From Bacteroides sp. (GTDB lineage: Bacteria > Bacteroidota > Bacteroidia > Bacteroidales > Bacteroidaceae), in assembly GCA_020861095.1 (NCBI GenBank), contig JAJBTC010000156.1:1-36989 (forward strand): 36,989 nt of DNA, written 5' to 3'. The translations under genes and the position numbers were made by a program. A model generated the notes under the pieces. It did no database searches. It saw only the letters and a list, made by a program, of their open reading frames with translations, and had not been told where the DNA came from. Below, one piece after another: positions 1 to 36,989 of this stretch; the first letter of the stretch is position 1, and each line of letters begins with the position of its first letter.

Positions 1-86
1 CTAACTATTAGTTGCAAATATATAACAATAATTACATAAAACAAATACAAGCCGCTGTTATAATTTAGTAAAAAACAACAATTGCT

Positions 87-118
87 TTTGCCCTAACATA
101 CAGAATATTCTATCTTTG
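87..118 (+). promoter_or_regulatory. Bacteroidetes-type promoter of ahcY
   Basis: A -33 box TTTG lies at 87-90 and a -7 box TATCTTTG at 111-118, separated by 20 bp. This matches the Bacteroides primary sigma consensus TTTG/TAnnTTTG (established knowledge). Transcription would start near 125, about 20 nt before the ahcY ATG. No transcript data are available. Confidence 0.75.
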
Positions 119-145
119 TAACCATTTACTTTAATTAATCAATCT

Positions 146-1564
146 ATGTCCTTAGAATTATTCTCTGCACTGCCCTATAAAGTGGCAGACATCAACCTCG
201 CCGATTTCGGGAGGAAAGAAATCGAACTGGCAGAAAACGAAATGCCTGGCCTGATGGCTCTTCGCGAAAAATACGGAGAATCAAAACCCTTGCAGGGAGC
301 CCGCATCATGGGATCTCTTCACATGACCATACAGACTGCTGTGCTCATCGAAACGCTGGTTACTTTAGGAGCGGAAGTCCGGTGGTGTTCCTGTAATATA
401 TTCTCTACACAGGATCATGCCGCCGCGGCCATTGCCAGGGCGGGAGTACCGGTATTTGCCTGGAAAGGAGAAACTCTGGAAGAGTACTGGTGGTGCACGT
501 TGCAGGCGTTGACTTTTGCCGGAGGGAAAGGTCCGAACGTCATTGTGGACGACGGAGGAGATGCCACCGTTATGATCCATCTGGGTTATCAGGCGGAAGA
601 AGATGCCACGGTGCTGGAGAAAGCTGTTACCGCGGAAGATGAGATACAACTGAACGCACTGCTGAAAAAGGTGTTGGCAGAAAAAGCCGGTCACTGGCAT
701 CAGGTAGCTAAGGACATATGTGGCGTCTCCGAAGAAACCACGACAGGCGTACACAGACTGTACCAGATGAAAGAAGAAGGCAGGTTGCTCTTTCCGGCCT
801 TTAATGTCAATGATTCTGTGACAAAGTCTAAATTCGATAACCTGTACGGTTGCCGGGAATCCCTTGCCGACGGTATCAAGCGCGCCACAGACGTGATGAT
901 CGCGGGGAAAGTAGTGGTTGTAGCGGGATATGGCGATGTAGGCAAAGGATGCGCACACTCGATGCGTTCATACGGAGCACGGGTCTTAGTCACCGAGATT
1001 GACCCGATCTGCGCGCTTCAAGCCGCTATGGAAGGATTTGAAGTGGTGACTATGGAAGATGCCTGTAGGGAAGGTAATATATTTGTTACTACCACAGGCA
1101 ATATCGATATCATCCGGATAGATCACATAGAGAAGATGAAAGATCAGGCCATCGTATGTAACATCGGACACTTCGACAACGAGATACAAGTAGAGGCTCT
1201 GAAAAATTTCCCGGGCATCAGACGGGTGAATATCAAACCACAGGTAGACAGATATTACTTTCCGGACGGACACAGTATCATTTTATTGGCAGACGGACGT
1301 TTGGTGAACCTGGGCTGTGCCACCGGCCATCCTTCGTTTGTTATGAGTAACTCGTTCACCAACCAGACACTGGCTCAGATCGAGTTATTCACCAACAACT
1401 ATGAGATCGATGTGTATCGCCTTCCCAAACATCTGGACGAAGAGGTGGCGCGTCTGCATCTGGAAAAGATCGGGGTGAAACTGACCCGTCTGACACAGGA
1501 TCAGGCCAATTACATTGGTGTATCTATAGATGGTCCTTACAAAGCCGATCACTACAGATATTAA
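146..1564 (+). CDS. ahcY: Adenosylhomocysteinase (S-adenosyl-L-homocysteine hydrolase)
   Basis: A cytosolic NAD-dependent enzyme that splits S-adenosylhomocysteine into homocysteine and adenosine, removing the inhibitory product of SAM-dependent methyltransferases. The 472-residue protein is full length for the bacterial family. Visible hallmarks are HMTIQT at 59-64 and STQDHAAA at 87-94 in the substrate domain, the NAD-binding glycine loop GYGDVGKG at 261-268, and the conserved C-terminal ending KADHYRY, whose Lys and Tyr contact the cofactor of the neighbouring subunit. The ATG lies just downstream of a good TTTG/TATCTTTG promoter, which supports this start. A hairpin follows the stop, so it is probably transcribed alone or with partial read-through into the membrane-protein gene 100 bp downstream. 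Identification is secure. Confidence 0.98.
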
Positions 1565-1576
1565 TATCAAGATCAC

Positions 1577-1622
1577 GGGAAACGATAGGTACGGAAATCC
1601 TCCGGAACATCGTTTCCCTTCT
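1577..1622 (+). terminator. Possible terminator hairpin after ahcY
   Basis: GGGAAACGAT (1577-1586) pairs perfectly with ATCGTTTCCC (1609-1618), with a small inner CGGA/TCCG stem between them. Only a short, interrupted T-run follows, so termination may be partial. Just downstream the 10-mer atacgttcat occurs twice (about 1632 and 1656), the second copy reaching into the next start codon. Confidence 0.5.
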
Positions 1623-1663
1623 GTTCTCTGTATACGTTCATTTCCCTTATCCTGCATACGTTC

Positions 1664-4162
1664 ATGAAAAGATTTCTACCGGACCTATTAGTCATACTGG
1701 CATTCCTTATCATTTCATTCGCTTATTTCTTTCCCGCTGTCATAGAAGGACGTATCCTCTTCCAGCACGATACCGCGGCAGGTGCCGGTGCCAGCCAGGA
1801 GGTGAAAGAATATTACGAGCGCACAGGGCATCGCAGCCGCTGGACCAACGCGCTGTTTGGCGGTATGCCCACCTACCAGATCTCTCCCAGTTATGACTCT
1901 ACGGAACCTCTGCGCTTTGTAGAAAAAGCCTACCACCTCTTCCTGCCCAACTATGTATGGCTGGTGTTCGCGATGATGCTTGGTTTCTACATCCTCTTGC
2001 GTGTAATGGGAGTGTCTGCCTGGCTGGCCGGATTAGGCGGGATTCTCTGGGGATTCTCTTCCTATTTTTTCATTCTGATCTCCGCGGGACACATCTGGAA
2101 GTTTATTACCCTGGCCTATATACCTCCTACCATAGCAGGAATCTTACTGGCGTATAAAAAGAAATACCTGGCAGGGGGAATTCTGACTGCTCTGTTCGTA
2201 GCCCTGCAGATCCAGTCGAACCACGTACAGATGACCTATTATTTTCTATTTGTGATCCTGTTCCTGGTGATAGCTATTTTCATAGATGCCTGGAAGAAGA
2301 AAGAATTAGCCGACTTTCTCAAAGCTACCGGTACACTTGTGGTTGCGGGTCTTATAGGTATCTCTATCAACCTGTCTACGCTGTATCATATCTATCAGTA
2401 TACGAAAGAAACGATGCGCGGACAGAGTGAACTGCGGCAGGAGACCACAGGCGGCAAGAAAGAGAACGGACTCACACGTGAGTATATTACTCAATGGAGT
2501 TACGGGGTCGGAGAGACCTTCAATCTCCTGGTACCCAACCTGAAGGGAGGGGCATCCGTACCTCTTTCCCAGAGCAGTACGGCCATGAAGAAAGCCAATC
2601 CCATGTATGTCAGTCTCTATTCGCAACTTCCTCAGTATTTCGGAGACCAGCCTATGACATCTGGGCCTGTATACATAGGCGCATTTGTGCTGATGTTGTT
2701 TATTCTGGGATGTTTTCTGGTAAAAGGCCCTGTCAAATGGGCACTTCTGGGGGCAACCCTATTCTCTGTACTGTTGTCCTGGGGAAAGAATTTCATGGGC
2801 CTTACAGATTTCTTTATAGATTATGTTCCCCTGTATGACAAATTCCGCGCCGTATCTTCCATTTTAGTGATCGCGGAGTTTACCATCCCCCTACTGGCTA
2901 TACTGGCCATCAAAGAGATCGTGCAACAGCCGGGTTTATTGAAAGAAAAAGCAAACTATCTGTATATCAGTTTTGCCCTTACAGGGGGGCTCTCTTTCTT
3001 ATTTGCCATCGCGCCCCGATTGTTCTTCTCCAGCTACATCCCCGCACAGGAGTTCCAGGCCCTGCAGAATGCCATTCCCGCAGAGCAATTGAAAGGAATA
3101 ATCAGCAACCTGGAAGAAATGCGCGTTTATCTTTTCACTTCAGATGCCTGGCGAAGCTTTTTCATCATTGTCATCGGTACCTTATTGTTATGGATATACA
3201 GGACAGGAAAGTTAAAAACGACTTTTCTGATCGGAGCGATAGCTCTTTTGTGCCTGATAGATCTGTGGGGAGTAAACAAACGCTATCTGAACGATGCTCA
3301 ATTCCAGCCACAAACCCAGAAAACAGAAGCCTTCCGCAAGAGCCCTACAGATGATTTCATTCTGCAGGATCCTTCGCTTGATTACAGAGTACTGAATTTC
3401 GCGACCAGTACTTTCCAGGAAAACTATACCTCTTACTGGCACAAGAGCATAGGGGGGTATCATGCGGCGAAGCTCCAGCGCTATCAGGACATGATAGACT
3501 GGCATATTGTACCTGAAATGAGTGCTGTATATGAGGAGATACAAAGCAGTGAGGGGGATGTGGAAAGAATGAACCCGGATCGTTTCAGGATCCTGAATAT
3601 GCTCAATACCAAATACTTCATTTTTCCGGCCACACAAGGGCAAACCATTCCTGTAGAAAATCCGTATGCCTATGGAAATGCCTGGTATGTATCGGAGATC
3701 AGATATGTGAACAACGCGACAGAAGAGATGGAAGGCCTCAATGATATAGATCCCGCAGAAACAGCTCTGGTAAATCATAGTTTCCGCGATGAGCTTTCCG
3801 GTATCACCGACAGCTACAAGGATACGTTAGCCTCGGTAACTCTTACCAGCTACGAGCCCGATCACCTGGTATACAAAAGTTCCTCTGAGGAAAAAGGTGT
3901 AATTGTGTTCTCAGAGATATACTATCCGGGCTGGGAGGCCACCATCGATGGTACACCTGTGCCTATAGTACGGGCTGATTACATCCTGCGTGCCATTGAA
4001 GTACCGGCAGGTGAACACACTATTGAAATGCGTTTCTCTCCGAAAAGCCTGAAGATCACGGAAACAATAGCCTATGTAGCACTCGTACTTCTTCTGCTTG
4101 CCGTTGTCACATGGATATGGAACCAGAGAAAAAGCATTCTCCATTCAAAGAAAATCTCTTAA
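1664..4162 (+). CDS. YfhO-family multi-pass membrane protein (glycosyltransferase-like)
   Basis: A large inner-membrane protein of 832 residues. The N-terminal ~480 residues hold many hydrophobic segments (about 5-25, 92-145, 150-205, 220-240, 335-380, 400-420, 435-465), followed by another segment near 505-545, a long exported domain, and a last membrane span near 800-822. The late motif PGWEATIDG (about 755-763), with the following GEHTIEMRF stretch, is typical of YfhO/bacterial membrane protein PF09586 members. That family is related to GT-C lipid-linked sugar transferases and, in Gram-positives, is linked to glycosylation of teichoic acids or lipids. The substrate here is unknown. The gene stands between ahcY and a strong hairpin terminator and shows no obvious operon partner. 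Family call is good; exact role is open. Confidence 0.85.
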   Translation: MKRFLPDLLVILAFLIISFAYFFPAVIEGRILFQHDTAAGAGASQEVKEYYERTGHRSRWTNALFGGMPTYQISPSYDSTEPLRFVEKAYHLFLPNYVWLVFAMMLGFYILLRVMGVSAWLAGLGGILWGFSSYFFILISAGHIWKFITLAYIPPTIAGILLAYKKKYLAGGILTALFVALQIQSNHVQMTYYFLFVILFLVIAIFIDAWKKKELADFLKATGTLVVAGLIGISINLSTLYHIYQYTKETMRGQSELRQETTGGKKENGLTREYITQWSYGVGETFNLLVPNLKGGASVPLSQSSTAMKKANPMYVSLYSQLPQYFGDQPMTSGPVYIGAFVLMLFILGCFLVKGPVKWALLGATLFSVLLSWGKNFMGLTDFFIDYVPLYDKFRAVSSILVIAEFTIPLLAILAIKEIVQQPGLLKEKANYLYISFALTGGLSFLFAIAPRLFFSSYIPAQEFQALQNAIPAEQLKGIISNLEEMRVYLFTSDAWRSFFIIVIGTLLLWIYRTGKLKTTFLIGAIALLCLIDLWGVNKRYLNDAQFQPQTQKTEAFRKSPTDDFILQDPSLDYRVLNFATSTFQENYTSYWHKSIGGYHAAKLQRYQDMIDWHIVPEMSAVYEEIQSSEGDVERMNPDRFRILNMLNTKYFIFPATQGQTIPVENPYAYGNAWYVSEIRYVNNATEEMEGLNDIDPAETALVNHSFRDELSGITDSYKDTLASVTLTSYEPDHLVYKSSSEEKGVIVFSEIYYPGWEATIDGTPVPIVRADYILRAIEVPAGEHTIEMRFSPKSLKITETIAYVALVLLLLAVVTWIWNQRKSILHSKKIS

Positions 4163-4219
4163 GAACCATCCTCGGATAAGCCTGATCCTTTTTTCGGGAA
4201 AGCCTGTCTCTTTGTATAT

Positions 4220-4258
4220 AAAAAAGCTCTTTGCGACTTTATCGCAAAGAGCTTTTTT
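4220..4258. terminator. Strong bidirectional rho-independent terminator
   Basis: A perfect 17-bp stem pairs 4220-4236 with 4242-4258 across a CTTTA loop. The arms begin with six A and end with six T, so it can act from either side. It lies 58 bp after the YfhO-family gene and should end that transcript. Confidence 0.88.
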
Positions 4259-4307
4259 ATAGGATTCAAGAGTAGGTATCCGTTTTAATCACATAGATAC
4301 AAAATAA

Positions 4308-4335
4308 TACATGGAACAGTCACCTGCTCCATGTA
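4308..4335. terminator. Hairpin downstream of the Spy-like gene
   Basis: TACATGGA (4308-4315) pairs with TCCATGTA (4328-4335); after one mismatch three more base pairs (CAG/CTG) extend the stem. No clear T-run follows on either strand. It could mark the 3' end of the minus-strand gene that ends at 4468. The rest of 4259-4467 holds nothing else recognisable. Confidence 0.35.
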
Positions 4336-4467
4336 CCCTCACACAAATCATTTAACTATCACACACCTCACGTGTGTACTCATCTTACTACTACCAAAAA
4401 AGAACAAACGTTATCTATGTATAAATAAGTCTGTTTGTATGTACAGTCTTTTCGAAATATCCGGTTT

Positions 4468-4959
4468 TCACTCCTCCTCTTTCAAATCCCAGGGGAGTTT
4501 TTTTCTTTCCTTTTCTTTTTCCGAAGAAGACCACTTCTCGTATTGTTCATCCGTCAGGATCTTCTTTATCTTCTTGTTTTTTTCCTCAACCGCTTTCTGC
4601 ATCTGTTCAGGATCTACACCCCTTCCTCCCTGCGGTCTGTCAGCTGAAAATTCCCTGTCTCTGTCCGGCGGAGGTCCTCCCTCTCTTCTTCCTCCCGGAG
4701 GAGGACCCTGGCGACCGAAATCAGGTCTTGTTTGCGAACGTTCTTTCTCTTCCTGAAGAAAAAGCTTATATATCTTCTTATACTGTTTCCGATTCAAGTC
4801 AAGTTCCACCTGCATTTCATCAGCCATCTGTCTGGCTTTCACTTCAGGCTCAACCACCTCGCGGGGCTGTCGGGGCCGGGAGTGATCCGGTTCCTGTGCC
4901 ATGCCTGCCAGAGGACATATCAGACAGATAAGAGAAATAAGTATATATCTACGTTTCAT
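4468..4959 (-). CDS. Small exported protein, Spy/CpxP (LTxxQ)-like
   Basis: A 163-residue protein when started at the ATG at 4957-4959, which opens with a classic signal peptide (MKRR, then a hydrophobic core, then AGMAQ) and predicted cleavage after AMAQ-like residues about 21-22. A longer in-frame start at 5010 exists but would bury the signal, so I prefer 4959. The mature part has helices ending in LDLNRKQYKKIYKL and ILTDEQYEKW, which resemble the LTxxQ/Spy periplasmic chaperone pattern, separated by a Pro/Gly/Arg-rich low-complexity linker (roughly residues 82-120). The product is probably a periplasmic stress or envelope-associated protein. This rests on weak motif similarity; a Bacteroidetes DUF4890-like label would fit equally. 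A possible -7 box TAAGTTTG reads on the minus strand at 5021-5028. Confidence 0.65.
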   Translation of the reverse strand: MKRRYILISLICLICPLAGMAQEPDHSRPRQPREVVEPEVKARQMADEMQVELDLNRKQYKKIYKLFLQEEKERSQTRPDFGRQGPPPGGRREGGPPPDRDREFSADRPQGGRGVDPEQMQKAVEEKNKKIKKILTDEQYEKWSSSEKEKERKKLPWDLKEEE

Positions 4960-5124
4960 TCTATCTCTTAATTGCTGTTCAAAAATAAGCACCCCTGAGT
5001 ACATATACAAATAGAATCGACAAACTTACTTGTTTTGTCTATCAATCTCCACATTTATCCCGAAAAGCCCCTTCCGGCAACAGATAATCAGATGAATCAT
5101 AGAACAAAACGGGCAGACCCCGGA

Positions 5125-6357
5125 TCAGGCATTCAGCAATCTGCGGGAAAGATAACGCACCGGATACCATACGGAAAAGAAGCCGACCACCAGTACCGTA
5201 ACGAAAATAAAGAAAATATCTCCGGCATGGACACTCACCGGATAGGCATCCACAACAAAGCTACCGTGTCCGTTCCCTAAAGTAATGAACCCGAATTGCT
5301 GCTGGGCAAAACACATCGCCAGTCCCAGAAATATACCCGCAATGGCACCACTGAGCGTGATCAGCCCTCCTTCAAACAGAAAAATACGGGAAATAAGCTT
5401 ATCATCCGCACCCAGATTACGCAAGGTCTCTACATCTTCTTTCTTATCTATAATAAGCATAGACAAAGAACCTATCACATTGAAGCAGGCAATCGTAAGA
5501 ATAAAAGTGAGGAAAAGATAAGAGATCAGCTTCTCGATCTCCATGATACGAAACACATCTTCCTGCTGTTCATACCTGTCCCGGACGATATACTCCGGAC
5601 CCAGATGTTGCTCCAGCTTTCTCTTAACCCCCGCCACAGACTCACCCGCAGATAATTTAAGTTCAACCGCAGAAACCTCCGTTTCATAATCGAACAACTC
5701 ACGGGCAAAATTCAAAGATGTCAGTATATATTGTGCATCGTATTTTTGTTGATTGACCACAAACACCACTCCCGGAGAGAAGAGATAACGACTGTTGAAA
5801 GAGGCAGAAGGGTTGGCCATATTGACACGTGCCTGACGCTTCGGAGCATATAGCTGCAATGGGTCTATGGGCTGTATCCCTGTCCCCAATACAGACACCA
5901 GTTCAATGCCCATGATCCCGTATTCCGCGACCTCGTCATACAATATAAACTCTCCGGCTCCATGCAGAATGCTATCTATCTGAGTAAGCTGCTCAAAATT
6001 ATCATCTACTCCTTTGATCATCGCCATCACCTGCCGGTCTTTGTACTGCACCATAGCACCCTCCTCGAGAGTTTCCGTAAACACTTCCACCTCTTTCCAG
6101 TCACGAATGGCGCAGATATCCGGCAGTTCCGCATCAAAGACTTTTCCCTCACGGACCGTTATCTTCAATTCAGGATCAAAAGCAGTGAAAAAACCGGCCA
6201 CCATATCCCGGAATCCGTTAAAGACAGAAAGGGTACATACCAATGCCAGCGTAGCCAGAGCGACCCCGCAAACAGAAACTGCAGAGATCACATTCACGGC
6301 GTTGTGTTTCTTTTTGGAGAAAAGATAACGCCTGGCGATATAAAAAGGAAGATTCAC
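5125..6357 (-). CDS. LolC/LolE-like ABC transporter permease (FtsX family)
   Basis: A 410-residue inner-membrane permease of the MacB/FtsX fold. It begins with the LolC/E-like cytosolic segment FYIARRYLFSKKKHNAVNVI, a first membrane span at about 22-48 containing SVCGVALATLAL, a long periplasmic domain (50-270), and three C-terminal spans (about 277-305, 325-355, 372-400). LolC/E permeases extract outer-membrane lipoproteins with the LolD ATPase; no ATPase gene lies beside this one, so a partner must be elsewhere. Its start overlaps the rbfA stop by 4 bp (ATGA), showing translational coupling as the last gene of the aroQ-pyk-methyltransferase-rbfA run. The family is clear; lipoprotein release rather than another export role is inferred. 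Confidence 0.85.
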   Translation of the reverse strand: MNLPFYIARRYLFSKKKHNAVNVISAVSVCGVALATLALVCTLSVFNGFRDMVAGFFTAFDPELKITVREGKVFDAELPDICAIRDWKEVEVFTETLEEGAMVQYKDRQVMAMIKGVDDNFEQLTQIDSILHGAGEFILYDEVAEYGIMGIELVSVLGTGIQPIDPLQLYAPKRQARVNMANPSASFNSRYLFSPGVVFVVNQQKYDAQYILTSLNFARELFDYETEVSAVELKLSAGESVAGVKRKLEQHLGPEYIVRDRYEQQEDVFRIMEIEKLISYLFLTFILTIACFNVIGSLSMLIIDKKEDVETLRNLGADDKLISRIFLFEGGLITLSGAIAGIFLGLAMCFAQQQFGFITLGNGHGSFVVDAYPVSVHAGDIFFIFVTVLVVGFFSVWYPVRYLSRRLLNA

Positions 6358-6686
6358 TTCAACAGAGAGTCTATTTTTTCCAGATAATCCAATGAATCAT
6401 CCACGAAGAACTTCAACTCAGGAATGATACGGAGCTGATGACGCACCCGGGTACCCAGTTCATAACGGATAGACCGGGTATTCTCATTTATATTTTTCAC
6501 CATCTCCGCACTCTTGTCCGAAGGAAATATACTGAGATACACGCGCGCGATACTCAGGTCCGGACTGATACGTACTACACTCACCGATACCAATGTACCG
6601 GACATCGCTTTCGCCTGAAGCAGGAAGATATCACTTAATTCCTTCTGCAACAATCTGGCTATTTTATTTTGCCTGGTCGTTTCCAT
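6354..6686 (-). CDS. rbfA: 30S ribosome-binding factor A
   Basis: A 110-residue protein of normal RbfA length that binds the immature 30S subunit and helps 16S rRNA 5'-end maturation. It starts METTRQNKIARLLQKELSDI, the usual helical N-terminus, and carries the KH-like fold signature PDLSIARVYLSIFPS at about 60-74 and the late IPELKFFVDDSLD segment near 88-100, all typical of the family. It lies 38 bp after the methyltransferase gene and overlaps the permease by 4 bp, so expression is coupled within the run. Confidence 0.95.
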   Translation of the reverse strand: METTRQNKIARLLQKELSDIFLLQAKAMSGTLVSVSVVRISPDLSIARVYLSIFPSDKSAEMVKNINENTRSIRYELGTRVRHQLRIIPELKFFVDDSLDYLEKIDSLLK

Positions 6687-6724
6687 ATTATTTCTATTTA
6701 TAGATCAAGGACATGAGTTCCGCC

Positions 6725-7372
6725 TCACCTCCCCGTCGTTTTCTTTTTACGAATAAGGGTCAGACCATCCCGCACGGGAATGATCACTTTTTCTACCCGC
6801 TCATCCTGGGCCACATAGGCGTTAAACGCCTGGATGCCCTGCGTCTGCTTATCATTCGCGGCAGGAGTTTCCAACACATGATTGTCCCACAACGTATTGT
6901 CCGCGATGATGTATCCTCCCTCATTCAGATGGCACAACACCATTTCATAATACGCTATGTATTTTCTCTTATCACCGTCCACAAAAGCCAGGTCAAAGGT
7001 AATACCCAATTGCGGCACCTTCTCCAGCGCATCTCCGATGTAAAACCGGATCTTTTCCGAATAAGGAGAATTTTCCAGCCACGGCCGGGTAAAATCCTCC
7101 TGTTCATCATTGATCTCAAAGGTATGGAGCATGCCTCCCTCAGGCAAGCCCTCAGCCAGGCACAATGCGGAATAGCCGCTATACGTTCCGATCTCTAAGA
7201 CCTGCCCGGGGCGGATCATACGTACGAACATAGCAAGCATGCGCCCTTGCAAATGACCGGAAGCCATACGCGGGCGCAGTAATTTTACATGTGTATCCCT
7301 GTAAAGCGCCTTCAGGTAGTCACTTTCAGGGTCTATGTGCTGTAATATATAGTTGTCCAGTGTAACAGACAC
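6725..7372 (-). CDS. Class I SAM-dependent O-methyltransferase
   Basis: A 215-residue soluble methyltransferase of the caffeoyl-CoA/catechol O-methyltransferase type (Methyltransf_3). Motif I is LEIGTYSGYSAL at 59-70, followed by an acidic residue at the end of strand 2 (HTFEIND), and the metal-site strand FVDGDKRKY at about 131-139 with the downstream ADNTLWDNHV motif near 158-167. Members methylate hydroxyl groups of small molecules using a divalent metal; the substrate cannot be told. The gene starts 14 bp after pyk and is 38 bp before rbfA. This association with pyk and rbfA seems to be a fixed housekeeping arrangement in the group (inference from memory). Confidence 0.92.
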   Translation of the reverse strand: MSVTLDNYILQHIDPESDYLKALYRDTHVKLLRPRMASGHLQGRMLAMFVRMIRPGQVLEIGTYSGYSALCLAEGLPEGGMLHTFEINDEQEDFTRPWLENSPYSEKIRFYIGDALEKVPQLGITFDLAFVDGDKRKYIAYYEMVLCHLNEGGYIIADNTLWDNHVLETPAANDKQTQGIQAFNAYVAQDERVEKVIIPVRDGLTLIRKKKTTGR

Positions 7373-7386
7373 CGTGGGACTCTTAT

Positions 7387-8844
7387 TTACAGATACCGGT
7401 TCTTATTCGGCAATACACTCTCTTCGGCATGCTTCAACGCGTCTTCTACCACATTGATCTCCAAGAAAGAAGTTTGTGTACCCGCCTTCCCGCTACTCAG
7501 ATACCCTACCATATCCTCCGGACTCAGCACATTGTCTTTCAACAGTCTGCGCAAAGCGGCAAAATAATACTCCTGTCCATTCGCCAGTTCCGGCATATAA
7601 ATAGGGTCTACCCCGTATGACAAAGCCAGATGACGCATGGTCTTCTCTTTGTAACAAATGGCCAGTACCGGGAATTTACCACGGAACGCAGCCAGGTTAC
7701 GTGCCGTACGTCCGCTGTAACTATCTGTGATGATCGCACGCATTTTCAACTTATTCGTTGCTTTCACAGCTTGTTTGGCCAGAAAAGCGGTCACATCGTT
7801 GCTTTCCGGATCCAGCGGTATGCGTATATCGTTTTCTTCGAGTTTATCTTTTTCTGCCTGCGAAGCGATAGCCGTCATCGTTTTCACTGCTTCCACAGGA
7901 TACTTTCCGTAAGCGGTCTCCCCGCTCAGCATCAGCGCGTCGGTACGGTAATAGATCGCGTTGGCTATATCCGTTACCTCCGCGCGCGTAGGACGCGGAT
8001 TGGTGATCATGTTGTGAAGCATCTGCGTAGCAACGATCACAGGTTTCTTTGCCAGTACACACTTACGTATAAGCATTCGCTGAATACCAGGTATTCTCTC
8101 CTGGGGGACTTCAATACCCAGATCTCCGCGCGCCACCATCACTCCGTCGGCAACTTCCAGGATCTCGTCTATATTATCTACTCCCTCCTGGTTTTCGATC
8201 TTGGCCACAATGCGTATATCGCTGTTGCTGGCATTCAGGATCTCTTTGATATCCAGGATATCCTGTCTGTTACGTACAAAAGAATGAGCGATGTAATCAA
8301 TATCCAGTTCCATCGCGATCGCGATATTCTTTCTGTCTTTCTCCGTCAGCGAAGGCAGGTTGATACGTACCCCGGGTACATTCACACTCTTACGGCTACC
8401 CAGTGTCGCTTCATTCATCACTTCACACACCAGATATTCTCCGGTCTTGTCTACTACCTTCAGTTCCAGTTCTCCATCATCGATAAGGATATCTCCTCCC
8501 ACAGCCAGGTCTTTTACGAACTCCGGATAGGAAACAGAGATCCATTCACGGGTGGTTTTCTCGGACGGACGCCCCGACATCTTTACCCGGTCTCCGGTAT
8601 GAAAATCAATGGGAGCATCCGAGACTGTTGTCCTCACCTCGGGGCCTTTTGTATCTACCAGGATCGCAATCCGGTTGGAAACAGCTCGTGTATTATTAAC
8701 AATTTTCTCAAAACCCTCCCGCTGTACATGGGCTGTATTTATACGGACTACATTCATTCCCGATTCATACAATTGTTTGATAAAATCTACCTCACAACGC
8801 TGATCGGAAACCGTAGCTACAATTTTTGTATGTTTCAATAACAT
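7387..8844 (-). CDS. pyk: Pyruvate kinase
   Basis: Catalyses the last step of glycolysis, phosphoenolpyruvate plus ADP to pyruvate plus ATP. The 485-residue length is typical. Motifs seen: N-terminal HTKIVATVS and NVVRINTAH (about 5-39), the catalytic-lysine strand RIVAKIENQEG near 212-222, MVARGDLGIEVP near 257-268, and KPVIVATQMLHNM with the PRPTRAEVTD loop just after. The C-terminal regulatory domain includes AIITDSYSGRTARNLA. The N-terminal text TVSDQRCE deviates from the common TIGPAS, a variant I believe is usual in Bacteroidales. It follows aroQ by 43 bp in the same direction. Confidence 0.97.
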   Translation of the reverse strand: MLLKHTKIVATVSDQRCEVDFIKQLYESGMNVVRINTAHVQREGFEKIVNNTRAVSNRIAILVDTKGPEVRTTVSDAPIDFHTGDRVKMSGRPSEKTTREWISVSYPEFVKDLAVGGDILIDDGELELKVVDKTGEYLVCEVMNEATLGSRKSVNVPGVRINLPSLTEKDRKNIAIAMELDIDYIAHSFVRNRQDILDIKEILNASNSDIRIVAKIENQEGVDNIDEILEVADGVMVARGDLGIEVPQERIPGIQRMLIRKCVLAKKPVIVATQMLHNMITNPRPTRAEVTDIANAIYYRTDALMLSGETAYGKYPVEAVKTMTAIASQAEKDKLEENDIRIPLDPESNDVTAFLAKQAVKATNKLKMRAIITDSYSGRTARNLAAFRGKFPVLAICYKEKTMRHLALSYGVDPIYMPELANGQEYYFAALRRLLKDNVLSPEDMVGYLSSGKAGTQTSFLEINVVEDALKHAEESVLPNKNRYL

Positions 8845-8887
8845 AATCTTTCTACCTGTTTAATTTATATCCTTTATATCCTGTCAA

Positions 8888-9307
8888 TTACTTATTTAAA
8901 AATGCCTCCACCGCCAAACGGTAAGAATCCAGGCCAAATCCGCAGATCACTCCTTTACAGGCAGAAGCGATCATTGATACCTGACGAAATGATTCGCGGG
9001 CATGTACATTGGAAATATGTACTTCAATAACGGGAGCAGACACTGCCCGGATGGCATCCTGGATCGCGATAGATGTATGTGTGTAAGCTCCGGCATTTAA
9101 AACAATACCATCCACATCAAATCCGACTTCCTGTATTTTATCAATGATACACCCTTCCGAGTTAGACTGATCATACCTGATCTCTATACCTTTATATGTA
9201 CCACGCAACTCTGTCAGATAATCTTCAAAAGAAACACTCCCATACACCGACGGTTCACGTTTGCCCAACAAATTAATATTAGGACCATTAATAATCTGGA
9301 TCTTCAT
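8888..9307 (-). CDS. aroQ: 3-dehydroquinate dehydratase, type II
   Basis: Third step of the shikimate pathway: dehydration of 3-dehydroquinate to 3-dehydroshikimate. I start it at the ATG at 9305-9307, giving 139 residues, the normal length for type II enzymes. An upstream in-frame ATG at 9418 would add 37 residues, run through the promoter region and overlap xerD, so it is unlikely. Motifs visible: GPNINLLGKREPSVYG (8-23, with the catalytic Tyr), the DQSNSEG loop (46-52), LNAGAYTHTS (70-79) and EVHISNVHARESFR (95-108, with the catalytic His). It heads the five-gene minus-strand run with pyk. It shares its upstream region with divergent xerD. Confidence 0.96.
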   Translation of the reverse strand: MKIQIINGPNINLLGKREPSVYGSVSFEDYLTELRGTYKGIEIRYDQSNSEGCIIDKIQEVGFDVDGIVLNAGAYTHTSIAIQDAIRAVSAPVIEVHISNVHARESFRQVSMIASACKGVICGFGLDSYRLAVEAFLNK

Positions 9308-9323
9308 CTTTACATTCCTGTTA

Positions 9324-9372
9324 TTTTTTCTAACTTTGCTTGATACATCATTCGTTGCAAAGTTAGAAAAAA
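9324..9372. promoter_or_regulatory. Symmetric aroQ/xerD promoter region
   Basis: A perfect 16-bp inverted repeat pairs 9324-9339 with 9357-9372, leaving a 17-bp centre. Each arm contains TAACTTTG, matching the Bacteroidetes -7 element: plus strand at 9331-9338 facing xerD and minus strand at 9358-9365 facing aroQ. The predicted start points (about 9346 and 9351) nearly coincide, so the transcripts overlap a little and the two promoters face each other. Neither has a clear TTTG -33 box. A dyad operator reading is also possible. Confidence 0.6.
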
Positions 9373-9375
9373 GAA

Positions 9376-10338
9376 ATGAAAAGAGAGGGAAAATCCTGTG
9401 CGAACGAAAAAACAGCACGCATAATCCGCCGCTACCACCACTATCTGCGCCTGGAAAAATCTCTTTCTGATAATACCCTGGATGCCTATCTGAGGGATCT
9501 GGACAAACTCATGGATTTCCTGGAAGGTGAGAAGTTAGACATCCTGCAGGTGAAACTCACAGACCTGGAACTTTTTGTAACAGGACTCCATGACATCGGC
9601 ATACATGCCCGCTCCCAGGCCCGTATCATATCCGGCATCAAATCTTTTTTTCATTTCCTTATTCTGGAAGATATACTGGAAACAGACCCTAGCGAACTGC
9701 TGGAGACTCCCAAAACAGGGCTTTATTTGCCTGAAGTGCTGACGGTAGAGGAGATCGACCAACTGATAGAAGCCATTGACCTCAGCAAAAAGGAAGGCCA
9801 ACGCAACAAAGCGATCCTTGAAACACTCTACGGTTGCGGATTACGGGTATCCGAACTCACCCATCTGAAACTATCCGAACTCTACCTGGAAGAAGGGTTC
9901 ATCAAAGTAGAAGGAAAAGGAAACAAGCAACGCCTGGTACCGATCTCTCCGAAAGCTGTAAAAGAGATCCGGCTTTATTTTTCCGACAGGAATCAGATAG
10001 AGATAAAAAAAGATCACGAAGATTATGTATTTCTCAGTCGCAGAGGTACCCACCTGTCACGCATCATGATCTTTCATCTGATCAAGGAACTGGCCACGGC
10101 AGCAGGTATCCGGAAAAACATCAGCCCACACACGTTCCGCCATTCTTTCGCAACCCATTTACTGGAAGGAGGAGCCAACCTGAGAGCCATCCAATGCATG
10201 CTGGGTCACGAATCTATCGCGACCACAGAAATATACACACACATTGACCGGCACATGCTGCGCAGTGAGATCATCGAACATCACCCCAGGAACAATCCGC
10301 GCAGAAAGCCTCCTATGGTATCAAAGAATAAAGACTGA
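9376..10338 (+). CDS. xerD: Site-specific tyrosine recombinase XerD
   Basis: A 320-residue tyrosine recombinase that, with a XerC-type partner, resolves chromosome dimers at dif. The N-terminal core-binding SAM-like domain spans about 14-105 and the catalytic domain about 118-300. All catalytic residues are visible: R157 (GCGLRVSEL), K181 (VEGKGNKQR), H252 and R255 (HTFRHSFATHLL), H278 (LGHES) and nucleophile Y287 (TTEIYTHI). Length and the PEVLTVEEID linker fit the housekeeping Xer group rather than mobile-element integrases. No attachment-site duplication, cassette array or phage genes flank it. The first ~10 residues are the only doubtful part; the next in-frame ATG lies far inside the domain. 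Confidence 0.95.
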   Translation: MKREGKSCANEKTARIIRRYHHYLRLEKSLSDNTLDAYLRDLDKLMDFLEGEKLDILQVKLTDLELFVTGLHDIGIHARSQARIISGIKSFFHFLILEDILETDPSELLETPKTGLYLPEVLTVEEIDQLIEAIDLSKKEGQRNKAILETLYGCGLRVSELTHLKLSELYLEEGFIKVEGKGNKQRLVPISPKAVKEIRLYFSDRNQIEIKKDHEDYVFLSRRGTHLSRIMIFHLIKELATAAGIRKNISPHTFRHSFATHLLEGGANLRAIQCMLGHESIATTEIYTHIDRHMLRSEIIEHHPRNNPRRKPPMVSKNKD

Positions 10339-10359
10339 CAGCTTTATGTTTTGTAATAG

Positions 10360-10853
10360 TTCCTTAAACCTTTTCTTTTATTCTTCTCTGCAGCAAACGC
10401 AGAATCTCTGTTAAGAGAAAGAATATATGTACAAACGGATAAACAAACTTATCCGGCCGGTGAATGGGTGTGGATCAAAATGTGTACCACCGATATTCAG
10501 GGAAGCCCCTGTCTGTAAGCAAAGATAGAATACATAGAATTGCCGGATGAGAACGCCGCGCAATCCCAGATAAAGATCGTACTTCACGAAGAAATCGGAC
10601 AAAGCTGGATGGAGTTGCCTGCCACAGGTTCTACGGGTAATGATCGCCTGGTAGCTTATACCCGGTATATGAAGAACGAAGGGGAAAATTGCTTTTTCGG
10701 GAAAATACAGGGAAAGTAAATACGTTTATCGCTGATGGAAAAAGCGAACTTTCCAAAAAGCCCTACCTGTTCCAAAAAAGAATCCGCCCCATAGGTATAT
10801 CCCACTCTCTCCGGACCCGCAAAGCTACTCTACCAGACAAACCGGCATACTGA
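10360..10853 (+). pseudogene. Decayed MG2-domain (alpha-2-macroglobulin-like) exported protein
   Basis: Reading the frame that begins at 10360 gives a signal-peptide-like stretch (LLFFSAANA) and then ERIYVQTDKQTYPAGEWVW, the N-terminal signature of MG2-domain proteins that are common in Bacteroidetes and often fused to TonB-plug modules. It is broken by an in-frame TAA at 10516-10518, resumes in the same frame with ELPATGSTGNDRLVAYTRYM, hits TAA at 10717-10719, and continues after a frame change with VNTFIADGKSEL until TGA at 10851-10853. No start codon remains upstream of the signal stretch. Faint similarity (NLSPNLRTLSV) continues to about 10890. The intact ancestor would have been much longer, so most of the gene is lost. 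Confidence 0.75.
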
Positions 10854-11075
10854 ACACAGAGAATCTTTCGCCCAACCTACGTACCCTATCCGTTTGTAGA
10901 TAAGACTTATATCCTGTAAGAGGCCAACCGCCTTTCCTGTTGTCACATCTGATAAGGTGAGGGCAACTATCTCTTTTCTGTAAAAGATCTTCCCGTATGA
11001 AGGCGCGAAATCCCCTGGTTATAACAAATAGTTCAAAGATCAGGTTCATTAATTTATAATAAATTTAGCATTATG
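10854..11075. other. Gene-free remnant downstream of the MG2 pseudogene
   Basis: No intact gene. Short out-of-frame pieces near 10857-10890 look like a further decayed piece of the MG2-type gene; beyond that nothing is recognisable until the promoter at 11076. Confidence 0.4.
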
Positions 11076-11107
11076 TTTGAAAATAAACTTAAGATTTAAT
11101 ATCTTTG
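11076..11107 (+). promoter_or_regulatory. Promoter of the OmpA/TPR lipoprotein
   Basis: TTTG at 11076-11079 and TATCTTTG at 11100-11107 with a 20-bp spacer form a full match to the Bacteroidetes promoter pattern. The predicted 5' leader is about 75 nt, A-rich before the ATG, in keeping with a highly expressed gene. Confidence 0.78.
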
Positions 11108-11187
11108 TCCGCATAAAGCCCCAATTCGGTTATAAAATACTGATAGAGAGATTTAAAAAAGCACATTTCAATTACAAACATTAAAAT

Positions 11188-12888
11188 ATGCCTAAAATGA
11201 TTAAGAAGTTGTATTTGCCATTACTTATGGCTATGATTGTTGCATTTTCATCATGTAGCAAAAAAATGGGTGAATTGTCATCCGACTATTTCACGACGAC
11301 TCCTCAGGTCCTGGAAGCTGTAGGCGGTAAAGTACCTGTAACCATCAATGGTAAATTCCCGGAAAAGTACTTCAACAAGAAGGCCGTTCTGGAAGTAACT
11401 CCCGTACTGAAATGGGACGGTGGAGAAGTCAGAGGACAACAAGCTGTGTTCCAGGGTGAGAAAGTGGCCGGAAACGACCAGACCATCTCTTACGCAATGG
11501 GTGGTAACTTCACCATGAGAACTTCTTACGACTATGTCCCCGAAATGGCTAAATCAGAGCTTTATCTGGAATTCAGCGGTACAGTGGGTAACAAAGTGGT
11601 CTCTATTCCCGCGGTTAAGATCGCTGATGGTGTGATCGCTACTTCCGAATTGATCGGCGGAACGCTGGAAACAGCCAATCCTGCCAACGGAGACGACGCT
11701 TTCCAACGCATCATCAAAGAAGCTTACCAGGAAAATATCATGTTCCTTATCCAGCAGGCAAACATCCGCAGCAGCGAATTGAACAAAGCCAAAACATTTA
11801 ACCAGGAAGTTGCTGCCGTAAACGACGCTGAGAACAAGAAGATCACCAACATTGAAGTTTCTGCATACGCTTCTCCGGACGGTGCTTATTCTCTGAACGA
11901 CAGACTGGCTGGTAACCGTGAAAGCAATACGACCAAAATGTTGGAAAAAGACCTGAAAAAAGCGAAGATCGATGCTGCGATTGATGGAAAATATACGGCT
12001 GAAGACTGGGAAGGATTCCAGGAACTGGTTTCCAAATCAAACATCCAGGACAAAGAACTTATCCTTCGCGTACTTTCTATGTATCAGGATCCGGAACGCA
12101 GAGAGCAGGAGATCAAAAACATCTCTTCAGTTTACAAAACACTGGCTGATGAAGTACTTCCCGAACTGCGTCGTTCACGTATGACCCTGAACTACGAGAT
12201 CATCGGTAAGTCCGACGAAGAGATCTCAGCCCTGGCAACCTCTGATCCTTCACAGTTGAATCTGGAAGAAATTCTGTATGCTACTACTCTGACTTCAGAC
12301 CCTGCTAAAAAAGAAGCGATCTTTACTCAGACAACCAAACAGTTCCCGAACGACTACCGTGCTTACAACAACTTAGGCAAACTTGCTTATGAAGCCGGCG
12401 ATCTGGATAAAGCTCAGTCTTATCTGAAAAAAGCGGAAAGCATCAAAGCGGCTCCTGAAGTAAACATGAACTTAGGTCTGGTTGCTCTGGCAAAAGGAGA
12501 CAAAGCCACAGCTGAGTCTTACCTGGGTAAAGCCGCTGGCGCAAGAGAACTGGGCGAAGCTCTGGGTAACCTCTACGTGGCACAAGGTCAGTATGACAGA
12601 GCGGTAAGCTCATTCGGCGATACAAAGACCAACAGTGCTGCTCTGGCTCAGATCCTGGCTAAGGATTACAACAAAGCAAGCAACACATTGGAAAATGTAG
12701 AGAACAAAGATGCTTATACAGATTATCTGAAAGCTGTAGTAGGTGCAAGAACCAACAACAAAAACGCAGTAACAAGTAACCTGAAAGCAGCAGTTGCCAA
12801 AGATCCTTCTCTGGGTAAGAAAGCTGCGAGCGATCTGGAATTCTCTAAATATTTCACTGATGCCGACTTCGCAAGTGCGATCAACTAA
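11188..12888 (+). CDS. Outer-membrane lipoprotein with OmpA-like and TPR regions
   Basis: A 566-residue exported lipoprotein: a hydrophobic N-terminus ends in the lipobox AFSSC with Cys23 as the acylated residue. Residues ~30-180 form a beta-rich domain. Around 222-262 the text ITNIEVSAYASPDGAYSLN followed by RLAGNRESN resembles the peptidoglycan-contacting OmpA-C pattern (ASPDG, N..L...R). The second half contains TPR-type helices (ANY-like AYNNLGKLAYEAGDLDKAQSYL at about 393-414, in pieces, then NMNLGLVALAKGD and GNLYVAQGQYDRA). The strong promoter, codon choices favouring a few codons, and strong terminator suggest an abundant envelope protein, perhaps linking outer membrane and cell wall (inference). 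Close relatives occur in Porphyromonas and Parabacteroides as immunoreactive TPR lipoproteins, as I recall. An alternative start three codons downstream is possible. Confidence 0.85.
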   Translation: MPKMIKKLYLPLLMAMIVAFSSCSKKMGELSSDYFTTTPQVLEAVGGKVPVTINGKFPEKYFNKKAVLEVTPVLKWDGGEVRGQQAVFQGEKVAGNDQTISYAMGGNFTMRTSYDYVPEMAKSELYLEFSGTVGNKVVSIPAVKIADGVIATSELIGGTLETANPANGDDAFQRIIKEAYQENIMFLIQQANIRSSELNKAKTFNQEVAAVNDAENKKITNIEVSAYASPDGAYSLNDRLAGNRESNTTKMLEKDLKKAKIDAAIDGKYTAEDWEGFQELVSKSNIQDKELILRVLSMYQDPERREQEIKNISSVYKTLADEVLPELRRSRMTLNYEIIGKSDEEISALATSDPSQLNLEEILYATTLTSDPAKKEAIFTQTTKQFPNDYRAYNNLGKLAYEAGDLDKAQSYLKKAESIKAAPEVNMNLGLVALAKGDKATAESYLGKAAGARELGEALGNLYVAQGQYDRAVSSFGDTKTNSAALAQILAKDYNKASNTLENVENKDAYTDYLKAVVGARTNNKNAVTSNLKAAVAKDPSLGKKAASDLEFSKYFTDADFASAIN

Positions 12889-12921
12889 AGAAGGCCCGTT
12901 ATTGAAATTTAAATAAAAGAG

Positions 12922-12961
12922 TTGCCCGCCAGTAAACAATTGGCGGGCAATTCTTTTTTTT
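12922..12961 (+). terminator. Rho-independent terminator after the OmpA/TPR lipoprotein
   Basis: TTGCCCGCCA (12922-12931) pairs perfectly with TGGCGGGCAA (12941-12950), followed by TTCTTTTTTTT. It is a GC-rich stem with a T-run, a textbook intrinsic terminator, 33 bp after the stop codon. Confidence 0.92.
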
Positions 12962-13057
12962 ATCCTCAAAACCCTTATTTTCGCAGAAACTAAGAAACAG
13001 GAAACAAGCCTGATGTCCTTCATCGCCTCAGGCAGTGTGCGGAAACAGTAAGTTCCG

Positions 13058-13065
13058 TATCTTCG
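13058..13065 (+). promoter_or_regulatory. Possible -7 element for the TlpA-like gene
   Basis: TATCTTCG differs at one base from the TAnnTTTG consensus and sits 22 bp before the ATG at 13088. No clear TTTG is found at the expected -33 position. Confidence 0.4.
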
Positions 13066-13087
13066 TGTAAAAATAAATTTTGTACCT

Positions 13088-14122
13088 ATGAAAAGTCTTT
13101 TGTGGATCGTGTCAATCATCAGCCTTCTCCTGTACGGATGCAAATCCGGAACAGATCAGCAGGCGGTTATCCAGGGCGAGATCATTGGTCTGGACAACGA
13201 TACCATCTATCTGTTCGCGACAGATGAATTTTTCGAACGCGTGGATACCCTGTTCACAGTAGATGGGAAATTCTCTCAGAACCTCCTGGTAGATACACTC
13301 GTACGTGTCACACTCATCGTAAAAGACTCTATTGAATATCCCGTATTTCTGGATAAAGGACAGAACATATCCATCTATGCAAATATAACGTCAGCCTCCG
13401 CTCCCATCCGTATAGAAGGTAATTCACTCAACAAAGAGTACAGCAGATTCCGGAACAGTCTCTACGAGACAGACACACTATCGAAGGAAGAGATATTGGA
13501 AAAAACAGAAGAGTTTATACGTTCCAACCCCGCTTCCCCCGTATCCGCTTATCTGCTCGATACGTATTATTTACAAGTCGCAAATCCGGATTACGAAAAG
13601 ATCAGGGAACTGATCGGAGGGATGACCGGCGACCTGAAAGACCTTCCTTTTATACAACAGGCCAATGATGTGGCCGAACAACAGGAAAAAACCGTTACAG
13701 GAAAGACAGCACCGGCATTCAACCTGAAAAATCCAGAAGGAAAAAGTATCCTGCGGACCAGCTTCCGGGACAAATACCTGGTACTGCATTTCTGGGCATC
13801 CTGGTGCGACTCCTGTTCACAAAGCCTTCCTCCACTTAAAGAAATATACCATACCTATAAAAAACAAGATAAGTTTGCCCTGTTAGGCATATCTTTAGAC
13901 CTCAACCGCGCAGACTGGGAGCAGGCTATTGAAAAAGATACGCTGGGCTGGGAACAGGTAAGTGATCTGTCCGGATGGAATGGATCGGTTGTCAAACAAT
14001 ACGGTATCCTGTCTCTTCCTTCTTACACGCTGATTGGGCCGGACGGCAGAATCCTGGCTCAGAAAATGACACTGGATTCTCTATCGGTCAGGCTCCGGGA
14101 AGTGTTCGGAACAAAAGAATAA
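13088..14122 (+). CDS. TlpA-like thioredoxin-fold lipoprotein (DUF4369 type)
   Basis: A 344-residue periplasm-facing lipoprotein: signal peptide with lipobox LLYGC (Cys18). Residues ~28-120 match the beta-sandwich N-terminal domain (DUF4369-like: GEIIGLDNDTIYL, then DGKFSQ) that precedes thioredoxin domains in Bacteroidetes. The C-terminal ~140 residues form an AhpC/TSA/TlpA thioredoxin fold with the redox motif WCDSC in HFWASWCDSCSQSLPP and the cis-Pro segment LSLPSYTLIGPDG. Its likely role is thiol-disulfide exchange or reductant supply in the periplasm. A helical linker (residues ~125-200) joins the halves, as in known members. It is a single gene with its own probable promoter; comM follows after 108 bp. 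Confidence 0.93.
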   Translation: MKSLLWIVSIISLLLYGCKSGTDQQAVIQGEIIGLDNDTIYLFATDEFFERVDTLFTVDGKFSQNLLVDTLVRVTLIVKDSIEYPVFLDKGQNISIYANITSASAPIRIEGNSLNKEYSRFRNSLYETDTLSKEEILEKTEEFIRSNPASPVSAYLLDTYYLQVANPDYEKIRELIGGMTGDLKDLPFIQQANDVAEQQEKTVTGKTAPAFNLKNPEGKSILRTSFRDKYLVLHFWASWCDSCSQSLPPLKEIYHTYKKQDKFALLGISLDLNRADWEQAIEKDTLGWEQVSDLSGWNGSVVKQYGILSLPSYTLIGPDGRILAQKMTLDSLSVRLREVFGTKE

Positions 14123-14230
14123 TTGCAAGTGAGTTTCAGCGCCTGTTCCTAAGTCGACCGTTTCTTTATTGACTTCGCCGACCGTTGGTTCAGGCTTGTT
14201 TTAACCAGAAAACCTTTACTGATACACGAT

Positions 14231-15766
14231 ATGCTCGTCAAAACATTCGGAGCGGCAGTACACGGTATTGACGCGATCCTGATCACCATCGAAGTAAATA
14301 GCTCCCGGGGATGTATGTTCTACATGGTGGGGCTACCCGACTCTGCCGTCAGAGAAAGCCATCAGCGTATCCTTTCGGCCCTACAGGTAAACGGCTACAA
14401 GATCCCGACCAGTAACCTGGTGATCAACATGGCCCCCGCGGATATCCGCAAAGAGGGAGCCGCCTATGATCTTCCCTTAGCCATAGGGATACTGGCAGCC
14501 GGTGAGATGATATCCGCAGATAAGTTGCCACACTACCTGATCATGGGCGAACTGAGCTTAGACGGAACTTTACAACCGATAAAAGGGGCTCTGCCTATGG
14601 CGATCAAAGCCCGGGAAGCCGGATTTCAGGGCATGATCCTCCCTCGTCAGAATGCACGGGAAGCGGCTGTGGTAAACAACCTGAGTGTTTATGGAATGGA
14701 TTCCCTGAAAGAGGTCATCGGGTTTTTCAATTCGGAAAGCGACCCGCAACCCATCGTTGTGCATACCCGGGAAGAGTTTCAAAGAGAACAAAAAGAATCG
14801 CTATTCGATTTCGCGGATGTCAAAGGCCAGGAAAATGTAAAACGCGCGGTGGAGGTAGCTGCCGCAGGAGGCCACAACCTGCTTATGATCGGTGCACCCG
14901 GCAGCGGGAAGTCCATGATGGCCAAACGCCTTCCTTCTATCCTGCCTCCTTTGTCACTCGCGGAGAGCCTGGAAACCACAAAAATACATTCGGTAGCGGG
15001 AATGTTGGACCGGCATACTTCGCTCATCACCCATCGCCCTTTCCGCGATCCGCATCATACGGTATCCCAGATAGCATTGGTAGGAGGGGGCAACTATCCA
15101 CAGCCGGGAGAGATCAGCCTGGCACACAATGGAGTCTTATTCTTAGATGAACTGCCGGAATACAACCGCAATGCCCTGGAGGTCTTACGCCAACCGCTGG
15201 AAGACCGGAAGATCACCATCTCCCGTGTACGGTCTACAGTGGAGTATCCTGCCGGATTTATGTTGGTCGCTTCCATGAATCCCTGCCCGTGCGGTTATTA
15301 CAACCACCCGACCAAACCTTGTGTATGTAGCCCGGGACAGGTACAAAAATATCTCAACCGCATCTCAGGTCCTTTGCTGGATCGGATCGATCTTCAGATT
15401 GAGATCGTACCGGTGCCGTTTGAAAAGATATCAGAAAGATCTTCGTCGGAAGCCAGTCGGTACATACGGGAAAGAGTGGTGCGTGCCAGGGAAATCCAGG
15501 AAAAACGATTCGCAACCTGTCCGGGTATACATACAAACGCGCAAATGACCCCCAAACTGATTGGTATGTATGCACAGCCCGACGAGAAAGGACTATCTTT
15601 ACTGAAAACTGCCATGACCCGTTTCGGACTATCGGCCCGTGCCTACGACCGTATCCTGAAAGTAGCACGTACCATCGCCGATCTCGAAAGTTCCAGCGAT
15701 ATTCAATCTTCTCATCTGGCGGAAGCGATCGGATACCGGAATCTGGATAGGGAAAGCTGGATATAA
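14231..15766 (+). CDS. comM: YifB/ComM family Mg chelatase-like AAA+ ATPase
   Basis: A 511-residue AAA+ protein of the YifB/ComM group. ComM acts as a hexameric helicase that promotes branch migration during natural transformation in some Proteobacteria; in Bacteroidetes the role is not established. Domains: N-terminal Lon-protease-like ChlI domain (~20-145), AAA+ core with Walker A GAPGSGKS at 221-228, Walker B GVLFLDELPEYNR at about 300-312, and a C-terminal Mg_chelatase_C region from about 400. The Cys-rich insert NPCPCGYYNHPTKPCVC (about 348-364) is a family hallmark. Start context is good and length is normal. It stands alone, with converging minus-strand genes beyond. Confidence 0.93.
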   Translation: MLVKTFGAAVHGIDAILITIEVNSSRGCMFYMVGLPDSAVRESHQRILSALQVNGYKIPTSNLVINMAPADIRKEGAAYDLPLAIGILAAGEMISADKLPHYLIMGELSLDGTLQPIKGALPMAIKAREAGFQGMILPRQNAREAAVVNNLSVYGMDSLKEVIGFFNSESDPQPIVVHTREEFQREQKESLFDFADVKGQENVKRAVEVAAAGGHNLLMIGAPGSGKSMMAKRLPSILPPLSLAESLETTKIHSVAGMLDRHTSLITHRPFRDPHHTVSQIALVGGGNYPQPGEISLAHNGVLFLDELPEYNRNALEVLRQPLEDRKITISRVRSTVEYPAGFMLVASMNPCPCGYYNHPTKPCVCSPGQVQKYLNRISGPLLDRIDLQIEIVPVPFEKISERSSSEASRYIRERVVRAREIQEKRFATCPGIHTNAQMTPKLIGMYAQPDEKGLSLLKTAMTRFGLSARAYDRILKVARTIADLESSSDIQSSHLAEAIGYRNLDRESWI

Positions 15767-16074
15767 GTAAGGTCAGAACTTATTTATAATCAGGTAAGAC
15801 AGTTTCCGGCTGCATCTGATTGGCTGAAACATACCATCCTATCGTAGGGGAATGTACCATCTCGAAACATACTGCTGGTAGAATTTTTCACCTGAAAATA
15901 CATACTCTTGGGTTGGACATATATAGCGGAGAGGCAAACAGGAAGGTGCAAATATGAAAACGCAAATATGGAGATGCAAATATGTATCTCGTATGTTTGC
16001 ATCTAAAACGTAATGTATAGGGATTTACAAAATGTAATTTCAATCGTACATCGTAAATCGTCCAATCGTAAATC
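15767..16074. repeat. Intergenic block with decayed palindromic element (modules A and B)
   Basis: No gene. At 15911-15932 GGTTGGACATATATAGCGGAGA is a diverged copy of the 34-bp unit found at 20611-20715. It is followed by several gCAAATATG/GCAAATATGTATCTC pieces up to about 16005, decayed GAGACGCA-type palindromes. At 16038-16074 lies a clean module B made of CAATCGTA/CATCGTAAATCGTCC units, ending one or two bases from the radical SAM stop codon (16075-16077). Confidence 0.65.
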
Positions 16075-17145
16075 TCATGACTTTAGTCGCTTGTAATGAC
16101 ATACCAGCAGTTCCCCTTGTTCATCCCGCAGGTGTATACCGTTGCCTTCACAGTAACGGAAAAATTCACACTCGGCACAAGCTCCCTGACGGGCCCATTC
16201 GCGGTTCCTGAATTTGACGAAACGCTGGTTCCAGACATCTATAAAATGGTCTGTATAAATATTCCCCTGATGAAAATTGCTGCGTATGCTGGGACAGGCC
16301 GAGATGGAGCCGTCTGCCAGAACAGAAGCTACCGTCACTCCCGCACTGCAATGATACAGGCTATCCCGTACCTCTCCTTCGTAGCGGCCCAGAAAGCCTT
16401 CACAACCATAGCTTAGTTTCATCTGCTTTTTCCGCCGTACCTCTTTCACAAACTCAAGTAAACCATTAAATTCTTCACTGGAGAGTTGGAATTCGGGATA
16501 TTGGGCAGCCCTCCCTAAAGGAAATATAGTAAATACCCTCCAGTTCCTGACCCCCATCCGGAACAGGTAGTCTCTGAACTCAGAAAGGCGGGGATAGTTT
16601 TTACGGTTCACACATGTAACCACATCCCAGACGATCTCCCGTTCATGCACCAGCATTTTTATCGCTTCCAGTGCCTTTCCATAACTATCCGCATGTCCTC
16701 TCATCCAGTTATGCTCTTCTTCAAACCCGTCCAGACTAATGGTCATGGAATGAATGCCGGCCGCAAGCAAACGGTCCAGTTTTTTCCGATCGAGCAACCG
16801 GCCATTGGAAACGATGCCCCAGGGAATTTCACGTCTGTAGAGTTCAAGACCAATCTGTTCGATATCCTTACGTACCAAAGGTTCACCTCCGGTCAGGATC
16901 ACATTCATGTCATGAGGGTTTACATGAGGAAGCAGCGAATCCACAACCTGTAGAAAATCTTCCGCCGGCATATCTTTTACAGTGGATGATTGCCGGCAAT
17001 CACTACCACAGTGCTTACAATGAAGATTACAACGCAACGTACATTCCCAGAACAGACTGCGCAATGGATGAAGTTCCTTCTGATTATGAAAGACCTTACG
17101 CGCGATTTCTAACGCCAGACGCTTACGCACAGATAATTCACCCAT
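16075..17145 (-). CDS. Radical SAM/SPASM enzyme of an rSAM/lipoprotein pair
   Basis: A 356-residue radical SAM enzyme. The [4Fe-4S] motif is CNLHCKHC (Cys39, Cys43, Cys46); TGGEPL at 85-90 and GIVSNGRLL near 115 are SAM-fold motifs. The C-terminal SPASM region has Cys266, Cys284, Cys323, Cys326, Cys332 and Cys349; the usual GGC segment is GNG in CEGNGIHL, so one canonical ligand is missing. SPASM enzymes mature peptides and proteins through auxiliary clusters. The best family match from memory is TIGR04133 (radical SAM, rSAM/lipoprotein system), and the predicted lipoprotein partner lies 307 bp upstream on the same strand, which supports this strongly. The reaction is unknown. Heme d1/PqqE-like relatives are less likely given the context. 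A palindromic repeat module touches the stop codon. Confidence 0.88.
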   Translation of the reverse strand: MGELSVRKRLALEIARKVFHNQKELHPLRSLFWECTLRCNLHCKHCGSDCRQSSTVKDMPAEDFLQVVDSLLPHVNPHDMNVILTGGEPLVRKDIEQIGLELYRREIPWGIVSNGRLLDRKKLDRLLAAGIHSMTISLDGFEEEHNWMRGHADSYGKALEAIKMLVHEREIVWDVVTCVNRKNYPRLSEFRDYLFRMGVRNWRVFTIFPLGRAAQYPEFQLSSEEFNGLLEFVKEVRRKKQMKLSYGCEGFLGRYEGEVRDSLYHCSAGVTVASVLADGSISACPSIRSNFHQGNIYTDHFIDVWNQRFVKFRNREWARQGACAECEFFRYCEGNGIHLRDEQGELLVCHYKRLKS

Positions 17146-17452
17146 ACTTACTTCTTTTTACATATTACTGAGCTCTGTCTCTTCCATAAAAAACAAACTA
17201 CTCTCTTCCTTCTGACCCATCAAAAGAAAGGGGTAGCTTCATCCGCTGAACCGGTTTTTATTCAGAGAATCTGAGAATCATATAGTATCGTATTTTCAAT
17301 GCGGAAAGAATCCTTCCATAACATACACAGCCTGTCAGACCAGGAATTTCTCCCGGTCAGAGGCAGACAGAGAAAAATCCGTTTCCGGCTACAGCAAATG
17401 TATGTTTTTCAGCCGGATCAACGGGCGACCAGGTGCCCACACAGTAGCACCA
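17146..17452. other. Spacer between lipoprotein and radical SAM gene
   Basis: 307 bp without a supportable gene. On the minus strand there is only a 20-codon ATG reading frame (MLWKDSF...), too weak to call a peptide. I see no clear terminator or promoter, so the lipoprotein and enzyme could be cotranscribed. Confidence 0.4.
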
Positions 17453-17914
17453 TTAATTGCCTTTCAACTGCACCTGTATATGCTGTGAGGCACTTCCTTC
17501 GTACCAACCATTGCTTCCTTCCGGAGAAATACCCCGGAAATCTATATCTACAGAATCTATCGGTTGGTGAGCAGAAGAGACCTCTTTCTCAGGCAAAAGA
17601 TACATACGGAATCTATTGAATAAACTTTCCCGGATCACAATGAATTCTCCGTTCACATCTGTATATACAATCTCTTCACCGCCCGCTTCAAAAGCGGAAG
17701 CCGGCGTCGGATAATTGTCAGTAACAACGATCCCCAATCCGGATACCCCCTCTCCTGCGGCATCCAGAACAGTCCCCTTCATTTCATACCGGGCATGAGG
17801 GACTCCATATTCCGTGGGCTGTTCACTTTCACAAGAAGCAAATCCCAGAAAAGTCAAGATCATCGACAAAATGCGGTTGATAAAACCCAACCTCCTTTTT
17901 CTACCTATTATCAT
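17453..17914 (-). CDS. Putative radical SAM-associated lipoprotein (substrate candidate)
   Basis: A 153-residue lipoprotein. A basic N-terminus (GRKRRLGFINR) and hydrophobic stretch end in the lipobox GFASC, with Cys28 the only cysteine in the protein. It is followed by ESEQPTEYGVPHARYEMKGTV, here split as Glu-rich linker then YGxPxA and a KGTV strand, the signature I recall for TIGR04134 (lipoprotein with rSAM). The remainder resembles a carboxypeptidase-regulatory-like beta sandwich (VLDAAGEGVSGLGIVVTD, then YTDVNGEFIV). It lies upstream of the radical SAM enzyme on the same strand. Because its one Cys is lipidated, a thioether (sactionine-type) crosslink is unlikely; a modification on other side chains or the backbone is more plausible (inference). 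Confidence 0.8.
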   Translation of the reverse strand: MIIGRKRRLGFINRILSMILTFLGFASCESEQPTEYGVPHARYEMKGTVLDAAGEGVSGLGIVVTDNYPTPASAFEAGGEEIVYTDVNGEFIVIRESLFNRFRMYLLPEKEVSSAHQPIDSVDIDFRGISPEGSNGWYEGSASQHIQVQLKGN

Positions 17915-18151
17915 ACTAAATTGTGCGCATCAGGGTTATCTTTCTGTTGCCAAAGCACTACATAGAACTATGTATTCCCAGAGTGAGTTCGTCCATCCGG
18001 ACCAGCATGGATTAAAAAATTTCATTTTAAAAACAATGCTGCATGCATAAAAGTTCAATTTCCGCATGACAGAGCCGGGACAAACCTTTTTATTTACATA
18101 AAATGCACTTTTAACAGAAATATTGCGTCACAAGTATACTTTTTTAAACTT

Positions 18152-20212
18152 TTATTTTTCAACCCTGATACGTGCGTCTACTGCTATCACCTCGTCCTCC
18201 GTACCTAACAAAGGGTTTATATCCATCTCTTTGATTTCCGTGGCAAAGCGAAGCAGCGTAGAAAGGCGTACAATGATCTCCGCAAATCTATCTTCATTCA
18301 CACTTTTCTGCCCACGTATGCCCCGGATGATTCGATAGGCTTTCAAAGACCGTATCATGGAATACGCCTCCGCGTAACTCAAAGGAGCCAGCCCGGAAGA
18401 GACATCCTGCAGGACCTCTACAAAGATCCCTCCCAGTCCACACAAGACCACATGCCCGAAACGCTCTTCATACGTAGCTCCGATAAACAGTTCCGTACCC
18501 TGCAACATGGGCTGTACCATCACAGCCACAGCCTCAGGAATATGCATCATCCGCTCAAATTCCATACACAGATGTTCCTCACTGCGGATATGAAGCGATA
18601 CCCCTCCTACATCGGTCTTGTGCAGCGGACCTACTACTTTAGCTACTACCGGGAATCCGCACTCCTTTACGAACGCCAACAGCTCTTCTTTTTGTGCCGA
18701 GACACGTTCTTCTACCAACGGAATGCCGGCGGCCTTCAAAAGCAACTGAACCTGCTGGGGAGGAAGATAACCGCTGCAGGAGATAGAGTCTATGATACGG
18801 CGTATCTCAGGTACATCCACTCCAAACAATTCTATTTCATGATTGGCAGGCCGGGGCGCGTTGACGATCCGTGAAAGGGCAGTACCCAGTGTCACTTCAT
18901 CGGCAAAGTTCACATGTCCTTTTTTCAGAAAGACATCTACCTCTTCACCGGCCGTATGGATAGAAGGAAGCACCGGGAAAAGGGGCTTGCGACAGGTAAG
19001 CATCTTACGATGCAGCACCTCATATGCTTCAAACATCGTCACCAGACCCGGAGTCCCGAAGATCACCAGGATCGCGTCTATCTGATCAAACCGGTTTTCA
19101 CAGAAATCAATAGCCACCTCCAGGTGTCCGGGAGTACCGGTAGCCAGAATATCTATGGGATTGCCTACAGAAGCACCGGGCAACAACAGGTGTTTCAGTT
19201 CATCCGCAACCGGTCCTTCCAGATGAGGGACTTTCAGTCCACCCTTACTCAACGCATCAGTAAGCATCACTCCCGGCCCTCCCGCGTGAGTGACGATAGC
19301 AAAATTACGGCCCTTCAGTTCGGGCAGTGTAAACACCGCCCCCACCGTGGTCAGTTCTTCCCGTGAATGGCAACGGATGATCCCGGCTTTGCGGAACAAC
19401 GCCTCTACCGCCGAGTCCGGACTGGCAATCGCACCGGTATGTGAAGAAGCTGCCAGACTACCACTCTCCGAGCTACCTGATTTGATCGCAGCGATCCGAC
19501 ACCCTTTACGGATCAGCGAGGAGGCATGAAAAAGCAGTTTATCCGGATCGCGTATGCTTTCCATATAGAGCAGTTTGATATCCGGATCTTCCCCTTCCAC
19601 AAAATTCTCATCCATGTATTCAAGCACCTCTTCCACACCGATCTGCCGGGCATTCCCTACCGACCAGACCGAATGGAAACGCAGTCCTTTGGTCACGGCC
19701 GACTCCAGGATGAATACTGCCGTAGCTCCTGAGCTTGAGATCAGATCCACCCCTTTCCTGTCGAGCTCCGGGATGGGTTGAGTAAAAACACTGTGGTGGC
19801 AATGATTGAGCAAGCCGATGCAGTTCGGACCGATCAGCGATGCCCCGTATTGATTCACTATCCCCACAATACGGTCTTCCAGTTCTGCCCCTTCCCGGGT
19901 CTCTTCGCCAAAACCCGCAGACAAAATAATAAACGCGCGTGTGCCTTTCTCCGCAGCCAACCGTTCTACAGCTTCTACACACAGAGGAGCCGCAATGGCC
20001 AAGACAGCCAGATCGGTAGGAGGCAATGCCGACAGATCGGGATAAGAAATTACCCCCTGCACTTCCTGTTCACGGGGATTCACCACACGCAGTTCGCCCT
20101 GATAATTTCCACGCAACAAATTTCTCAGAATGGCACCTCCGGGTTTGTGTATATTGTTGGAAGCACCTACGACAACAATACTCTCGGGACAAAGAAGTTG
20201 AGGAGTGATCAT
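18152..20212 (-). CDS. ADP-forming acyl-CoA (acetate-CoA) synthetase, fused alpha-beta
   Basis: A 686-residue cytosolic enzyme that interconverts acyl-CoA plus ADP and phosphate with acid, CoA and ATP, usually making ATP from acetyl-CoA or branched-chain acyl-CoAs. Domains: CoA-binding Rossmann domain (~8-130, with VVVGASNN and LIGPNCIG), succinyl-CoA ligase-like flavodoxin domains (~150-450) with the phospho-histidine loop ASSHTGA at 255-261 (His258), and a C-terminal ATP-grasp domain (~475-686) including PVVAKVVGPLHKTDVGGV and MDINPLL. The alpha and beta parts are fused in one chain, the common arrangement in bacteria. A minus-strand -7 match TATATTTG lies at 20241-20248. The substrate acid cannot be read from sequence. 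Confidence 0.92.
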   Translation of the reverse strand: MITPQLLCPESIVVVGASNNIHKPGGAILRNLLRGNYQGELRVVNPREQEVQGVISYPDLSALPPTDLAVLAIAAPLCVEAVERLAAEKGTRAFIILSAGFGEETREGAELEDRIVGIVNQYGASLIGPNCIGLLNHCHHSVFTQPIPELDRKGVDLISSSGATAVFILESAVTKGLRFHSVWSVGNARQIGVEEVLEYMDENFVEGEDPDIKLLYMESIRDPDKLLFHASSLIRKGCRIAAIKSGSSESGSLAASSHTGAIASPDSAVEALFRKAGIIRCHSREELTTVGAVFTLPELKGRNFAIVTHAGGPGVMLTDALSKGGLKVPHLEGPVADELKHLLLPGASVGNPIDILATGTPGHLEVAIDFCENRFDQIDAILVIFGTPGLVTMFEAYEVLHRKMLTCRKPLFPVLPSIHTAGEEVDVFLKKGHVNFADEVTLGTALSRIVNAPRPANHEIELFGVDVPEIRRIIDSISCSGYLPPQQVQLLLKAAGIPLVEERVSAQKEELLAFVKECGFPVVAKVVGPLHKTDVGGVSLHIRSEEHLCMEFERMMHIPEAVAVMVQPMLQGTELFIGATYEERFGHVVLCGLGGIFVEVLQDVSSGLAPLSYAEAYSMIRSLKAYRIIRGIRGQKSVNEDRFAEIIVRLSTLLRFATEIKEMDINPLLGTEDEVIAVDARIRVEK

Positions 20213-20240
20213 AATTTTATGTATTTAGACTTTTCCTTCA

Positions 20241-20248
20241 CAAATATA
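20241..20248 (-). promoter_or_regulatory. -7 element of the acyl-CoA synthetase gene
   Basis: On the minus strand the bases read TATATTTG, a TAnnTTTG match 28 bp upstream of the ATG. CAAA (minus-strand TTTG) at 20272-20275 is three bases farther away than the usual spacer. Confidence 0.5.
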
Positions 20249-20370
20249 ACTTTTTACATACAAAAAGTCAACAAATAAACCCAAATTTAGTTGTACAACC
20301 ATCACAGACATACCGTATTGTCAGAACATACCGGTTGGAAACTATATATCCGTCTCCGCCTTAAGTAGAA

Positions 20371-20755
20371 GTTCATCGTTCCTTGTATATACTATGGGGG
20401 CAACTTGTAGAGACGCGGGGAGATTTACGATTTTACGAGCCAACGGTCGACGCAGTCCATCGAAGATCGGCGTAGCCAACCAGGCGGGCAGCAAAGGGAT
20501 GTACGATGGAAAAGACAGATATTCTTCTGTCATCATCCCTCTGTAGAGACGCATATTTGCGTCTCAGCACACCGAATGGGATTATATATATCCTGCGGAA
20601 TGCTGTTTTGTTGGACATGCATCGCGGAGACGCACCCTTCTGGGTTGGACCTACACCGCGGAGACGCACGCTCCTGGGTTGGACATGCATCGCGGAGACG
20701 CACGCCGTGCGTCTCTACAGGTAATCCCTTTCTCTGTACACAATGTAAGAGAAAC
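20371..20755 (+). repeat. Composite palindromic element, copy 1
   Basis: About 385 bp with a second copy in inverted orientation at about 31022-31268. Order: gTTCATCGTT...GTATATACTATGG, a GTAGAGACGC half-site (20408-20417), an insert absent from copy 2, the perfect palindrome GAGACGCA-TATT-TGCGTCTC (20546-20565), ACCGAATGGGA, three 34-bp tandem units starting TTGGACMTRCAYCGCGGAG at 20611, 20645 and 20679, a closing palindrome (20695-20715), and GGTAATCCCTTTCTCTGTA. No coding capacity. It resembles a non-autonomous MITE/REP-type element. Confidence 0.8.
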
Positions 20756-21107
20756 TCATTTTGTGGATACATTTATAAATAGTGTACCGCGTCTTTACAG
20801 CATAAGGGACATGATACATACAATTAATTAGGAAGACTTACTTATCCTGATCAGGATGGAGTCAGAATGGCTTCCATACATAGTATAGAGAATAAAGTTC
20901 AGATAGTTTCTGGTCCGGTAAAGTCGCATCAGGAAACATACATATAGTTACCAGATTAAAGTAATATCCGACAAATTGCTTCTGTTTTACGAAATTTGCC
21001 AACAAACACATTTTCAAAAAAAGCTCTTCTAACATAAAAAAACGACCGAAACCAAAGAAAGACCCTGCTCTGTAGCCCTCTAAACGCTGCTCCCAATACG
21101 GTTAACG
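20756..21107. other. Gene-free stretch
   Basis: No supportable gene. The only structure noted is a 14-bp perfect palindrome ATCCTGATCAGGAT at 20844-20857. The rest is AT-rich with no recognisable family. Confidence 0.4.
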
Positions 21108-21236
21108 GGTAGTCTGACCATGGGAAAACAGTAGTCAGACTACTGGAAAGGGGCAGTTAGACTACTGGAAAGAGGTAGTTAGACTACCAGAACATTTGTT
21201 TAGACTACCAGATCATTTATTATCCAGTAGTCTAAG
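21108..21236. repeat. Tandem 22-bp operator-like repeats (GTAGTCAGACTACTGG type)
   Basis: Five consecutive units with spacing of 22, 22, 22 and 21 bp are centred on AGACTAC (21137, 21159, 21181, 21202 and a diverged first unit near 21115). Several are palindromes with a 3-bp centre: CAGTAGT-CAG-ACTACTG and GGTAGT-TAG-ACTACC. An inverted half-site CCAGTAGTCTAA closes the array at about 21224-21235. There are no spacers, so this is not a CRISPR array; it looks like a cluster of binding sites or a minisatellite about 600 bp before metG. Confidence 0.75.
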
Positions 21237-21791
21237 CAAATTATCTGATAGTGAAACTGGTGCTTTCACTGTGAGAAACGATTTTGTCCCGCATAGAGAA
21301 CGAAAAAAGCCATTTATTATCCCCCAAAAAGAGCTTTTCAATTTTTCAGAGCTAATCTGCCAAAGATTTCAGAACAACAAAATAATATCGAAACAGACCT
21401 GTAAGCAATAAAACAACACATTTTTGATGCATTCCAAATAAAAAAGAAATTACATCAGGCAATTATCCGACAAACAGCCCGAACCTGATGCCCCAAAAAT
21501 CGATTATTCCGAAAGGATCTTTAGCCTGAGCCGAAAGAATGAATTTTCCGGCATCAGAAAATACAATTTGTCAGAATTGACAAAATGATTATTTACCACG
21601 ATCAGATGTGCTTCCTATAAACACCCCACAAACTCCGGCCATATCCGGCAATCCCTGAAAACGGGAAAACCAACAGATAAGACTCTGCTTTTTCCAGGAA
21701 TGGATGTTTTACCACTCTGTCCCGATCTCTCTTTCCGACCCGGTGCCATACTTGCTATCGCATCCATGGCCCGAAATATAGAAAAAGTAGC
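21237..21791. other. Gene-free leader region before metG
   Basis: About 555 bp without a convincing gene; an ATG frame at 21196-21411 runs through the repeat array and has no recognisable content. One hairpin, TTTGTCA-GAAT-TGACAAA, lies at 21567-21584. No T-box-like motif was recognised. Confidence 0.4.
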
Positions 21792-21799
21792 TATCTTTG
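21792..21799 (+). promoter_or_regulatory. -7 element of metG
   Basis: TATCTTTG at 21792-21799 is a perfect TAnnTTTG match 42 bp before the ATG at 21842. No TTTG is seen at -33. Its position overlaps an earlier in-frame ATG at 21797, which argues that the earlier ATG is not the start. Confidence 0.6.
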
Positions 21800-21841
21800 T
21801 ACCTTCTTATAAAAGCGTCTAACAAACATACTTACGATACA

Positions 21842-23881
21842 ATGGAAAAGAAATTCAAAAGGACTACCGTCACTTCGGCCCTTCCGTATGCCAACGGACC
21901 TGTACATATCGGCCATCTGGCAGGGGTATATGTACCTGCCGATATTTATGTCCGCTACCTGCGTCTGAAAAAAGAAGAAGTACTCTTTATCGGCGGATCG
22001 GACGAACACGGTGTGCCTATTACCATACGTGCCAAAAAAGAGGGTATCACTCCGCAGGATGTGGTAGACCGTTATCACACGCTCATCAAACAATCTTTCG
22101 CGGATTTCGGTATCTCTTTTGATATTTACAGCCGCACGACTTCAAAAACCCACCATGAAGTGGCTTCAGACTTTTTCCGTAAACTCTATGACAAGGGAGA
22201 ATTTATCGAACGTACTTCCGAACAATACTACGACGAAGAAGCTCACCAGTTCCTGGCAGACCGCTACATCACCGGAGAATGTCCGCATTGCCATTCGGAG
22301 GGAGCCTATGGCGACCAGTGCGAAAAGTGCGGGACCTCGCTTTCACCCACCGACCTGATCCACCCGAAGAGTGCGATCAGCGGAAGCCAGCCTGTGCGGA
22401 AAGAAACCAAACACTGGTATCTCCCACTCGACCAGCACGAGTCGTGGCTGCGTCAGTGGATCCTGGAAGATCATAAGGAGTGGCGTCCCAATGTATATGG
22501 TCAGTGCAAAAGCTGGCTCGATATGGGATTGCAACCCCGTGCCGTGAGCCGCGACCTTGACTGGGGCATCCCTGTTCCGGTGGAAGGAGCGGAAGGCAAA
22601 GTATTGTATGTATGGTTCGACGCACCCATCGGATATATTTCCAACACCAAAGAACTGTTGCCGGACAGCTGGGAGACCTGGTGGAAAGACCCCGAGTCGC
22701 GTCTGATCCACTTTATCGGAAAAGACAATATTGTATTCCACTGTATCGTGTTCCCTGCCATGCTGAAGGCCGAAGGCAGCTACATCCTGCCCGACAATGT
22801 ACCCAGCAACGAATTCCTCAACCTGGAAGGAGACAAGATCTCCACCTCCCGCAACTGGGCGGTGTGGTTGCACGAATACTTAGAGGAGTTTCCCGGCAAG
22901 CAGGATGTATTGCGTTATGTACTTACCGCCAATGCTCCGGAAACCAAAGACAACGACTTTACCTGGCGCGATTTCCAGGCACGCAACAACAACGAACTGG
23001 TGGCTGTGTATGGCAACTTCGTCAACCGCGCCCTGGTGCTTACCCATAAATACTTTGAAGGGAAAGTACCCGCTGCCGGACCACTGACCGACTACGACCG
23101 GGAGACCCTTCACGAATTTGCGGATGTAAAAACCGAGGTAGAGAAACTGCTGGATGTATTCAAATTCCGCGACGCGCAGAAAGAGGCGATGAACCTGGCC
23201 CGTATCGGCAACAAATACCTGGCGGATACCGAACCGTGGAAATTAGCCAAAACGGATATGGAGCGTGTGGGCACTATCCTCAACATCAGCCTGCAATTGG
23301 TAGCCAATCTGGCCATTGCTTTTGAGCCTTTCCTGCCTTTCAGTTCACAGAAGCTGCGCGGAATGCTGGGAATGACAGCGTTCGACTGGGCACAGTTGGG
23401 ACAGACCGACCTGCTGCCTACAGGGCACCAGCTCAATAAAGCGGAGTTGCTTTTCGAAAAGATCGAAGATGCTACCATAGAGGCGCAGATACAAAAGCTA
23501 CAGGATACGAAAAAAGCCAATGACGAAGCAGCATACAAGGCCCATCCGATCCGGGAAAACATCGACTTCGAAGACTTCCTCAAATTAGATATCCGGGTAG
23601 GTACCGTATTGGAGTGTCAGAAAGTACCGAAAGCAGACAAGTTGTTGCAATTTAAGATAGAGGACGGACTGGAAACACGTACCATCGTATCAGGCATAGC
23701 CTTATACTATGCTCCCGAAGAACTGGTAGGCAAACAGGTATGCTTCATCGCCAACCTGCCACCCCGCAAACTCAGAGGGATCGTGTCGGAAGGAATGATC
23801 CTCTCGGCCGAAAATGCCGATGGCACCCTTGCCGTGATTACTCCCGAGAAGCTGGTAAAACCGGGCAGCCAGGTGAAGTGA
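21842..23881 (+). CDS. metG: Methionyl-tRNA synthetase
   Basis: Charges tRNA-Met for initiation and elongation. I start at 21842 (679 residues, beginning [20 protein letters not shown]); the longer frame from 21797 would begin inside the promoter. Class I signatures: PVHIGHL (the HIGH motif, about 20-26) and KISTSRN (the KMSKS motif, about 334-340). A four-Cys zinc knuckle [18 protein letters not shown] lies near 145-162, as in the long MetG type. Residues ~575-679 form the C-terminal EMAP/Trbp111-like tRNA-binding domain ([36 protein letters not shown]). A module B repeat starts two bases after the stop codon. The flippase gene downstream is separated by a repeat block. Confidence 0.97.
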
Positions 23882-24219
23882 GGTACGATTGGACGATGTA
23901 CGATGTACGATTGGAAAGACAAATATTCCAATGTAGCCAACTAACTTGTAGAGACGCATATTTGCGTCTCCGCAATTTTTGTATTCCTTTTGTTCTTCTG
24001 TCCCTCTGCTTCATAAATAAATAGACATAAGAACAAAAGAACATAAGAAGAAAAAGAAACCGTGTCAGATCAAATAAAATAATATCATACAGGAATTTCA
24101 ACCATAAATCGTAAATCGTCAACGTTCTATAATAGTAAAAATCAAAGAATGAGTCATGACGAGGAATAAATAGTAAATAACATGCTGATATTTCAATCGT
24201 AAATCGTCCAATCGTAAAT
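23882..24219. repeat. Intergenic palindromic element bounded by inverted GTACGAT modules
   Basis: No gene. It begins two bases past the metG stop with module B in reverse sense (GTACGATTGGACGATGTACG at 23883-23917). Module A follows at 23947-23971 (TGTAGAGACGC...GCGTCTCC, perfect GAGACGCA/TGCGTCTC arms). A further partial B unit lies near 24094-24124, and forward module B (24191-24219) ends directly at the ATG of the flippase gene. The whole spacer is thus framed by inverted B repeats. Confidence 0.75.
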
Positions 24220-25662
24220 ATGAACGATCGCCTCAAAGCCAAGACCGTCAGTGCGCTGGTATGGAGCACCATTGACAAGGTGTTCACACAGGTGAGTTAC
24301 GCGGTGACCGGGGTGATCCTCGCCAATATCCTTCCTCCGGAAGACTTCGGTCTGCTCGGAATTGTCCTGGTCTTTGTAGCGTTCGCCAACATATTCAGTG
24401 ACAGCGGATTCACCATGGCGTTGGTACAGAAGAAAGTCACTACCTCCAGAGATTACAGCACAGTTTTCTTTTTCAATCTGGGTATTTGCGTGGCGATCTA
24501 TCTGCTCCTGTTCCTGGCTGCCCCCTGGATTGCCAGTTACTACGAAGAGCCCCGCCTCACCTTGCTCACCCGGGTCATTTGCCTGCAAATTATCTTCATC
24601 TCTCTGGGTCTGGTACAGACCGGGATCCTGATGAAAACCATGAATATCCGTAAACTGACCCTGGCCAACCTGATCGCCCTTTCTCTGTCGGCTGTGTTTG
24701 CCATCCTTCTGGCCCTGAATGGATACGGTATCTGGGCGTTGGTCATACAGGTCTTATCTATCTCTTTTTTCAAAACCCTTGTCCTCTGGATCGTCAGCAG
24801 CTGGCGCCCCCAGGCGGTATTCAGCAGAGAATCTCTGCGCAGCACCTTTGCGGTGGGTTCACACATGATGCTGACTTCGTTTATCAGTACCTTCTTTCAG
24901 AACATTTATACCTTGCTCATCAGTACCTGGTACAGTATACGCGATCTCGGATTCTATACGCAAGCCGATAAATGGAGCCGGATGGGTATCACTGCCCTTA
25001 GTCAGACCATCGGGAATGCCATCTTCCCGGCACTGTCTTCGATACAAGACGACAACGAACGGATGTACCGGGTATTTGGCAAGATGAGCCGCATGACGGC
25101 CTATCTGAGCTTTCCTGTCTTCGTGGGCCTTATTCTGGTGACTGCTCCTCTGTTCCATACCTTGTTCGGCGACAAGTGGAACCCATCGGTCCCCATGTTC
25201 CAGCTTTTCCTGCTGAAAGGGATCTTTTTTGTACTCACTTCTTTGCTCAATAACTACATCATGGCTATCGGAAAAACCCGTATCATCTTCCGCATAGAGG
25301 TGATAAAGAATATACTCACACTAGGGGCTATCTTCGTAACGCTTCCTATGGGGATCATCGCTCTTATCATCGGACAGGTGGTAGTAGGCGTGGTCCAATA
25401 CCTGATTACCTCGTACAACGTACAAAAAGTGACAGGATATGGGATGTGGAGACAGATGAAAGACCTGATCCCTTATGTGGCATTGACCGGAGTGATGGCA
25501 ATAGGCGTCCGGAGCATGAAGCTGTTCATCACCCACGACACTCTCTTGTTGGTGGCAGGGATATCCGCAGGAGTCTGCCTCTACCTGCTACTCAACCGCC
25601 TGCTGGGTTCCCACATTCAGCAGGAATTATTTGCTATTGTATTGCGCAAAAAGAAACTCTGA
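24220..25662 (+). CDS. Polysaccharide (lipid-linked repeat unit) flippase, MOP superfamily
   Basis: A 480-residue inner-membrane protein with about 12-14 hydrophobic segments, no signal peptide, and the usual Wzx/oligosaccharide flippase start (KAKTVSALVWSTIDKV, then a span at about 24-45 with GVILANILPPEDFGLLGIV). Internal segments include SFISTFFQNIYTLLIS and IGNAIFPALSSIQDD, both common in the Polysacc_synt/MatE-like LPS biosynthesis family. It would move an undecaprenyl-linked glycan unit to the periplasmic face. Its sugar may be the one made by the glycan genes near 29-35 kb (inference from proximity). Its ATG directly abuts a repeat module, so the leader contains that module. Exact cargo unknown. 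Confidence 0.9.
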   Translation: MNDRLKAKTVSALVWSTIDKVFTQVSYAVTGVILANILPPEDFGLLGIVLVFVAFANIFSDSGFTMALVQKKVTTSRDYSTVFFFNLGICVAIYLLLFLAAPWIASYYEEPRLTLLTRVICLQIIFISLGLVQTGILMKTMNIRKLTLANLIALSLSAVFAILLALNGYGIWALVIQVLSISFFKTLVLWIVSSWRPQAVFSRESLRSTFAVGSHMMLTSFISTFFQNIYTLLISTWYSIRDLGFYTQADKWSRMGITALSQTIGNAIFPALSSIQDDNERMYRVFGKMSRMTAYLSFPVFVGLILVTAPLFHTLFGDKWNPSVPMFQLFLLKGIFFVLTSLLNNYIMAIGKTRIIFRIEVIKNILTLGAIFVTLPMGIIALIIGQVVVGVVQYLITSYNVQKVTGYGMWRQMKDLIPYVALTGVMAIGVRSMKLFITHDTLLLVAGISAGVCLYLLLNRLLGSHIQQELFAIVLRKKKL

Positions 25663-25664
25663 CC

Positions 25665-26196
25665 ATAACAAGAAACATTGTACTGCTTTTGCCTTTTATA
25701 GGGTGTATGCTCTGCGGAGCGTGTACCGGGAAAACAACCCACACCGCTGCCCAACCTGATTGAGGCGGACGAAAGCTATATATCGCAGCATTGCCATGTA
25801 ATAATAGGTCTTCCGGCCATTATTATGAAGAGGAAAGAGAGTTATTTGCAGACGGAACGAGAACCCCTGTACAGGACATTACCTTTTACCGTCCTTCCGG
25901 AAGATGTATATGTACCAGAGCGGAACCGCCATGGGTATGATTACGTATCTGGATGGTAAGCCGGGCGTATATCTTCCGCTGGAAGAGAAGCAGCAACTCC
26001 GTATCGGGATCGATCTGGTGAACAATCGCGTTAAGATATACACCAGGAGAGAACAGATACCCTGTGTGATCCGGTGATCCCGAAGGAGCTGAAAATGATC
26101 TTGTCTCCGGAGAATTACCGGATATTCCGGGAACAGACACGTTTACCTGAACGAAAGAAAGGAAGTAAAATGTTCACTTTCTACAGATATAAATAG
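25665..26196 (+). pseudogene. Frameshifted remnant of an unknown lipoprotein gene
   Basis: Directly after the flippase stop, a frame starting with ATA (25665-25667, probably a mutated ATG) encodes TRNIVLLLPFIGCMLCGAC, a lipoprotein signal with lipobox, then stops at TGA 25761-25763. Neighbouring frames carry on plausible coding text: PNLIEADESYISQH through LPEDVYVPERN (to 25966), then YLDGKPGVYLPLEEKQQLRI (about 25930-26076), then PKELKMILSPENYRIF ending at 26196. At least three frame changes are needed to join them. I do not recognise the family; the ancestor was roughly 175 residues. The remaining bases to 26268 hold nothing evident. Confidence 0.55.
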
Positions 26197-26268
26197 AGGG
26201 AACAGGGAGACGGACAAATAAATGTATATTCCGTATCCGATAAAGAACTACGGCAGCAGATACACCTC

Positions 26269-27111
26269 TCATTCCTCCACACACATAGAGACCGGATAGG
26301 TACTCAGGTATTCAAATGTAAAGTCTTTCTCTTTCAGTTTGCGGATCAGTTCTCCAAGATCGTTCTGTGCGTGCTTCCTGGCAAACATCTGATCGTGTAC
26401 CAACACCACCACATGCTCCGGCGTGAAGGTGCGTGAAGAGACATACAGATATTCCGCCTGTTCCACCAATTGATCAATGGTTTGTTCCGGAGCATAATTT
26501 TCCGGTGCATACCTCCATTCCAGGTCCCATCCGAATATCTGATACCCTTCCCCGGCAAGTAACGCTACCGATCGTCCGGCAGGCTGATCGCAATTCTTTT
26601 TTCTGTCTCCCACTTGCCACAGGTTACGTCCGGGCAGGCGTGCTATTTTATGCCGGATATCGAATTTCGAACGGTTCTTTTCAAAGTCGTCTGCTACAGA
26701 AGCAGGATCTGTATAAAAACGGGAATATCTGTTGCCGGCGTGCGAATAGCTGTGGTTGTAAATCTCGATATAGGGGTTTTCCTGAAGTATCTGATAATAC
26801 TTCTCAAATTTACGGCACTCGTCTATGGCTTTTCCCACCAGGAATACATTTGCCTTTATGGTTTCGGCCACGATCACACTGTCCAGATATGCAGTTCCGT
26901 TCAGGGGAGAATCATCGATCGTGAGATAGATACATTTACGGGGAATGGAAGAGACTGTTTCTACCTCCGGCAGCAGATCGGCATTCAGGACACGTGTATC
27001 TGTTACACTTGCTGCTACCGGTTCCGTATCCGGTATCTTTATCTCTTCCGTACAGGATACATACATCCCGATTATGCACCACACACCCAACCCTATACTC
27101 TTTTTTCTCAT
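26269..27111 (-). CDS. Polysaccharide deacetylase-like lipoprotein (NodB fold)
   Basis: A 280-residue protein started at the ATG at 27109-27111, which begins with MRKKSIGLG and a signal ending in lipobox MYVSC (Cys20). A longer frame from 27150 would prefix 13 residues before this signal and is less likely. NodB-type motifs: TIDDSP at 64-69 (equivalent of TFDDGP, with Asp66 and Asp67), HSYSH at 120-124 (metal His120 and His124), and RLPGRNLW near 158-165 (equivalent of RPPYG). The late VLVHDQ segment fits the catalytic-His strand. It probably removes acetyl groups from an extracellular or cell-wall glycan. DDSP in place of DDGP and the weak motif 3 show divergence, so the substrate is uncertain. 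Confidence 0.8.
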   Translation of the reverse strand: MRKKSIGLGVWCIIGMYVSCTEEIKIPDTEPVAASVTDTRVLNADLLPEVETVSSIPRKCIYLTIDDSPLNGTAYLDSVIVAETIKANVFLVGKAIDECRKFEKYYQILQENPYIEIYNHSYSHAGNRYSRFYTDPASVADDFEKNRSKFDIRHKIARLPGRNLWQVGDRKKNCDQPAGRSVALLAGEGYQIFGWDLEWRYAPENYAPEQTIDQLVEQAEYLYVSSRTFTPEHVVVLVHDQMFARKHAQNDLGELIRKLKEKDFTFEYLSTYPVSMCVEE

Positions 27112-28070
27112 TCCTTCCTGTATGTATACATTCAACAAACCAGGATCCAAATGGATCAGAAAGTTGCCAGAAAACAGGCATGGCTATTCCCTGCCGGAAT
27201 CCACCCGGCCCCGGCAAAAAAACAAAACATGTCTACACTTTTACTTTATTCTCTCTGCCAGACGAGACTATCTGCAACGATTCCGATGTTCAGTGAGCTG
27301 CCGACCGGTACTGCTCTGGGTCGTTACTCTTTTCACCTCATGCTCCTTTGGAAATAAGGGAAAAAGGCTCGGACAAGAGTAGACTTTTTTAGAAAATCAG
27401 GAAAAACGGAATCAGGAACCCAGACCTGTTTATTGGTTTTTATATACCAAATATATAGTTCTCGGATCGGATAAAAAGCAGCGTTCAAGTGACCTTTTAC
27501 AAAATGGTTTGACGACTGTATGTAATAGGCCATAACAAGGATAAAATGTTTTTAGAAGAGAAACATAAGAGAGAATGATAGGAAACAGAATTCTTTTCCT
27601 CTTATTCCGGAAACTCTTTCCGGAGAATATACAATAAAAATAAAAAAAACTTCTTAATCACTTTCTGCCCTGTAAATCATCATTTCACTTGAATAGTTCT
27701 TTTAAACCATGATAACCCCACGAACTGACATACAAATTTAACCCCTAAAGTTCTATCAGGATCGATATATATATTAAAACATCCGGATACATCTCAGGAA
27801 CTTTCAACTTCTACAACTACAGACAGACAAATCATAATAAAGGATACCTGCTTATTATTTATTTTCCACAATTACTTAAAAAAACCATTGTTACAAATAT
27901 ATTCCAGGCTCATATAACAAGACTATTTTACTAAGTTCATTGCCATTAATAAAGGAGAGTATGGCATTAGAAATACCCTTTATTGTCCAAGAAAAAATGG
28001 ATATAAAACAGTATGTTAACAAATCATTACTATTTATTTAACAATATTAGGATATTACAGATTATATACT
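27112..28070. other. AT-rich gene-poor island
   Basis: About 960 bp without a convincing gene. Near 27297-27382 one plus-strand frame reads RPVLLWVVTLFTSCSFGNKG before TAG, resembling a lipoprotein signal with nothing following, perhaps another gene remnant. From 27400 on the sequence is strongly AT-rich with many short A/T runs. Confidence 0.4.
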
Positions 28071-28078
28071 TACATTTG
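28071..28078 (+). promoter_or_regulatory. Possible -7 element of the orphan lipoprotein
   Basis: TACATTTG fits TAnnTTTG and lies 29 bp before the ATG at 28108. A matching TTTG at -33 is absent. Confidence 0.45.
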
Positions 28079-28107
28079 GGAAATCATCAACGTAAATATA
28101 TTAAACC

Positions 28108-28752
28108 ATGAGAATGAAAAATTTATTTTTATTACCAAGCATTTGCATCGGTCTCTTTTTTACAGCTTGTACCCAGGAAACATTCCTAACTCAGGAAGAG
28201 GATGTCACGGAAGAAGAGTTGTTTTCGCGTGCGGTTCCAAGTAATGCGGTAGAAGTTTCGAGTGTTAGTGAATTAGTACCAGGTGCCAATTATAAAATTA
28301 CCGGAACTTATACGGGCGACCTTCCACCACAGGCTCAAGGTTATAGCCCAATCGCTATTTATATTACCGGCGAATGGGAGATCACGGGTGATACCATACC
28401 CTCCAATATTACCCTGATCTTGCAGGATGGGGGCGGCATAATATACAATAAATCCGGAGGTACCCTGATATTCGATCGTGGCGTATCCATGTCAATCAAC
28501 CAAAATTGTTATTTCGGTGCTTACGGTACGAATGTCCATTTTTCTAATGGTGGGATCTCAGAATATCCTTTTGTTTCCAATTACGGATCCATAAATTGCA
28601 CTAATCTTTATCTGGAAACTACTACTTTATACAATCAAACCACGGGACTTGTACAGGTAAGGAACTTGACAGTAGGCGAAAGTGGGACTTGCTATAATTT
28701 TGGAGAGTTTTTAATCGGCGGGGTGGCACAAGATATGGGAGAGCTCCATTAA
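28108..28752 (+). CDS. Orphan lipoprotein with beta-rich repeats, function unknown
   Basis: A 214-residue exported lipoprotein with lipobox FFTAC (Cys21); an alternative start two codons later also works. After an acidic linker (TQEEDVTEEELFSRA), the chain is rich in Gly, Asn, Thr and Ile, in short strand-turn units such as ITGTYTGDLP, IYITGEWEITGD, LILQDGGGIIYN and SGGTLIFDRG. This pattern resembles a right-handed parallel beta-helix or adhesin-like fold. No catalytic motif is visible and I recognise no family. It stands alone in AT-rich surroundings with no partner genes and ends well before a 20-bp perfect hairpin. Base composition unlike its neighbours suggests recent acquisition (inference). 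Confidence 0.7.
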   Translation: MRMKNLFLLPSICIGLFFTACTQETFLTQEEDVTEEELFSRAVPSNAVEVSSVSELVPGANYKITGTYTGDLPPQAQGYSPIAIYITGEWEITGDTIPSNITLILQDGGGIIYNKSGGTLIFDRGVSMSINQNCYFGAYGTNVHFSNGGISEYPFVSNYGSINCTNLYLETTTLYNQTTGLVQVRNLTVGESGTCYNFGEFLIGGVAQDMGELH

Positions 28753-28860
28753 TATTAATTACAATTTATATCTATAATATAATTAATAAGAAACAGAAAA
28801 GTTATTCACGAGAATTGTATTTATTATTATAAATATATTTTCCGGTAATCGATATATATT

Positions 28861-28904
28861 CCTGAAGATGCTACCAGGAACCGATTCCTGGTAGCATCTT
28901 CAGG
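28861..28904. terminator. Perfect 20-bp inverted repeat (possible terminator)
   Basis: Bases 28861-28880 pair without mismatch to 28885-28904 around a CCGA loop. There is no T-run on either side, so classic intrinsic termination is doubtful. It lies between the convergent orphan lipoprotein (+) and phosphatase (-) genes and could be a bidirectional terminator or a protein-binding or recombination site. Confidence 0.5.
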
Positions 28905-29004
28905 AGTTAGATCAGACGAGAAAATAGAAATACGCCATCCGCCCTGTTCTGATGCTCTGCATCCGCTAATAGACTTCATCCATCTTGTTTATATTTTGTC
29001 TATT

Positions 29005-29771
<767 letters not shown>

Positions 29772-29806
29772 TTAGTATGGGTGAAAATCCAGGTATATGC
29801 TGTGTG

Positions 29807-30850
29807 TTATCGCAGCGAAGAGGGATAAATGATCTCCTGGGCAGGGAGCTCCACAGACACTTCGCGTCCGATCACCTGATCGCGTTCTGTCCATTTGAAA
29901 CCGTCACCCGGACTCAACAGATGAATATCTTCTTCTGTGATCACCTCTCCGGGTTTCAGTGTCCGCCTCGTGGCAATGGATCGCTCCAGTTTCACCTTTG
30001 CCTGCGCCACGTGTTCGCCGATAGAGAGTTCTTCCCTGCCCATCCACCGCTCTGCCAGCCGGATGTCCCGGATCATGCGGTTCACCCCATCCGGACCCAG
30101 GGATCCGAGTTGGTCGGTACCTTTCATGCGACGATCAATGGTGACGTGCTTTTCGATGATCTCCGCTCCCAGGCCTACGGCAACCGCCGTAGCCGCAATG
30201 CCAATGGTATGGTCCGAAAAACCGATCCGGTACTGTCCGTAATGCTTCTTTAGATAGGGGATACTGCGGAGATTGAGATGATCGGGATGGGTGGGATATT
30301 CCGATACACAATGCAGGATAGAGATGCGGGAATGGTAACGATGAATCGTCTCCAGCGCCTCATCCAGCTCTTTACATCCGGCCATACCGGTAGATAGTAT
30401 CATCGGGATACCGGTCTCTGCCAGCGCTTCCACCAGAGGCAGGTTGGTGAGGTCGCGACTGGCAACCTTCAGATAGTCCGGAGTAAACAGCCGGAGCAGC
30501 GAAAGGCATCCCCGGGAACAGAGAGTTTCTACAAACTCCAATCCTAAGGAACGGGCATAGGTATATACCTCGAAATGCTCTTCATCCGTGAGTTCGAGAA
30601 AAGCGCGGTGTTCTCCATACGTCCTGCCAAACGAATGGGGCGAGTCATAGATACGGTTCATCTGCGACACGGTAAGTTCTTCTTTCAGATCCCGCTTGGT
30701 CATTTTCACCGCATCCATCGGACGCAGATCCAAACCGAAGACCTCTTCCTTCACCGGACGGGATACCAATTCTACGATCAGTTTGGCTATATCTACCGAA
30801 CCGTTGTGGTTCTGTCCGATCTCTCCGATTATATATGTGTTGTTATTCAT
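29807..30850 (-). CDS. NeuB-family nonulosonic acid (sialic acid/KDN 9-phosphate) synthase
   Basis: A 347-residue enzyme that condenses phosphoenolpyruvate with a mannose-type sugar, likely its 6-phosphate. The TIM barrel has IIGEIGQNHNGS at about 7-18, VKMTKRD, KVASRDLTNLPL, LSTGMAG, ILHCVSEYPT, GFSDHTIGIAA and IIEKHVTIDRRMKGTDQ; these are standard NeuB substrate and metal-site motifs. The C-terminal ~60 residues are a SAF (antifreeze-like) domain (RRTLKPGEVITEEDI). The adjacent phosphatase suggests a phosphorylated product, as in the eukaryote-like Neu5Ac-9-P or KDN-9-P route (inference). Its ATG abuts a module B repeat lying in the 455-bp spacer to the cytidylyltransferase gene. Confidence 0.92.
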   Translation of the reverse strand: MNNNTYIIGEIGQNHNGSVDIAKLIVELVSRPVKEEVFGLDLRPMDAVKMTKRDLKEELTVSQMNRIYDSPHSFGRTYGEHRAFLELTDEEHFEVYTYARSLGLEFVETLCSRGCLSLLRLFTPDYLKVASRDLTNLPLVEALAETGIPMILSTGMAGCKELDEALETIHRYHSRISILHCVSEYPTHPDHLNLRSIPYLKKHYGQYRIGFSDHTIGIAATAVAVGLGAEIIEKHVTIDRRMKGTDQLGSLGPDGVNRMIRDIRLAERWMGREELSIGEHVAQAKVKLERSIATRRTLKPGEVITEEDIHLLSPGDGFKWTERDQVIGREVSVELPAQEIIYPSSLR

Positions 30851-31305
30851 TTACGATGTACTTAGTTACGATATACAATTGAAAATACAAGTTATCCCGC
30901 TTGTGGATATACCCATAGAAAAAATAAGTAAGTATTCATCATTCATTGTATATATTATACTCCGTTGTCCTGTAGAGCTACGATATACTATCTATTTATA
31001 AACATATCCCCACCACATACATCTCTCTTACGTTGTCTACAGAGAAAGGGATTACCTGTAGAGACGCATATTTGCGTCTCCATATTTGCGTCTCCATACT
31101 TACGTCTCCGCGGTGCATGTCCAACAAAATGGTATATACATTCCCATTCGGTATGCCGAGACGCAAATATGCGTCTCTACAGGTGGATGACATCATGTAT
31201 TTTCAATCAGAAATCTCTTTGCGTCTCTACCAGGTACCGCCATAGTATATACGCTAAACGATGAACATAAGACACAGAGGTATCTACCCTTCTCCTACAC
31301 CACTC
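30851..31305. repeat. Composite palindromic element, copy 2 (inverted), within the glycan operon
   Basis: 455 bp without a gene, dividing the neuB-like gene from the cytidylyltransferase. Module B (30851-30886) begins at the base after the neuB start codon. From 31022 to 31268 lies an inverted copy of the 20371-20755 element: GAGACGCATATTTGCGTCTC at 31061-31080, two decayed repeats, GCGGTGCATGTCCAAC, and the second palindrome GAGACGCA-AATA-TGCGTCTC (31158-31177). It lacks the ~100-bp insert and two of the three 34-bp units of copy 1. Confidence 0.8.
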
Positions 31306-32061
31306 CTATTTGCCATTCTCCCGGATGTTCTTCCGCATTTTACCCAAATATCCGGGATTCTCCTCTACCAGTTCCAACAAACCTTCCAATCCTGACAATT
31401 CCTTCTCTACAAACAGGGCATACACTTCCTGCAACAACGAAAAGTCCTCGGGCGTATCCAGGGTAAACCTCAGATCGTACCGTTGCCGGAGCGATTCCGG
31501 CAGAGGAAGCAGCCGGGAACTGAACCGTCCGGGATGTGTATAGAGATAAGTAGTCAGATGCTCTACATACTCCGGTCTCCCTGCCGCGCACACAGCCGCC
31601 CGCTTTAACGCGTCTGTAGTAGCCAGTTCGGCAAACAGACCCAGGTGCGAACGGATCACCGGACAACCGTCGGGAAATCCGTACGAGATATAATCTGCCG
31701 GCTCTGCCGAATGCTCCCGGAAAAGTTCGTTGAAGCTATCTGTCTGCAAAAAGGGATTGTCCGAGCAGACCCGGATCAGCCGGTCTATGCCATAGGCATC
31801 GGCAGCTCCCAGAAAACGTGCCAATACATTATCCTCTTCGCCCCGGAAAGAGAAGATCCCGTGTTGCCGCGCCACCTCTTCCAGCACATCGTCCTGCGGC
31901 CGCCGGGTAGTAGCCAGTATCACGGGGATGCCCGGACACGAACTACGCATGCGGGAAATCAGGATATCGATGATGCGTTGCTGCCCGTAGAACGGAAGCA
32001 ATATCTTGTTGTGAAGGCGGGTAGAGCCTGTGCGTGCCTGTATGATAATGCCGTCTCTCAT
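31306..32061 (-). CDS. SpsF-like cytidylyltransferase (CMP-sugar activation candidate)
   Basis: A 251-residue nucleotidyltransferase of the CTP_transf_3/SpsF group, Rossmann-like. The N-terminal nucleotide-binding motif GIIIQARTGSTRLHNKIL (4-21) matches the IIQARxGSTRLPGK pattern, followed by FRGEEDNVLARF and RVCSDNPFL (equivalent of R..gDxPl) and LRFTLDTPEDF near 210. Members activate Kdo, neuraminate-type or related sugars with CTP or are of unsettled specificity. Placement with NeuB and the phosphatase suggests CMP-nonulosonate synthesis (inference). The stop of the upstream gene overlaps its start by 4 bp (32058-32061), so the two are coupled. Confidence 0.82.
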   Translation of the reverse strand: MRDGIIIQARTGSTRLHNKILLPFYGQQRIIDILISRMRSSCPGIPVILATTRRPQDDVLEEVARQHGIFSFRGEEDNVLARFLGAADAYGIDRLIRVCSDNPFLQTDSFNELFREHSAEPADYISYGFPDGCPVIRSHLGLFAELATTDALKRAAVCAAGRPEYVEHLTTYLYTHPGRFSSRLLPLPESLRQRYDLRFTLDTPEDFSLLQEVYALFVEKELSGLEGLLELVEENPGYLGKMRKNIRENGK

Positions 32062-32909
32062 ACCTTCATGCGTTTAAAAGCGTCTATATACGATCCCGGG
32101 GTAATGTTGATCACCTCTTTTCCCAGTTTCCGGGCATACGCTTCCAGAACGAAGTAGGAACTGAAAGCTACATACATGTGGTACAATACCTTGTGGAGGC
32201 GGGTGGTGCTCTGGTCTACCTCTATTGCTCTTTCCGACCGGGAAGTACCCTGATCGTAAAAGTGTTTCTGGTGCATCATCACCTCGTTACGATCCGTCAC
32301 CGAGATCTCCGGCAGCCACGAATGATCGGCACCTGCCAGGTAAACGCGCCGGAAAGGCAAACCCAGTCCAATGGTGATACAAGGGATCAATACGTTATGC
32401 GGGCGGGGCACTCCCCACCCTCTGCGAAAAACAAAGTTACACAGCCCCTGGAACCCTTCGATAGGGGTAGCGTTGTAAAGACACAGCCGGATATGCGGAT
32501 TACCTGCCAGCAGGGGTTGCCACTCCTTATTCTGCCAGGCGCGGGCCGGTACCAGCAGGTTGAGCGGCCAGGTGGTTTTCTCTGCCAGTGTACCGAAAAG
32601 CTGTACGCGTTTCTCCGGCACGGTCCAGAAAAGAGGATCGGCTATCAGATAGAGTTCGGGGCGAAGCTTTTCATAGACAGGAGAAAGTACTCCGAAATTG
32701 ACCGCCATCAGCGTTTTATCCCGGAGAAAATCCGCAGCCTCTTCCAGCGTCGTATTCAGCGAAGGTCCGTTGGCCAGGATCACCAATTCTTCTTTATTTC
32801 TGAAATTATCTTTCACCGGTGTAGCCCGACGGGAGAGAAGCAGGATCTTCACGATACTCAGAAAACTCTGGAACAACTCTCTCAGGAACCGGACCATTTT
32901 GTCTGCCAT
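32058..32909 (-). CDS. LANGPSL-motif protein, DUF115/GT42-like (glycan transferase candidate)
   Basis: A 283-residue cytosolic or peripheral membrane protein. After a basic N-terminal helix it shows ELVILANGPSLNTTLEEA (41-58), then PELYLIADPLFW, and a later strand IGLGLPFRRVYLAGADHSW. The pattern of an NGPSL loop plus a LAGADH/LSGID-type strand is shared by DUF115 (6-hydroxymethylpterin pyrophosphokinase MptE-like, Maf-type flagellin glycosylation) and by GT42 sialyltransferases. It heads the nonulosonate set and is coupled to the SpsF-like gene, so transferring the activated sugar is a reasonable guess. I cannot choose between these families by eye. A good minus-strand -7 box lies 20 bp upstream. 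Confidence 0.6.
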   Translation of the reverse strand: MADKMVRFLRELFQSFLSIVKILLLSRRATPVKDNFRNKEELVILANGPSLNTTLEEAADFLRDKTLMAVNFGVLSPVYEKLRPELYLIADPLFWTVPEKRVQLFGTLAEKTTWPLNLLVPARAWQNKEWQPLLAGNPHIRLCLYNATPIEGFQGLCNFVFRRGWGVPRPHNVLIPCITIGLGLPFRRVYLAGADHSWLPEISVTDRNEVMMHQKHFYDQGTSRSERAIEVDQSTTRLHKVLYHMYVAFSSYFVLEAYARKLGKEVINITPGSYIDAFKRMKV

Positions 32910-32929
32910 AGAATTGTAGTATAGGAACG

Positions 32930-32937
32930 CAAAGATA
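32930..32937 (-). promoter_or_regulatory. -7 element of the nonulosonate operon
   Basis: Minus strand reads TATCTTTG at 32937-32930, 20 bp before the ATG. CAAA at 32961-32964 (minus-strand TTTG) lies 23 bp away, slightly wide for the -33 box. Confidence 0.6.
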
Positions 32938-33002
32938 GGATAAATTCAGGGCTATTTGTCCAAAAAAAGGCTTAATTTATCGTCTCCTCGCTGCAAAATC
33001 GC

Positions 33003-33010
33003 TACTTTTG
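33003..33010 (+). promoter_or_regulatory. -7 element of the divergent GT4-GT2 genes
   Basis: TACTTTTG at 33003-33010 fits TAnnTTTG and lies 17 bp before the ATG at 33028. It overlaps an earlier in-frame ATG (32956) reading, which supports the later start. Confidence 0.5.
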
Positions 33011-33027
33011 CAGAAAGTTGTAAGGGA

Positions 33028-34293
33028 ATGAGGGTACTTCTGATCAATACTTCCGAACGGGCCGGAGGGGCAGCCATCGCTGCCAGCCGGTTGATGGAAG
33101 CTCTGAAAAATAACGGGATCAAGGCGAAACTGCTGGTAAGAGACAAACAGACACAGCAAGTGAGCGTGGTGGCTATGGAGAATAGCTGGCGTCTCGTATG
33201 GAATTTTCTCTGGGAAAGGGTAGTGATCTGGGCCACCAAACGGTTCAGTAAGAAAGACCTCTACGCGGTGGACATCGCCAATATAGGAAGCGACATCACC
33301 TCCCTGCCCGAATTCCGGCAGGCGGATGTGATCCATCTGCACTGGATCAACCAGGGACTGCTTTCCCTGAAAAATATCCGCGAGATACTGGATTCCGGCA
33401 AACCGGTGGTCTGGACCATGCACGACATGTGGCCCTGTACCGGTATCTGCCACTATTCGGGAGAGTGTACCCGCTATCAGCGGGAATGCGACTCGTGCCC
33501 GTTCATCAACGGCGGCAGCAGCACCAGAGATCTGTCCTGGAGAGTATTCCACAAAAAACACGCGTTGTACCAGAACGCCAACATTACGTTTGTAACCTGT
33601 AGCCAGTGGCTGAAAGGGGTGGCTTTGAAAAGCGCGTTGCTGATCGGAAAACGTATCGAAAGTATTCCAAACCCGATCAATACCAATTTCTTCAAACCCG
33701 GCAACAAAGAGAAGGCACGCCAGAAGTGTGGACTACCCCCGGACAAAAAACTGATCCTGTTCGGTTCGGCAAAGATCACCGACAAGCGCAAAGGGATCGA
33801 CTACCTGATCAGTGCGTCACAGTTGCTGGCGGAGAAATATCCGGACTACAAAGATCAGCTGGGGATCGTGGTATTTGGAAAGAAATCGCAGCAACTGGAA
33901 GAGCAACTCCCTTTTCCGGTATATCCGCTCAATTACGTGAACAACGAGCACGATCTGGTAGATATCTACAACGCGGTAGACCTTTTCCTGCTCCCTTCCT
34001 TAGAAAATAACCTTCCCAATACCATCATGGAGGCTATGGCTTGCGGAACACCCTGTGTAGGTTTTCAGACAGGAGGTATCCCCGAAATGATAGATCACCT
34101 GCACAATGGCTATGTGGCCAACTACAGATCTACGGAAGACCTGGCCAATGGTATATTCTGGACACTGAACGAGTCTGAATATACGTTGCTTTCGGAACAG
34201 GCGGTACGGAAGGTAACCGGCAACTATTCCGAAAGAGCGGTTGCCAGAAAATACATCGATATCTATAATCAGATCACCGGGAATCATGCCTGA
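33028..34293 (+). CDS. Glycosyltransferase family 4 (GT-B)
   Basis: A 421-residue retaining glycosyltransferase, started at the ATG 33028 (MRVLLINTSERAGGAAIAAS) rather than the longer frame at 32956, which would include promoter sequence. The N-terminal half contains VIHLHWINQG and the Cys-rich WTMHDMWPCTGICHYSG ... ECTRYQRECDSC segment, often seen in Bacteroidetes exopolysaccharide GT4 proteins. The C-terminal Rossmann domain has KLILFGSAKITD and the donor-binding E-x7-E motif within SLENNLPNTIMEAMACG. Sugar donor and acceptor are unknown. It overlaps the following GT2 gene by 8 bp. It reads away from the nonulosonate genes, sharing a 118-bp promoter region. Confidence 0.9.
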   Translation: MRVLLINTSERAGGAAIAASRLMEALKNNGIKAKLLVRDKQTQQVSVVAMENSWRLVWNFLWERVVIWATKRFSKKDLYAVDIANIGSDITSLPEFRQADVIHLHWINQGLLSLKNIREILDSGKPVVWTMHDMWPCTGICHYSGECTRYQRECDSCPFINGGSSTRDLSWRVFHKKHALYQNANITFVTCSQWLKGVALKSALLIGKRIESIPNPINTNFFKPGNKEKARQKCGLPPDKKLILFGSAKITDKRKGIDYLISASQLLAEKYPDYKDQLGIVVFGKKSQQLEEQLPFPVYPLNYVNNEHDLVDIYNAVDLFLLPSLENNLPNTIMEAMACGTPCVGFQTGGIPEMIDHLHNGYVANYRSTEDLANGIFWTLNESEYTLLSEQAVRKVTGNYSERAVARKYIDIYNQITGNHA

Positions 34294-35038
34294 GCAACGT
34301 CCTGTCCGCTTTTCTGTCATAACGGTTACCTACAACGCGGCCCGGCATCTGGAAGAGACCATCCGGAGTGTAGCCGCGCAAACCTATGCGGGAGTAGAAT
34401 ATATTGTGGTCGACGGGGCTTCGCAGGATGATACCCGCCAGGTGGTCGGAAACTACCGCGACCACATCCATACGTTTATCAGCGAACCCGACCAGGGTAT
34501 ATACGATGCCATGAACAAAGGGTTGAAACGGGCCACAGGAGATTACCTCTGTTTCCTGAATGCCGGAGATACCTTTCACTCGGCGGAGACCTTGCAACAC
34601 ATGGTGGATTCCCTGCCCGAAGGGGAATGGCCGGATGTGATGTACGGAGAAACCGCCCTGGTAGATGAACAGCGGCATTTTCTGCGCATGCGCCGGCTCT
34701 CCGCTCCCGAACACCTCACCTGGAAAAGTTTCCGCCAGGGGATGCTGGTCTGTCACCAGGCTTTCTTTCCACGTCGCGGACTGGCTCCCCGGTACAATCT
34801 TGAATACCGGTTCTCAGCCGACTTCGACTGGTGCATCCGCATCATGAAACAGGCAACCCTCCTGCACAATACGCACCTGACCCTGATCGATTACCTGAGT
34901 GAAGGCACTACCACGGCCAACCGGAAAGCCTCCTTAGTAGAGCGCTTTCGTATCATGTGCAAGCACTACGGTACGCTGAGCACCATAGGGCATCACCTGT
35001 GGTTTGTGATCCGGCTATTCACCAGGCCCGGCCAGTAG
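34286..35038 (+). CDS. Glycosyltransferase family 2 (GT-A)
   Basis: A 250-residue inverting glycosyltransferase. I start at ATG 34286-34288, eight bases inside the end of the GT4 gene; an upstream in-frame ATG at 34241 would lengthen the overlap. N-terminal nucleotide-sugar motifs: FSVITVTYNAARHLEETI, VDGASQDDTRQVV and SEPDQGIYDAMNKGLKRATG, followed by the DxD-like FLNAGDTFHS. A later EYRFSADFDWCIRIMKQ stretch is typical of WcaA/colanic-acid type GT2 enzymes. It probably adds a sugar to the same glycan as the coupled GT4. Its 3' end overlaps the convergent sirtuin gene by 24 bp. Confidence 0.92.
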   Translation: MPEQRPVRFSVITVTYNAARHLEETIRSVAAQTYAGVEYIVVDGASQDDTRQVVGNYRDHIHTFISEPDQGIYDAMNKGLKRATGDYLCFLNAGDTFHSAETLQHMVDSLPEGEWPDVMYGETALVDEQRHFLRMRRLSAPEHLTWKSFRQGMLVCHQAFFPRRGLAPRYNLEYRFSADFDWCIRIMKQATLLHNTHLTLIDYLSEGTTTANRKASLVERFRIMCKHYGTLSTIGHHLWFVIRLFTRPGQ

Positions 35039-35722
35039 TTCTTTCAACGCAGCCATACCTTCAGAGGCTCCTTTACAGAGGTAATGGACGGGTCTGGAAA
35101 TGCCCACCTGCACCTCATTCGGATCTATCAGATAAACCGGAATACCTGCGGGTGCGTAGTGCAGCAGTCCGGCAGCCGGGTAGACATTCAGGGAAGTCCC
35201 TACGACAACAACGACATCGGCCTCTGCCACCCGTTCGGCTGCCCGCCCAATCTCCGGAACAGACTCCCCGAACCACACAATGAAAGGACGAAGTTGCGAA
35301 CCATCGCCGGCCCGATCTCCCAACCGGATCTCCCAACGATCTGCCGACAACTCCTCTATGTAGCGGGGATCCTGCGGATCGCGGCTCGAACAAGCCTTCA
35401 TCAGTTCGCCATGCAGATGAATGACATCGCTGCTACCTGCCCGTTCGTGCAGGTTATCCACATTCTGGGTGATCACAGATACCCGGAAGTCCGCCTCCAG
35501 TCCGGCCAGGATCTCATGTCCCCGGTTCGGCTTTGCCGACAGCAACTGCTTCCGGCGTTCGTTATAGAACCGGAGTACCCGTTCCGGATTCCGGGCAAAC
35601 CCCTCGGGAGTAGCTACCTGCTCTACCGGATATTTCTCCCACAAGCCTCCTGTATCCCGGAAGGTACGAATGCCACTTTCGGCACTCATGCCTGCTCCCG
35701 ACAAGACGACGATATGTTTCAT
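35015..35722 (-). CDS. cobB: Sirtuin-type NAD-dependent protein deacylase (Sir2/CobB)
   Basis: A 235-residue sirtuin that removes acyl groups from lysine with NAD. NAD motifs are GAGMSAESGIRTFRD (9-23) and TQNVDNLHE (85-93); catalytic His104 is in HLHGE. Tyr53 and Arg56 (FYNERR) match the YxxR pair that recognises succinyl and malonyl lysine in class III sirtuins, so desuccinylase activity is likely (known for the class). The four zinc Cys are not there: only Cys111 is seen, and the usual second pair is replaced by GDGSQLRPF. FIVWFGESVPE follows as usual. Some bacterial sirtuins lack the zinc. It overlaps the convergent GT2 gene by 24 bp. Confidence 0.93.
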   Translation of the reverse strand: MKHIVVLSGAGMSAESGIRTFRDTGGLWEKYPVEQVATPEGFARNPERVLRFYNERRKQLLSAKPNRGHEILAGLEADFRVSVITQNVDNLHERAGSSDVIHLHGELMKACSSRDPQDPRYIEELSADRWEIRLGDRAGDGSQLRPFIVWFGESVPEIGRAAERVAEADVVVVVGTSLNVYPAAGLLHYAPAGIPVYLIDPNEVQVGISRPVHYLCKGASEGMAALKELLAGPGE

Positions 35723-36214
35723 ACTTATCTATTTTACTGTTTCCAACACATAACAACTCTATAAACCCTGATATTTCCGGACAACCGCTTTTTTACGTTC
35801 TGTCACCATCCGGATTTCATCCGTTTCATGCCCCGGAACGGGTTGCTGTTTCTTTTGCGTATGCCCTCACAAATATACGTTTCTTTCCGGTTCAAATGAC
35901 AAAACACTGAAGTAAAATAACCTCACTTTAAAAAGTTCCATACCCCTTACCGATCCCAAGTTTTCACGGTAATCAATCTTTTTAATCGATTCATTGAACC
36001 CACACAGAGAATTCACCCTGCACCGATTTACCTTTCAAAAAAACCTATTCCAATAATAGCATCTATATGTAGAGACCAACGGCGTGCACGGGTGTCCGGA
36101 ATAAATCGTTACCATTTGAGATAGTATAGTTTATTTGACTTATTTATATCCGGTTGTTTACTCAGACTATTTCAAACGGTTACATTTCCCCTATACTATC
36201 CAAATCACATTTAT
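35723..36214. other. Gene-free stretch before the nested palindrome
   Basis: No gene. Contains only a short repeat-like piece near 36068-36092 (TGTAGAGACCAACGGCGTGCAC), a diverged module A. Base composition is AT-rich; no hairpin terminator stands out. Confidence 0.4.
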
Positions 36215-36600
36215 TCTCTCTGAAAGCCTGAAGTGACTTTATTGTACATAACTCTCTCTGAAAACCCGGAGTAGCTTTAATGTGCATAACTTTCTCTGAA
36301 AGCCTGAAGGGCTTTAATTTGAATAACCCCCAGTGAAGCGTAGCATAGCGGAGCGACTGGGGGTATGGATCCCTCCTATGTCTTCAACCCCAAAGTGGGT
36401 TGAATGATTCTATCCTGAATAAAACGAGGTAAAATCCCATTCATACTATATGGGAGTGCGTATTTCTATATTCAACCCACTTCGGGGTTGAAGAGATGTG
36501 TATACGTTACTACCCCCAGTCGCTTCGTCACGGGCAAGGCTCTTACTGCGCTTCATTGGGGATATGCACAGTAAAGCCCTTCGGGCTTTCAGAGAAAATG
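36215..36600. repeat. Nested inverted-repeat region
   Basis: Left side: three direct 38-bp repeats beginning TCTCTGAAA at 36217, 36255 and 36293 (Ctctgaaagcctgaagggctttaa type). Then a hairpin CCCCCAGTGAAGCG...GACTGGGGG (36327-36363), and a palindrome TTCAACCC...GGGTTGAA (36383-36404). Right side mirrors this: ATTCAACCC...GGGTTGAA (36470-36492), CCCCCAGTCGCTTC...CATTGGGGATA (36513-36564), and the inverted 38-bp unit AAAGCCCTTCGGGCTTTCAG (36573-36592). An open frame at 36446-36778 is accidental. Confidence 0.7.
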
Positions 36601-36696
36601 GCAGTAAATCAGAATAAATCGGAGAAAATTCGATTAAATCGTAGTAAATGAATGTCGTATGGGTAGTTCCGTAAATCTTAAAATAGTTTTCCGGAC

Positions 36697-36885
36697 ACCA
36701 ATACACGGCGTGCGTCTCCGCGGTACTGGTCCAATACAGGCCTATGTCTTCCTGCGTTACATCATCCTTATCGAACACATATCCCGACTATCTATCTACA
36801 AACATCATCAACTACATACATAGGTTGGACGCATATCGCGGAGACGCACGCCGTGCGTCTCTACAAGTGACTACGGATCTTAGTA
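36697..36885. repeat. Diverged module A repeats
   Basis: Inverted relatives of the 34-bp unit: GGCGTGCGTCTCCGCGG at about 36707-36723, and GGTTGGACGCATATCGCGGAG followed by the perfect palindrome GAGACGCAC-GCC-GTGCGTCTC at about 36824-36865. No gene is seen to the window end. Confidence 0.6.
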
Positions 36886-36989
36886 TACATTTTGGAACTC
36901 ATTTATCAGTTTTTTATTCATTTTGTCACGGGAAAGATCGATTAGCTGATTTTTACAAATATCATAAATACCCAGTTAGCGTGTAGACA

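Follow-up and report, generated by a model that had tools for sequence, protein, structure and literature searches.

The radical SAM (rSAM) enzymes of family TIGR04133, one of which is encoded next to a small lipoprotein in a 36,989-nucleotide stretch of Bacteroides sp. DNA (the window), are probably PlpY-independent spliceases that place a ketoamide in the membrane-proximal linker of exported lipoproteins. That the motif XYG(x)P, carried by the inferred substrates, is the site at which the enzyme acts is well supported. The features of the window on which this reading draws are as follows.

16075..17145, minus strand: rSAM/SPASM enzyme gene, TIGR04133, 356 aa, predicted backbone splicease (ORF, NCBIfam profile, tree)
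16099..16350, minus strand: SPASM domain C266–C349, in which the Cys of CX3C is replaced by Gly336 (CEGNGIHL) (sequence, alignment)
16402..16404, minus strand: Cys248 of GCEGFLG, possible replacement ligand (invariant in 15 aligned TIGR04133 sequences)
17008..17031, minus strand: CNLHCKHC radical SAM [4Fe-4S] motif, residues 39–46, followed by invariant C50 (sequence, 15-sequence alignment)
17071..17130, minus strand: N-terminal helix, residues 6–25, before the barrel (AlphaFold2, pLDDT about 77–92 in these blocks)
17146..17452, no strand assigned: spacer between both genes, 307 bp, apparently non-coding (genes' strand compared with locus L061)
17453..17914, minus strand: lipoprotein gene, TIGR04134, 153 aa, predicted substrate (ORF, NCBIfam profile)
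17468..17797, minus strand: beta-sandwich domain, residues 40–149 (AlphaFold2 model; Foldseek)
17798..17812, minus strand: Glu35-Tyr36-Gly37-Val38-Pro39, predicted splice site XYGxP (Y36, G37 and P39 invariant in 15 aligned sequences; enrichment)
17831..17845, minus strand: lipobox GFASC, predicted lipidated Cys28 (sequence; G24 and C28 invariant in 15 aligned sequences)

Two intact minus-strand ORFs are present at these coordinates, the TIGR04133 gene adjoining the TIGR04134 lipoprotein gene. The family names had been given in a first-pass annotation, which proposed a profile search with both; the names proved correct, as the enzyme scored 590.1 bits against TIGR04133 (rSAM_w_lipo; cut-off 425; residues 6–355) and the lipoprotein, with its lipobox GFASC, 90.9 bits against TIGR04134 (lipo_with_rSAM; cut-off 39.8), both far above the curated NCBIfam cut-offs. 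The pair is a catalogued family, named in NCBIfam without a chemistry being given in the profile matches, and the source genome of the window holds one match over cut-off to each profile. Genes around the pair encode a TPR protein, a thioredoxin-like protein, a Mg-chelatase/ComM-like protein and a CoA-ligase-type protein. The spacer resembles that of L061, and at many other loci the two genes lie within tens of bases of one another. A hidden small precursor peptide in the spacer was rejected, as no frame longer than about 20 codons was common to the window and L061 on the genes' strand. No RNA element was found in the window at the Rfam gathering score.

The lipobox, YGxPxA segment and beta-sandwich domain that had been described for the lipoprotein are all present, with Cys28 as the sole Cys of the protein and EYGVPHA at residues 35–41. 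The AlphaFold2 model (mean pLDDT 79.9) comprises a signal helix (residues 2–22), a linker holding the motif and a beta domain (residues 40–149). Confidence was low in the linker (pLDDT <50 at residues 27–33; mean 63 at residues 31–40), and the modelled position of the motif, between signal helix and beta domain and adjoining the least certain stretch, would fit an accessible site. Foldseek matches were beta-sandwich domains with a TM-score of at most 0.44 by query; no Pfam match and no PDB sequence relatives up to E 10 were found for the lipoprotein. The second domain of a relative, L215, was assigned by Pfam to CarboxypepD_reg. Sactionine chemistry had been considered unlikely at the outset, and this judgement is upheld because the lipoprotein has no second Cys and 68 of the 122 partner proteins described below have exactly one. 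A sactionine or ranthionine maturase was rejected on the grounds that the substrate core offers no Cys donor, the only Cys being that of the lipobox.

Co-occurrence across genomes, the other comparison that had been proposed, bore out the association. All 18 of the 149 genomes with TIGR04134 over cut-off were among the 32 with TIGR04133 over cut-off (hypergeometric P 6.7e-15; the two genome lists were compared by hand), and the genes are adjacent in many genera. The outcomes named beforehand as refuting the pairing, so far as they are computable, did not arise. A Treponema plasmid also bears the pair, its lipoprotein reading SCYGMPENY. TIGR04133 was over cut-off in 87 of 393 genomes drawn from the same order and, in a draw of 296 genomes from the phylum, only in the window's genome and one other; 7,990 of the 7,998 scored candidates matched the TIGR04133 profile at E 1e-30 or better. 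The two genes could be ordinary neighbours with no enzyme–substrate relation, as the 307 bp between them in the window might suggest, but the 18/18 co-occurrence, the adjacency in many genera and on the Treponema plasmid, and a motif common to unrelated partners make this highly improbable.

Partner proteins were surveyed in 114 stretches around TIGR04133-type enzymes, with ORFs called by a simple script and not by a gene finder. Automated searching yielded 124 partner ORFs with YG.P, of which those of L149 (a sigma factor) and L156 were dropped as chance matches, leaving 122 in 95 loci. Addition by eye of L100, L121 and L171 gave 98/114 loci with XYGxP, and inclusion of those with XYG but without the Pro (L138, L139, L152, L159, L168 and L174) gave 104/114 with XYG, all hand-checked. 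L115, L164 and L185 were cut by contig ends, and no XYG partner was found at L118, L123 (sequence gap), L149, L175, L188, L189 or L190. The L175 partner reads CYAPAP instead of CYGxP, a Tyr-Ala variant. L188–L190 form a divergent TIGR04133-like branch (phmmer 166–197 bits to the window enzyme) whose function may differ.

The motif was concentrated close to the enzyme gene. Of the same-strand genes immediately upstream, 73/94 had YG.P; the counts were 31/82 two places upstream, 15/71 three places upstream and 11/65 directly downstream, against a background of 0/21 in opposite-strand genes directly upstream, 5/197 four or five places upstream and 0/185 four or five places downstream. Among proteins of up to 320 aa, the counts were 73/93 directly upstream versus 3/269 four or five places away. 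No other three-residue or one-gap motif was as frequent in the directly upstream gene, and 1000 residue shuffles gave a mean of 1.3 and a maximum of 6 occurrences, compared with the 73 observed. At 20 control loci with other rSAMs of the same order, YG.P was found in 0/61 same-strand neighbours and in one opposite-strand neighbour, in L235; of these controls, L218 was later placed with the PlpX side by the trees, and the L222 ORF is 173 aa with a 43-bit match. Non-partner neighbour clusters occurred in at most 11 of the 114 loci, so that no third conserved gene was found around the enzyme; an RRE or a PlpY gene nearby was likewise rejected, none being conserved around these loci.

Partners were of several builds, namely beta-sandwich lipoproteins, charged helix-like lipoproteins, mini-lipoproteins of 50–75 aa and non-exported repeat proteins. 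When the 124 motif-bearing ORFs were clustered with motif and signal masked, groups of 88, nine and five and 22 singles were obtained. Proteins of the beta-sandwich type make up the largest group. The nine are lipoproteins in which charged, helix-like stretches flank VYGSPE or a similar sequence, and the five are chains rich in Lys, Asp and Ser that carry the site close to the C-terminus. Many of the singles are lipoproteins of 50–110 aa, and they also include the two chance matches and a few that resemble distant members of the group of 88. As this set had been selected by motif, the unbiased figure is given by the 86 upstream genes of 50–320 aa, 21 of which fell outside the TIGR04134-like cluster; 13 of these 21 had YG.P and 18 had YG. 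Counted by cluster, YG.P was present in 7/14 upstream versus 2/205 distant clusters (P 2.7e-8). The sharing of YG.P goes beyond one homologous family, and XYG(x)P, rather than the single Cys or the lipoprotein build, is the near-constant of the partners. The initial description 'single-Cys lipoprotein' is accurate for the window protein but fails as a definition of the partner, since other builds, cleaved signals and non-exported proteins are found.

Within the site, Tyr and Gly hardly vary, and the position two residues beyond Tyr is highly variable (T, V, S, P, M, A, I and others). At 143 sites X was C, E, K, V, M, A, L, Q, G, I, S or N, a variety that is expected if X is kept in the product. 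Repeated sites within one protein were seen in 17 of the 122 partners. The L142 partner, whose gene follows that of the rSAM enzyme, has no signal and three tandem EC[IV]YGPPPG units, and that of L072 (positions 3700–3948) has no signal and two tandem YGPPP units; both resemble repeated-core RiPP precursors. A simple signal rule makes the lipobox-like Cys the residue X in 36 of the 122 partners and gives three with an AQYG start after a cleaved signal, so that the mature protein often begins at the site. In L119, L127, L129 and L139 the signal looks cleaved and not lipid, and the site would become the new N-terminus (AQYG).

These N-terminal positions could mean that XYG(x)P serves only for docking or export and that the enzyme modifies the lipoprotein elsewhere, or around the lipidated Cys in the CYG class. 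This is improbable, as some small lipoproteins carry the site at their C-terminus, some repeat proteins carry it without having any signal, and no other position was seen to be common to the partner types.

Lipoproteins encoded away from the enzyme, in enzyme-bearing genomes, also carried XYG in five of six loci (L191 and L193–L196; not L192). No lipobox protein with YG.P was found at six loci with weak TIGR04134 matches; five of these genomes had no TIGR04133 over cut-off, and the sixth (L050) encodes a small lipoprotein with the sequence PMYGIK. Outside the order, L238 (G552) encodes a partner-like protein without the lipobox Cys (FLLNGYDRPQPEYGVREP) in which EYG is kept.

On the enzyme side, the CNLHCKHC cluster motif noted on first reading is present. 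In an alignment of 15 sequences, the window's included, the SPASM cysteines C266, C284, C323, C326, C332 and C349 were invariant, and the fourth Cys of CX2CX5CX3C was Gly (Gly336 in the window) or Ala and never Cys, in agreement with the earlier reading of CEGNGIHL as a replaced ligand. C50 (CGSDC) and C248 (GCEG) were also invariant, and either might substitute for the lost ligand. C248 has no counterpart in the Nostoc TIGR04103 and GDL enzymes but is present in the relatives L213 and L243, both of which also share C50; L213 keeps the Cys that TIGR04133 lost, and L243, from the window's genus, keeps the full SPASM Cys set. The AlphaFold2 model (mean pLDDT 87.8) has a SPASM rSAM fold with an extra N-terminal helix, and its best PDB structural matches were SkfB, SuiB and anSME, with BlsE and PqqE close behind. 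Like the window enzyme, anSME, SkfB, SuiB and PqqE are SPASM proteins; they modify peptides or proteins by other chemistries and lie outside the tree sample.

Profile scores were rejected as proof of PlpX kinship when taken alone. The window enzyme is not a member of TIGR04103, against which it scored 114.4 bits (cut-off 725), and TIGR04053 (134 bits), AhbD (129 bits) and NirJ2 (116 bits) scored slightly higher; trees were therefore built, in which PlpX itself is absent and is represented by a Nostoc TIGR04103 protein. In a tree of 42 enzymes, TIGR04133 grouped with TIGR04103, GDL, NHLP-linked and related enzymes (28 rows) apart from 14 other rSAMs (MftC, NirJ, AhbD-like, TIGR04053, TIGR04347 and others) with support of 100/97, and the same split was obtained in an earlier tree of 53 enzymes (96/95); the earlier tree lacked L232 and L222, and the 42-enzyme tree included only some of the controls. 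TIGR04133 sits on a long branch (1.59 changes per column), and the 42-enzyme tree did not settle which group is its exact sister. A GS after CxxxCxxC, W202 and G250 are common to TIGR04133 and the PlpX side and rare outside, whereas the SPASM Cys lost in TIGR04133 is kept by 12/12 PlpX-side relatives. TIGR04103 is presumably the same family as IPR026482. The latter is given for PlpX (PMC11002830).

Several PlpX-side relatives have neighbours with a comparable motif. The Nostoc TIGR04103 protein, recovered in a plasmid search with the window enzyme (853 bits to TIGR04103), is encoded next to a Nif11 precursor ending SIALYGLPPELF (LYGLPPELF) and a 71-aa downstream gene; a second Nif11 precursor and an NHLP precursor at this locus (L210) had no YG. 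In L243, positions 5415–6059 (G165) encode a 214-aa protein, directly after the TIGR04103-like rSAM, with six KYGYPC/KYGYPG units; a chagasin-like inhibitor domain was suspected in this partner but is not proposed, as Pfam gave no match. L241 has a YGxP neighbour (LLYGTPPV). No YG.P was found beside the PlpX-side enzymes L240, L242, L245 and L218, nor in the one translated neighbour of L213. The GDL-motif peptide maturases (TIGR03913), which act with DUF1843 peptides, are on the same tree side and several of their peptides have an N-terminal PYG or LYG (PYGVAI or LYGVGI); unlike the TIGR04133 partners, these are small peptides and not lipoproteins, without Pro two after Gly and in some cases with YA or YM. 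At the GDL loci L212, L214 and L239, the DUF1843 peptides begin PYG, LYG, YA or YM and may be splicease substrates too.

The closest characterized counterpart is PlpXY of Pleurocapsa, which makes spliceotides by excising tyramine at XYG (PMC10533398; also PMC11002830, PMC10373908). PlpX and TIGR04133 enzymes are both SPASM rSAMs and share a tree side through the Nostoc TIGR04103 protein, and the sites agree in XYG and in some tags in XYGxP: the tags reported as tested contain PIRPGYGLPI or PIRPLYGLPI, with another, AVAAGYGVVFP, lacking that Pro (PMC10533398). PlpXY is described as needing no leader and acting at internal sites, yet it accepted only a minority of the tag positions tested in FtsZ, so XYG alone is insufficient to make a substrate (PMC10533398). 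The systems differ in that PlpX works with a small partner, PlpY, whereas TIGR04133 has no PlpY neighbour; in that TIGR04103 keeps the full SPASM Cys set, of which TIGR04133 lacks one; and in that TIGR04133 partners are mostly lipoproteins, whereas plp-type cluster precursors have Nif11 or nitrile-hydratase leaders (PMC11002830).

At this XYG(x)P site the enzyme might instead carry out a different radical reaction on Tyr or its neighbours, for instance crosslinking of Tyr (to a cyclophane), beta-carbon oxidation or epimerization, and the backbone would be left whole. Near-invariant Tyr, Gly and Pro suit any Tyr-directed reaction, the lost SPASM Cys together with invariant C248 could mean altered chemistry, and the nearest solved folds, SkfB, SuiB, anSME and PqqE, belong to peptide modifiers of different chemistry. 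We regard such a reaction as a serious but rather unlikely alternative, since the widely varying residue two after Tyr would be awkward as a crosslink partner and PlpXY, an enzyme of published chemistry, likewise acts at XYG, with the shared Pro in PlpA2-type tags (PMC10533398). Taken together, the motif, the tree, the relatives' YGxP neighbours and the control loci make tyramine excision the best single explanation.

For backbone splicing, the window presents XYG in the partner (E35-Y36-G37) and an enzyme in the same clade as PlpX-type enzymes; a PlpY-type partner was not found, there being no third conserved gene around the 114 loci. The missing PlpY neighbour, the lost SPASM Cys and the long branch count against this reading, as do profile scores that taken alone do not favour TIGR04103, several PlpX-side loci without YG.P and the absence of PlpX from the trees. 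Prompted by the title of Richter 2024, we speculate that the N-terminal helix (residues 6–25) might replace the missing PlpY-type partner.

In the proposed splicing mechanism, the enzyme would excise tyramine, cutting most of one Tyr from the backbone, at X-Tyr-Gly-x-Pro in the cytoplasm and without a PlpY partner; the spliced protein would then be exported as a lipoprotein, and an electrophilic ketoamide would be displayed at the membrane. rSAM enzymes are cytosolic and some partners lack signals, as in L072 and L142, and for these reasons modification is expected to precede export. The ketoamide could serve as a reactive handle or inhibit proteases in a covalent but reversible manner, the inhibitory role being suggested because spliceotide products are reported to inhibit proteases (PMC11117315, PMC10373908).

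In the literature searched, none of the matches listed (titles and abstract beginnings) dealt with the TIGR04133/TIGR04134 pair, and TIGR04133, TIGR04134 and five other family names were not mentioned there. Scott et al. 2022 (Chem 8:2659) is said to be the source for 939 predicted and 27 other characterized splicease systems. That work, the likeliest to include the TIGR04133 family already, or Richter et al. 2024 may cover it. Both window proteins are members of the NCBIfam pair over curated cut-offs, although TIGR04134 covers only one of the several partner types found, and it would be new to assign this catalogued pair to the backbone splicing of exported lipoproteins.

A large enzyme family so far lacking an assigned reaction gains a definite predicted one and an exact predicted site. 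More tentatively, and with considerable doubt, the Bacteroidales, and a Treponema by transfer, may coat their envelope with backbone-spliced lipoproteins bearing alpha-ketoamide warheads, a single PlpY-free splicease acting on any exported carrier of XYGxP, including those with the lipidated Cys as X, to give protease inhibitors that are anchored in the membrane, bind covalently but reversibly and owe their specificity to the exchangeable X. If the splicease assignment is true, a splicease without a PlpY partner would be available as a tool, backbone splicing would be common on the envelope lipoproteins of Bacteroidales and would not chiefly characterize RiPP peptides, and the environment of these bacteria would be exposed to covalent electrophiles that may be protease inhibitors.
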